A stretch of DNA of 64,000 nt from Diprion similis. Its lineage: Eukaryota > Arthropoda > Insecta > Hymenoptera > Diprionidae. Shown piece after piece: positions 1-64,000 of this stretch. Numbering within the stretch: the stretch's first letter is position 1; every line of letters begins with the position of its first letter. Location: contig NC_060116.1 in the NCBI RefSeq assembly GCF_021155765.1, positions 7,688,001 to 7,752,000 of the forward strand. Reading direction: 5' to 3'. The notes under the pieces are model-generated. The model was not told where the DNA came from and did no database searches. It was given only the letters and a program-made list of their open reading frames with translations. The position numbers and the translations under genes were made by a program.

Positions 1-68
1 GTACTTGTTCATTACCATTCTGAAAACAGTCTACAATTCGATTTACTGTCCATTATTTCATCCTGCAG

Positions 69-1376
69 GTATCAGCATTGGGAGTTTTTTTAACTGAGCT
101 TTCAATGATGTCAGTTACATTGCCAAGGATGAACAAAAGCCTTGAAAATTCATCCCAGACTTCATTGCCCAGTGCTTGTACCATCAGTACGATGAACCCA
201 CACATATAGTACTCGAAGATCTAGTAGCCAAAGGGTTCAGAATGGCTGAACACAAAGCAGGTCCAGACCTAGCTCACAGCTTACTTGTAATGCGGAATAT
301 TGCTAGATTCCATGCTTCTCCAATCGCTCTAAGAGAAAAGGTAAACAAAAGTGAAGTGAAATGAAATCATGTGATGAATTCCTCGTAACCTAAGCGAATT
401 TTTTTCGTCGTCAAGAGTCAGGATCAAAAAGAACTGATGAAGTACAAAAAGGGAATATTTCACAAGGATCAACCTACCTCGTGGAAAGAAATGTACTCAG
501 AAAATTTAAGGACCCTTGCGGATGAGACAGTAAATTGGTCCGAGCTAGATCCAAAGTAATAATTTTATTCGAAGAAATTTACCCTGCAATTGTCTTTCCG
601 CAGCTTAACGTCACCATTTTCGTTTTTCAATGGCCAGTAATTTCTTTGACCTAGAATTCCGATGAAAATTCGCAAGCTCTCTGACGTTCTGTTTGAAAAG
701 GGAGACGGTGCTACTGCTTATCGAGAGGATGACTTTAATGTGCTCAATCATGGAGATGCATGGATTAACAATATGATGTTCCGCTACGACGAAGACCACA
801 ATCCTATTGATCACATGTTTGTAAGTGTATTCAAGATTCATTGAATGGCATTGCGTTACTCGCCCAAGGTTTATAGTCCGTTACATGGTAGCTGTAGGTA
901 ATTAAGAAGTAAGATGATGTCGGAAAAAATATTCTTACCAAAGATAATTATTCAATTCTGTCGGTAATTTACAGGTGGATTTCCAATTCTGCCATTGGGG
1001 ATCACCAGCGGAAGACATTCTTTATTTTATTGGAACAAGTTTGGCCGACGATGTTCGAATTCAGCATCGCGATTTACTACTGCGCAATTATCAGGCCTCA
1101 TTGACCAGCACCATGGCTGAACTGAAGTGCAAGACGGAGGAGCTAAGCTTCGACAAGTTACAACAAACGTTGAAAGAGCGAGCTTTTTGCGAGGCGATCG
1201 CTGCTATGACAGTATTGGTGGCTGCCTTACTCGGAAAAGAGGATAAAATGAAATTGGATGAAATCTTAAGGTCTGGAGGAGCATTCATCAAGCCGGGGTA
1301 TGATGGAAGGGCGTTCAAAACAACCATGACTAGACTGCTGCCACTATATGACAGCATGGGTTTGTTGGACGTATAA
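69..1376 (+). CDS. EcKL kinase gene 1: 3' part, exon 2 frameshifted
   Basis: Ecdysteroid kinase-like (EcKL/CHK) gene; exon 1 lies before the window. Exons 69-340, 422-555, 655-820 and 975-1376 have GT-AG borders and the same phases as the seven complete copies. Exon 4 carries the catalytic loop as HGDAWINN (Ala where other copies have Leu or Phe) and exon 5 opens with VDFQ, the metal-binding motif. The protein ends MGLLDV like its neighbours. Exon 2 is broken: the reading frame from the acceptor (VSALGVF...) runs into TAG at 207-209, while the conserved LYHQYDEPTHIVLEDL region lies in another frame from 176. One base appears missing at about 160-175, just before the CLYHQ motif. It is therefore a recent pseudogene, or a base-call error. 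CHWGSP and KCKTE place it with genes 4 and 5. Family assignment is sure; functionality is doubtful. Confidence 0.8.
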
Positions 1377-2260
1377 CTTCATTGGCAGTTCATTTTCGTT
1401 TTTGTCTGTAACATGTTTAGAAATAATATATCCTAAAAAAAGAAGGGATGAAGAGTTACAAAGCCCTGGGTAGAAACTTGATGCTCTTGGGAAAAGGATT
1501 GTTTAAATCAACAACGGTTTTTTGATGAATGGTGAAAAAAAATCTCACTTTAAGCAACTAAATTATTCTCGATTCAACACAATATTTTTTACAGCAGAAA
1601 ATATTTAATTACCTAAAAAAAAATTTCTTACCTCTTACACCCTTAAAGGAGCTGTTGCTGATCCAAACAATCCTTTCCATTGGTATCACGCTCGGTATCA
1701 CGTAAAAACAGCTCTCAGTGTTCTTTTATTTAGTGATTGTGAGTCGCTATCTGGCAATGACACATAAATTATGTACGATATAAACTGTGGGATTTGAGTT
1801 TGTGTAACTAGACGTATGTGCATGAGTTTGTTGGAAAGACTTCGCAGCATGTTAGTACGTAAAAAGACAGCACGTGAATACGACATCCTTACCTATTACT
1901 CGTACTTTGTGACCAGTGAATTTTTAAAACATATTCTCAACAGTAGCCTAATTCGAATTGTTATGAAAATTATTACATTTTCTTACAATTATTATTGACA
2001 TTCTTAATTGGTGCTTTTATGGAAATAGGTAAGACAAACGCGTAAAAACTGTACTCATTTCAAGATAAGATAAGGTACACCAATCTTTGAAAATATCATC
2101 GCGTAGTTGGATTTTCAACTACGCCAACATCTCGAGCCATTTATAAGCGTCTATCATGCTAGTTATTTATACAACTAGAGTAGACAGACACTTACATTGT
2201 CCACTGCAGTATGTCCCTAGATCACGGGTGGCACGCCTGCGCCATTTGTGTACATACAAT

Positions 2261-2474
2261 AATGTTCATTAATGCCATAGGCTTCCGGCTAACTTGTTTT
2301 TGGTTCGACACAAAATGAGAGCTTGACTCTATACGGATTATGTGACAATAACTCGCATTTTCTCACGTCAGCTGCATCGCTAGTTATTGTCACTTAATTC
2401 GTGTAGAATCAAGCTCGCATTTTGTTTCGGACCAAGAACAAGTTAGCCGGAAGCCCAAGGAATTAATGAACATT
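2261..2474. repeat. Fold-back (MITE-like) inverted repeat
   Basis: Two arms of roughly 93 bases, 2261-2353 and 2382-2474, are imperfect reverse complements around a spacer of about 28 bases. The arm ends read AATGTTCATTAATG on the left and ATTAATGAACATT on the right. Inside them GGCTTCCGGCTAACTTG faces AAGTTAGCCGGAAGCC, and further in TTATGTGACAATAACT faces TAGTTATTGTCACTTAA. Mismatches are scattered, as in an ageing element. No coding capacity; I could not fix target-site duplications. It sits about 360 bases before the start codon of gene 2. Confidence 0.75.
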
Positions 2475-2537
2475 CCTGTACTTGTAATAGACAAGTTGGG
2501 AAAAACTTCTGGCGTGGGAATGACGTACTTCCGGGGG

Positions 2538-2582
2538 CGTATAAGCGATTGTGCGTCACGTGTCTGCGTGTCCGTTCAGGTT
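2538..2582 (+). promoter_or_regulatory. Possible core promoter of EcKL gene 2
   Basis: TATAAG at 2540-2545 follows a G/C-rich stretch, and a TTCAGG initiator-like sequence lies near 2575-2580. The spacing of about 38 is slightly long. The position, 250-300 bases before the gene 2 ATG, matches gene 6, whose promoter is clearer. Weak evidence. Confidence 0.3.
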
Positions 2583-2833
2583 GTCTAATGTATTTGACAA
2601 TAAACACTAATACTTTAGTATCACACAACTTTGTTTCATGAATTCAAAGTCGTTTCCCAGAATTGAAAAAATCATATTATGTGAATTTGTCCTTATTGTT
2701 AAGTGCATTATGTGAATAGTACATTGTCATTATTATCAAATATTCTACAATGTTATCGAACTCCTGTTACAGATATTTTTGTTCACGAAGATAGAACTGC
2801 TATTTCGCCAAACATTCACAATTTTTAACCGTC

Positions 2834-4546
2834 ATGATGGATACGCAAACGTGGCTGGACACTGATTACGTGCAAAGGATTCTGCGAAAGGCTGGGAAAG
2901 ATGAGTCCATACAGGTATCCAGTATAACCGTCAAGCCAGCCACGGCCAAGGGTGATAATTATACTAGTGACATGCATCGCGTCAGCGCAGTGTTGACCCG
3001 GATTATGAAAGGGCACAACGTCACGGAAACGAAGTCATTCATAGCGAAAATAGCACCTCAAGGTGCACGGGGGGAAATGGTAATAGCGAAACAAATAGCC
3101 TAAATTAATATATTTTCTTATTTCTTTACTATTTCATCGAGCAGATATCGAAGGCTAGATATTTCGAAACAGAAATGGCGGTCATGTCCGAAACTTTACC
3201 GTTGATGAATAACCTTTTGGCCGAAGTGGGTACCACGCCGTTAGCCGCACAGTGTCTGCATGTCCAGTACCAAGACCCAGTTCATCTGATAATCGAAGAT
3301 CTGACTCCCGAAGCCTTTCGAATGGCTGATCGCCTGGCAGGCTTAGACCTAGATCACTGTTTACTTGCAATTCGGAATCTTGCGATTTTTCACGCAAGTT
3401 CGGTAGCTCTAACGGAAAAGGTCTGTGTCAAATGTAGTCTGTTACGATCTTGCCTACCATAACACGAAACTTTCCAGCAATGAAGCTGTTGCTTGAAACA
3501 CCTGCTATAGCCACAAGTTTTAACAGTTTCATAATAAATCTTTTGACAATGTTTGAATTAAAGTCGATTGTAAATATCAGGTATAAATTCTACAAAGGTC
3601 ACTTCACAAGTTTTTAAAGTAGCTGTTATTTTACAATACTATTCTTTGTCACTAACAGAACTCAAGAATCCCGAGGCAGTAACGAAGTACAAGGAAGGAA
3701 TTTTTCACAAAAATCGACCATCTACACTAACGGCAATGTTTAAATTAGGGACACAAACCCTAGCTAAACAGGTTGCCGAATGGTCCGAACTGAGTCCACG
3801 GTATTTAAAAATGAGTTTTGACTTACACTGAATAATCATATTTCTATCTACCGTTGGAGTAACAAGTTGCTAATAATTTATCTAGGATTGCAGAAAAAAT
3901 TCTCAATTTATCTGAAACCATTTATGAAAAAGGATGCGAAGCAGCTCTTTTTCGAGAGGAAGATTTCAACGTTCTCAATCACGGAGATTTCTGGATAAAC
4001 AATATGCTGTTCCAATACGATAATCAACAGAAGCCCGTTGGTTACAGATTTGTAAGTGAATCCTGATCAACTTTCGATGCCAACTTTAATCCTCTTATCA
4101 TTTCGCACGCAAAACATCTATTTACGGGATTATCCCACACGCAGGTGGATTTCCAAGTCTGTCACTACGGATCACCAGCAGTGGACATTCTTTTCTTTTT
4201 CGGCACCAGCCCGTCCGACGAAATTCGAATGCATTATCGCGAATTTATTTTACGCGAGTACCACGTTACGCTAACCGGTACAATGGCTAAACTTGAATGC
4301 AGCACGGAAGCGCCAAACTTCGATACTTTGCAGGAAATGTTGAGGAAGCGTGCTTTATACGAGGTGGTAGTAGCTTTCACGTTATTGCCACTTGTTCTCG
4401 TTGACAAAAGCAAAGTGAAAAGCTTGGACGATTTAGCGTCGTCAGATAAAAAATATGACCGCCCCGCCTATGAGGGGAAATCTTATCGAAAGGTGATAAC
4501 TAGACTTCTACCGCTGTACGACGGCATGGGGTTGTTGGATGTATAG
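2834..4546 (+). CDS. EcKL (ecdysteroid kinase-like) gene 2
   Basis: Small-molecule kinase of the EcKL/CHK family, probably cytosolic; phosphorylates a hydroxyl of an unknown substrate, with ecdysteroids and xenobiotics the family precedents. Five exons, all GT-AG: 2834-3079, 3145-3420, 3667-3800, 3886-4051, 4145-4546, giving 407 residues, the normal length. The N-lobe has the glycine-rich KGDNYTSDMHR segment and a candidate ATP-anchoring Lys72 in FIAKIAPQ. Exon 2 gives the hinge region HLIIEDLTP and the helix RNLAIFHASS. Exon 4 gives NVLNHGDFWINNMLF with catalytic Asp253; exon 5 starts VDFQ with metal-binding Asp276. The product ends YDGMGLLDV. Two adjacent ATGs (2834, 2837) could start translation. 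YGSP and LPLVLV group it with genes 3, 6 and 8. Confidence 0.9.
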
Positions 4547-5720
4547 CGATCTTTATGAATCCTTGTGAAATCCTCGGGACATGTATCGACGGGTTTTTCT
4601 ACAAAATGCACCAAACTCTATCCTCGAGAAAAGTAAAGATTTTACGGAGCGTATCATCTTACTTGATATCTTTTTCTAATGAAAAAATTATGAAATTAAA
4701 GTTTTATTTATCATACTGTACACATGGCTACATAACTTACATCAAACTGCACAAACCCTACTACTTGAAACGCTGCATCCTCCTACCTTTCCACGAGTAT
4801 CTTCTATAATCCGCTGATCAGTACCGTACAGTAAAACCGTCATGCGATGCGCAGGAAAGGAGCATCAACACAACCACAACTTACAGGAGAAGTACAAAGA
4901 GACGAGCTTTGTATTATGTGGTGATCCCGTCTCTCGTATGACTGCACTTTCTTCAATCGATGTAGGAAAGGCGTTAAGTTCGAAAGAATAGTTTGAGCTA
5001 GCTAGAAACTATTAAAATCTAAACTGTATATAATACTACATATTTATTATCGGATGAGTCTGTGCATAGTAGCAAAAAAGTTGATCATTTTTACCGACAT
5101 GTCACTGGTAAGAGAATGATCTAACTCACTGTACAGATCGTAAACTAGTCGAAGTGTTCTTTGCCCGATCTATGAATGATTATCTCATGCATGATAAGGA
5201 CGATTTTTGCTACAAAGTGGAATACATATCAGTAACAGACGAACGATAATTAATTATAAAGAAAAAAAATTACAATAAACAACTTGTCCCGAATATCATC
5301 AACGATAATTATTCTTGTACCCATACCACTGATGCCCTTCAAGCTCACGCATGGCCAATCAGTACAGGATGTAGGCATTTAATTCCCCCTTTTGCTGGCC
5401 TGGTCAGCAGTATAATCCGGACTTATCATAGAAATTGTACAGCGTTTCTACGCTCAGTCAACGAATCTACGAGTCGCAGAAAATGAGTTGAAACGAAACC
5501 AAGTATTTGCATTGTTATGTGCACCCAGTGATTTTTTACGCAATTTGATAAACGATTCACTTCACAAATATTGATTCTACAAAGACCGGCAGCACAGCAT
5601 GGAGTATGTGGGTATAAACGGTCCTCAGCCTAACTGCACGACACTTGTGCCCAATCGTGATAACGTGGTTGTAATAAATCGCTTGACACAAGCCAAACTT
5701 GTGTGCATGGATGAAATTGG
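4547..5720. other. Intergenic region between EcKL genes 2 and 3
   Basis: AT-rich sequence following gene 2. AATTAAA-type poly(A) signals occur near 4690-4700. No family-like ORF; the ORF at 4555-4809 begins right after the gene 2 stop and is probably 3' UTR. Nothing else recognised. Confidence 0.55.
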
Positions 5721-5770
5721 GTTGACGTTATATAAAGACGACACAGAGGCTGCAAGCGGTTAGTGATTAA
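5721..5770 (+). promoter_or_regulatory. TATA/initiator core promoter of EcKL gene 3
   Basis: TTGACGTTA runs into a canonical TATATAAAG box (5729-5737). It is followed at the expected distance of about 33 bases by GGTTAGTG (5758-5765), an initiator with its A at 5762. The same TTGACGTTA...GGTTAGTG arrangement recurs before genes 4 and 5, which supports it. A 5' UTR exon would start at about 5762 and may end at GTGATC near 5883. Confidence 0.65.
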
Positions 5771-6157
5771 GGTACATTCTGCATATTCGGCACACATTCA
5801 AGATAGAACACGATGTAACTCTGATATTATCGGCATTTTCTCATTTGGAATGTCTCGTGTGTAATTGTACTGAATGCGAAAGGTGATCTAATACTCGAAC
5901 TATTCTTCCAAACGCAAAAACAAAAATTTTATAGATTAATACAAAGTAAAAAAAGCTAGTGAATATCGACTTAACACATCAGTACAGTGCAAGAAGTTAT
6001 ATGTAGTATAATTTCTGCTTTTCCAACTGCATTTCGTTCATACCGTCATTTATGTAATAAACAAAGTTGCATTTCGGTATTGACGACCAAGTTTCAAGAC
6101 TCAAAGTCTTTGACGGCAGCAAACCAAGAACAGCACGAGTATATACGGTCACTAGCT

Positions 6158-7964
6158 ATGGCGATAGAATGTCCGATTTGGCTTGACGCTTGTTACGTGC
6201 AAAAGACGCTACGGAATGCCGAGCAAGACGAATCTATCGAGGTTTCGGGGATAACCGTAAAGCCAGCCACGGTCAAAGGTGACAATTATAGTAGCAATAT
6301 GCATCGCATCAGCGTGATATTTTCTCGGATTCGGAAGGGGCAAAAGATCATAGAGACGAAATCGCTTATAGCAAAAGTTATACCTGAAAGCACACCCGAG
6401 GACGAGGTAATTGCGTGGAATATTGCCTTTCATTCGGACTTGTAAACATAACATTTTTGAAGTTTGTTTGAATATTTAAGTGTTTTCAAATTTTCCAAGG
6501 ATATGTACGTTGGATTTTTTGAAGTGGAAATGTCAATGGTGTCCGAAACTTTGCCGCTGATGAACAAAGCCTTAACGGAACTCGGTATGAGCATTTCGCT
6601 ATCTGCAGAATGTCTGTACGTCCAACGTGAAGATCCAGTGCATCTGATCATCGAAGATCTGACACCCGCGGGGTATCGAATGGCCGAACGCGAAGCAGGT
6701 TTAGATTTGAACCACTGCTTGGTCGCTATTCGGAATCTCGGTGCTTTTCATGCGAGCTCGATATCGCTTGCGGAAAAGGTACAAGTCTAACAATCTTTTA
6801 TACAAAACCACATCTCTGTTATGAGATGACACAGCATATTTCGTGTACAAAAATTTTCTGTCAGCTAATTTCATGAACATTTATCTGACAATTTAGTCCA
6901 CAGCATCAAAGTTTTGTAACGAAAATTTATTTGGTATACGATTAACGTCAAGTATGGTAAACTTAAGATATGCAATAAATTATAGAGATAAATCACTGTG
7001 CTTTAACTAACTGTCTGTATCTTGTGATTCAACATTCAGTTTGAGATACGATTGTTTCGCATTTTATGAACTTAAGGAACCCACGGCCGTGAAAAAGTAC
7101 ACCAGAGGAATGTTCCACAAAGATCACGGTTTGATAGTGGTTGAATTTTTCAAATCAGGGACAAAGACCCTCGCGGAAGAGACCGCGAAATGGCCTGAAC
7201 TGAGTCCGGGGTAATGACAAAGCTAAATTTCACTTGGCAGTTAATAACAAGATATTGACTTACGCATGGAATAAAGATCCAGGAAATCAATCGTCTATAA
7301 TCTATTATGATATCGGCATTTATTAAACAGGATTTCTGAGAAGATCTCGAAGCTATCCGAAGTTATCTATGAAAAAGCATGCGAAGTGACTCGTCTTGAA
7401 GACGATAACTTCAACGTCCTCAACCACGCAGATTTCTGGATAAATAATATGCTGTTTCGCTACGACGATCATCAAAAACCCATCGACTATAAATTTGTAA
7501 GTTTATTTTTCGCCGATTTTATTTTCGATTATTGAAAATTCACCTCATTCCCCGAATCGCAGGTCGACTTTCAAACTTGTCACTACGGTTCTCCAGCAGT
7601 AGACTTACTCTACTTTTTCGGAACCAGTCCGGCTATCGACGTGCTAATGCAACACCGAGAATTTATTACACGCGAGTACTTAGTCACCCTGACCGATATT
7701 ATGGCTAAACTTGAATGCAGCACGACACCGCCGAGTTTTGACGATTTGCAGGAGATACTACGAAAGAACGCTTTCTACGAGGTGGTCGCGTCTTTTACAA
7801 TATTGCCACTCGTATTAGTCGACAAGAGCAAAGCGAAGAGTATCGACGAAATATTGTACGCTGATGAGAAATTTGAAAACCCGGCCTACCAGGGAGAGTC
7901 GTATCGGAAAGTGATGACCAGACTTCTACCGCTCTACGACAGCATGGGACTTCTTGATTTATAG
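6158..7964 (+). CDS. EcKL (ecdysteroid kinase-like) gene 3, HAD-variant catalytic loop
   Basis: EcKL/CHK-type kinase of 409 residues in five GT-AG exons: 6158-6406, 6500-6778, 7077-7210, 7331-7496, 7563-7964. The start is the ATG two bases after a probable 5' UTR intron acceptor (AG at 6154-6155) and matches the family start MAxxxPxWLD. The N-lobe has KGDNYSSNMHR and candidate Lys73 in LIAKVIPE. Exon 2 is one codon longer than in gene 2. In exon 4 the usual HGD is HAD: NVLNHADFWINNMLF, so the glycine before catalytic Asp255 is alanine. The Arg made across the exon 3/4 junction in most copies is Gly here. Exon 5 begins VDFQ (Asp278) and ends YDSMGLLDL. AATAAA at 8078-8083 is a likely poly(A) signal. 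No stop or frameshift, so it is probably expressed, but activity may be changed. Confidence 0.9.
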
Positions 7965-8457
7965 CTGTGGAATTCTGAGGATATGTTAGACGGCATTCGC
8001 GTTAATTGGAGCATCACTTCGTGTTACCGTTTGAGTTTCATCTATGCTAAACTATTACCACTATATGAAAACGAATCAATAAAGGAAAAGTAATATACCG
8101 ACTGATGCACGCTGTTTGATTGGAGCCCAAAGTCGCAAACCGGTTCTGGGCAACAGATCCATGAGTAAAAAAAACCTTCGGCTATATATAGTACGTGTCG
8201 GTTAAAATATTAAGCCACCGAATTTACGTGTTGTCATGTGCGTCGTATAATATTTTGTATAATTTGGAAAATAGTAGACCATTTAGATTCTTATAGGATA
8301 AGAGGCGGAGCAGCTTTTAGTGGTATAAGTGGTGGGAGCACTGAATAGTAGACGTTTACTCAAACCTTTATTTAAAGCACTTATGCTCAATCACGATGAC
8401 ATAACGTGGCAAATTATACGCACGCAGCTAAGCCGGCACGTATGAATAGATTGAACT
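7965..8457. other. 3' flank of gene 3 and start of duplicated segment
   Basis: 3' UTR and spacer of gene 3, then from 8158 the first copy of the 3.4-kb duplicated segment. CTCAATCACGATGACATAACGTGG near 8390 resembles the sequence before the gene 3 promoter, so the upstream regions of genes 3, 4 and 5 are distantly homologous. No coding potential seen. Confidence 0.55.
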
Positions 8458-8502
8458 TGACGTTACATAAGAACAACCAAAAAGTCTCAAGTGGTTAGTG
8501 TA
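8457..8502 (+). promoter_or_regulatory. Core promoter of EcKL gene 4 (degenerate TATA)
   Basis: TTGACGTTA is followed by TACATAAG (8464-8471) in the place of the TATATAAAG seen before gene 3. The initiator GGTTAGTG (8493-8500) is kept at the same spacing, with its A at 8496. Assignment rests on homology to the gene 3 and gene 5 promoters. A 5' UTR intron may run from GTATGT near 8594 to the AG at 8893-8894. Confidence 0.5.
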
Positions 8503-8896
8503 CAACGTACCTTCTGCGCATCAGTCACAGTTACGCGAGATGCGAAGATCGTGGTTCTGCTGAATAGTCTGTATTTTCTTTCCACTGCGTCAAGTATGTA
8601 ATTATAGTTGTATACGCGGAAGTCAGGTTCGTGTTAAATTAGAACTACCCATTCTTTTCTTCGTTCGGTCAAGGATTTCATAAAACGATTAACACAAACA
8701 CAAACGCGTAGCTGAAAAGCTGATGTAGTTCGTGATATATCGTTTGGTATCATCTGCATTTTTTTAATTGCACTCCGCGAGATTACGTGATAAATAAAAC
8801 ACATCACGATCTAAGGTATAAACTCAACTATCTACAGATTCAATCGTTAATCGTAACACTACTTAGAAGCAGAAAAGGTATTCATAGTACTCAGCA

Positions 8897-10625
8897 ATGG
8901 CAGTGGAGCAACCGGATTGGCTTGACGCGTATTACGTGCAAAAAGTTCTGCGAAAAGCTGAAGTGGACGAATCTATCGAGGTATTTGGAATTACAGTGAA
9001 ACCAGCCACGGCCAAAGGGGATAATTATACCAGCGATATGCATCGTGTCAGTGTAGAATTTTCCCGAGGTCAGAAAGATCGCCGAATTCAGGAGACGCGA
9101 TCCATCATAGTGAAAGTCGCCCCTCAAGACCTTCGAGAAAAATTGGTAACCATTCAAACGTCACTAATCACTACAAATTCGAATAGATTGTTTTTGTATA
9201 CTATTAGTTGATTAACTGTGCAGGTAGAAAGTATAGGAATTTTCGACATCGAGTTGTCAATGATGTCAACTACGCTGCCAAAGATGCAGGAAATCCTCGG
9301 AACATTTTTTACGGAACCTCTAGGTGCACGGTGTTTGTACCATCAGATTGAGAAACCAACTCATATAGTCATCGAGGACCTGACTCCAAAGGGATTCAAA
9401 ATGGCTCATCGCCGATTAGGCCTGGACCTAAGCCACTCTGTACTCGTTGTTCGAAATCTCGCTAGATTTCACGCTTCTTCAATTGCGCTCAGAGAAAAGG
9501 TTAGAGGATAATCTGCACCCTGCACGTTACAAATACTTTTTCTAATAATAGGTAATTTGCTTGAAAATTAATTTCAAACACTCTTCATAAATTTAGTATG
9601 TTCACAAATCGCCGCAAGTTTTATGAAAAAATTTCTTAAAATATGTTAAACTCAGGATCTGAAAGCAATTGACAAGTACAAGAAAGGAATCTTCCACAAG
9701 GATCATCCAATCGAGATGAGGAAGCTGATCAACGCAAACGTAAGATCCCTTGCCAAAGAGACAACGAATTGGTCTGAGCTCAATCCACGGTAATCATTCG
9801 GAACATTTCAACTTCAGTCGGTATCATTTGTCCAAAGCAGGACGTTATTTTGATTATCGAATGATCCGACACTCTTGTTCTGTAGAATTCCAGAAAAACT
9901 TCTCAAGCTATCCGACGTTATGTATGAGAAGGCATGCGAGGTTACTCTCTATCGTGAGGATGATTTTAATGTTCTCAATCACGGCGATTTGTGGGTGAAC
10001 AACGTGATGTTTCGCTATGACAACGATCAGAAGCCGGTGGACCATATGTTTGTGAGTAAATTCAGGTTATACCCTATCGTTCGACACGAAATATTTAACT
10101 GATCATGCATTGTTCTGATTTGCGTGCAGCCTCTGAGCCATCTCTTAGTCGTACCTTCATTAAACATGGAAGAACGCGTGTTCTAGCAATACATTGCGAT
10201 TAATTTTTTCACGTCAATTATAGGTGGATTTTCAATTATGTCATTGGGGCTCACCAACAGAAGATCTTCTTTACTTTTTTGGCACAAGTTTATCCGACGA
10301 TGTCCGAGTTCAGCATCGCGATTTACTTATACGCGAATATCACGCCACCTTAACCACCACGATATCCAAACTAAAGTGCAAAACGGAACCTCTCAGCTTC
10401 GAAAACCTACAAGCACTATTGGAAAGAAGAGCTTTTTGCGAAGTAATTGCTTCGGTCACAATATTAGCAGGTGTTGTTCTCGAAGAAGGGGAAGAATTGG
10501 ATTTTGCAGAAATAATGAAAGTTGGTGAAGAATATGAGAACCCAGGTTATCGAGGTAAGAACTACAGGAAAATCATGACTAGACTCCTACCGTTGTACGA
10601 TAGTATGGGATTGTTGGACATGTAA
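8897..10625 (+). CDS. EcKL (ecdysteroid kinase-like) gene 4
   Basis: EcKL/CHK-type kinase of 408 residues in five GT-AG exons: 8897-9145, 9224-9499, 9656-9789, 9886-10051, 10224-10625. N-lobe: KGDNYTSDMHR (40-50), candidate ATP-contacting Lys73 in IIVKVAPQ, and helix-C Glu93. Hinge near HIVIEDLTP (130-138), then RNLARFHASS. Catalytic loop NHGDLWVNN, with Asp254 and Asn258/259; VDFQ with metal-binding Asp277; C-terminus YDSMGLLDM. The start ATG follows a probable UTR intron acceptor (AG at 8893-8894) by two bases. AATAAA at 10664-10669 is the likely poly(A) signal. Gene 5 is its recent duplicate; CHWGSP and KCKTEPLSF also tie it to gene 1. Substrate unknown; steroid or xenobiotic conjugation is inferred from family membership. 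Confidence 0.93.
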
Positions 10626-11592
10626 GTGTTTGCAGCGATCATCGGGAGCTCCAGTGTACCCTGAATAAATGCTGTAATTAAGAGAAAATTAACCAGCTTT
10701 ACTGATTCTATCATGAGTGAGCACACATCGATGTATGCAACACATCGAGTTGCACGCTAGATAATGAATAACAACTAAATACAAGTCAAACGTGTGAGAA
10801 GACATGCCGATCGTAGTTTTAATAATTTCACTATAGATGTGATGTCGGTCTAATTACAGAGAATTACAGAAAATTCAATCAATCGAATGATTTGGAAATA
10901 GAAGGATGAGCCGAAGAATAAGATACTGTAGAGATTTGCTTTCATCAATATCTGGCCTTGGGCTGGAGTGTTTGTATGAGCTTGGAAAATGAATTCTAGG
11001 TAGTTAGTATAGCTCAGATCTAAATGACCTCGTCCAAAGATTAGCTTAGAAATGCATGCATTCTTACAGGCAATTGTATTATTTTGGATAGCTGAATTGA
11101 TTGTTTTTTCGTTACAAACTGATCACGCAACCAAGTCTATCACACGTACAATAGTCACCGAATGCTGGCCTACCTACCATAAATATGTCACGACGAAATT
11201 ACAACATAGTACTGAAATTGGGCGGAACTAACGAGAATGCCGACACAAGCATGTGCGTAACCAACTGTAAATGAATTTTATAAAACGGTTTAGTCGCCGA
11301 CATGAAACGAATTGAAAAAAATCATATTCCTTTTTTTGTACCAAACGTGTGAGTCATACTTACTACATAAATTCGTATTTCTGTAAGCATAAAATATTGT
11401 TTGTGTCAAATAAATGTTTTTCACAGTTCCTTCGCATTAGTCTTCTTTCCATTATTATATACCCAAATGTGTATGTAAAATAGAACTCGACTCACGTATT
11501 TACAAGCAGTATTACTTCAGTGATTGTGTGTTGTTCTCCCTTGAGATAAAAAAAACCATCATGTTATTTCATGCCAATTATGCAGGAAGCCC
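10626..11592. other. 3' flank of gene 4 (duplicated)
   Basis: Noncoding 3' flank containing the poly(A) signal of gene 4 and AT-rich spacer. It is repeated almost unchanged at 18,142-19,108. No ORF with family resemblance. Its end is the junction with the minus-strand Gypsy fragment. Confidence 0.6.
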
Positions 11593-12310
11593 TGGCGAAG
11601 TTGTTAATGAAACGTCTGTAGTAACCGATTAATCCGAGGAATTATTTTCTTTGTTTCGTCGTCTTTGGGGTTGGATAGTCCTTAACGGCAGATATTTTGT
11701 TCGGGTCGGGTCTAACACCGTTTTCGCTTATTATGTGGCCTAGGTACGCCACTTCTTTTCGTAAGAGCGGGCATTTTTTGGTTTGCAGTATTAAGTTCGC
11801 TGTCTGGAGTCGCTCTGCTAGTTTCTTGAATTTAATTTCGTGTTATCTTAGATTTCGCGCATGAATAACAATATCGTCCAAATAGACAAAGGCGATGTTT
11901 CCGTCTAGTCCCGATAAAACTTGGTCCATGATCCTTTGGAAGGTCGCAGGTGCGTTTTTCAAACCGAACGGCATTCTGTTAAATTCGTAGTGATCTTTCG
12001 GTGTAGAAAATGCGGTTTCATGGCTGTCGGATGGATGCATAGGGATTTGGTGGAAACCGGATGCGAGATCAAAGATGGATAAGTATTTAGCGTTACCTAG
12101 TTGGTCCAGGATGTCCGTAATGTTTGGGAGTGGGTATGAGTCACCGATAGTTTTGTCGTTCAGTTTCCTAAAATCTATCACCATTTTCCATGGTCTGTTA
12201 CCGTCTGCGTCGGGTTTTTTCGGTACTACCCAGACGGGTGAGTTGTATGGTGATGTTGAGGATTTTATAATGTCCTGCTGTAGGAGTTTTGATACCTGTC
12301 CTCTTATTTA
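11590..12310 (-). pseudogene. Gypsy reverse transcriptase fragment
   Basis: Minus-strand translation gives a Ty3/Gypsy reverse transcriptase palm: VVPKKPDADGNRPWKMVIDF, then YPLPNITDILDQLGNAKYLS, FDLASGFHQIPM and MPFGLKNAPATFQR, with the catalytic YLDDIVIH motif near 11,865-11,890. After HARNLR an in-frame TAA (about 11855) interrupts the thumb. A second TAA occurs just before FLGLIGYYRRFI (about 11640), and the homology stops near 11,590 at the border of the duplicated segment. The N-terminal part before GQVSKLLQQDII is missing because sequence between gag and RT was deleted. This is a nonfunctional remnant. Confidence 0.88.
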
Positions 12311-13008
12311 GTCTTGGTTGCGGGATTGTTTTGTGGGGGGGAGGGGGGATTATTTTGCATCAGTTGTGGGAGGCTACCTGTGTTTTGCCATAACGTGATT
12401 CTACGTTTCAATTCTCTATCTTCTGTGATTGCGGCTTCTATAGCATTTTTTAAGGATGTAGGGTGTAAACTTGCTATTCTCGGTTCTAGTTCCGGCCTTA
12501 GTCCACAAACAAAACATTTTAAGGCATCGAGACTCGTTGCTTCGACCAAACCCAATGCATTTTCAGCACTGTATTGTTCTCTGATTGCAGTCGTAGTTTT
12601 AAAAATAATTTGTTCTGTACGCGAGCCGTACCTTAATGAAGTTTCATTTATGCCCTGTCTGAGTGTTGTCGATTCAGCCTGCCACTCGGAGATTGTTTTA
12701 CTGGGATCAAATTCTAGCGCAAGTCGGTTCAAGAGATCATCAATATGGTCGAAAGTTTGATTGCTGACTAAAAAGTCTGCGTCGCCTGTTAGTTTTGTAG
12801 TCAGTAATTTTACAAAAAGCAGATGTTCCGAAGGCCTGACGAGTGACAGTCTAAGTCGGCAATCTCGTGAAAATTTATCGAATGTAACATTAGTCCCATC
12901 GAAAGTGGGTATCGGTTTAACAGCATCGTCGGCTGATAGTTTTGCAATGTCTGAGTTATTAGAGTTCCGGTTTAGTGCACTAGAGTTCGTATCGTTGTCG
13001 CCTGGCAT
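12304..13008 (-). pseudogene. Gypsy gag, C-terminally truncated (234 aa)
   Basis: An open frame of 234 residues on the minus strand directly after the leader. It has a Ser/Asn-rich start, the gag-like IPTFDGTNVTFDKFSRDCR and EWQAESTTLRQG segments, and a C-terminal arginine-rich helix followed by Gln/Pro/Asn-rich sequence. It stops at TAA 12304-12306, where reverse transcriptase sequence begins within a few bases in another frame. The nucleocapsid zinc knuckle and protease expected at this point are absent, so an internal deletion joined gag to RT. Position after the LTR and primer site supports the gag assignment; the subfamily is not certain. Confidence 0.7.
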
Positions 13009-13630
13009 TATGATAGTCTCGATCGAGATTCTTGGTCTAAATATGTGTTCCTAGTTAGGTAAACTTACAAAAAGATGATAGAACTTAGAGAAGGTGACGT
13101 GGTACAGGGGTGATATATCTTGGGGTGTTGTCGTCGTGGGTCTGCGTTGTACTGGGTGTCGTGAAGAATGAAGGTGTCCAGTCGAACAGGGATACAATCC
13201 TCGTTGTAGCAGCAGGAAATAGCTAATTGTTGGATTCAGATGAATCTTTGTGGGGCAGATGCCTTTGAGGTTCAGCAGGAAGCAGCAGGTCAGTAGTTTT
13301 GGCGTTTGAGTGACTCTGAGATTTTTGGTTATTGCCAGATTGGAATCGTCGGAAATACGTTGTAAATAGAATATGACTTTCTTAAAGGTATCGTCAACAC
13401 TGTCACAAGTTTCGAAGAATTTTGGTGTCACGTAGCGTTAATTCTGTGTTTATTTCACAGAATTCGTAAAATTTTAAACGGATCACACAATTTTTTGAAT
13501 TCACGAGTAGTCGTAGAGCAGGAACAAAATATGTCGATGAGGTGTCAAAATCACTAGTATATCAAAAAGCACTATTTACGTAACAAAGACGTGAAGGATT
13601 GAATCACTGAATTCCGGGAAAGCGAAGACC

Positions 13631-13646
13631 ACCGCTAGCCACCAAA
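13631..13646 (-). other. Retrotransposon primer binding site
   Basis: Read on the minus strand, TGGTGGCTAGCGGT begins two bases after the LTR end (TGTAACG at 13647 on the plus strand). On the plus strand this reads ACCGCTAGCCACCA, like a tRNA acceptor end terminating in CCA, as expected for a minus-strand primer site. I did not identify the tRNA. Confidence 0.6.
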
Positions 13647-14760
13647 TGTAACGACTTGCTTGTCGGATATTCCCGGGCGGTAAGGAATAGCCGTTTGGTT
13701 CTACTCCGCTTTTACACTATTGTAGTAACCGGGAATGTAGTGAGTATTTGACGATTCTAGTTATAGCTTTTTATTCGATGGGTACAGTTTAAGAGGTGGA
13801 TCAGAAGTGAAGTAGCGAGTCGAGAGCGAAGCGAGAGTCAGTGCAGAAAAGCAGGGTGCATAGTCAGGGTTCTGGGAACGAGAGGAGATAGTCAGGTGTG
13901 GACAGGATGTATCGGAGATAGTGTAGTCGGATGAAATGGAGAGTATCACTGATAAGTGGGACGAAGAATGAGTGGTGAGTGTGAAGAAGGGCTGAGCACG
14001 TAACAGGTATAGTACATAAAATAATCAAAAAGTGATGTATGTATTGTCGAAGCTTCTTCATTGCGAAGTTGTCTCGTATTTTCGTATATACATTTTCTGA
14101 GGCTAGGGGGGATAAAGGGATACGATTTTCGGAATGAAGAACTCGCATTTAAGCTATCGAATTTTCTACGTTTATTAGCTCTTGTGGGAAAAGCCTTGTG
14201 GCATAAAAACCCACGAAGTTGTGACAATAGCGTATTTGCGTATGTGAGTGTTTATAGAGCACGTTTGGTCCGTGCTATTGCGATCTCGCACCTTAACGTG
14301 TGATTGTTTGTATTTAATTTCTGGTTTGCGTGTTACTTTCGAGTGAGTGTTTGTGATGCCCTTTACCGTGGATTTGTCAGCTGTTGCTGTCCTCTTTTTG
14401 GTAAGGGGTGCATAGTCAAAGGTCGGAGAATCTAGAACCACACGGCCGCTCACCTCGACTGAGAGTCGGAGAGTCTAGAACCGCATGGTTGTTCACCTCG
14501 ACTATTGACCATCGTATATGTTTATTTTGCTCAGTAGAGCCGTGTGTGAGAGAGTCCGGAGCCATCCTCGCTCGGAGAAAGACCGTGATGAACTGAACCA
14601 AAATGTAGATTGCGCGCCCCCCTCCTCGCCCAAACGAGATTCGGAATTCTCGGTGATTCGAATCAATCGGGCGCGGCAGTTTGGAGATCGCAATAGTCCG
14701 AACGAAAATTATTCTTATTCACTAAACATGTATGAATATTTAAATTTGATTCACACGACA
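13647..14760 (-). repeat. Solo-side LTR of the Gypsy element
   Basis: The inner edge is clear: TGTAACG at 13647 next to the primer site. The outer edge is not. Possible CA ends fall at about 14729 and 14760, giving an LTR of roughly 1.1 kb. It includes a two-unit tandem repeat (14422-14503) and no coding sequence. The partner LTR is absent from the other side, so its length cannot be measured by self-comparison. Confidence 0.55.
14422..14503. repeat. Two 39-bp tandem repeats in the LTR
   Basis: Units 14422-14460 and 14465-14503 both begin GTCGGAGA, contain TCTAGAACC and end CACCTCGACT. They are separated by GAGA and differ at about seven positions. Tandem units like this are common in LTR regulatory regions; function is unknown. 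Confidence 0.8.
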
Positions 14761-15656
14761 TAAAATGTTTAATGATGTTGACGTCGTTATTAATAATTAC
14801 TTTAAATACGATAATCGTAACTGATATAAATACGTCGTGTATGAAAAAAAAAAAATGTATATTAAAAATCAGAAAAAATGTTATAAAAATGTTTCGCAAT
14901 TAGTTTAAAAATAATATATATTGGATGAAAAATAAAAAATGGTGTAATCAAAAATAGTTAAGTGATTTTACTAATTACGTTTTATTTCATTAGACATTAA
15001 CAAAAGAATAAAGCATAGCATTAAAATATAATGTGTAACTGATTATCCATTTCCGTTCAAGCGTCTTCGTTTTCCTGTGAAGGTATTATTTGCTATGATC
15101 ATCTACAAGTCACAATATTTTAGAATTGGTTGTTCTATTGAATTAGGAAATTCGAACTGGTGACGAATGTGGTGATATTGTTTATTTTTACCTGCAGGCA
15201 TATATTTTTACTACTTCATATCCCACGATGAGATCGTTTATTCGTCAGTTTAATGTAAAAGGTACGATTCGATATAACCATGAACAAGTCACAGGGTCAA
15301 TCGTTCGAAAACTACATCACGCCGTACTGCCCGTGGATAATTTTTGTGACAATTCTTAAATAAATAAAAAATAAAGAAATTCATACCAGATTGAGATACA
15401 ATCTGATAAATTGACGATTCAGAAAAAAACCAACCCCACAAAAATCATTTGCGAAAAAAAAAAATTGAAAAAATTTAATTGATCAACATATAATATACGC
15501 AGTCTCGGAAAATATAAGTTAACGCAAATGGCTAAGCGGTCACCTATCCAAGTACGCGCATGCCTAGCTGTACGGCATAAATAAAATGGACGTATATAAG
15601 CGCTGCAGCGCCGACAAGCTATCAAGCGCGCGCGATAGCGCGCGTGCTGATCCTAG
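14761..15656. other. AT-rich spacer between Gypsy LTR and duplication copy B
   Basis: Very AT-rich (poly-A/T runs at 14844-14856 and 15455-15465) with no gene. A GC-only patch at 15626-15645 holds CGCGCGATAGCGCGCG, a short palindrome with a GATA-type loop, about 12 bases before the start of copy B. The rest is unassigned. Confidence 0.5.
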
Positions 15657-15954
15657 TCCATGAGTAAAAAAACCTTTGGATATATATAGTACGTGTCGGT
15701 TAAAATGTTAAGCCTCGGAATTTATGGGTTGTCATGTGCGTCGTGTAATATTTTGTATAATTTGGAAAATAGTAGACCATTTAGATTCTTATAGGATAAG
15801 GGGCGGTGCAGCTTTTAGTGGTATAAGTGGTGGGAGCACTGAATAGTAGACGTTTACTCAAACCTTTATCTAAAGCACTTAGGCTCAATCACGATGACAT
15901 AACGTGGCAAATTATGCGCGCGCAGCTAAGCCGGCACGTATGAATATATTGAAC

Positions 15955-16000
15955 TTGACGTTACGTAAGAACACCCAAAAAGTCTCAAGTGGTTAGTGCA
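15955..16000 (+). promoter_or_regulatory. Core promoter of EcKL gene 5 (TATA further eroded)
   Basis: Equivalent of the gene 4 promoter: TTGACGTTACGTAAG (TATA position 15962-15969) and GGTTAGTG initiator (15991-15998). The gene 4 TACATAAG has become TACGTAAG, so no TATA-like core remains, while the initiator is unchanged. Confidence 0.45.
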
Positions 16001-16412
16001 TAACGTACCTTCTGCGCATCAGTCACAACTACGCGAGATGCGAAGATCGTGGTTCTGCTGAATAGTCGGTATTTTCTTTCTATTCGTGCTGCGTCAAGTA
16101 TGTAATTATAGTTGTGTACGCGGAAGTCAGGTTCGTGTTAAATTAGAACTACCCATTCTTTTCTTCGTTCGGTCAAGGATTTCATAAAACGATTAACACA
16201 AACACAAACGCGTAGCCGAAAAGCTGATGTAGTCCGTGATATATAGTTTGGTATCATCTGCATTTTTTTAATTGCACGATAAATAAAAGACCGCGAGATT
16301 GCGTGATAAATAAAACACATCACGATCTAGGGTATAAACTCAACTATCTAGAGTTTCAATCGTTACTCGTAACACTACTTAGAAGCAGAAAAGGTATTCA
16401 TAGTACTCAGCA

Positions 16413-18141
16413 ATGGCAGTGGAGCAACCGGATTGGCTTGACGCGTATTACGTGCAAAAAGTTCTGCGAAAAGCTGAAATGGACGAATCCATCGAGGTCT
16501 TTGGAATCACAGTGAAACCAGCCACGGCCAAGGGGGATAATTGTACCAGCGATATGCATCGTGTCAGTGTAGAATTTTCCCGCGGTCAGAAAGATCGCCG
16601 AATTCAGGAGATGCGATCCATCATAGTGAAAGTCGCCCCTCAAGATCTTCGAGAAAAATTGGTAACCATTCAAACATCGCCAATCACTACAAATTCGAAT
16701 AGATTGTTTCTGTTTACTATTAGTTAATTAACTTTGCAGATAGAGAGTATGGGAATTTTCGACATCGAGTTGTCAATGATGTCAACTACGCTGCCAAAGA
16801 TGCAGGAAATCCTCGGAACATTTTTTACGGAACCTCTAGGTGCACGGTGTTTGTACCATCAGATTGAGAAACCAACTCATATAGTCATCGAGGACCTGAC
16901 TCCAAAGGGATTCAAAATGGCTCATCGCCGATTAGGCCTGGACCTAAGCCACTCTGTACTCGTTGTTCGAAATCTCGCTAGATTTCACGCTTCTTCAATT
17001 GCGCTCAGAGAAAAGGTTAGAGGATAATCTGCACCTTGTACGTTACAAATACTTTTTCTAATAATAGGTAATTTGCTTGAAAATTAATTTCAAACACTCT
17101 TCATAAATTCAGTATATTCACGAATCGCCGCAAGTTTTATGAAAAAATTTCTTAACATATGTTAAGCTCAGGATCTGAAAGCAATTGACAAGTATAAGAA
17201 AGGAATCTTCCACAAGGATCATCCAATCGAGATAAGGAAGCTGCTCAACGCAAACGTAAGATCCCTTGCAAAAGAGACAGCGAATTGGTCTGAGCTCAAT
17301 CCACGGTAATCATTCGGAATATTTCAACTTCAGTCGGTATCATTTGTCCAAAGCAGGACGTTATTTTGATTATCGAATGATCCGACACTCTTGTTCTGTA
17401 GAATTCCAGAAAAACTTCTCAAGCTTTTCGACGTTATGTATGAGAAGGCATGCGAGGTTACTCTCTATCGTGAGGATGATTTTAATGTTCTCAATCACGG
17501 CGATTTGTGGGTGAACAACGTGATGTTTCGCTATGACAACGATCAGAAGCCGGTGGACCACATATTTGTGAGTAAATTCAGGTTATACTCTATCGTTCGA
17601 CACGAAATATTTAGCTGATCGTGCATTGTTGTGATTTGCGTGCAGCCTCTGAGCCATCTCTTAGTCGTACTTTAATTAAACATGGAAGAACACGTGTTCT
17701 AGCAATACATTGCGATTAATTTTTTCACGTCAATTATAGGTGGATTTTCAATTTTGTCATTGGGGCTCACCAACAGAAGATCTTCTTTTCTTTTTTGGCT
17801 CAAGTTTATCCGACGATGTCCGAGTTCAGCATCGCGATTCACTTATACGCGAATATCAAGCCACCTTAACCACCACGATATCCAAACTAAAGTGCAAAAC
17901 GGAACCTCTCAGCTTCGAAAACCTACAAGCACTATTGGAAAGAAGAGCTTTTTACGAAGTGATTGCTTCGATTACAAAATTAGCAAGTGTTGTTTTCGAA
18001 GAAGGGGAAGAATTTGATTTCGAAGAAAAAATGAAAGTTGGTGAAGAATACGTCCACCCAGGTTATCGAGGTAAGAACTACAGGAAAATCATGACTAGAC
18101 TCCTACCGTTGTACGATAGTATGGGATTGTTGGACATGTAA
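16413..18141 (+). CDS. EcKL (ecdysteroid kinase-like) gene 5, recent duplicate of gene 4
   Basis: EcKL/CHK-type kinase, 408 residues, exons 16413-16661, 16740-17015, 17172-17305, 17402-17567, 17740-18141, all GT-AG. Catalytic Asp254 (NHGDLWVNN), Asp277 (VDFQ) and Lys73 are intact. Compared with gene 4, the glycine-rich segment reads KGDNCTSDMHR, so Tyr44 is Cys. Exon 2 has only three base changes, at its 5' end. Exon 5 has about 20 changes, most altering amino acids (for example Leu to Phe and Tyr to Phe early in the exon, Cys to Tyr, and Ile to Lys twice). AATAAA at 18180-18185 is the likely poly(A) signal. It seems functional and diverging in its C-lobe, where family members bind substrate. 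Confidence 0.92.
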
Positions 18142-20090
18142 GTGTTTGCAGCGATCATCGGGAGCTCCAGTGTACCCTGAATAAATGCTGTAATTAAGAG
18201 AAAATTAACCAGCCTTACTGATTCTATCATGAGTGAGCACACATCGATGTATGCAACACATCGAGTTGCACGCTAGATAATGAATAACAACTAAATACAA
18301 GTCAAACGTGTGAGAAGACATGCCGATCGTAGTTTTAATAATTTCACTATAGATGTGATGTCGGTCTAATTACAGAGAATTACAGAAAATTCAATCAATT
18401 GAATGATTTGGAGATAGAAGGATGAGCCGAAGAATAAGATACTGTAGAGATTTGCTTTCATCAATATCTGGCCTTGGGCTGGAGTGTTTGTATGAGCTTG
18501 GAAAATGAATTCTAGGTAGTTAGTACAGCTCAGATCTAAATGACCTCGTCCAAAGATTAGCTTAGAAATGCATGCATTCTTACAGGCAATTGTATTATTT
18601 TGGATAGCTGAATTGATTGTTTTTTCGTTACAAACTGATCACGCAACCAAGTCTATCACACGTACAATAGTCACCGGATGCTGGCCTACCTACCAGAAAT
18701 ATGTCACGACGAAATTACATCATAGTACTGAAATTGGGCGGAACTAACGACAATGCCGCCACAAGCATGTGCGTAACCAACTGTAAATGAATTTTATAAA
18801 ACGGTTTAGTCGCCAACATGAAACGAATTGAAAAAAATCATATTCCTTTTTTTGTACCAAACGTGTGAGTCATACTTACTACATAAATTCGTATTTCTGT
18901 AAGCATAAAATATTGTTTGTGTCAAATAAATGTTTTTCACAGTTCCTTCGCATTAGTCTTCTTTGCATTATTATATACCCAAATGTGTATGTAAAATAGA
19001 ACTCGACTCACGTATTTACAAGCAGTATTACTTCAGTGATTGTGTGTTGTTCTCCCTTGAGATAAAAAAAACCATCATGTTATTCCATGCCAATTACGCG
19101 AGAAGCCCGCATTCGCCTCACAATCAGATATTTCTGCCGTGTTCTTTGCTCCGCACTCGCGTGCGTTTAATTGGCATCACATTGGTGTAAGTGTCTGAAT
19201 TTACGACGAAATTTTCGAGCGATTTGAGCGATTGGTATTTCGAAAGACTTGAATGAAAATATCGTGATCAGGCATAAACTAATCTTCAACGAAATATTAA
19301 TACTACTTTGTTGACATTGCCACGATATTCCACTGCATGATTATCATGTATAAAAAAAAAACAGTAAAATTTTAAATCTTCGAGTAAGCCGATTGCGGAA
19401 TAGTGAATACCTTCATTCAGAAGGAACTTAATGTTGAATTTACATGAAGACTGCAAGACTAAAACCAGGCGTTAATATTATGACGAGGATTGATAAGCTG
19501 CGGAATCGGCACTCCATTCGCTCCGGCGTTTCACAGAACTAAATCGAACTGTCAAGGCCTTATGCACAGAGTGCATTGTGATTGGCGTCAAACACTCACG
19601 CAAACATCGATTCATTTCGATCACGTTGCATATTTACGTACACCACGATTTCTCGTACGACGTACAAACGCAGCTGCACTAAAGCTCAGTCAGTGCAATC
19701 GGCGGACACGCTATCCTCCGTAAAGCCTAATGTGCACCGTATATTTTGAATTGACACTTCAAGTCCTCCAAAGAAGAGCAAATTGATGCAAACGAGGTGA
19801 AGTTGACAGCTCAGCACGGCCAGGGACCTTAGATCGACATTTGAAAGCTACTGTCACGGGCCCAACAAGAAGAGGACAAAAGCTTATCACGGATTTGGAC
19901 AATATATGGTCGGATTCTTCATTATCAATTTGCATTATTGTCCCAGTTCATTATCTCAACTGTATACGTTTTCAAACAACCAGGAAACAGAAATACTAAT
20001 TATATATTTGACGAGAGACTCTGACGGATTGACATTACCTGCTAAATGACAATGTAGTTGTAAATTATGCATGGCACATGATTACAGCAG
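18142..20090. other. 3' flank of gene 5 and spacer to gene 6
   Basis: Up to 19108 this is the duplicated 3' flank. From there to the gene 6 promoter it is unique spacer with no family-like or other credible ORF. The frame at 19490-19723 has no recognisable motif. Confidence 0.55.
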
Positions 20091-20104
20091 TCGTGCAAAT
20101 GGAG

Positions 20105-20146
20105 GCGTATAAGTATCGCGAAAAGGCTGCGTGCCGTTTCAGTGCT
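20105..20146 (+). promoter_or_regulatory. TATA/initiator core promoter of EcKL gene 6
   Basis: GTATAAGTA (20107-20115) lies 33 bases before the A of TTTCAGTGC (20141), an exact match to the arthropod TCAGT initiator. The start codon of gene 6 is 250 bases downstream. Spacing and motif match are good; no transcript evidence is available. Confidence 0.6.
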
Positions 20147-20390
20147 ATGCATTGACAGCTCAAATACCGTGTTTCAACTCTTCGCCATCAGACGGGTTTT
20201 CTTTCGAATGTAAATAATACTAATTTTCAAGTGAATCGCACTCTTTTCTCTGTTGATTTGCTATATTACACTTTCTGTTGAAGAAAAATTTGCAACCGTA
20301 CGAAGGTAAGATACGACAGAAATTCCTTACCACCGACGAGTGGGAACTGAAGTTATATCGAGCAACCGCATCGGTATTCACACCTTCACG

Positions 20391-22733
20391 ATGGACGTTC
20401 CGACGTGGTTGAACTCGTGTTACGTGCAAGCGGTCCTACGAAAAGCTGAGAAAGATGATTCCATCGAAGTGACCAGTATGACCGTGAAGCCAGCCACGGC
20501 CAAGGGTGACAATTATACGAGCGACATGCATCGCATCACCCTGGTCTTCTCACGGACACTCGAAGATCACCAAGTCACGGAGACGAGGTCTGTCATTGCG
20601 AAACTAGCACCCCAGGGCGGTTCTCGGGAGGAAATGGTAGTATCGTGAAAAGTTTGACGGTCAAGGTAGGGGGGGACTTTGGCGAAATTCTAGTGAAATA
20701 TGACAAAAGCAAAAAAATTCAATTCATTTATAAAGTAATAAACTAGACGCCTTAGAAAACAACAGTGAAAATGTCCTTTCCAAGATATTTAGTCGATGTT
20801 AGTAAGTGTTTCGACAAAAAAAATTATAACCTTGTACGAGTAAAGTTGATGCGCAAGTAAAGTTTCGAAGAAGTCTTAGAAAAATATACATAAATTTCGA
20901 ATCACTCGACTTATGAAGCTCAAATTCACATCGGATTGCAATTACAAGGTTCTCCGCAGATAGCAAAGAGCCATTCGACCAGTGATTTGAAACTTGAACT
21001 TCACCGAGGTTCCCCCCTTGAAGAGTCCTCGGAAATGTCAACTTGGTGAAGATCATTATTCTTGATCACAATTTTCCGCTCCTAAACAGATATCAGAGGG
21101 TGGATTTTTCGCGGTAGAAATGTCAATGATGTCAAAAACTCTGCCAATTATGCAGCAGATTCTTACCAAGTCAGGCAAGACTGCGTCACTAGCGGCGCGG
21201 TGTCTGCATGTCCAATACGAGAAGCCAGTGCACCTGATAGTCGAAGACCTTGCACCCGCCGGATTCAGAATGGCTGATCGCCAGAAAGGTCTTGATCTGG
21301 ACCACTGTTTACTCGCAATTCGGAATTTAGCCATTTTCCACGCGAGTTCGGTAGCTCTCGCCGAAAAGGTGAGAAACTTTACTTATAAGTGTGAAAGGCG
21401 AGATCCGTTGGAGCATTTTTTTTTTTTGTTAGGTGAAAATTTTTCACATCTCAATATTTTTCTGAGTCGAAACTTGTTTTATACTTATTTTACAAGCCTG
21501 ATTTGCGCGATAGTTTGAACATTTTATACATCACATGAAAGACATAAGTGCTTGAACAAATTTCTGGTCTTCGCTAAATAAAATCATTATTTTCCACTTT
21601 CCGAATTCAAGGATCTCGAAGCTGTATCAAAGTACACCAGAGGAATGTTTCACGAAGATCACCCATCTTCGATGATTGAATTTTTCAAAGCAGGCACGAG
21701 AACCCTAGCAGAAGAGGTTGAAAAGTGGATCGAACTCAGTCCAAGGTAAAAAAAAAGAAAAAAACCAGGCACCCCTTGGAGTAGGTACAGACTGTTCGAT
21801 TGCAAGCTTGTTAAAATAAGAAAATCACACCCATTACGTAGGATTCATGAAAAAATGTCCAAGTTATCCGAAGTTGTCTATGAAAAAGCATGCGAAGTTA
21901 CACATTTTCGAGAAGATGATTTCAACGTCATCAACCACGGTGATTTCTGGGTGAACAATATGCTGTTCCGCTACGATGAACGGCAGAAGCTGGCTGATCA
22001 AATATTCGTGAGTACAAAATTCTAAACTGAACTCCCAATATTGACTCTAATTCAAGATGCGCTCTAGCTGACCAAGGTGAGTAAAGTAAATGAAAAGTTT
22101 ATGCGATGCTCGTGTATGTATTCGAATTTGAGTTCTACGTCGTAAGAACGTATCATGCGACAGTGAAAAATTAGGCGATTAAGATTAAGCGAATTATTTA
22201 ACATCCATGAATCATGGAACGTTTCTGTCGAATCAAGGCTGACTTTGGTGAACAGCAACCAAGCAGTTTCACCGATCAAGCATGACCTTCGCACAGCATT
22301 AATTCGCACTCATTCATATTAATTGCAGGTAGACTTTCAATTTTCCCACTACGGTTCACCGTCAACGGATATCCTGTACTTTTTTGGTACCAGCCCGTCC
22401 GAAGAAGTTCGAACACACCATCGTGAATTCGTTTTGCGCGAATACCACCGCACGCTAACCGGTACCATGACTCAGCTGAAGTGCACCACAGAGCCACCGA
22501 GCTTCGACGATCTTCAGGATGTATTGAGGAAGCGTGCTTTCTGCGAGGCTATAGCAACGTTCACTATATTGCCGCTTGTTTTGGTCGATAAAAGCAACGC
22601 CAAAAGTTTAGACGAAATGATATCGGTGAATGGAAAATATGAGAATCCGGCCTATAAGGGGGATTCGTATCAGAAGTTGATGACTAGACTTCTACCATTG
22701 TTCGACGGCATGGGATTGCTGGACGTAATGTGA
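20391..22733 (+). CDS. EcKL (ecdysteroid kinase-like) gene 6
   Basis: EcKL/CHK-type kinase of 409 residues in five GT-AG exons: 20391-20636, 21090-21368, 21612-21745, 21842-22007, 22329-22733. The ATG chosen gives MDVPTWLNSCYVQ, aligned with MDTQTWLDTDYVQ of gene 2. KGDNYTSDMHR and VIAKLAPQ supply the nucleotide-binding elements. The hinge is HLIVEDLAP; the catalytic loop NVINHGDFWVNN (Asp254) has Ile where others have Leu; VDFQ begins exon 5. Exon 2 is one codon longer than in gene 2, as in gene 3. The C-terminus has an extra Met (GLLDVM). Intron 1 (453 bases) is longer than the 65-93 bases of genes 2-5. YGSP and LPLVLVDKS place it with genes 2 and 3. Confidence 0.92.
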
Positions 22734-25067
22734 ACTGGTCCATTAGAAGCACAATCTCTATTGTATGAACAGATTTCGACACAACAGTCGGAGATTCATT
22801 AAATGACTTGGATATTGGATAAATAATTGCAGAATATTCGAACAGTCCAGTTTTACAACTATATAAACTCTAAATGTTCACAAATATTGTGCTTTTCATG
22901 TACAGATATCAATATGCTGTAGGTATTATTCCGAAATTTCGGGTAAGATTGTAGATACGATTAAAATCAATAGAAAACTGAATCCGTAAATTTCAGTGTA
23001 GTCAGTCATTTCTATTTTTAGATAATAGACGATCTTGCTTTCGATGGTGAAATCCAATCCGTTACAATTTTTCTAAAACACGACTTTCCTTCAATATTGT
23101 TAATGAACATTACGACCGTAACGCTATACAATCTCGATCAAACTTTAACACTTGATCTGAAAAATTGAATAAATCACATATCAGAAGACTCGCGTTATTT
23201 TAAAGGAAAAAGCAGACTCTGGATCAAACTAGTTTGGTTAAAATAAGTGAAGCAGATTTCCATAGCACCCTTAGTATTTCTTCAAAACATCACGCCCTTA
23301 TTTAATCCTATAAAAACCTTCACAAACTGGAACACATCTGAAGATATAAAAAAAAATCGAACCTTCTCTAAAATATCTATTCAATTTTACGCTTTGTCGT
23401 GGATAAAATTGTTACCACGATCGATAAAGAGACAGTGATGTGATCTCAATTCACATTGTAAAAGACTCGATGCACCAAGCCAAGCAAGTTGACCGCAGCA
23501 TTTCGCTCGTGAGGCACCACCTCGCGGTGATGACTTACAATCTTTCATGTTCCTGACTCAAGACTCAAACCTGTGAACATGCTCGTGCTGAGAAGATTTT
23601 ATGCGCAGCACTGGCTCCATCTGACTGTTGAAGGTTTCCTTCACTTTCTGGCGGAACTACCGTAGGCTAAATTTCTATAGTGAGGTAACTTTAATGCTTG
23701 GAAATGTCACTCTGCAATCTCACAGTTGTATCGGTGTGCAACTTTACTTCCAGCTATGACATTCAGTATGATTTTCCTACGGTCATATTTGCGCAGCACG
23801 AGGATGGTTACTTGTAAGAAAAATCGAATATCTAGTTCACGTCAAAATGTTGTGGTGCGGTGGTTGAAACGCATAGAGTTGAAATGTTACGCGAGAAATA
23901 GGAAAATCAAAATGAGGAGTGGACTTGAATGAAAGAACGAGTAAAATATCACTGTTTTTTACTATCATCAAAGTCTCCGCATTGCTGGTGTAAAAATACC
24001 GTAGTCAGCGCAATTCTATATGCAATGCCCAATATGCAATATAAATATGAGCAAAAAATTTTTACGCCCTTCCGCCCTCCCCAAACGATCCTTACCCTCA
24101 CCATTGATCTTTACAGACGAAGACAGAAAGACGTGGACAAGACCTCTATTTTTTAACCAAGCTCTTTCTCTATGTCTATGTCTATGACTTTCTCTATGAG
24201 TCTATGCCTTATCGAGTTTCCATCTCTAAGTTTGTTTTTAATCATAGATAAGTCTCTTTGCGTAGTGAGCCGTGTCTAAGTCTGATAATGAAAACACGTG
24301 GGATATGAAGTATAGTAGCTTATCTAGCTCTACAACTTTATCGTTCTCAAGGCTATTCGACTAGTCGGAGGATACATTCCTGCTCATGTCAACCGCAGTC
24401 GCAGTAGATACCCACCCAGCGTCACCAGCTGTAAACAGAAATTTTAACCTTCGAGAGTTTCAGTTGAGCTAGCACCGGTATACCAGAAAGGAGTATCTGC
24501 TAGTGAATACAAGTTCACCCAGTGCTAAATTCGAATATAAGACGTGGATTCAATTGCTCACATCACGCACCTCCGACATATTGTTGAAAGGTAGTTTTGC
24601 CAGACTGACATTCACTTTATTCGCTTGTATAATCTAGCGCATATTCGAATTATACAGTTCCGCCATACGTAGATAATAGTCATACATACGGGTGTATGCA
24701 CGCGCCATGTAGCGAAACATTGTTTGGGAACGTTAGAAAAACGTAAATTTCTTCTCACAAAGTGATATCCCTACTGGAAATGTTCGTGTGATATATCGTG
24801 GAGAATAAAGTATCTAATAGATCACATTATAAGTCAGAAACATATTCCAACAGTTGCCTTATCAATAAATTTACCACGTATTTCTATACATAAATGTTTC
24901 GAGTTCTGAAAATTATTTTGTTATTCATCATGTGACTCGTTGTATGATTAGAACTATCGGAAAAATAAACAAAGAACGTCTAGTTTCCTGGGCCGGGAAT
25001 GAACTTTTCCCCGAGGTACTGATAACCAGTGATGCTGTTCTGATGTGTGATGAACAGTCTTGTAATG

Positions 25068-25281
25068 ATAACTCTCAATCGCTGCGAAAGAACTTGAATA
25101 CATTCAAACATTATCACAATTTATTATGTATCGCTATATCAATATTATTTGATTTTCTAATGCAACATTATCCGAATTTAATGGCAAGGAATCACAATTA
25201 TTCACAATAAATTGCAATGAATCACAAATTGTGCTATAGTTTGAATATATTCAAGTTCTTTTGCAGCTTGTCGAGAGTTAT
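25068..25281. repeat. Fold-back inverted repeat
   Basis: Left arm 25068-25109 contains ATAACTCTC and GCGAAAGAACTTGAATAC. Right arm 25239-25281 contains the near-exact complement, GTTTGAATATATTCAAG, then TTCTTTTGC and GAGAGTTAT. Inner sequence (ACAATTTATT facing AATAAATTGC) extends the pairing imperfectly. Probably a MITE or other nonautonomous element; no coding sequence. Confidence 0.65.
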
Positions 25282-25863
25282 GATCAATCACACACTACCG
25301 TCAAGTACATGCCTGTTAATTCATGATAATAGCACGATTAAAACTTGACCCGTAGCTTCCACATTTCTCTGGAATCAGACTGTTGCCCCCAACCTTATCC
25401 AACTGCAAATGATAATCATATCAGGCGTTAGCATCACTGCTTATCAATACGGCAGATATGAAATCAACCCCGGCCCAGAAGCCTCTCTTTTTTATTCTTC
25501 CTTCAGATCTGATCGTGTAACGAATAACCGGTGACAGAACCTAATCACTCGTTTATAAAAATACGTGATAAATTTTACTAATAAATCATACATTGGAATC
25601 GGTCATAACATGTTGTCAGAAATACTTGATGTTTCTCTCATAAAAATTGTAAAAATAATATTAAATAAGACAAAAGACATTAGTTTGATAATGAACTTCA
25701 ATTATAAGACTTTATCTTCACGTTTGAATCACACTCTAGCCTAATAATCAATTTATTTCTGTTATTAATATGTCGTTAAAAAATCAAACTAATAATCGGC
25801 TTAGCCCGGATCAGCTTGGCAATTTACGCAATAACATACAAACGGCGCTAATGTGTGCGTGCA

Positions 25864-25898
25864 ACTTGCATGGTGTACCAGCGAGACACCATGCAAGT
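25864..25898. repeat. Perfect 13-bp stem-loop
   Basis: ACTTGCATGGTGT (25864-25876) and ACACCATGCAAGT (25886-25898) are exact reverse complements around a 9-base loop. It sits about 190 bases before the gene 7 start codon. Function unknown. Confidence 0.7.
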
Positions 25899-26089
25899 AA
25901 TTCAATCGGTCATTTTTAGCCGTAGAAAAATGGTACCAGATTTAAAAATTTATTAGATTACATTGTTTTTATAGATTACATCACTGTTACCTACGGAAGA
26001 GGGAAGCTCCGTAACTGTACGGACTGTACACCTTAACCGATTAGTGGGCAGCAGCCTGTTAATTGTTGATCAATTAAATTCTTTTAGCG

Positions 26090-29000
26090 ATGGCGTGGGA
26101 GAAACCGGATTGGCTCGACGCATGTTGCATACAAAATTACCTGCAGCAATCTGCAGAAATCGAATCGCTGGAAGTAACCGGTATAACCGTTGAACCGGCG
26201 GTGGAGGAGGGGGAAAATTTTTGCAGTGATATATATCGCGTGGTTGTGGAATTGTCGTGGGTTGAGCGAGGTCATAAAGTTGCCGGGAAGAGATGTTACG
26301 TATTAAAAGTTGCGCCGCATGATAAAATTCGAGAAAAACAGGTAGGGAAAATCCCAACCTAGGATAAATAATCCTTTCATTTAAAAACATGATAATTTCA
26401 TAATTACCACGCTGTCAGCCGACACTAAACCAAAACACACTAGCAGAATATCATATGTGAAATACATTTGTAGAATGCATTTATTGCTCCACATGACGTT
26501 AAACGTGGAACTTTCGTCAAATTAAAATTCATTTAATTCGTCAAAAATGTCAATGCCTGAACGTAGCTTTGACGTCCCGCAGGCAAAAGTATTCAATAAA
26601 CTTTGATGGGCGTTGAATTCACATTGACACAAGTTTCGTAAACACATATATTACTTCGATAATTATTTGCTTTGATAAACGTGTTGGCTGGCTATTGAAT
26701 TTCACATGATTTCAAACAGAATAAGCTACTTCAAATAGAATAAGCTACAGTGTTCGAAACAATAACGCTGAAGCTACAGGCAGCCAAATTTGGTGAACAA
26801 ATATTTATTAAAAACGGTCTATGAAACCCAAAAACTTGAGGGAGGCTTCTGCTTTGTTGGGCCAAAATTTGTTCGATTTTTTGTGAATCATTTATGAAAA
26901 AAAACATTAAACATAGAATGTTGATATTTGGTATGTTTACTAAGCGATCTTCATTGACTATGATAATATATTTTGAAGTTCGCTTGCAGAAGTGCTTCTA
27001 CACGCCCCAGATGGGCAATCGTTATGAAATTTGGCAGGCACGTGTGCAACAAACGTCTTCATTAGTTAAACTAGAATGATCCAAAAATATTGAAATGTTT
27101 CTATTTTATAAACAAAGGCCTGCAAAAATTTTTGCCGAAAAACTAAACTTCTCCTGCGATCGCTCGCTATTTCTTTATTTTTCAATATTCTCTCTTTATT
27201 CTAGTTCAACTTATACACAATGTCGTACAAAGTGAAAATATCATCAAGTTTTTTGCTTCGGGTCACCTGTCCAGGACGTAGGACTTCCGCAAGCGAAGAA
27301 TATCATTGCGGCGCCTCCCACTCCCAGTACCATGTTTTGTCAAACTTTAAGAAATATTATCACATTCAATAAAGACCGCTTGGTAAACATACCAAATATG
27401 AACATTCTGTATTCAATATTTTTTGCATAAAAAAATTCGTTGAACAGACATAGGTCTGCAAAATAGAAAAAAAAGCTTCAATCCTAAACGAACAAAAAGA
27501 TGCTGGCCTTGTTTCTGTGATACTCTCAAGAAACAAGATGTCCTCTTTTATTACATAATTCATCAACGTATGTTTCGTTAATTCTAAATAATAAATCTAC
27601 ATAATTATAGTTAAATTGAATCTAAATAAATAAATAATAATGAATATTTACTGACAGTAACATCATCGCGTATAGTTAGTCACGAACCCCTTAACGTTCT
27701 ATACTCAAGTACAATGAGTCTCGAATGATTTGTAAAGTTATCGCAATATTTGACGTAATCAATGTTTGTATTCATTTATTGCTCTTCAACTAGGTTATGG
27801 AAACCGGAATATTTCAAAGGGAAATGTCGATAGTGACGAATGTTTTGCCGAGGATAAATGAAATGATGCCTAAATTAAATATCCCGCGATTCAATCCGCT
27901 CTTTCATCACGTCCAATGCGAAAAACCACTTCTTCTGATGATGGAAGACTTGAAAGCGAATGGCTATGAGACAGCAAATCGCCAAATGGGCCTCGACCTG
28001 GACCACTCTCTGATGGTCATGAAGAATATCGCCATATTTCACGCCTGTTCTGTGGCGCTTGATGAGCAGGTATAAAATACCAATATTTCAAGTACCGAAG
28101 GTTCGTTAATGACGTTGTGTGATGAAAGTTTTCCATATCTTGCGCGATTTATTAGTCAAATATGACATCGACGATGAAGAATAACTATGAACACGGCATA
28201 CCTAACTGAACTTGCAATTTCTTTAAGGACCCAAATGCTGTGACGAAGTACAGGCGGGGGAAATTTCGTGATGACGAGACTGTTGAGGTGCGAAAATATT
28301 ACAAGGAAAATATTATAAACCTTGCAGGAACAATGAAAAATTGGCACGAGATAGACCCGCGGTATGATATGTTTTCTAAAAAATTCTAAAATGTATTTTT
28401 CTACAACAATACTTTTTGCCACGCGTGTTTGGAAAGTTTGATTCTTTAAACTTGTAGAGCGTGCTTAAGGTGCCACGTTTCCAAAAAGTGCTTATCACAT
28501 GTCGCATCATACGTGCAAATAAACGGTATCCTACTCCTGTGACCGTAGCACTCGTCTTGACCCACGCTGAGAGTTTCACATCTGTCGGAAAACGCCTCCT
28601 TTCTGCACTCGTAACATATCGCACTATTTTCATTCAACTCCAATCACAAAAAACTTCTCTGTTCACGTAGGATTCCAGAAAAAATATTAAAGCTGTCCGA
28701 ATCCGCACATAAAAAGGGATGCGATGGTTACCGTTATCAACCGGGTGGTTTCAATGTTCTTAACCATGGAGACTTATGGATAAACAATATCATGTTTCGC
28801 TATGACGAATATCACAAGCCTGTCGATGTTATGTTCGTAAGTGAATCGAATCGTATGTACTTTGATTCGTACGATTAATGGCGAAGATCCATTAGGTGTG
28901 CTACATCAGTGGCGTAAATATAGTGCTCGTATTGTTCAATTGAATTCAGCTCTTATCGGAATGAATTAATTTATTAGAAAATCTATTTTTTTTCTTGAAT

Positions 29001-29677
29001 TTACTTTGGTGTCAACGGTCGAAGTAATTAAAACTCATTGTCAGAAAATTTTGGTTTCGACGACTGTGCCCTTAGCAGAGGATTCTCTCAGGAAGACTGT
29101 AATTTGTTTATTTGATAAGTATACGATATGAACATTAAACGATACAAAAAAAAAACAATACCTAACAGCACCGATGAAGCGAAATTTGGATCCATAGTAA
29201 TCCGAAATCAAAGCGAAAATCCACCAAGCATAAGCATATGTCAATTTCTTATTTTTTGTTACCCTTCTGCAGGTGGACTTTCAACTCTGTCATCAGGCCT
29301 CACCGGCTGCAGACATTCTCCACTTTTTTGCCACGAGTCTGTCGGACGATGTAGAATTAAATTACCGTGAAAAACTCGTTCTCGAGTATCACGTCTGGTT
29401 GACCAGCACGATGGCAAACCTCGAGTGCAAGACGAAGACACCGAGCTACAACGAGTTGCGTGATATACTGGAAAAACATGCTTTCATTGAAACGATTATA
29501 TCTTTCAACTCATTGCCGAATTTTATAAAAGATAGAAGCCAAAAAATGAATCTTGCCAACCTATTTTCACCAAAAGATGGGCAGTTTTTCAATCCAGCCC
29601 ACCAGGGGACGCGATATAAACAGATTATGACGAGACGTCTGCCAATGTATGACAGTATGGGGCTTCTGGACTCGTGA
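26090..29677 (+). CDS. EcKL (ecdysteroid kinase-like) gene 7, divergent member
   Basis: EcKL/CHK-type kinase of 410 residues in the shared five-exon plan: 26090-26341, 27794-28069, 28228-28361, 28671-28836, 29273-29677, all GT-AG. The ATG is two bases after a pyrimidine-rich AG acceptor (26086-26087), implying a 5' UTR intron. It is the most diverged copy: the nucleotide segment is EEGENFCSDIYR instead of KGDNYTSDMHR, with Lys73 in YVLKVAPH. Exon 3 is KYRRGKFRDDETV rather than KYxxGxFHKDxP. Exon 5 reads VDFQLCHQASPAADILHF where others have H(W/Y)GSP. The catalytic loop NVLNHGDLWINN (Asp255) and VDFQ are intact. Intron 1 is 1,452 bases, far longer than elsewhere in the array. Likely functional with a different substrate preference; that is inference. 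Confidence 0.9.
26342..27793. other. Long intron 1 of EcKL gene 7
   Basis: An AT-rich intron of 1,452 bases, bounded by CAG|GTAGGG and CAACTAG|GTT. The stretch about 26,780-27,130 reads like foreign, possibly transposon-derived sequence, but I recognise no domain. Repeated small motifs such as AGAATAAGCTAC at about 26,720-26,750 are present. No coding exon of this family lies inside. Confidence 0.5.
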
Positions 29678-30690
29678 AATTATTGCGGAATTAGTTTCTG
29701 TACGAAATTTTGCGTGTTAAGAAAATTGCAAGTATCATGGCGTTAAAAATACCGGAGCTTCTTGTAACGATTGGCTTCATGTTGTTCGAGGTACAGGTCA
29801 ATTAATTTTTTTCAAATAACGATCATAATATTGGTGTATGGAAATATGGTTGTTACAAGAATTACAGAAAGTTTTATCAGTTAGCAACTCTCAGAAGTTT
29901 CAACTTCTGACCCTTATGCCACGAGTTACAACAGGCAAGGCTATGCGTTCGTCGAATATATTAATTGTTCCCGAGAGATTTTGTTCGCAATTTAAAAATG
30001 TTTGCTAGTACAAAAAAATACGTCATTTGATTCATTTTTTTCTCTTTTTTATGTAATTCACTTATCTTGACAAGGTTATACGAGTCGCAAATGTCAGCCA
30101 ATTATACTGCATTCATTCTGAAATTGCACAAGCGTAGTGGGGATATATGTGCAGTCACGTGTAATCTCTTATCGAGTGCGTGACTTATAGATACACAATG
30201 GATCAATGCTTGTTATTTTATCATCATCGTGATGCTCATACCTGTAGAAACAAAGAAGTCGCTGCCCCGTCTACCTTATAATTTAAATATAAAGTCAGAT
30301 TGTTTAATCTTCTTTCCCAACCGTGACCCTTGTCAGTGTCAAATGAATAAATAAATATTCCGCCTTATCTCTGTACGTACGATAATTACAAGGTGCTGTA
30401 ACGTAGTGACGGATTATTTTGGTGGAATTCGAAAAAACAAGAGCAAAAAAAAAAAAAAATCCTTCAAGATTTAGATTTGTAGGAAATTGCCAGATAATTT
30501 GCGTGGATTGAAGCTGCCTTGATGATTGATTCTTCATTACATGACTTGCTCCCACCGCACGCACAATGGCATAGCCTTGAACGTTGTCCGCATTCACGAA
30601 AGGTTTGAATTTTCAACTGACTGAAAGGATGCACACGCCACACCGTTTGGATCCTGTATCGGCCGAATGAAATCCACGCTACCTACGACA
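29678..30690. other. Intergenic region between EcKL genes 7 and 8
   Basis: 3' flank of gene 7 and spacer. No credible ORF; a poly-A run lies at 30,449-30,461. Nothing else recognised before the gene 8 promoter. Confidence 0.55.
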
Positions 30691-30692
30691 AG

Positions 30693-30735
30693 GCTATATA
30701 AGAACGACGAGGAGACGAGAACTCGTTTCATTGCA
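30693..30735 (+). promoter_or_regulatory. TATA/initiator core promoter of EcKL gene 8
   Basis: A canonical TATATAAG box (30695-30702) is followed about 32-35 bases later by a TTCATT initiator-like sequence (30727-30732). A likely 5' UTR exon ends at the strong donor AAAG|GTAAGA (GT at 30875). Its intron would end at CCCAG (AG at 31615-31616), nine bases before the start ATG of gene 8. Confidence 0.6.
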
Positions 30736-31624
30736 AAAGGAAGATCCGCGCCGCGTTACTGCATAACAGATTTCGTGTTTTCTGTGAAATTTTGCTAGTG
30801 ATAACCATTTAATGCCAAGGACTACGCGAGTTATTTATATTTCTAAAAAATAGATTATTTGTGACGAATTAAAGGTAAGAGCTCAAATTGGAGCAGTTTC
30901 AGTTTTTTAATCCAAATTCAATTCAACGCAATATCCATGTAGCTTCTTCCGATTGACGATCATATAGTAAATAGTTAGCAAAAATTAAGAACACATATCT
31001 TCTTTGTAATACAGGTTAAACAGCTTTTTTGATTAGCGAAAAGTTAGATATTATATGATGTTCACGTAATTTTAAATTTGACTTACTTGTAAACGAGATT
31101 TTTCATTCAGCTGAAATTTTGAACAGCAACTTCATCGTAATAAAATTATTGGCGATGAACAGTTTTCCAAATTTTGATATGGTTATTGAAATTGAATCAT
31201 GATATTTACGCGCATGTAATATTATAACCGCAATTATATTTCTCTGTCCGCATGCTTGCTTTCGCATAATACATACGTGAAATAAATGAGTTATTGAAAA
31301 GAACATGTGAAAAAAATGTAATCTTTTATTCAAATATGGAGAGTGTTCAGAAAAAATTGATTAAACCAGAATGTGCCGATAAAGTGTCAAGTGACATGTA
31401 GATTTATTATCACCCAGAGCTTGCCTCACACAGATACACTCTAAAAGAATTTCTGACTGACTAAATTCAGCTTGAGTATGTAACGCAACCATTTTGCATT
31501 GATAAACATTGTAACGTCATTTCCATTTTTAAATTCCATTCACGTCAGAGTAACTTGTCTAGCATATGAATGAATGACTGTTAACGGGAGACGAATTCAT
31601 CGTGCAAATTTCCCAGTGTCGAAA

Positions 31625-33423
31625 ATGGAAATTCTAAACTGGTTGAACCCGTCCTTCATACAAAAAATACTGCGAAAAACTGAAGAGGATGACTCAATCG
31701 AAGTATCTGACGTAAGTGTGAAGCCTGGCACGTCGAAAGGGGATAATTATCTAGGAGATCTCCTCCGCGTGAATGTCGATTTTTGTCGGAGTAAAAAACA
31801 TGAGAAAACCGCAGAAACAACATCCCTGATTGTAAAAGTGGCTCCCCAAGGTGACTTTCGCGAGGATTTGGTAATGAAATAAAATTAGAATTTGACATTA
31901 AAAGCATGCTTGTAGGAAAGGATTTAATTTTTCTTCTTATATTTATTGTAAAATTTCGAACAGGTGACGAGCGGTAAATTGTACGAGACGGAAATCTCGA
32001 TGCTGTCGAATACCTTGCCTCGGATGGAGGATCCTCACGTTGGAGTCGGTACGATATCGTTAGCTCCACGGTATATTTATTCTCAGGTTGAAGTGCCGAT
32101 TCACCTGATAATGGAGGACTTGAAGCTAAGAGGGTTACAGATAGCCGATCGACATGCGGGTCTTGATTTGGAGCATTGCTTGATCGCGGTCCGGAAGCTT
32201 GCTGTTTTTCACGCTCGTTCGGTAGCTCTACGAGATAAGGTGCGTTCATATACCTAACAGTTTTGTAGTTTTTAATTTCTCGGAAGTGGACGTTTCATTA
32301 GTATGGCAGAACTTGACCAAAGATAAGTGCCTAGAAAACCCGTTCAATCTAGTCTACTAGCCCTGATCATTTTGGCCCCCCATAACATTTCCGTAATAAC
32401 TTTACGATATGGTTAGAATTCTGTATAGTGATAAGAAATAAAATACTGGCACGTATAATATTCTAATTTTTTTTACGGTGAGATTGATTTTTAACGTCTA
32501 ATATGACGAACCAAATTCAAGGATCCGCAAGCACTAATAAGATACGACAGAGGATTGTGCCACAAAAATCAGCCAGCATCGTTAGTTGCATTTGTCAATG
32601 GATGTGCAGAGGCTCTGGGCAAACAGGTCGCCAAATGGCCAGAATTGAACCCAAGGTAATAGCTCTCTAGCGAAATTTGTTTCTTAGGTTACACAAGAAT
32701 ATTATCTGAATTTGTTTGAAAAAATAAGCTTTATTTGGTAGGATTCACGAAAAGCTTATGAAATTATCACCAGTATTTTACGAAAAAGGATCGGAAAGCA
32801 CTAGATTTAACCAGGATGATTTCAACGTCCTTAATCATGGAGATTTCTGGGTAAACAATATGATGTTCAAATACGACGAGCGAAAAAAGCCGATCGAAGC
32901 GATATTCGTAAGTTGATATTTCATGCTATGGTCGAATTTTATTTCAATCTACGTATTAACTTATCCACGTGAAATATGAAATAATATACGAGCGTTTGTT
33001 TAATCATATCTCGAATTGCAGGTGGACTTCCAATTCAGCAAACACGGCTCACCGGCTATAGATCTGCTCTACTTTTTTGGCACGAGTCCGTCCGACGATG
33101 TCAGAATTCACCACCGCGATTTACTCTTGCGAGAGTATCACGCTTCGCTGACCGCCACCATGGCTGAACTAAAGTGCAGCACGGAAGCACCAGCCTTCGA
33201 CAAGCTACAAGAGGCGCTACGAAAACGAGCTTTCTACGAAGTGATTGCGTCCTTTGTTATACTGCCGCTTGTCCTGGTCGAAGTGGAAGTACAGAAGGGC
33301 TTAGACGAAATAATAAAGCCGGATGGGACGCATGAGAATCCGGGATTCCAGAGTGAAATATACCGGAAGGTCATGACGAGAGTTCTACCATTGTTCGACA
33401 GCATGGGATTGTTGGATGTGTAG
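31625..33423 (+). CDS. EcKL (ecdysteroid kinase-like) gene 8
   Basis: EcKL/CHK-type kinase of 407 residues, exons 31625-31870, 31964-32239, 32522-32655, 32742-32907, 33022-33423, all GT-AG. The start MEILNWLNPS matches the family start. An in-frame ATG at 31574 is probably intronic, because the likely UTR acceptor CCCAG ends at 31616. KGDNYLGDLLR and LIVKVAPQ (candidate Lys71) form the nucleotide site; LGDLL replaces TSDMH. Hinge HLIMEDLKL, helix RKLAVFHARS. Exon 4 has NVLNHGDFWVNNMMF (Asp253) and exon 5 VDFQFSKHGSPAIDLLYFF, with Lys-His where genes 2, 3 and 6 have His-Tyr. The C-terminus is FDSMGLLDV. It is the last array member; no EcKL sequence was found beyond it. Confidence 0.92.
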
Positions 33424-34074
33424 CCGTGCATAATTATTACCGTGAATCTCTTGTAGTTTTTCACAAAAACGAAACAGCATCAGGAATGCCGAACTACGTA
33501 ACAGTAACAGTAATCATCCGTAAAGAAATCATCATTCTTTTATTTCATTCGATTATAATCTTTCCATTAATCGCCTACATTTGACAGTATTTTAATATAC
33601 ATATAGTGTAGTATTGAAAGTTAGATTACAATAGAATGAGATAGGATAAGTGATAGGCAAAAGTCAGGTTGTGCTTACAGTGTAAAACATTGTTCTGAGA
33701 AAATATATTTTTTATCTAGTAATTCCAAACTTCATATTATGCTGTGATTGAGTGTACAATTTATCGACACTGGATCGTTTACTGACGTCCAAATGTGATA
33801 CGCGAAGTTTCCGGGAATGTGACGCAGTTAAGAAAGGTCAGGACTATCAATTTCAGCGAATATCGATGTAAACTGATAAAGATATCTGTCAACATACGTC
33901 ACCAGGGAATAAATATTTGTTATATACATATAGGTACAGCATAGAAACAGACTTTTAACAGACAGAAATAATCGTTGATTGAGTGAAACGAAGGTTACAG
34001 TGACTTATAACCCAGTACTCGCTTCATCACGCTCTGTTATGAAACGAAATTACACTAGGACCATTAAAAAGATG
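33424..34074. other. 3' flank of the EcKL array
   Basis: AT-rich noncoding sequence after gene 8, probably 3' UTR and spacer. No ORF or repeat recognised. Confidence 0.55.
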
Positions 34075-34222
34075 TTAAAAATGGTTTTTTGCGTCAAATA
34101 CTGATGAGCCTTTTATTAATAGACACGTCAATGTACAAAAACAACGTCGTCTTAAGATGTTCAATGGAAACATCCGCATTTCACACTCCTTATCTTCTGT
34201 CATTGAACTCATGCACATAATC

Positions 34223-34650
34223 TTATCTAGACGATATGATACTGTAAATTGAGGCCAGGCATCTGGCTTGTCGAAGAGCTTCGGCCATTGAATTGGAATC
34301 AAGCTGCGATCTGAATATTAACTCCGTGGTAATCTGGATCTTGGCAGGAGAAGTCGAGGAAAATAAAATAGCTAATTGTAGTAAAAAGCCATATTTTTTT
34401 ACAGCACCGTGCATAAATGCAAATGTCACAGTTAATGTGAGAGTTTGTCTTACCGCGCAATGTCCCAATTTTCTCAAATGAATTAATGAAAAATGAGTAA
34501 GCAAAATCACCAAGCTTTGATGTAAAAATATTAGACGCGAGGTTGTCTGATAAATTTTTAGCCTCGAACACATACTTCATGGCCATATTAATACTTCTAT
34601 ATACTTTGTACAGCGGAGACTCCATGTAGATAATACGTGGAGTAAACTGA
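34223..34650 (-). pseudogene. Possible two-exon minus-strand gene or relic
   Basis: A protein-like minus-strand frame from about 34,650 (after a CTCAG acceptor-like site) to 34,455 reads FTPRIIYMESPLYKVYRSI and later NLSDNLASNIFTSKLGD. It ends at a good donor, GCGCG|GTAAGA. Downstream, after a pyrimidine-rich CCAAG or CAG acceptor, a second protein-like stretch, SQLDSNSMAEALRQARC then LASIYSIISSR, ends at a stop at 34,223. AATAAA follows on the minus strand at about 34,107-34,112. The phases of the two stretches do not join with the obvious splice sites, so either I have the wrong acceptor or the gene is broken. No family recognised. Confidence 0.25.
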
Positions 34651-34699
34651 GCAAGAATGGAGGTTCAGGAATTAATTGAGAAAAATTTTGCGACTTACG

Positions 34700-37600
34700 A
34701 ATAAATGTGAACATAGTACGACAGAAATAATCGCGCGTAATAATGTTCCGATCATTACAACCTTTCATCATATAAATGCTATCCAACTAAGAAATGTTAG
34801 TTGACTCATAACCCGAAGAAGTGATAAAAATACGGAAGACGAAATGAATGATAATTTTAAGGTCGTGTTTTCATTCAATTAGCATGAGATAATAAGAGAA
34901 AAATTCGATCCCATGAGTCAACAAAGTCAGATAAAGCTTCTGACGAGCAGAGGCAAAAGTTGAAGAGCAAAAGTGTTAAGCTGACTTAAAATTTCTCTTC
35001 AAGATTACAGGTATATATGTATACAGGTGCAGTTATACCATGAAATTTTGATAAGCCAAATCACTTGAGCTTATATTTGAATGTTAAAAACTGATTGCCT
35101 CATAATCGAGGAAGAGTATCAAAAGATTAATTCAACTCACGAATGGGATATTTCAATTCTTGTATAAAAGCACAAAAAATAATACTTTCGTTAAGAAGTT
35201 TGTGATGTAATTTTAAATTCTTATTATCAAAAATAATAAACTGGTATCCTTCGGATTTTCGTTTCATCGTACTTCTGGATGCCAAGTTATTCGAACAACT
35301 TAATTGTTCTCATCAAGACCCTAATACCGGCAAATTACATATCAACGTCTAGAAAGTAATTAACGCTGTTAGTAATTACACCAGTTGGTGGGCAGCCTTC
35401 CATGTTGACTCGAGTCAACCTAAGATAATTAGAATCATACGCCAGAACGTTAGCGGAGGTGTGAATTTCAGTCCAATAACTCTGCTTTACGTTCGATGAT
35501 AAAAGCCAAGCACTTAAATGACACTATTGAGAAAATATTGAGACCTACAGTTTCTAGTTTTTGATCACAAATATTTTTTAAATAAGTCTCACAGCTATTT
35601 TCACCAACTTCCTCGGATAACGGCAGAAAACATATTATCTTGAACATAAAAATTCATTGATCCACGAATCGACGTGTTGCATGGAAACAAATTTCATAAT
35701 CAAGTGTCAGTTTTGATGAAAAATATCATTTCTCTGTCACTCCTTCTCCAGTCCATCTCCCTTTCTCTCTCACGCAACAATTACGGTGAGTGGCTTTTGT
35801 TTACTAATATACAGTAACACTTTTCGGAGTGTTTCTAATACATTAACTGACGCAGCTTTAGGATATCGACGAAAACTAGACGTCGATGCCGTTGGTTACT
35901 TCGGTAAAAATGAATCGGATACTCTTTGACGGATCGGTGTTAAGCGCGATAGTATTTTACCCAAAAATAAAAGGTCCCGTCATCATCATCCCAAATATTT
36001 TTGTCCCTGAAGAATTTCTCATGACTGAACGCAAGGCAATACTTGACTTTAGAATGCGATTTTAAATAATAAGAAACTATTGCACAATTTCTTTAGAGTT
36101 CTTCCTGACATTTTATATTCTCATAGTATAAAGTAATACTGATCATCAGTGAGAAAAACTGAGCAATAATTTAAATTTCCTGTAACTATGTCGTTGAAAT
36201 TTTGCAAAAACTTTTTGCCATCATTTTTCAAAAGAATTAATGGCACGTCTGTTCATGAACTTGTTCAAGTAATTATTATCGGTTCTTTTTCAACCATAGA
36301 CAGACGTGGCCATAAATACAGATTCAATTCAATTATTATGCACAGGAATGCGGAAAGGATTTTAAAACTCAGGTCTTAAGTTGCAGAAAAAGCCTTTGGA
36401 AGGCATAGCAGGAATAGCAGGTCACAGAAAAGAGAAGTTGATCCTTACATCTGACCAAAGAACATGCCTTATTCCTATACGACTGTATGCGGAATGCTAA
36501 TTGAACATAGATTCATCGGTATGCCAGTTGAATTTGTATCACACTATTATCGTTTAGCGAAGTTTCGACGGCCAGGACTGTAGATTCCATTGAATGGTGC
36601 CAACTTCCGTTCAGCTTACAGGCATCGGTAAGTGGAATAAATTGGCTTGATTAGATAATCGAAACGTTCCTTGAACGGTGTTAGTTGAAAGTTAGTAAAC
36701 TTTTCGCTAGATTGAATGCAATCTGAGTAACAATGCGACATGAAATGACATAAAATTCCGTCAAAGAATAAAAGTGGATGTCAATATTCGTCGTTTTACA
36801 AGCGGTAGTTAATATCATTATACCATTATACCATTAGTGTATCGAACCAGCAGCAGGATAAATGACTTTTAACATTTCTGAGTAGAATTCTAAATGAGAG
36901 AACGCGCGTTCTTTAAAAATCGTCGCAGGCCTGGACATTTAACCGATAATCCTCGCAGAGGACGATTTATCGATTGAATCGAGGATCTCAACGACCCGGA
37001 CATTAATGACGATGATTTAGATTATTCCTCGTTGCGACTCGATGAAGTGATTATGAATTTATATATTTGAGGGAAAAATTGCTCCACTACTCGATGGTGA
37101 GTGAGAATCAATAAAGATGTGCGAAGACCTTGAAATACACGCGTATAAATAAATTAATGAATATTGGAATTCAAATGAAACGATTTTTTTCTAGTCCAAT
37201 AGAGATAGTGAAATAAATTTTGTTGACAATTTATACGCCGAGTAATTTGAATATCAGGTACCACGCGAATTGCGCTGGTGAAAAATGGTCATTTCACAAT
37301 TCCACTTTCAATACAGGTAATATAATTGGATCGAACGAGCGCTGAATTTATCGTTCTAGTTAATTGCATCAGTAAAACGAATGCATGGTCGAGTTTAGGC
37401 GAAATACGATGCAGAAACGGGCACCACACTGCACCGAGAACGGTAGTTATTCTACGTAAATTCTCTCTTCCTCTTCCTCTCCTTCTCTATCAATCTCTTT
37501 TCTCCACCTCGCTTTCCCTCTATACATCAACCCGATACTTTCCATCGTCTAGTACTTCCGCAGTCTTCCGGGATGTTAGATTTTCTCACTCGGATGGAAT

Positions 37601-39799
37601 TTAAATCGAATCATTCAACTACTATGTATTCTAGCAAGTTTGTAGTTCATTGACAGATTACGACTAAAACATCAATATAATATCGATGATCGATAAAAAT
37701 TTTTGTGCGCCACAAATAAATTACCAGAAAAAAACTTTCACCGTCAGTCACAGAAGAATCAGTACATTAATTTGCATTTCGAAATACGTTAATTCTATTC
37801 CTGGATTGAAAAAACTTGCTACCATGGTAAAATTGACAGTGTTCCAGTCCGAATATCGTCGGATTGGAGAAGAACAGTTCCACAGGTGTGGAGCTCAGTG
37901 GTAGCGATTAGAACAGATAAGAGACGCAAACTATCGGGTCGAGGGTAGAGCTGATTAACGGATCAAGCGAGAGTGGCAGAATATCCCGCGGCATCTGACG
38001 GCGATAGAAGGGTTAGTCAAGGTGAATAGAAGTTTGCGCTTGGCGTCGAAGACGATCGTATAACGGGTGAACGAGCCCGTTGAACTTGACGGCGTCGTTG
38101 TCCACGAGTCCATTGTATCGACACCCGGCGAAGTCGACTTTCTTGCTATTATAGGAGACCCCTGGTGCTTTCGAGCTTTTGAAAGGCGGACGGAAAGCTT
38201 TGCGGTTTCTCGTTTACAGAATTTCAAAACTACACCAGTTGCTTTGAGAATCATGCGAAAAATAAGGGCGTGGCTGCAATGATTTACCGAAAATTGAAAT
38301 TTATCTATTTATTTTTACAACACCTATGATAAAATACAGCCCATCCCGAGGACGCGAGGTACGATTTATACGTGCACCTACTTTCAGCCCTGCACGGAAC
38401 CCAATTTGGCGGAAAGAATGCAAGGTAGATACGTTGGTGGTTCTTTAACGAAACCGCGGCTTCGCCCCCAGACTTGGATTTTGCAAATAGTCCTGATTAC
38501 CGGGTATTGAATTGACCTTGAAGGGCGTGTTTGTATTCTCGGAACTTCTCACTGGAATCTTGAAGCAATTAGGAAATGCTTGAAACGTCGATTTCACCAG
38601 GAGGCAACGGCTATACATCCTGGGATATACGTCCACGTTTCCGCAGCAGGTACTAACGCTGCTGCTCTAGGGTACTGAATGGCCTGAGTTGGGACGACGT
38701 CGGTATTTAATTGAAAAGCTATAACTATGATTAAACATTCCATCGTGGTTTTTATCGGGACCTCGATTAATTGCTTTTTCCAGAGCTTTCGATTAATGAG
38801 AACACCCAACACTTTGATAACCATTGTAGTATATTAGGTACGTCATAGTTTTGTAATAATTTTTGGGTGTGTCGTAGCCACTTCAAAAATGTCTCAATCA
38901 CGTGACTCCGAATTATCGTGGAAAATGTATAATATTTTCACGCGAATTCATGGGCACAGAAGAATATGAGTAATAATTTTAATCATCGGATATTCCATTA
39001 GTCTACATTCACGGTGCTACATAAGAACTTTTGTTCTACTTCTGAAGATTTAGAAGTTTTACGGCTATCTTAGCAAGATGAAAGTTTTATTCACAGTGGA
39101 TATAAATTTAGGTGAAAACACGTGCATTACGCCAATTAGCAATTAAATACATGCACCCAGAGTAGGCGGTAAATTTTTCAGTAGGTAAGTGTACTCGTCT
39201 AATGAGATCTAATGGGGTAATGGATAAGATGAATATGCCGGAAATAGGTACCGCAGGAGTATCAGCGGGGAGTTCAAAGCAGGTATAACCTTACAAAAGA
39301 AGGGGACAGTATCTAATGAGGGAACTTTGTACAAGAACTTGTCTTTCATCATTTACAGATTCACTATCATCAACGAATACTCAGTGTCGATCACTAACTA
39401 TTTTATTTCTCTGCTTCAATCGTTCTTCCAAAAAATCTCTACCAGATGCCAGAGCTGGTGACATTTTTCTATCCGCGTTATCTACGAGGTAGTCGTAGTC
39501 AAAACAACGACATATTTTAGATTCACCATTACTTCAAATTTATCTGTCGGCGGTGTTAAATATGCTCATAATCGAGGCCACTGAAGGTCGCTTAAAATAA
39601 GTGGAACTTTCACTTATTGCGTGACGCCAAGGCTGCAGATTATGACGCAATCATTATCTCCAAAAAAACGCCCTTCAAAGATTTCGTTACGTGATTGTGA
39701 TTGAAGTAATTTCGTACCTCAATCTTCGCAGAAATTATCTGACTGACAACGAGAAAAGTAAGATATTAGATGAGGACACCCTTGTCCCCCTTTGAGGCT
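34700..39799. other. Intergenic or intronic DNA, no gene recognised
   Basis: About 5 kb of mostly AT-rich sequence without a convincing ORF. A pyrimidine-rich stretch lies at about 35,740-35,780 and 37,460-37,510. The overlapping frames at 37,955-38,282 have no recognisable motif. It could be spacer or a large intron. Confidence 0.45.
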
Positions 39800-39861
39800 G
39801 ATCAGGCCCTTACATTTATTCAACTCGAAACTTTTGAATACGGTAATTCGCTGATACCTTC
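39800..39861. repeat. Dispersed 60-bp repeat, copy 1
   Basis: TGATCAGGCCCTTACATTTA and the following 40 bases match 40,880-40,939 in the same orientation with about nine differences. On the minus strand it reads RITVFKSFELNKCKGLI. Probably part of an interspersed element. Confidence 0.7.
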
Positions 39862-40879
39862 GTATGACACTAAGGCTTAAGAGGAAATACGTCAGGTGCA
39901 TAGTTACGATTCGGAATCTTGCCAAGTTTCAGAGACGAGTTCCGCGACCCTCAAGAAACAGGTGAAAATATACGCCAGATATTTTCTTTTATCATCTCGG
40001 CGCGTATAAGAGACCCTTACATCATTCCTGACCAAATATCGCGTCACTTGCCCCTTTGGGATTGCCCAAGGAAGTGGAAACGACACCCTTAGTCTCTGAC
40101 ATCGTGCCGTTCTCCTCAGGGTACTCTTCGCCGCGAGTTCCGTTCTCCTTTTTTCTTCTCCTTGCTCTTCTTTGTTTTTATTTTTCCATTTTTTCCATCC
40201 CGAATAGTCCATACGTCTTGTCACCGATACACTATCACATCGACTACATAATCTATCATGACTGTGTTCCTCGAACTGATGCGAGGTTCTTTTTTTTTTT
40301 TATCCGTTCTCTTCGTTATTTTTCGTTATTGATTGCACGCGGTTTATCGACTCCTTCCACTGCATTGACTTAAAATCATGAACAACGGTCGTCTGCTTCT
40401 ATTCGGCGGAGATAATTAAGTACTCGTTGCTTCACTACAGTTTTAAAAGGACAACGCGTTGATGAATTCTTTCTTCAAACGACTTCTCTGTTTTATGTCT
40501 TTCACGGATACTTGCGACTTTAATGAGTTCTTGACAAGTGCCTACAATTAAGAATATAACAATATTACCCTGGTCATCACGGGCAGGAAAAAACAGTTAA
40601 AAAAAACCACAATCTCGTAAGAAATGTCAACTTCACTACACCACTTTGCTACTGGATAATCATTGCTGCTACTTCAGATGATTTATTATCAGTAATACAA
40701 ATAAATACTTGGATCAGTGTATAGAATTCGGGCATTCAAACCGTTTCGAGTATCAGAGAGCGATCCAACCGACACAATTATACGCACTCCTATAAACTCT
40801 TAAAAAATTCTCGAAGGTCAACAAAGAACGAGAAACGCGACGTCAAGTTTCTAAGAAGAAGTGAAGTAAACGGAAAATT

Positions 40880-40939
40880 TGATCAGGCCCTTAAATTTAT
40901 TCAACTCGAAACTCTTGAATACGGCAATTCGCGGGTATT
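40880..40939. repeat. Dispersed 60-bp repeat, copy 2
   Basis: Second copy of the 39,800 repeat, starting TGATCAGGCCCTTAAATTTA. Minus-strand translation RIAVFKSFELNKFKGLI keeps the same frame as copy 1. The surrounding sequence of the two copies does not obviously match. Confidence 0.7.
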
Positions 40940-41801
40940 TGAGGACCTGCAGAAGCTTTGACGAAGACCTTTTTTGTCTCAAAGTTTTTCTTCGTCTGGC
41001 CAGGTCAGCTTTCAGCCCTCGTTTTATTCGCCCTAAGTCATGGGGCAGCCTTATTTCGTCTGTGGACACTAGTCTCGAGGAGAAAGTTGGACCTTTAGAA
41101 GGGTGGCAAATCCTCAGAGATGACTCGGCAACGTTTGAAATTCAAAACACCAACGTGTAGCGTCAGAAAGTTACAGGGTTCAAATTCTCTTTTTTCTCAT
41201 TCCGCTATACCGTCCCATGCCGGCATTTTCCCCGCAGCTCAATTGAGTAAACCAAAAGTAATGAACGCGGTACTCTCAACAGGATTAGCTTTTCTTATCA
41301 CCGCGGTCTCAGTTATCTCCCAGCTTTATCGCACGAGTAAAAACTCCGGCTTTCGCCATTCCGCATTACTCGTAAAGCTGCACCATTCGGCGTATGATTG
41401 TAGACCGCGTAATTAAATTGTTCGCTGTTCATCAGACTAGTCTGATCCTTCAACGATACGAACGAATTTACCGTAGTCAAAAGTATTCACGATGATCCTG
41501 CTCCTTCGTATCAATCATAACTCCCGCAGTTCGCGATCCGTCGATTCACCAAGGAGTCAATAGAAGTTCAAGACAGTCGATATATATTAGCGATAGCAAA
41601 AATGATAGCCAATTTCGCAGACAAATATGCTGATACATCAGCGCCATTAGTCAAACCTGCAACGGGATTTCATGTATATGAAACTCCATAACCACTCATG
41701 GGGTGGATGGCGCTGATACGGCCATTCATATTTTGTTTATACCGATTTTTATACGGATATTTTCCTTACTCGACATGAATGAAAATTAATCTCTGGAGCA
41801 G
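40940..41801. other. No gene recognised
   Basis: Mixed-composition sequence. ATCAGCGCCAT (41,639-41,650) faces ATGGCGCTGAT (about 41,707-41,718), a short inverted pair around a near-palindromic TTTCATGTATATGAAA. This is too short to call an element. ORFs here look random. Confidence 0.4.
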
Positions 41802-41978
41802 AAAATTTTGGTGTTAATATAGCCACGGCAAGAGCTTAGCTGTCGAAGCACAAATTTTCACTACAACAGCAAAAATTTTTCAAGCGTAGCAAAGTGGAGT
41901 TCCAATGTAGCTAAAGTCACGAAATTCTAGCTGTTGCAAACAAATTTCCTTGCTGTGACTACGTTAACACTAAAATTA
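41802..41978. repeat. Fold-back inverted repeat
   Basis: Left arm 41802-41832 reads AAAATTTTGGTGTTAATATA then GCCACGGCAAG. Right arm 41949-41978 is its imperfect complement, CTTGCTGTGACTACG then TTAACACTAAAATT. The inner part pairs patchily. A short nonautonomous element is the simplest reading. Confidence 0.6.
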
Positions 41979-44900
41979 ACGGGCTCAGCGAATTATTTCT
42001 TCCCAGCAAATCTGTTTCCAGTAAAAATCTACCTTAGAATCATAACATCAAAATACGAATTCATGACTCAGGCGAAACTGAAACGTCATTAAATATCATT
42101 CAGCCCATCAGCTGATCCCGAGTAAGGAGAGACTGCCAAATTAATTGTATCCCTTGCATTACCAGTCGTACAGTAACTTTGTACATACTATACGTATCGA
42201 TTTCAGTTCGAAGTGGTAAAATTTTTCAACTAAAAAGAATCGTTGGAGTTTGAATTCATTGCAAGTTAATTCCAGAGGTTCCGGGCCTTCGATAAACTCG
42301 GATTGACTATGCGCCGTTGGGGGGATGGGGGGATGGATCGCGACAAATGAGTAAAATTAATCACAGCGATTAATATCTCCCATACCAAAACAAGCCACCA
42401 TTAATCTGCCTCCCCCGTAACACACCCACGCTGCATGCCCTCACCCGACCGAATATGTATTCAGAGTGCATCAGATGAGTGTCTAATGTCGCTACAGCGT
42501 ATTCATTGGGTTCAATCACATGCTGCAAATTCGAGATCAGGATAAGGTTTGTGGAATTATTGCATCGCGTCGCAGGTGCGCAACTACGGGGGCATTTTGA
42601 CCCCAGCAAATCGGTGGCTAATGTGAGTCACTCCAACTTTCGGCTTCTTTTTTTATGCGCGTAATGCTCCTGCGTTTCCGTGAAATTAGGGGAGATTAAG
42701 CGTCACTCGATTCTTCCTTGCCGCCACTTTGCTGCCGGGATAACTAACGACAGTTCTCGATTAGAACTTGTTACGTGCCCTTCCCCCTCGCGTTAAAGAC
42801 TTGAAGTTGGAAGCGGACGACCGTCAATCGGCAAAGTGGGTATAAAAGGTACCCACCTATACCTACCTATCCCCGCCTGCCCCCTTAGCGAGTAGGTATA
42901 AACTTTCAAACAGCCGGAAGTTTCGAAGGACATTTCAAAGATTCAAGTTCAATCGATTTATTTCAATTACTTTATCTAATCCACGATTTGTTCTAAAACT
43001 ACTTCTTAGATTCGACTGAAAAATGGCTAGTCAAATTTTACTTAATTATCTCCTATCCAAGAATTCTAAGCAGAAATACATAATTACAGAGATTTCAATG
43101 AAATAAAATCTCTCTACGCCTTTCTAGTAATAACTTTGGCATACAACGTTTTAGCAATTTTACCAATTTTCTCGTCTCGAACTCTGCCAACTGTAGCTTG
43201 TTAAAACCTTCAATACGAAATTTTGTTGCCTAAAGCTTTATATACGAACTGCTTGGCATTGAGTATCTGATTTTCAGAGAATTCTCTGAAATTTGCAAAT
43301 CGTATATTTTCCGCACTGCTAGGAAAAACAAAGAAAAAAAGCAACATAGCCTCGCAGCAGTTCACTCTTCTCGTTTAGCGAAATTTAAGCAATTTCGTAC
43401 TGCCAGGAAAGCATGCAATAATTTTTTATTTTTCACAGCCTACGCCCTTCCGGCATGTTGCTTCAATATTTTTGTCTTATAGACGTCGTCAGGTATTATA
43501 TATAATGTCTGTATAAGTATACAATAACTTACGTATATACGTTATTACATAGGTTTTACCCTAATTATTTTCTGAAAAAATACAATCTGATACTGCCTCT
43601 CAACTTCCAATATGATTATTCGCCTCTTCCGGAAGCGCGTATATAAGCTTATATGAAATATATAGACACTGTAAAAAGACTCCACAGGATATTGATAAAG
43701 TTTTGGAAACGGAATTCGCAAAATTAAGCCAAGGTTTCCAGACATTCGGCGCGACGACTTGATCTTCAAACAAAAGATGTCGACTCAAGAGCAGCGAAAT
43801 ATTTCATACAAAACAAGACGCGTTGATTTTATTTTTTTGCAGGAAAAGCTACACGCGTAAATAACGGGGTGTCAAAAGTCGTCAGATAAATTGTTGCACC
43901 TTTGTTCGATATCAGAGTGTAGAATCTAGTGATGAAGTTGAAGCGAAGGCAATAATTATTCCCGTGATAAACACTATAGGGGAAAACAAACAAAGCATTT
44001 CGCAGCAAAGAGATTGATGAGATCGTCTCGTAATTTATTGCAACACGAGCCACCCACGATCAGTTCTACAGATATGTATGTGTATGGAATATACATATTA
44101 TAGCACATATGTATATATTTATGTATAGATCACTAGCTAGGTCGAAAAAGCTAACAGAGATAAAAAATTGCCCTTCAATGAATATTAATTCGTCAGCTTT
44201 TTTGTCCGGTTTCTTTATAATTTTTTCTTTTGTTTAAACAGGGATTAATCCACTTAAAAATTGAAAAATCTTGATCGCACCACACTTGGAACAATAGAAT
44301 TTCATAACTATCAAGAGTGAAACGCCATAAACTTTGTTCAAATGTATCTAAACTTTTCCGCAAAACTGCAAGGGATATGTGTAATAATCAAAATCTTCAA
44401 GATTCACACGATACATGTTTCACTCTTTTTTCTTCTCAACAAGTACTACTTTAAAATATAATCTAAACCCGTATTTAAATTCCTCGATCAAAATTCTTTA
44501 GTGGTAATGAACAGTGACTAAAATGATAGTGTTTAGTTACATTCGACTGCAGATTCAGATGTAACAAATAATCTCCGAATGCCAACTTTGTTTTATACGA
44601 AAGTTGAAATGGTCTAACTGTTATTAAAAAAAAACTTCAAACATCCCAACATGACCAATTTTTACCCCATTCTCTCCCCGTCAAGAACAGAAATGAAACA
44701 CAGCATGCGACGCTATGTTTCGTTGTCACGAGATCTGGAAATAGGGCATAACTGCTAGGAGAAACACGCCGGAAGGTTTCGGTAGAAAATTACATGTTTG
44801 ACATAGGCAAAAACACAGATGTATACGTATTTTGATGTATTCTCATCTACATCGTGGTTTAATATCTATCCTTAGAGTGTGTAGCACAAAATTTATGTCT

Positions 44901-46600
44901 ATATACACGTATAAAGGCGCACGCGACTCTGCAACTTTTATTGTATGGTGTATATTATCTCGTAGAACAATCATAGTGCAGAATTAGCCTTATTTCCTGT
45001 CCTACGCTTAACGTCCAACGAGATATTTCAAATCGCCTAAACAACCGCCACGCACGCATTGCCACGGTTGACCAAAACTATAAACCCTTCGTCGTAAATT
45101 TGTTCACCCAATAAATAACGCGGTATCTAGAAAACACCCAAGATTTTATGAGGCCTGAAATTAGCTTGAAATTTTTTGTAGTCCAAGGGTCTAGAATATC
45201 GGCAACTCCTCGAAACTCTGCATGCTAACAGAGGATAAAGCCTGCCACGTCGAGTATCGGTCCAACGATTAGGTTAACCTAGTGGCAATTTTCCATGACA
45301 GTTTCGAGAAAAAAGTGTGGACTGTTTATTCTCCAACTACTGGAATACTTATATTTCAGAAAATATTCCCCTGTTCTACAGATTTTTTCTACAGATTGAA
45401 AAAATTCACTAGTTTAAATCGAAGAATTTCAAACCACGGTTCCTAGTGTTTTTTTCACTTATGGAAAGTCTTCGTTTCATAAATTACAGTGGAAGAGATT
45501 ATTCAGTTACAATTTCTGAGTGTAAGAAAGTTAAAAAGCCTGGATCCGAATTGATCTGTTTGTACGTAACATAGCGAAGCTACCATGGCTTAACGGGAAT
45601 GAACAACAAGCGTATAAGTAACTCGAAGGTAATTATTTTTCCCCGCCATTACTCTCCGTTGAAAACGTTTAATGACCATGTGACATGGATAGGGCGTGAA
45701 GAACGAAGGGCTAATTCAGCCATCAGCATGAGAACGGGATTCGGCGTCGAGTTTGTAAAGCGAATAGCGCGTGGCTGTAGGGCGGGATTCCGGCTGATCA
45801 ATGTTAAACCGCGAGATCATGCTTGAAATTTATCACCCTCGGGAGCTTTCCGGGCCAAACGAAAGTTGCTTTAAAAACAAACGAGCCTCGTGCGAATTGA
45901 ACCAAGAACTTTAAAGCCGTATGGAAATTCCGCGGATTATGTAACCTTGCTATACATATACCTAACGTAAGATATCGACGTGGGTATGACGAGGATCCTT
46001 TTTAAAGGACACGCAGATTCCCTGCGGCTGGATTATATGATATCGCAATGGGAAGAGGCAATATCGCTCCGTCAGATTTCTCCAAGGAAACCACAATGCA
46101 AAGGTCTTTATATACATACACACATATATGTATACATATGTAACACGAGGTACTGAGGCAAATACCTAAGATGCAGGCTGCGCGGTGTTTTACCTTTCTA
46201 TGTCTTACACATACGTCTCCGGCCCGCTTCCCTCGAGATCAACTTCTTGCCTGGTTCGCTATTTGGTTTATGGTTAAACCCTGTGCTTGTTTACGCTGAC
46301 CAAACTAAGACAACTGCAAACGTTGCGCAAACGTTTCGTGCAACGGTTGTGAATTATTCCCGTTGCCACGCCCGCGTAAATCTTACGGCTGCCGCCTTAA
46401 TCACACACTCGTGTTATCAAGCCAACCTGCATTGTGTGGTTATTCCCCCAAGCTCAACCGGGAACTTCCTCCTTTCACCTTGATATTTACTGCACAAGCG
46501 CAAAAACTTTGCATTATGTAAGCGAAATCCGCATATTACACTATAGCTGTGTGTATATCTACGATATGCCTACATTGTGTACACCTTAGGTAACGTGCAC
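41979..46600. other. Intergenic or intronic DNA, no gene recognised
   Basis: About 4.6 kb with no convincing exon. It contains TATGTA/CATATA simple-sequence stretches at 44,075-44,130 and 46,110-46,140, and a GGGGGGATGGGGGGATGG run near 42,318. Short ORFs carry no recognisable motif. Confidence 0.45.
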
Positions 46601-48147
46601 GCACACCGGTTGCAAAGTTTACGTTTCTATCAAAGCTGGATCATTCCTTGTTTGCCAATTTTACAACGCAAACAGGATCGCCAATTCCCCGAATTCCCGA
46701 ACGTGTATTTTACCTCGCGCCAAACAATTAGAGGCGGACTAATTGAGTCGAACCAGCGGAAGCGGCTGCGAAAAAGGGAGAAGTTGAACTTGATACGTCT
46801 AAAATATACGTGAGCTCAACGCGAAACGACGTTGTTAATAGCGGCAGTCGTTAGCGATGACGTAAAAAATTAAGCGAAGCTTCTCACGCTACTCGATTAT
46901 CCCAGCAAACGTTGCTGCTTGCTTGGTGGATGTTAAGTTAGGAAAGAAGTGATCAATGGGGCGTCCATTTTCGCGGCAAGATCCGTAACGAGTTTATCAT
47001 CTTCTTTTATTTCGAAAGAGGATAAAATCCTCGGAGCAGATCGCCCGCTAATATCTAACAGATTTTTTCTCCTTTAGTACACTTGCCAAACTCAAGGATG
47101 TACAGGGTGGAACTGAATCGGTATAGTCATTCGTACCGCAGAGGTTTCACGATCGTTTGGGCTTCGATCGAGTTTCGTTAGCTCAGGCATGTTCAACAGA
47201 GATACGTCATGTGCTCAATGGCTACCCCATAATCAACGGATATTTGCATTACCGTCCAAGGGTTTCTCGTTTGTAATACGTAAGCGTAAAGGGTAGAAGC
47301 AGTAAAATATTTCAACACGTAGTACCAACAGATTAGTTTCGCGACTATCCCACATTCACATGTTCGGTATTATTATACGCTTATAAAGCGAGAAAAACAT
47401 TTAAAAAAAAATTGAAGCAAATCCGCGGGATATTTTATACCCGCGGTATTGTTTCATCTCTCTTTAAATTGGCGAAACAGCACAGTTTCACCGCAGGCCG
47501 CGTCAGCAGCGAAGCAATTAAGAGTTTAAAACGTATTTGAAAGAGAACCCGTAGGTACACCGAAAACGAGGGTGAGGCTAGAGTTGGGGGCGGTTAGAGG
47601 GTTGGAAATATAAAATATAGGCGGCTAAAATACTCACTGGAGAGATTTCTGTAGTCAAGTGGTTTACACGAATGAAATGTACCTACTGTGTGCGGGGGAA
47701 TAGGCAGGCGTGTGTTCGTCATTATACACATTAGAAGGTTATACCATCGGAGGGTGGAGGGCGACGAAGCGAGACGAGGGATGCTCATCGAGGAGACAGG
47801 GAGAAGAAACGAGTAGAAAGAGAGAAGAGAAAGCAGAAGCGATCGAGGGTGGCTGATGCATAAACAATGCGTCGCTTATTCTCACCCGATGCAACCCCAA
47901 TGAATAATAAATAAACTATACCCTGTATAGAGCAGGCATGTGGGTATACATATAGGTATAGAGAAGCCGATAGATCGACCAAATCCCGGAGCTGTGCGGG
48001 GTTACAGAGTGGCGGGAGCAGGCCGAGGCTAGCTGGGGGTCGGACAGGGATAGCGGAGAAAGTGAATGGGGGCGAACGAGAGACGAGGGTGAAAAAGTAC
48101 CGGGGCCAATTGCCATTTGCTAGGGTAATATCGGCCGGCAACGTATA

Positions 48148-48176
48148 AGCGCGTTGCTGTCGACGCGCAACGCGCT
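48148..48176. repeat. Perfect 10-bp GC stem-loop
   Basis: AGCGCGTTGC (48148-48157) and GCAACGCGCT (48167-48176) are exact complements around TGTCGACGC. GTATAAGC lies immediately upstream. Function unknown. Confidence 0.65.
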
Positions 48177-49193
48177 CGCAAAGGGTGATTTCACGGGAAT
48201 TGGTTAAACGGGAAAATATAGGAAGGGATTCGGAGAAAAAGCAGAGAGATCACCGGAAGAAGAGTCTGGCGTCGAAACGAGAGATACCCTGGAGCAGCAA
48301 TATCTTTAATGTGAAAATAAACAGTCATTTGTGTTATTGGTTGGTATAAATCATGTTCGCTCCAATGGTTTCACGCGTTTTCCTTGCTTGCTTGAATGCT
48401 CTTCTTTCCAAGAGAGAAAAAGAGACGCGTTATAAATAAATATTCACTCTCCGCAGTGCGAAGACCGTGCGTTTATTAGGTAGGATGGAAAGAACGAAGC
48501 TGCAAAAATTACGGTCTGACAATCGAATAAACGCGGAGTTTTATATCAAGGTATACGCGATCCTTCAATACGAGAATAATTTCGACTTTTGCGTTTTGAT
48601 TCAGAAATATTCACAACAAAAGCCGCACCGAACTCGCAAAGTTATATGGTATCGAGGTGACCCTTGCAAGAATATTCCAAAGAACCATTGAACCCGAAAA
48701 GACGGGTGGCATCTTTTAAACGTCCACCTTCGTTGGAAAGTGGCCTTGTTTCACGTACCACAAGGACGTACCTTTTCATTCTTGAAGAAAATGGAAAACC
48801 GCGAGCGATTGAAATACTTTTTACAATTTTCCTTGCTTTCGAGGGGTGAAAGAGCACTCTTTTTGCCTTTGATATTCAACAAATATTACTACCCAGGTCT
48901 ATATATGTAGAAGCGTTTGAATCTTCGAGTTGAAACGAACATTAAAATTTTTCGCAAAAGTGGAGAAAAAAAACTCGCCTCAGGCGTAACGGGACTGGGA
49001 TTACTGGAGATGCTAAAGCAAAGATGGAGTAAGTATAATGTGAATATTGAAGAATGGATACAAAAAACAGACATTTAATTCATTGCATAAAATTTCGAAC
49101 GCCAAGGAATTGCAGTGAATCCGACAATGTCGCCGTTGATGCCAACGAAAAACAGTAAGAAACGGATTTGACTGAAATAAAAATCAGATGAAG

Positions 49194-49217
49194 AAAAAAA
49201 AAAAAAAAAAAAAAAAA
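49194..49217 (+). repeat. Poly(A) tract, 24 bases
   Basis: An uninterrupted run of 24 A. I see no retroposed gene body immediately upstream. Confidence 0.9.
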
Positions 49218-51180
49218 CCGTGAGACAGATAGTCCGTTGAAAAGCAGTGAAAAATGATGGGAGAATTCGGTGCCTCGTAACGTGGCAAAAGCAATAATAC
49301 TTTTCCGAGTGAGTCGTCGATGGGGGTCGCAAAACCGTTCGCAAATTCGTTTTAAATTTCGCGACGAAACCCTCGTCACTTGCTGTCAGCCTAGCGAAAG
49401 GTAACGATGCAAAAGCTTCGCACCATGTGTACATGTATTACATACATATCTATATATGTATATGTATATACATAGGACAGTGAATTGACAAGATGCAAAG
49501 AGAAGACGCGAAGGAATGAGAACGCACAGTAATGGCTTCTGTCGGGGTTCCTTTATCAGCAGAGCGCGATCTTTGCACCTCGTTAGGCCAACGACGTTCT
49601 CTTCAGGGTCGTCATTTTCAACTGGTGTAGCATAACAAGTAGGCCACTTGACCAATCCCGAGCGTGGTTATACGTGAATCGGCTAATCGCTCACCTGAAT
49701 CGGATCTCTTTCTTCCGATTCATTGAATAATTCATACCAATCGATATCTTGACATTGAACATTTACCGCGGACAACATCGGCTAGCAACACCTCTGGGTT
49801 TGTTGAATTGACATAAATTTTCGCTCATCTGATCCTGTTTTTGATGACCACTGCACCAATCAATTCAATTATCAATATTACGATTGAATTTTTTGCAACA
49901 CTACCTGTGTTTAATTACATTATCAGATTGAACTAGAGTTCATTCGAAGCACCCAAGCTACTCGATTTACTTCGATTGTAACACGTCTACAAATAAAAGA
50001 GTAAGAAAAAAATATATAAACAAGGTACTTTGTAACTTGTACAACTCGGCTAAGATGAGAGCGGTGAAACTTAATTAAAAAGGCTAATTGTAGAGAGCTT
50101 GGGAAAGTTCTAGCTGTGGAGGTGTGCATCTATGTATGTATACGTACAAAGGCAAGCTATTTTGCAAGCCAAATAATCGGGGACAAAATAGTTGTATAGT
50201 GAATTCTGCCTACGTATAGGTACATGTACCTTATAGCGGTGTTTTAATCCAAAAGAAGAACCGAGCAACGGTTCCCTCCTACGAAACCTGATTGCATTGC
50301 ATTGTAATCTTAGTTTTTACAGTATCCCCCGAATCCCCGTCCCCTCCGCGAAGCGACTAGATGAGTCTGCCGTAGTGTGTGTATAAAACCGGAGGACGAA
50401 AAGGGGCGGCGGTGTACATTATCGAGGTCAGAGGTCGCTACACGTCGAAGCAAAGCTCCAGCTCCTGAGGCTTGAACCTCGAGTCGCATAGAACGCCGGG
50501 AGTTCACCGCTTAGAAAGATTAGTGTAAGTTAAACCCGGTTGATACTGGCCTAACGCGAAGTCTCGGACCGTTTGAGCGCGGATGAAATGGTTGGAATTG
50601 TTCGAACGCCACCCCAGCTTGACTGTCCGGACCCTTGAACCCCGAATCCGTTGGCTTCCGGGTGAAGAGGAGAGAAAAAAATCCTTGTATTCTTCGCGCG
50701 ACGCTTCTCTTCATCGTGCATCTCTCACCTCGGCTATACGACAACGAGCTATTAGGATCAGACTGTACCAGAAGATTAAACCACGAGGATGCTTCTGAAT
50801 AGTGATAAAAAGTTGAAAAGATTCGCCAATTTCTTACTCATGGATCAGAAATTATACTGTCTATGGTCGACAAGGTTACACTCTAGAGGAGAGTAGAATT
50901 CCACAAGTCACTTTACATGTGAATGAATATTGTATCCGTTCGCATGTGGTACGGTAGCTTAGTACGTAGTATTATTCGAGTAAAAAATTAATATCGAAGA
51001 AGCGCGCATGAAGTTTTTTATATCCACTCTAGAAGTAAGATTCAAGTGGCTTCTTAAGCCAATGTAACTTTCGAGGTGAAGGAAGAGGCCAAGTTAACGC
51101 TTCCGTTTCATCGTTAAGTACCAATAAGCGAGACTCTCCCTATACAGTGTAAGGCCGCTTGCGCGTGAGCAGCAATTAAT

Positions 51181-54100
51181 TACCCATGGAAGGCTTTCAA
51201 ATCAACTGTCGTGACTCTGCACTATCCACTCCGTCAACGGTTAAAGGGCAAAGGTGCAGAGAGAGCCGAAGAAGGGAAGGAGAGAAGTTTGACGGGTGTC
51301 GACGTTGGGACGACAGACGACCCGGTGTCGACGCAGTCATTAAAACGTCTTCTCCGACGTCATCCCAACTTCCGTGTGGCGAGCCACCCGCGCCACAGAT
51401 ATTCCCCTCTCCTTCCACCCCCCTCGGCCTCTTTCGCATTCCGCAACGCTTGGACACCTCAAACGGAGTCTTCCGCGAACGCGGTTCGGTCATTAACTAC
51501 CTTATTCCCTTGGTATACGTGCAGCTCTTCGATCGAACAAACCTGAACAGCTTCATCCCTCCGCGTGCCTCGATAAATCATTCTACTCAATTTTAACCCC
51601 ACCGCAGATTCAGGCGTCCATAGGCTTGACGCGTTGCCACGTAATACGGGGTGTAGGAATTGGTTCCGGGTTCCGGGTCCAGGATTCTGGCATCGGCTTG
51701 GTTAATTCGACTCATTTTTAACCGGAAATTGTTTCTGTAAAAACCGATCGAGCATGTCCATTTCGTAATACAACTCCCGCGATGCTGAAGGTCGAAAATA
51801 GCGATGGTCATCACGCGGACAAAAGCCCTTGTCGAAGGCATCTCGCCCCTACTTAGTTGCTCCTTTTTCGTTGTTGTACAAATACTAACACACTGATTTC
51901 CAACAACGCGGATAGTTTGAATGTGCTTGATGATGTTACTGTCCTAACGCATTTTGGCGAGTAACCATTTTATACACGAAGGATAACGTAGGTCGAAACG
52001 ATTAACAAGACTTGTATTATTTTGAGTCGAACTTCGTGTTCGTGCTCGAAAGCAGATTGAAACTATCAAGTGTATCTATAGATGTGACTTGGTATATAAT
52101 TGTAAATTACGACAACATGAAGGAGTTGAAAAAGGTCGACTCGTTCCGCAGTTCTTACTTAACATAACGCAGGCTTCAATAACAGTTCTTCAGGTTCTCA
52201 TTCGTTGATCGAGGTTGTCACAAGATTTAACTTTCAAACCGTTTGTCTTCCATTCTTTGATGTGATACACGTGCTTTATTCAAATTCTACATGGATTCAA
52301 AAAGCTTTGACCGCGGATATATGGTTAAAAACGATTGCCCCGTAAAATTTGCACAATCATATAATTTCATCAAGGTTTAAATAAAATTTAAATGTAAAGT
52401 ACAACAACACGAGTCAAAGCAATTCATGACGCGTAAAAAATCTCTTACTCCAGAGAGCAAGAGAGTAAAGGAAGAAAAAATAGAAACATAAAATTCAAAA
52501 CTATAATCCTCCATGAATTCACAGACGCTTAATCAAATCCCTCGACTTTCCCTGGCTTCGAAGTCATTCATGAGAACCCCACATGATCAGTTATATCCTT
52601 AGACAGGGATATCTACCGTTGGACGATATTTAATTGGAATCATCCCGTGACATCGGAGGCCAGGCTACAGTATCCCCTTTCACTTGGCTCATAAGCAGCT
52701 TTAATCCCGACGTTGAGCCGCGTGTTCTCATCAGGGCGCAGAATGCGTCAAGTGACGTATATCAGGGGGCATGCGACGGGTGCCATTATCTCGTTAGGGT
52801 GGTCACGTCTTCCCGAGGTGGCTTGCCAGCCCGTCACTCTCCCGTGTCCCGGGGCTGCTTCCCGAGCCCCCGAGCCCCACCCCAAGCGCTCAAGCCACGA
52901 CGCCGGTTCCTGCGAAGCCCGTAATAATTTCCCAAGACTCGCGCAAGACAGTGCCGGCCAGCCGCTCGAGAAGGCTCAGAGAGTATTTACCCTCAGTTCG
53001 TAATGGAGGGTAAAGTTTGTACTGAAGGCTCGGTTTATTCCGAAATATTTCAAATTATGTGTCGCTGGTTGTATTGGTCCTGGTTTAAACCGTTCTTTCG
53101 TTCTCCTGGTTCTCGGTTTTTTTTGGGGTGCACGGAGGGTGGGACAAGGGGGGTATATACACCGCCAGCGGGGATTGCCTGCCTCGTTAATATACACATT
53201 AAGGTCGCCGAGAGAAAAACGGTTTGACAATGCGCGTTGGGGTTCCCTTAGAACGAATTATCGGACTCGCAAAGTCATTTGTTATCCATACCCGAAGAGG
53301 CGGTCAACCAACTGAGTGCATATTTTATGCGCACAATAGTTCAACTGACTATAGCTATGATAAAAATCGACACGTTTATCACGTCGAACTGAGACGCGGC
53401 CGTTACGTGTCGTATAGCCAACGGCATATCGCGGGAATCGAGCGTGTGATTTGATCAAGTTTGCCCGCGGTGTACCAATTAGAAGCGGAGGATTGATAGG
53501 CCATAACTAATTGATCGGCTAATCGACTAACCTGTGCTCTTTGCCGTCGGTGACGCCAACGCTGAGCCTGACCCCGTTCCCTGCAGTGCTTCAGCTCGGA
53601 GAAGTTGCGTTACTCCTAGCACCGCTAGGGCGACGTTCAGCAGACTCATTCCAATCATTCTTACTCGTCCATGTTCAGTCCTGAAAGCAAAATTATCACC
53701 TTTGTAAAATTCGTCGATATTTTCGTTGACAATTCATATGAACATCGCTAAATTCTTTACTCCGGGTTCTTTGGTTCTCTCAAAAAATTTGCTCAAACGG
53801 TAGAAACACCTCAAGATGAACCTATACGAGACACCAATACAGCATGGGAGAATAACTATCGACCGGGGTTCTAAATCAGCGACATATACGTATCTAGTCA
53901 TCCCTTTGTCCATGTATCTGGAATAGCAATTCGCGTCGCGAATAAAGAGGAACTTTCGAGTTGGCAATCAGTTATTACCGAGTAATGTCTGCGACGTGTT
54001 CGAACAAGTGAAGGGATGTTCACATACATTCAGTCAAGAGATATTGTAATACGTTGGCGGATGGAAAAGGTTTGAGAGGATAATAACCGGGACGATTGTC

Positions 54101-55390
54101 AGTGGTGAAATTGCATCAGAATTGGTAGCGTTGTTTTCCGGTTGATTAAGTAATTCGATAATCATTTCGTTAACGCATAACGGTTTATACCAACCAACGT
54201 TCGTGCGGCTAGCGATCGATGCGTATAATAATATAATCGCATCTGCGCAAATACAAGTTGTGTGAACCTTTTCACAACGATTGCAAAAAGAGAAAACAAC
54301 AAAAGAAACAACACCGCAAACCGTCAAAGAAAATGGAAAGAAGAAACGAGGGCTATGGAATCGACGTAAAAGAGTTATGCAGAATTCAAACTTATTTCAG
54401 GGGTAGGTAAGTATGGCACACCACCATAGCGGGTAAAGGTTCGATGGCTGACGTTGTAGAGCCGGAGGAAATGAGGTTGTAGAAATTTTTATTTCTCTAT
54501 TGTTAACGTTCGTCCTTTCCCTTTTTTCTCTTTTGTTTCCTTCTTTTCCAGCCCGAAGGGTACCAGAGGTGAACCTCACTCGACCATAGCCGGTTCGCCG
54601 CGTTATGTAATGGCTCTGTTATCCTGCACCATGCGGATCGTACAAGTGAACCCAAAATTCGTTTCTCCTTTCCTTTGCTCTCTATATTCTGCTCTCTCTC
54701 CCACCCCTTCCTTTTACCTAACCACCGATGACTCAGGTATGTGTGTATCAGTCGCGCGGAAAATTCGGACTTATTTCGTTCCACTTGGACGCCGGAATTG
54801 GGCCTGCAGGCTGATGCCGGAGACCCTCGTCTCATCCTCATTCTTTCATTCACCCGAAGACGCCAGGGTGAATACCGTATCGGAGAGACTCAGTTCTTGG
54901 GTTTAATAGGATTACGAAATTCACTCCGCGCTGGTGTTCCGTCACGAATCGGCAAGCCCCCAATAAGATTACGAGCAATTTGCATCGCGACAGTTGGCTG
55001 GAGCTTCGCGTCTTCCCTCTTCTCCTCCCTCTCTCTTTACCCTACGCGACCACCTGGGGAAAGTAAGCTCGACGTGACGTCACAAAGTTCCAACTTCCAA
55101 AACGACGTCATATTTCACTTCCCCCTCTCACTCCTTTGACTCTCCGCGAGGCTTTTCGCGGTTCAAGACTCCGCGCCACGCTCGCGCAGTTGCGGAAAGT
55201 ATCTACCTTGAAGACGGAAATGGTAGTAAGAAAAACTCCTCCATTTATTTAGTCAAATTAAACAACTCCGTTTACTACGGAATCTAAACCTCAGCAAAAA
55301 GAAGACTCGAATTTCGGAGATTTATTAATACATACAGTATACGGGTTACAGATGGCATGCGGTTTCTTCGATTTTGCAATATCATCGCAC
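51181..55390. other. GC-rich islands, no gene recognised
   Basis: Two patches (51,186-51,540 and 52,640-53,000) are clearly GC-richer than the rest of the window and open in several frames, but no frame shows a known motif or family-like sequence. They may be regulatory or 5' UTR-type islands. The frames at 54,741-55,139 are likewise unassigned. Confidence 0.4.
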
Positions 55391-55392
55391 GT

Positions 55393-55664
55393 GTGTACAC
55401 TAGGGTGTTCCTTATTTAAAGCGCTGAAGAATGTTTGCCGCCCCATCCCCCAAATCAACTTCAAATAATTAAAAAACAATTACCTAATTTCTCCAGATTT
55501 TTACCTCAATTCTAAGATTGTCCGCTTTGCGATCCAAGTTTCTTATGGAAAAAACATGGGAAAAACTTAGGCAATTGTTTTCGAATTATTTGAAGTTGAT
55601 TTGGAGGGGGTTGGGGCGGCAAAAATTCGTCAACACCCCAAATAAGTGACACCCAAGTGTACAC
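55393..55664. repeat. MITE-like element with ~100-bp terminal inverted repeats
   Basis: The ends read GTGTACACTAGGGTGTTCC on the left and, on the opposite strand, GTGTACACTTGGGTGTCAC. Pairing continues through CTTATTT, TTTGCCGCCCCA, CAAATCAACTTCAAATAATT and CAATTACCTAA for about 100 bases per arm, with small gaps, around a centre near 55,500-55,560. Total length is 272 bases, with no coding capacity. The palindromic GTGTACAC at each end obscures any target-site duplication. Confidence 0.8.
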
Positions 55665-57060
55665 CTATGTCCAATAAATACACGTCGACATCCCTCCTAA
55701 ATAACAGAGGTGAGTATGCTGATTGCACGCAAGCCTCTCAACATCGTTCTCTAAGATTTTCCCGACAGCGTAACCCGGAAGAAATTTTAGGAAACGTATT
55801 TTCTCTCTCAAGAATCCGAAGGACTTGAAGTTACCTGCTGTTATAACCTGCAACTTCTCAAAAGCATCTTTCTAACAAATGCTCAAAAGCTACGTGACGT
55901 TCACGCTATATCTTACGGTTCTACACACAATTCCACAAGACCGAGTATGAGGGGGTCCGATGAAGACATTAAACGCCCACGTCCCTCCTAGGCTAAATCA
56001 CAAAATTGAACTCTAGCTGAATAAGGAGTAATACTAAATGAGATTACACGTTACCACCTAACTGTCTCAATAATTGGTAATTTACAATTTTACAAAAATT
56101 TTCGACTACCAAAGTGTGAACTGCTCTCACAAGACGCAAGCTTACATTTGAGAGAGTCAGATTTGCATGGTGCACTACATGGAGACGATTGGACACCGTC
56201 CATTTTTCATTCTATTCACCTTCGCCCTCGAGAATAAGTTGCAGGTGAGGATGAATCGACCCCCATTTAATACCCGTCGACCACGAGGACCTTCGATGCA
56301 ATTGTTCAACTGCAAGCGTCGCTTAACGCCAAGCAAGCTAACCTAAGACGTCGCGACGCCGGCGGTGCTTTAACAGAGCCGATAAGCCCTGCAGGAGAAA
56401 GTAAGTGTTGGTAAATCTATTTCAAATACGATGTATCTTACAATCGGCAGACCATTTTTTATGTATTCACAATTTTTTGTTTTCGTAAAATACCGTATTG
56501 ATTTCTGATGAATCAGCCCCCGTTATGAAATTGTAAATAAATAAATAAAGACAGCGGAATGTAGATTTCATGGGTCAGCTTTATCAGAAGCTTATTTTCT
56601 CCTGTCAACCCGAACGCAAGAACGTATTACACATCACTGCATGAGGCAAGAAATTTGTTAACTGTGGGAAAAATCGTGGTCGTCTGATAGTATGGTGAAA
56701 TTGATTATTCAAACAATGGCGATTACGGCAGTGGCTTACTAACTCACGATAACATGTCGTTTAAATTGTGAGAACAAAAAAATTTCCGAGTAACATTTAA
56801 TTGTGTGGAACAGGAAGGATTATTTTGTTATCTCCACCAGGGAGGTCACTCAATAGAGAGAAAACGCCACAGTCTGCGCATAATGTGTATATTTCGTATA
56901 TATATGTATTGTAGACGAGAGGTAGGTCTGCAGCAAGCAGCAACAGCATAGCAGCAGAGTCGGAAGAACGAAACACCCCATAGTCGTTTCCTTCTTTTCC
57001 GGCAAATTAAAAAGCGCGTAATTGCTTTTTCACCGCGGAGAAATGTAAATCCTTGTACAA
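55665..57060. other. No gene recognised
   Basis: Spacer with mixed composition. An AAATAAATAAATAA run is at about 56,534-56,547. No credible exon. Confidence 0.45.
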
Positions 57061-57069
57061 AGAGAAGGG

Positions 57070-57102
57070 GAGAGAGGGAGAGAGAGAGAGAGAGAGAGAG
57101 AG
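57070..57102. repeat. (GA)n microsatellite
   Basis: GAGAGAGGGAGAGAG... run of about 33 bases, followed about 12 bases later by TATAAAAAG. See the finding on a possible GAGA/TATA promoter. Confidence 0.85.
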
Positions 57103-57125
57103 TGAGCAGAGTCGTATAAAAAGTG

Positions 57126-58140
57126 AAAGACAAAACTCAAGTTACGGGGCAACCGCAACGTGGTGGGCGTGCAGCTGCTGGAGGAGCGAAGTTACGGTGG
57201 TGCGATTTTCTCGCTCGAGCGTATTGCCCGCGACGGTGGTGGCCCGTAATTATTAAATTTTCCCGAAAAGCTACGCGTGTATTTAATCTGGAAAGTGCGT
57301 CGTTACAGCAATCCAGTTTGAAACAAAACCGGGACCAGCGTCTGCGTCAAGACGTTGACAGTGTAATTGATAGAGTGTGTGAGGTATCGAAAGAGAGAAA
57401 GAGAGAGAGAGTTGACGAAACCAAAAAAAGGATCGCTATATTAATTTCCTTTTGTCATCGAAGGTACACCGTCTCGACCGATCATTAAAATCACGAATAT
57501 ATGAAATAAAAATCTTACAAGAGTTTCTGAGAGGCGAACGATGGATAGTACCTGGGTGCCAAAGATTCGGAGGCGAGTGTCAAAGCGCGGATGAAAATCA
57601 GACGAGAAAATAAACGAAGAATAAGAAATAGTTTCGAACAGTAACGGAGAAGGCAGATATATATTTATATTGTAACGATCTCGCGTTACGGAATAAAATA
57701 ACGAGTTTTTGAGCGTAAATAAATGATCCAACAGTCACAAATAAATTAATCAGTGGAAAATGTTTTTATTGGCGCAACGTGTTTTCGTGTACAAGTCACA
57801 AACAATACTGTTTTTCAATAATACTGGTTGACACAGTAACCTTATTCCTTTTTGCGACATATGAAAGCTCTCGTATTCTTCTATCTGTGATAACTATGAT
57901 AACTACTAGATTAGAACGAAGGCAAAACGGGTGATTTCATCCTATGTACTATATACATATAAGTATGAGCGAGAATAGAATAGAATTGAATTTTATTACC
58001 AATGGACAGTGTCCCGTAGGTGGTATCACATAATTTAGTTAGGAAAACATTCAAGAAAAAAGGAAAATCACAATTAATATCAGTGTAAATAATACGGAGT
58101 GAGATATTACGAAAGAAGAGAGAAAATAAATTTAAAATAA

Positions 58141-58142
<2 letters not shown>
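57126..58142. other. No gene recognised between the two GA repeats
   Basis: The stretch 57,130-57,260 is GC-richer than its surroundings and could be transcribed, but no frame resembles a known family. The remainder is AT-rich. Confidence 0.4.

Positions 58143-58187
<45 letters not shown>
58143..58187. repeat. (GA)n microsatellite, about 45 bases
   Basis: An uninterrupted GA dinucleotide run, continuing imperfectly to about 58,209. It produces a false LSLSLS-type reading frame on the minus strand. Confidence 0.95.
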
Positions 58188-58192
<5 letters not shown>

Positions 58193-58478
58193 TGAGAGTG
58201 AGAGAGAAGAAGTGCTAAAAAGGTAGGGTGCGCTAAACGGACCCGCTGTATCTTTCAACTCTACTGAATAGGACATTGCTCCGGGGGTACTTGGTCGAAG
58301 ATATTCACGTGAAATATTCACGGAAAACAGACTCTCGCTTCGAAGGAAGACCTCCTTTCACAGGACACCCGTGAGAAATATATTTTGCACGTTGTAAGAT
58401 TTTTATGTTTTTTACAAATATCCGTACACAGCAAAGCTTTTTTCTCATTTGCCGACCCCTAATTCCTAAAGATCGAAA

Positions 58479-58499
58479 TTATTTATTTATTTATTTATT
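58479..58499. repeat. (TTTA)n microsatellite
   Basis: About five consecutive TTTA units. Confidence 0.9.
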
Positions 58500-60892
58500 C
58501 TTGTTACCCACAGAAATAATTTTATACGGAATCGTGAACGCGCTCAGCTTCAGAATACTGATTCACGCGGTTAAATAGGTTGTATGATCTTCACCGAACG
58601 AAAATTGATGCTGCCTACAGAGGGTGGGTTAAGTTTATCCAGCATTCAAAAATTATCCTTTGAACGCGAGCTGAATTCGGTTTCCAGATTTTGGTAGACT
58701 ACGGATTAGGCTTAACGAGTCGATCGATAATGCGGTGTATTAGAATGAGCTTCGACGATTCAGGTTTTAAAAGGCTATCGCCGGGAGGCTCGATTCCCCT
58801 AATTTTCCGGTTGTTTACCGTAAGCCAAGCTGGACTCAGTGGCTTCTCCCTTGCCTATTTCCTATTCGCTTATTTCTCCTTTTCTACTCTTAGTTCTTTT
58901 TCTTCCTCTCCTCGAAGGCAATTAGAAAGCAAAAGAAGAATGGGACTCCCGATCCGAGCGCGGAACGATCCTAGAAAAGCTTTGCTGAAACCGAATGAGC
59001 TTCGAGAACGATCATCGACCCTGAGTTCGCAGATTTGCGATTGTCTACGCCGCGTGGACGGCTGCAGAAACGTCGCGAAACGACGCTAGGTATCCTGAGG
59101 GATGACAGTAGCTAGGCCTTAATCTAAGGAGAAAATCTGCAGCACTATCCATCTTCAGCTTATCGATCAGTTTTACAACGTCGAGGGCAAATGTTCCTAC
59201 AATCTATCGAAGAATTAATGAACCCTAGAACATGCTCGAGCAATTTCAACGCAACATTATACAACAGCTGTTACTACACACACATTTTTTACTACGATTA
59301 TGTATAAGATCGCAAACTGTCATGTAGATGGATAGTGATTTTTTCACTCTCTTTTAGCAGTATGTAACGCGGAAGCGTGCAATCTATTCATCGCGAACAC
59401 AAGGAGTTTCAACGCCGCCGGGCTTTGGGTACCTGCGTATACCGTCAGGATTGCGAATAGCGCTCAGAAAAAAAAAGGAAAAAACTTGTAACATTTTTCG
59501 CTCCATTAGTTCTCTCGGGACGATAGCTGGGTGATAAATTGGTGGTTGTGCGTCGGATTTTATCTCACTGCGTACCTACGAATAGTAAAGTATTTGAGTT
59601 CATAGCGAAACGGTTGCCACTGCAAAAAGCTTTTCACCATTCGGTTCCTCCTGCGCCGTTTCTAAGTGTATGAACGTACGTATATGGTTCAATGAATCGC
59701 GGTTTTTACCATTTTGTGGTAGCCGGTAATTTGGTCTTTATTTTTATTTTTTTTTTGTTCTAATTATCGAATACCTAACCGCTGCATATTCATTCGTAGA
59801 AAAAAAGTGAAGGGCAGATTCCCTAATAAAGTTTCAAATTGTATAGAATTTTTTTTTTTTCCTAATTCTGCCAACTGATTTCCGATTATACATTTATTTC
59901 GATTTAGCATGCATGCAGGAACGACATAAGAATATGTTCGAGATGCAGATTTATCAGTCGAATTAACCATCATTTGTACTTCTTAACACAGAAACTTTTG
60001 AGTCAATATTAGATGCATATTTTTTCTAATAATGATTTCATAGACGTTAAACAAATATCGAGTAACCGAAATTTTAACAAAGAAATTAAAGCCACGCTCT
60101 CAAATATTTTATTTTTCTTTGAATTTTCAATTGTGGTAAATTGTATTCAGCAACTCAACTTCTATTGATACAATAGATATTTATACATTATTTATGGATT
60201 TAGGTATATTGTTCTCAATTTGACTTGCTCCAGATTGCTTTTCCCTTCATTTTAATTCACGTTTTCGTTTGTACTTCCAACAGTATATATTGTAATTCTG
60301 TGCCTCATCTTGAGCGAATTTTAATTTGTTTCGGACGAAAATAAATAAAAGAAGTAAAATATACGATTAAACGTAGAAGAAACGGGGAACAAAAAACCTC
60401 GTTTAATCACGAACCGATCTTTCTCTTTTACTTGCGTTAGTCAAATTTGAGATGGACAAATTAATCGAATAATGTGCAGATTTCATGGATGTTTTTTTCT
60501 TGTTGAAGCTTACGAAAGAAATTGGAGAATGAAAAAAATCGTAGTTTAATAGCGGAAAACATTATTTTAATCAGACCATTTAAAGTCCTTATAATTCCTC
60601 GGAAATTGACGAAGATGAAATAATTTTTCCGTCATTTCACGTGTCAGGAAACTAGGATTGTTGCAACGTCCGCGGAATATGCAGCAAAACGAGGTAAACG
60701 TGCACATCATTGTGCTTCGACTGATCATTATCAATATTACATAAATGTTCATTACAGCATTCCATAAAACGAGAGAGCAATCAGCAAACAATTTGAAATT
60801 GCGGAAAATACCCGTACATATATATAATATGCTGAGTTAGGTAACGGAAGAGAAGAAAAATAAACGAATCCATATAATTTCATTATTTGCAG
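58500..60892. other. No gene recognised
   Basis: The 132-codon frame at 58,691-59,089 has a hydrophobic patch and a basic tail but no recognisable domain or splice context, so I do not call it. From 59,700 onward the sequence is AT-rich with T and A homopolymers. Confidence 0.4.
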
Positions 60893-60940
60893 AAACGTGC
60901 TGAGGGCGCCTAGTGAAATTCTTTTGAAGTGATTTAAAGA

Positions 60941-61222
60941 ATGGTGAGTACCAAGCAAACACCGTTTAATGTGTTTGTGTTTGCTTTTGTGCTTCATATT
61001 TGCATTCGAACTATTCTATCCCCTATTCCGGAACTGGTGCTCGCGCAGGATTATCCGGCAATCAATTTTAATTATATCCACATCTGCCCACCAATGCCAG
61101 TATATATTCAAATGCCAAAGACGGCGGTTGATTCGTCAGATCAATTGTCGCAGTCACATCGAATCACAGATATTTTGGCCGCTATAATATTATCGTATAG
61201 CCTCATAATGCTGCGAGAATAA
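60941..61222 (+). CDS. Possible small secreted or membrane protein (93 aa)
   Basis: An ATG-started frame of 93 codons. The N-terminus has a hydrophobic stretch, FNVFVFAFVLHICIRTIL, followed by a plausible signal-peptidase region near LVLAQDYP. The middle is Pro/Tyr-rich (ICPPMPVYIQMPK). The C-terminus has a second hydrophobic stretch, ITDILAAIILSYSLIML, which could be a membrane anchor or GPI-type signal. An acceptor-like TTCATTATTTGCAG ends at about 60,892, so the frame could lie in a terminal exon after a 5' UTR intron. The ATG is followed by GTGAGTA, which could instead be a splice donor and would make this frame intronic. No homologue recognised; could be chance. Confidence 0.3.
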   Translation: MVSTKQTPFNVFVFAFVLHICIRTILSPIPELVLAQDYPAINFNYIHICPPMPVYIQMPKTAVDSSDQLSQSHRITDILAAIILSYSLIMLRE

Positions 61223-64000
61223 GCGGACTAATCAAGAACAATACAACAGAATTATTAGGCTGCTCACAAATTATTCATCCAACGGCAATCTCGTATTTTC
61301 GAAAAGTTGCAATAACCGGATCATCGCGGATTTCTCACACCGATTTATAGCCTATTGATTTTTTTTTTGTTACATACTTTCAACCGCTCAAGCTGCAATT
61401 ATATGAATATTAAATTTATTAGGATTTCCGTTCTATTTTATTTCATTTTGACTTTTTCTCATCAAGCTTTAAATACCCTGTAGATTTTATAAGCTTTAAA
61501 TATTTATAGTTCTGGTGACGTAATTTGCCAGCTAACAACCTCTATATCATGAAATATTTCAATTGACTGAAAATTAAATGACCATTTCTTGTATGTAACG
61601 TACAATAAACGTAAAACCCATAAAAATATCGGGCGATAAAGAAAGAATAGATTTTGTTCGTCAGATTCCTAAATTTAATTGAACAAGGATATATCAAGGA
61701 AGAGCTCAAAGTCCTAACCACTGTAACCAGGTGTGAAAGAATTTTGAATCTAGCAATTGTTGAAAAACTCTGTCCCATGATTCGAGAAATATTTCTAATG
61801 CCTAATAATTTTTATAAACATTCTCTAAGTTGCATACGTGCCTTTATATTTGTTCGAAATCTTATGAAAATCGTTTCTCCGTTTCGTATAAAGTATTTAA
61901 TTGATATTGTTGATGAAAAATTACCCGAAACGACGAGGCCGTTTTCTGGATCCGGGGCAATGGAAACCAAAGACCGGAAACGTGAGAACCTGCGCAAGTT
62001 CCGAAAACGGATTTGGATTCGAGACAGTTTCTCGTGGCCAGTATTATAATGGAAAGAGGGATCAGGATCACGGGATAAAATACGATTGTTAGCGATCCGT
62101 GATCTCCCGGGGACGCAGAGATGGACGAATAGACGAGGGAAGCTGACGGACAAACGGACGGGAGAACGAATAAATGTTACGAGATATGAGAATGGCGCGA
62201 CCACTGCTTCACGTTATAGGCACAAGCCTCCCCGGTAATCACAGGACGCTACAATACGCTCAAGATGACAGGATAAAACGGACGATTATTTTATTACCGT
62301 TATCGGACCTCGCCTAGGCTCTGAATCCAATAAACATAGCGTTGAAAATCACAGGACTAATGTCAGTCCAATGAAAACGAATGGATTTATTTTTGTAACA
62401 TAAAATAAGTAAGGAATTTTGCTTTTTTTTTTTAGAGGGGTGGAGGGTTGTTTGAGAGTCATTTTTCCACCTGTTCTGCAGAAGAGAGAAAAAAAAAAAG
62501 ATCAAGAGAAATTTCCTTCTTTGTTTTTATGTTCATGCTTCCCTGGATATTTTAACGTGTTTCTAAAACATTAGATTCGTGCACAGTTGTATATAGTATT
62601 AGGGTTGCACAGTTGATTGCGCACGATCGCTTCCAGTTTCAAACGCGGAAACTTTTACGAGGATTTTGATTATTTTACGACTTTGTCGTTAAACTTTATA
62701 CATCAAGAGAATATTAATGCCAGACTATACAACGTTCGTCTTTGTCTTCCCAATGTCAACGTCAACGCGAGTTCAGATAAACTATTTTATGACAATAATT
62801 ACACACGCGCTGTAAAGATGGGAATCTTTCGAATTTATTGAATCAATTGAAAGAAAACATTTCTGCAGAATAAATTATCCGCGACATTGACGAAACCTTG
62901 CGATTCGACGAATGGCCCAATAACTTTCTTTCAAAAGCTTACTGAGAAAGATTTGAATCCTTAGAGTAACATAAAAATGCTAGTAAAATAGATATCGTTA
63001 CAAAGAGGCTTCATGAAATTTTAAAATTCTAAATAATATGGTACAAGCGAGTATTTGGTATCACGTAGTTACCGATGAAACATTTTCCAGTTTTTGCAAC
63101 ATTAAAGATCTGCTTCTTTTAGTGTGCTACATTTTTTCAAACGAACAAGACTTCAACATTAAATTATTGTTGCACTGGCATTTAATTATCGCAACAATTA
63201 CAAGAAAATACGCTACGAATGACCACGATCAAATAGAAAATCAACACAATCTATAATTACTGGTTACAGTTGCAACAATAATTTTCATTTTGTATCCATA
63301 GTTATATTTTTTGGTTATAGTAAAAAAAAAAACCGAAAATAATAAAAACGTGTACAGCAACGACAACTAGAAATTTCTCTCAACAGTGGTGAAATTTCAA
63401 CAGTAAAATAAGAGGACAAATTTTCACGTTACAAGAACGTACTCTATGTGTCCGAAGTGCAGGTTGCAATTTCAAGGTATCGAGTACTGCTTGAGCGAAC
63501 AATTACGTAACTGTCATTAATTCTGGAGGGTTTGAGCAGTTCCCACCGTTAATTGCGCGATCCAGACACCCAGGCAATCCCTGCAGGGCATATTGGGACC
63601 CGTTACGACGTACTGTTCAATGTTCATGAGCGGCGTCGTGGTCCGCTGTCGAATGGCTACGTGGGTGCAAGGGTAGCTCTTTCTGTCGCAACTCGCGGGG
63701 TGGTGAATTGTCTGTGCAGTGAGCTACCGCAGTTTCGAACTTGAGAAAAGACACGGTGGGAGCGTCGAAATTATACGAAAGAAACTAAAGGACCCAAAGT
63801 GCAATTCTGCCCTCGTAGATCATTCGATATTAAACTGCCGACCGAGGCGAAGAACGCGATGGTATCCCCTGAGTTATAACGTTACTGTTGCAGCGGTGGA
63901 AAAAAGCTCGGACTGGTAAGGATATTTTCTAAGGCAAGAAAAGCAGAAGGAAAAAATCGCAACAGACGAAGGAAAGAGTATCGAGACGAATGCAGCGATG
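61223..64000. other. Right edge, no gene recognised
   Basis: Mostly AT-rich up to about 63,480. From 63,490 to 63,930 the composition rises in GC, and GTGCAGTGAGC (63,713-63,723) resembles an initiator, so a 5' UTR of a gene to the right is possible. The 131-codon frame at 61,654-62,049 has no recognisable motif. Confidence 0.4.

Follow-up and report, generated by a model that had tools for sequence, protein, structure and literature searches.

Probable loss of constraint on the last exon of a young EcKL duplicate in Diprion similis

Two tandem copies of an EcKL gene

The DNA analysed here, which we call the window, is a stretch of 64,000 nucleotides of Diprion similis (contig NC_060116.1, positions 7,688,001 to 7,752,000, forward strand), and positions are counted from its first letter. 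It holds two duplicated units, each with one gene, and a spacer between them.

8158..11585, plus strand: duplication unit A with gene 4 (BLAST extends the match to 11592)
8897..9145, 9224-9499, 9656-9789, 9886-10051 and 10224-10625, plus strand: exons 1-5 of gene 4, 408 codons and a stop, GT/AG introns
11586..15656, no strand assigned: spacer between the duplicates, made up largely of pieces of mobile elements; these include an LTR-like repeat (about 13647-14005), gag and reverse-transcriptase frames (minus strand) and further repeats
15657..19101, plus strand: duplication unit B with gene 5 (BLAST extends the match to 19108)
16413..16661, 16740-17015, 17172-17305 and 17402-17567, plus strand: exons 1-4 of gene 5, in register with gene 4, GT/AG introns
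17740..18141, plus strand: exon 5 of gene 5, rich in replacements, residues 276-408; 20 of 402 bases and 15 residues differ from gene 4

Compared over 8168-11585, the two units differ at 111 of 3418 aligned bases, and a DNA search of the genome gives the match between them as 96%. Both genes run through 408 codons and a stop with GT/AG at all splice sites, and exon 5 of gene 5 follows that of gene 4 at an offset of 7516 without indels. The proteins are 94% identical and match PF02958 (EcKL, cut-off 22 bits) over their whole length, gene 4 with an E-value of 1.1e-76 and 258.5 bits and gene 5 with 3.2e-73 and 247.1 bits. Both translations contain HGDLWVNN and VDFQ, which we take to be the catalytic HxDxxxxN loop and the DFQ motif, and the residues H252, D254, N259, D277 and Q279 are invariant in an alignment of ten EcKL proteins. 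To judge from their sequence, genes 4 and 5 arose by a recent tandem duplication of a small-molecule kinase gene of the EcKL family (PF02958). They resemble the insect EcKL arrays in their Pfam match, their tandem arrangement and their intact kinase motifs, a likeness known here at the level of sequence. Passages of two papers link the family to steroid phosphorylation and, as a candidate role, to detoxification (PMC12117438, PMC7850051).

A false duplication of the two units by the assembler was judged unlikely because the sequence beyond the units cannot be aligned, a 4-kb spacer lies between them and the window contains no N. The spacer has at least 43 matches in the genome at an E-value of 1e-10, itself included, among the best 40 of 169 candidates scored. 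The matches to its gag and reverse-transcriptase element end at about 11592, close to the boundary of the unit. The LTR-like repeat spans about 359 bases and is present in many copies. Upstream of its ATG gene 5 carries 6 bp (16083-16088) and 12 bp (16278-16289) that are absent from gene 4. These two stretches sit within 340 bases 5' of the ATG, and expression of the two genes might differ.

The array continues upstream (G000:C12:7669176-7721422) with at least 4 more genes that have an open exon 5, and a related EcKL copy lies at C12:4747816. Also upstream of the window is a decayed EcKL copy (L055, 7660-8610) that keeps exons 1 and 2 and, after them, no more than the final codons of exon 5. 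At the left of the window, exon 2 of gene 1 (69-340) has 272 bases against 276 and matches its paralogues in two frames, a net frameshift, and gene 1 may be a pseudogene despite its open exon 5.

Distribution of the differences and the noncoding yardstick

The first-pass annotation had counted by eye about 20 differences in the 402 bases of exon 5, around 16 of them changing amino acids, against 9 of 249 in exon 1 (mostly silent), 3 of 276 in exon 2 and about a dozen of some 960 in the 3' flank, and these counts hold up well. Exon 5 differs at 20 of 402 bases, 17 of them in replaced codons and 3 in silent codons, with 15 amino acids replaced. The 9 differences in the 249 bases of exon 1 are 6 silent and 3 replacement, the 3 in the 276 bases of exon 2 are 1 silent and 2 replacement, and a base-by-base check of the 3' flank found 15 of 960, 4 of 480 in its first half and 11 of 480 in its second. 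Exons 3 and 4 differ at 5 of 134 and 4 of 166 bases. Introns 1 to 4 differ at 7 of 78, 7 of 156, 1 of 96 and 7 of 172 bases (15 of 424, or 3.5%, for introns 2-4 pooled) and the 5' flank at 33 of 729 (4.5%; 17 of 333 and 16 of 396 in its halves).

Altogether 25 amino acids differ between the two genes, and 15 of these are in exon 5. In terms of replaced codons this is 15 of 133 in exon 5 versus 10 of 275 in exons 1-4 (Fisher p 0.0039, for an exon chosen by eye among five). When exon 5 is taken as 16 replacement and 4 silent differences, its share of the replacements gives p 0.0024 and its share of all differences p 0.024. The ratio of replacement to silent differences is 15:5 in exon 5 versus 10:11 in exons 1-4, a weak contrast (p 0.11, or p 0.052 with the 16:4 variant), and after neighbouring changes are collapsed it is 14:1 versus 10:10 (p 0.009).

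The differences are densest in one tract, and a segment of low divergence follows it.

17954..18055, plus strand (gene 4 10438-10539): densest tract, 15 of 102 bases, residues 347-381
18056..19101, plus strand (gene 4 10540-11585): low-divergence segment with 15 of 1046 bases different, covering the last part of exon 5 and the 3' flank

A scan at a length of 102 bases, which was fitted afterwards, gives p 0.0006 for the tract, and lengths of 50, 150 and 200 give 0.064, 0.012 and 0.062. Over 14 lengths the scan has p 0.006, and within the left, more diverged block (8168-10697) p 0.017. Several of the changes in the tract are adjacent to each other, for example those at gene-4 positions 10535-10539. 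When changes within 2 bp are merged, 99 events remain of the 111 differences, the tract keeps 10 of them, and the scan p rises to 0.26 and 0.36. We do not claim the tract as an event of its own because its significance is gone once neighbouring changes are merged (p 0.26). Multinucleotide changes are a published source of false inference of selection (Venkat et al. 2018, as cited in a passage of PMC7475028).

The choice of a neutral yardstick matters here. Noncoding divergence along the units is uneven (chi-square p 0.0005), and the total divergence of exon 5, at 5.0%, is like that of the 5' flank and intron 1 (p 1.0) and of introns 2-4 (p 0.39) and differs from that of the 3' flank (p 0.0006). 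A maximum chi-square scan of all sites places a break at gene-4 position 10540, with 96 of 2372 bases differing on one side versus 15 of 1046 on the other (permutation p 0.010). The same scan of noncoding sites alone places it at 10177, with 55 of 1184 (4.6%) versus 15 of 1007 (p 0.006). The contrast with exon 5 looks inflated because the 3' flank used as its yardstick is unusually similar between the units. Genes 4 and 5 have perhaps exchanged sequence there by local conversion, though a lower mutation rate or constraint on the flank would leave the same picture. Exon 2 is also low and lies inside a run of 284 bases free of differences (p 0.009), which constraint and conversion both fit.

It had been proposed at first that an excess in exon 5 would be refuted if its silent sites and the flanks had diverged as far as its replacement sites. 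For the silent sites (dN 0.055, dS 0.045) and for the noncoding sequence left of the break (4.6%) this equality is found, while the 3' flank is lower.

Replacement rates and the family background

Codon likelihoods were calculated with our own code rather than PAML, using a GY94 type of model with F3x4 frequencies. Kappa was fixed at 2.2 for the pairwise fits of each exon and at 2.4 for the fits of one versus two omegas. In the branch-site fit kappa was kept at its value from the branch model, as were the other branches' relative lengths. In the pairwise comparison exon 5 has an omega of 1.22, which does not differ from 1 (p 0.72), and exons 1-4 pooled have an omega of 0.31 (dN 0.017, dS 0.054), which is below 1 (p 0.009). 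Taken singly, exon 1 (omega 0.17, p 0.011) is the only one of exons 1-4 significantly below 1; the omegas of exons 2, 3 and 4 are 0.75 (p 0.82), 0.50 (p 0.47) and 0.33 (p 0.28). Two omegas, one for exon 5 and one for exons 1-4, fit better than one, with p 0.0026 when the neutral time is shared and only marginally (p 0.048) when the times are free, and there was no sign of a difference in neutral time between the two parts (p 0.81).

The branch models place these values against the rest of the family. In exon 5 the terminal branches of genes 4 and 5 have an omega of 1.20 with 8 genes (p 0.74 against 1) and of 1.34 with 13 genes (p 0.61), where the larger set holds 13 of the 15 full-length matches and excludes two on contig C6 with 30-31% identity. 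The family background of exon 5 is lower, at 0.23-0.25 (p 0.0014 with both 8 and 13 genes). In exons 1-4 the omega of genes 4 and 5 is 0.32, which is below 1 (p 0.011) and does not differ from the background (p 0.58). The branch-site test found no support for a positively selected class, whether the foreground was gene 5 alone or the two copies together (p 0.38); the fitted class holds 21% of sites with an omega of 2.7. The rate of replacement in exon 5, at 16 of 289 sites, is like that of the local noncoding sequence, 55 of 1184 (p 0.54, or p 0.65 with 15 of 289), and it is higher than that of all noncoding sequence, 70 of 2191, at p 0.057. Exon 5 of this pair thus has an omega of about 1, above its family background. 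With omega near 1 and a rate like that of local noncoding sequence, the data show that exon 5 lost constraint and do not show an excess over neutrality.

Exon 5 is not a generally fast exon in this family. It holds 0.60 of the amino-acid differences between genes 4 and 5 and 0.25-0.37 of those in the other 20 of the 21 pairs formed by the seven window genes, while making up 0.33 of the sites; gene 1, the exon 1 stretch of which lies beyond the window, does not enter the counts for exons 1 and 2. The exon 5 positions that were replaced are among the more variable ones of the family (p 0.019), and of 35 positions invariant in the six other window genes one was replaced (T296S).

The changes fall mostly on the branch of gene 5. 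In exon 5 gene 4 has a branch length of 0.030 and gene 5 one of 0.127 with 8 genes (equality p 0.062); with 13 genes the two lengths are 0.012 and 0.146 (p 0.015). Exons 1-4 lean the same way, with 0.016 and 0.064 (p 0.23), so the asymmetry of the gene 5 branch is not special to exon 5. At the 20 differing sites of exon 5 the commoner state among 11 other paralogues is that of gene 4 at 13, that of gene 5 at 5 and tied at 2, and 16 of the gene-5 states and 19 of the gene-4 states are found in at least one of the 11.

Readings of the exon 5 changes

On balance we favor a release of constraint in a young EcKL duplicate that diverges asymmetrically from its sister, with exon 5 freed and exons 1-4 held, and we regard this account as probable. 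Once the gene had been duplicated, the last exon, which encodes the C-lobe from the DFQ motif on, would have been freed from purifying selection, mostly in gene 5. Replacements in exon 5 would then have built up roughly as fast as neutral changes, with exons 1-4 together still under constraint. Gene 4 presumably kept the old role, which would permit the relaxation of gene 5, and gene 5 would still be translated into protein; the 3' flank may have been homogenised. Since exons 1-4 together are constrained, the protein of gene 5 is probably used, and HGDLWVNN, DFQ and the splice sites of gene 5 are intact. The pair is most likely a common case of a young duplicate that diverges asymmetrically. 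A similar pattern is described in passages of a study of young paralogues in the pea aphid (PMC7475028), where likewise one copy evolves faster and both relaxed constraint and selection are proposed as causes. The same passages report positive selection in many of the fast copies, whereas here the release is concentrated in one exon and no test for selection is significant.

Pure relaxation, however, does not predict one feature of the changes, which concerns the substrate pocket. A profile of ten EcKL proteins matches the 4-hydroxytryptamine kinase PsiK (structures 8zic and 9eto) with an E-value of 0.0014, and two aminoglycoside phosphotransferases match slightly better (0.0008 and 0.0009). 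The catalytic loop and the DXE/DFQ segment of PsiK align with the profile, although the homology is remote. Two replacements in gene 5 align with pocket residues of PsiK.

17754, plus strand: L280F, aligned with the PsiK substrate-pocket residue L252
17789, plus strand: Y292F, aligned with PsiK Y264

In the available passages of the PsiK study (PMC11808438), the L252A mutant is less active, and the Y264A mutant has a reduced turnover of 4-hydroxytryptamine and not of psilocin. Of the nine PsiK residues named there four can be aligned, and two of those are unchanged: D224 and W226 align with D254 and W256 in exon 4, which are the same in genes 4 and 5. The other five (T180, L184, M315, W316 and F319) find no placement in the EcKL profile alignment. 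As the PsiK pocket residues 315-319 cannot be aligned, residues 347-381 of gene 5 could not be located in the structure, and their sequence alignments to solved structures were too short or at chance level. The replacement of both alignable pocket positions in exon 5 has a chance of about 0.012-0.013, computed post hoc. The earlier suggestion that the excess of replacements sits in the C-lobe is supported. Exon 5 is part of the C-lobe, and two of its changes align with PsiK pocket residues.

These two residues, with their remote alignment to the PsiK pocket, are the best argument for adaptation, which may have retuned the enzyme. Positive selection, which the first-pass annotation had offered as one explanation, would have fitted the substrate pocket of the gene 5 enzyme to a new compound, with L280F, Y292F and some of the changes in 347-381 driven and the others neutral. 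The alanine mutants of the aligned PsiK residues alter activity, that of Y264 in a substrate-dependent way, the point estimates of omega exceed 1 (1.22 and 1.34) with a branch-site class at 2.7, and the constraint on exons 1-4 suggests a protein in use. Against this, none of the tests rises above neutrality (omega 1.1-1.3, p 0.61-0.76, branch-site p 0.38) and the replacement rate is that of local noncoding sequence. Two of the four alignable pocket residues did not change, F280 and F292 are residues that sister genes also use, and the clustering of the changes hinges on neighbouring ones. We hold selection to be the foremost of the alternatives, although an unlikely cause of the exon 5 changes. 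A related account, in which gene 5 is caught midway through a switch of substrate, with the frame of exons 1-4 held and the C-lobe exon rewritten at 280, 292 and elsewhere, seems to us doubtful as well.

A further alternative is that gene 5 is an early pseudogene in which exon 5 decays first. This would agree with the neutral rate in exon 5, with the fall of the Pfam score from 258.5 to 247.1 bits, with changes at residues that are invariant in the other paralogues (S229F, T296S) and with the presence of the decayed copy L055 in the same array. Even so it is rather improbable given that the frame, catalytic motifs and splice sites of gene 5 are intact and omega in exons 1-4 together is 0.31-0.33.

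The least probable reading, and a very improbable one, is that gene conversion inserted a diverged tract from another EcKL copy into exon 5. The density of the tract, with 15 of 102 bases different and 3 of them in silent codons among its 35 codons, could be read in this way, and two other EcKL groups in the genome look mosaic as conversion predicts. A donor was searched for in the 269-Mb assembly (60 contigs), with the best candidates scored. The eight matches listed for exon 5 are gene 5 itself, gene 4 at 95%, gene 1 at 71% over the full length and five that are shorter or weaker. Two of these five are pieces of gene 8, one of 206 bases at 74% and one of 62 bases at 81%. A core of 151 bases matched only genes 4 and 5 among the best candidates scored. 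No donor into exon 5 was found among the window paralogues (gene 6 does not enter the exon 1 rows), the longest gene-5-like run in 11 other paralogues covers 3 of the 20 sites, and all 11 lack 4 of the 20 gene-5 states. FCHW and YQA of gene 5 are indeed found in gene 1 too, as had been pointed out when conversion was first proposed, but the two replaced residues shared with gene 1, F280 and Q315, are encoded there by TTC and CAG and in gene 5 by TTT and CAA. As far as the search reaches, neither gene 1 nor another copy in the assembly is borne out as a source of conversion.

The two mosaic groups lie on other contigs. In the group of L006, L007 and L008 (G000:C1:9299284-9310443), the first 80 codons of L006 resemble L008 (5 amino-acid differences) and its open frame past codon 120 resembles L007, so that L006 may have arisen by unequal crossing over or by conversion. 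In L004 and L005 (G000:C11:6151328-6155972) codons 80-199 are nearly identical, with 4 amino-acid and 2 silent codon differences, and either side of them is more diverged, as expected of a conversion tract.

The case shows that an unusually similar flank, when used as a yardstick, can give neutral replacement the look of selection. If residues 280 and 292 set the specificity of EcKL enzymes, genes 4 and 5 would be a natural pair for locating the substrate determinants of the family.
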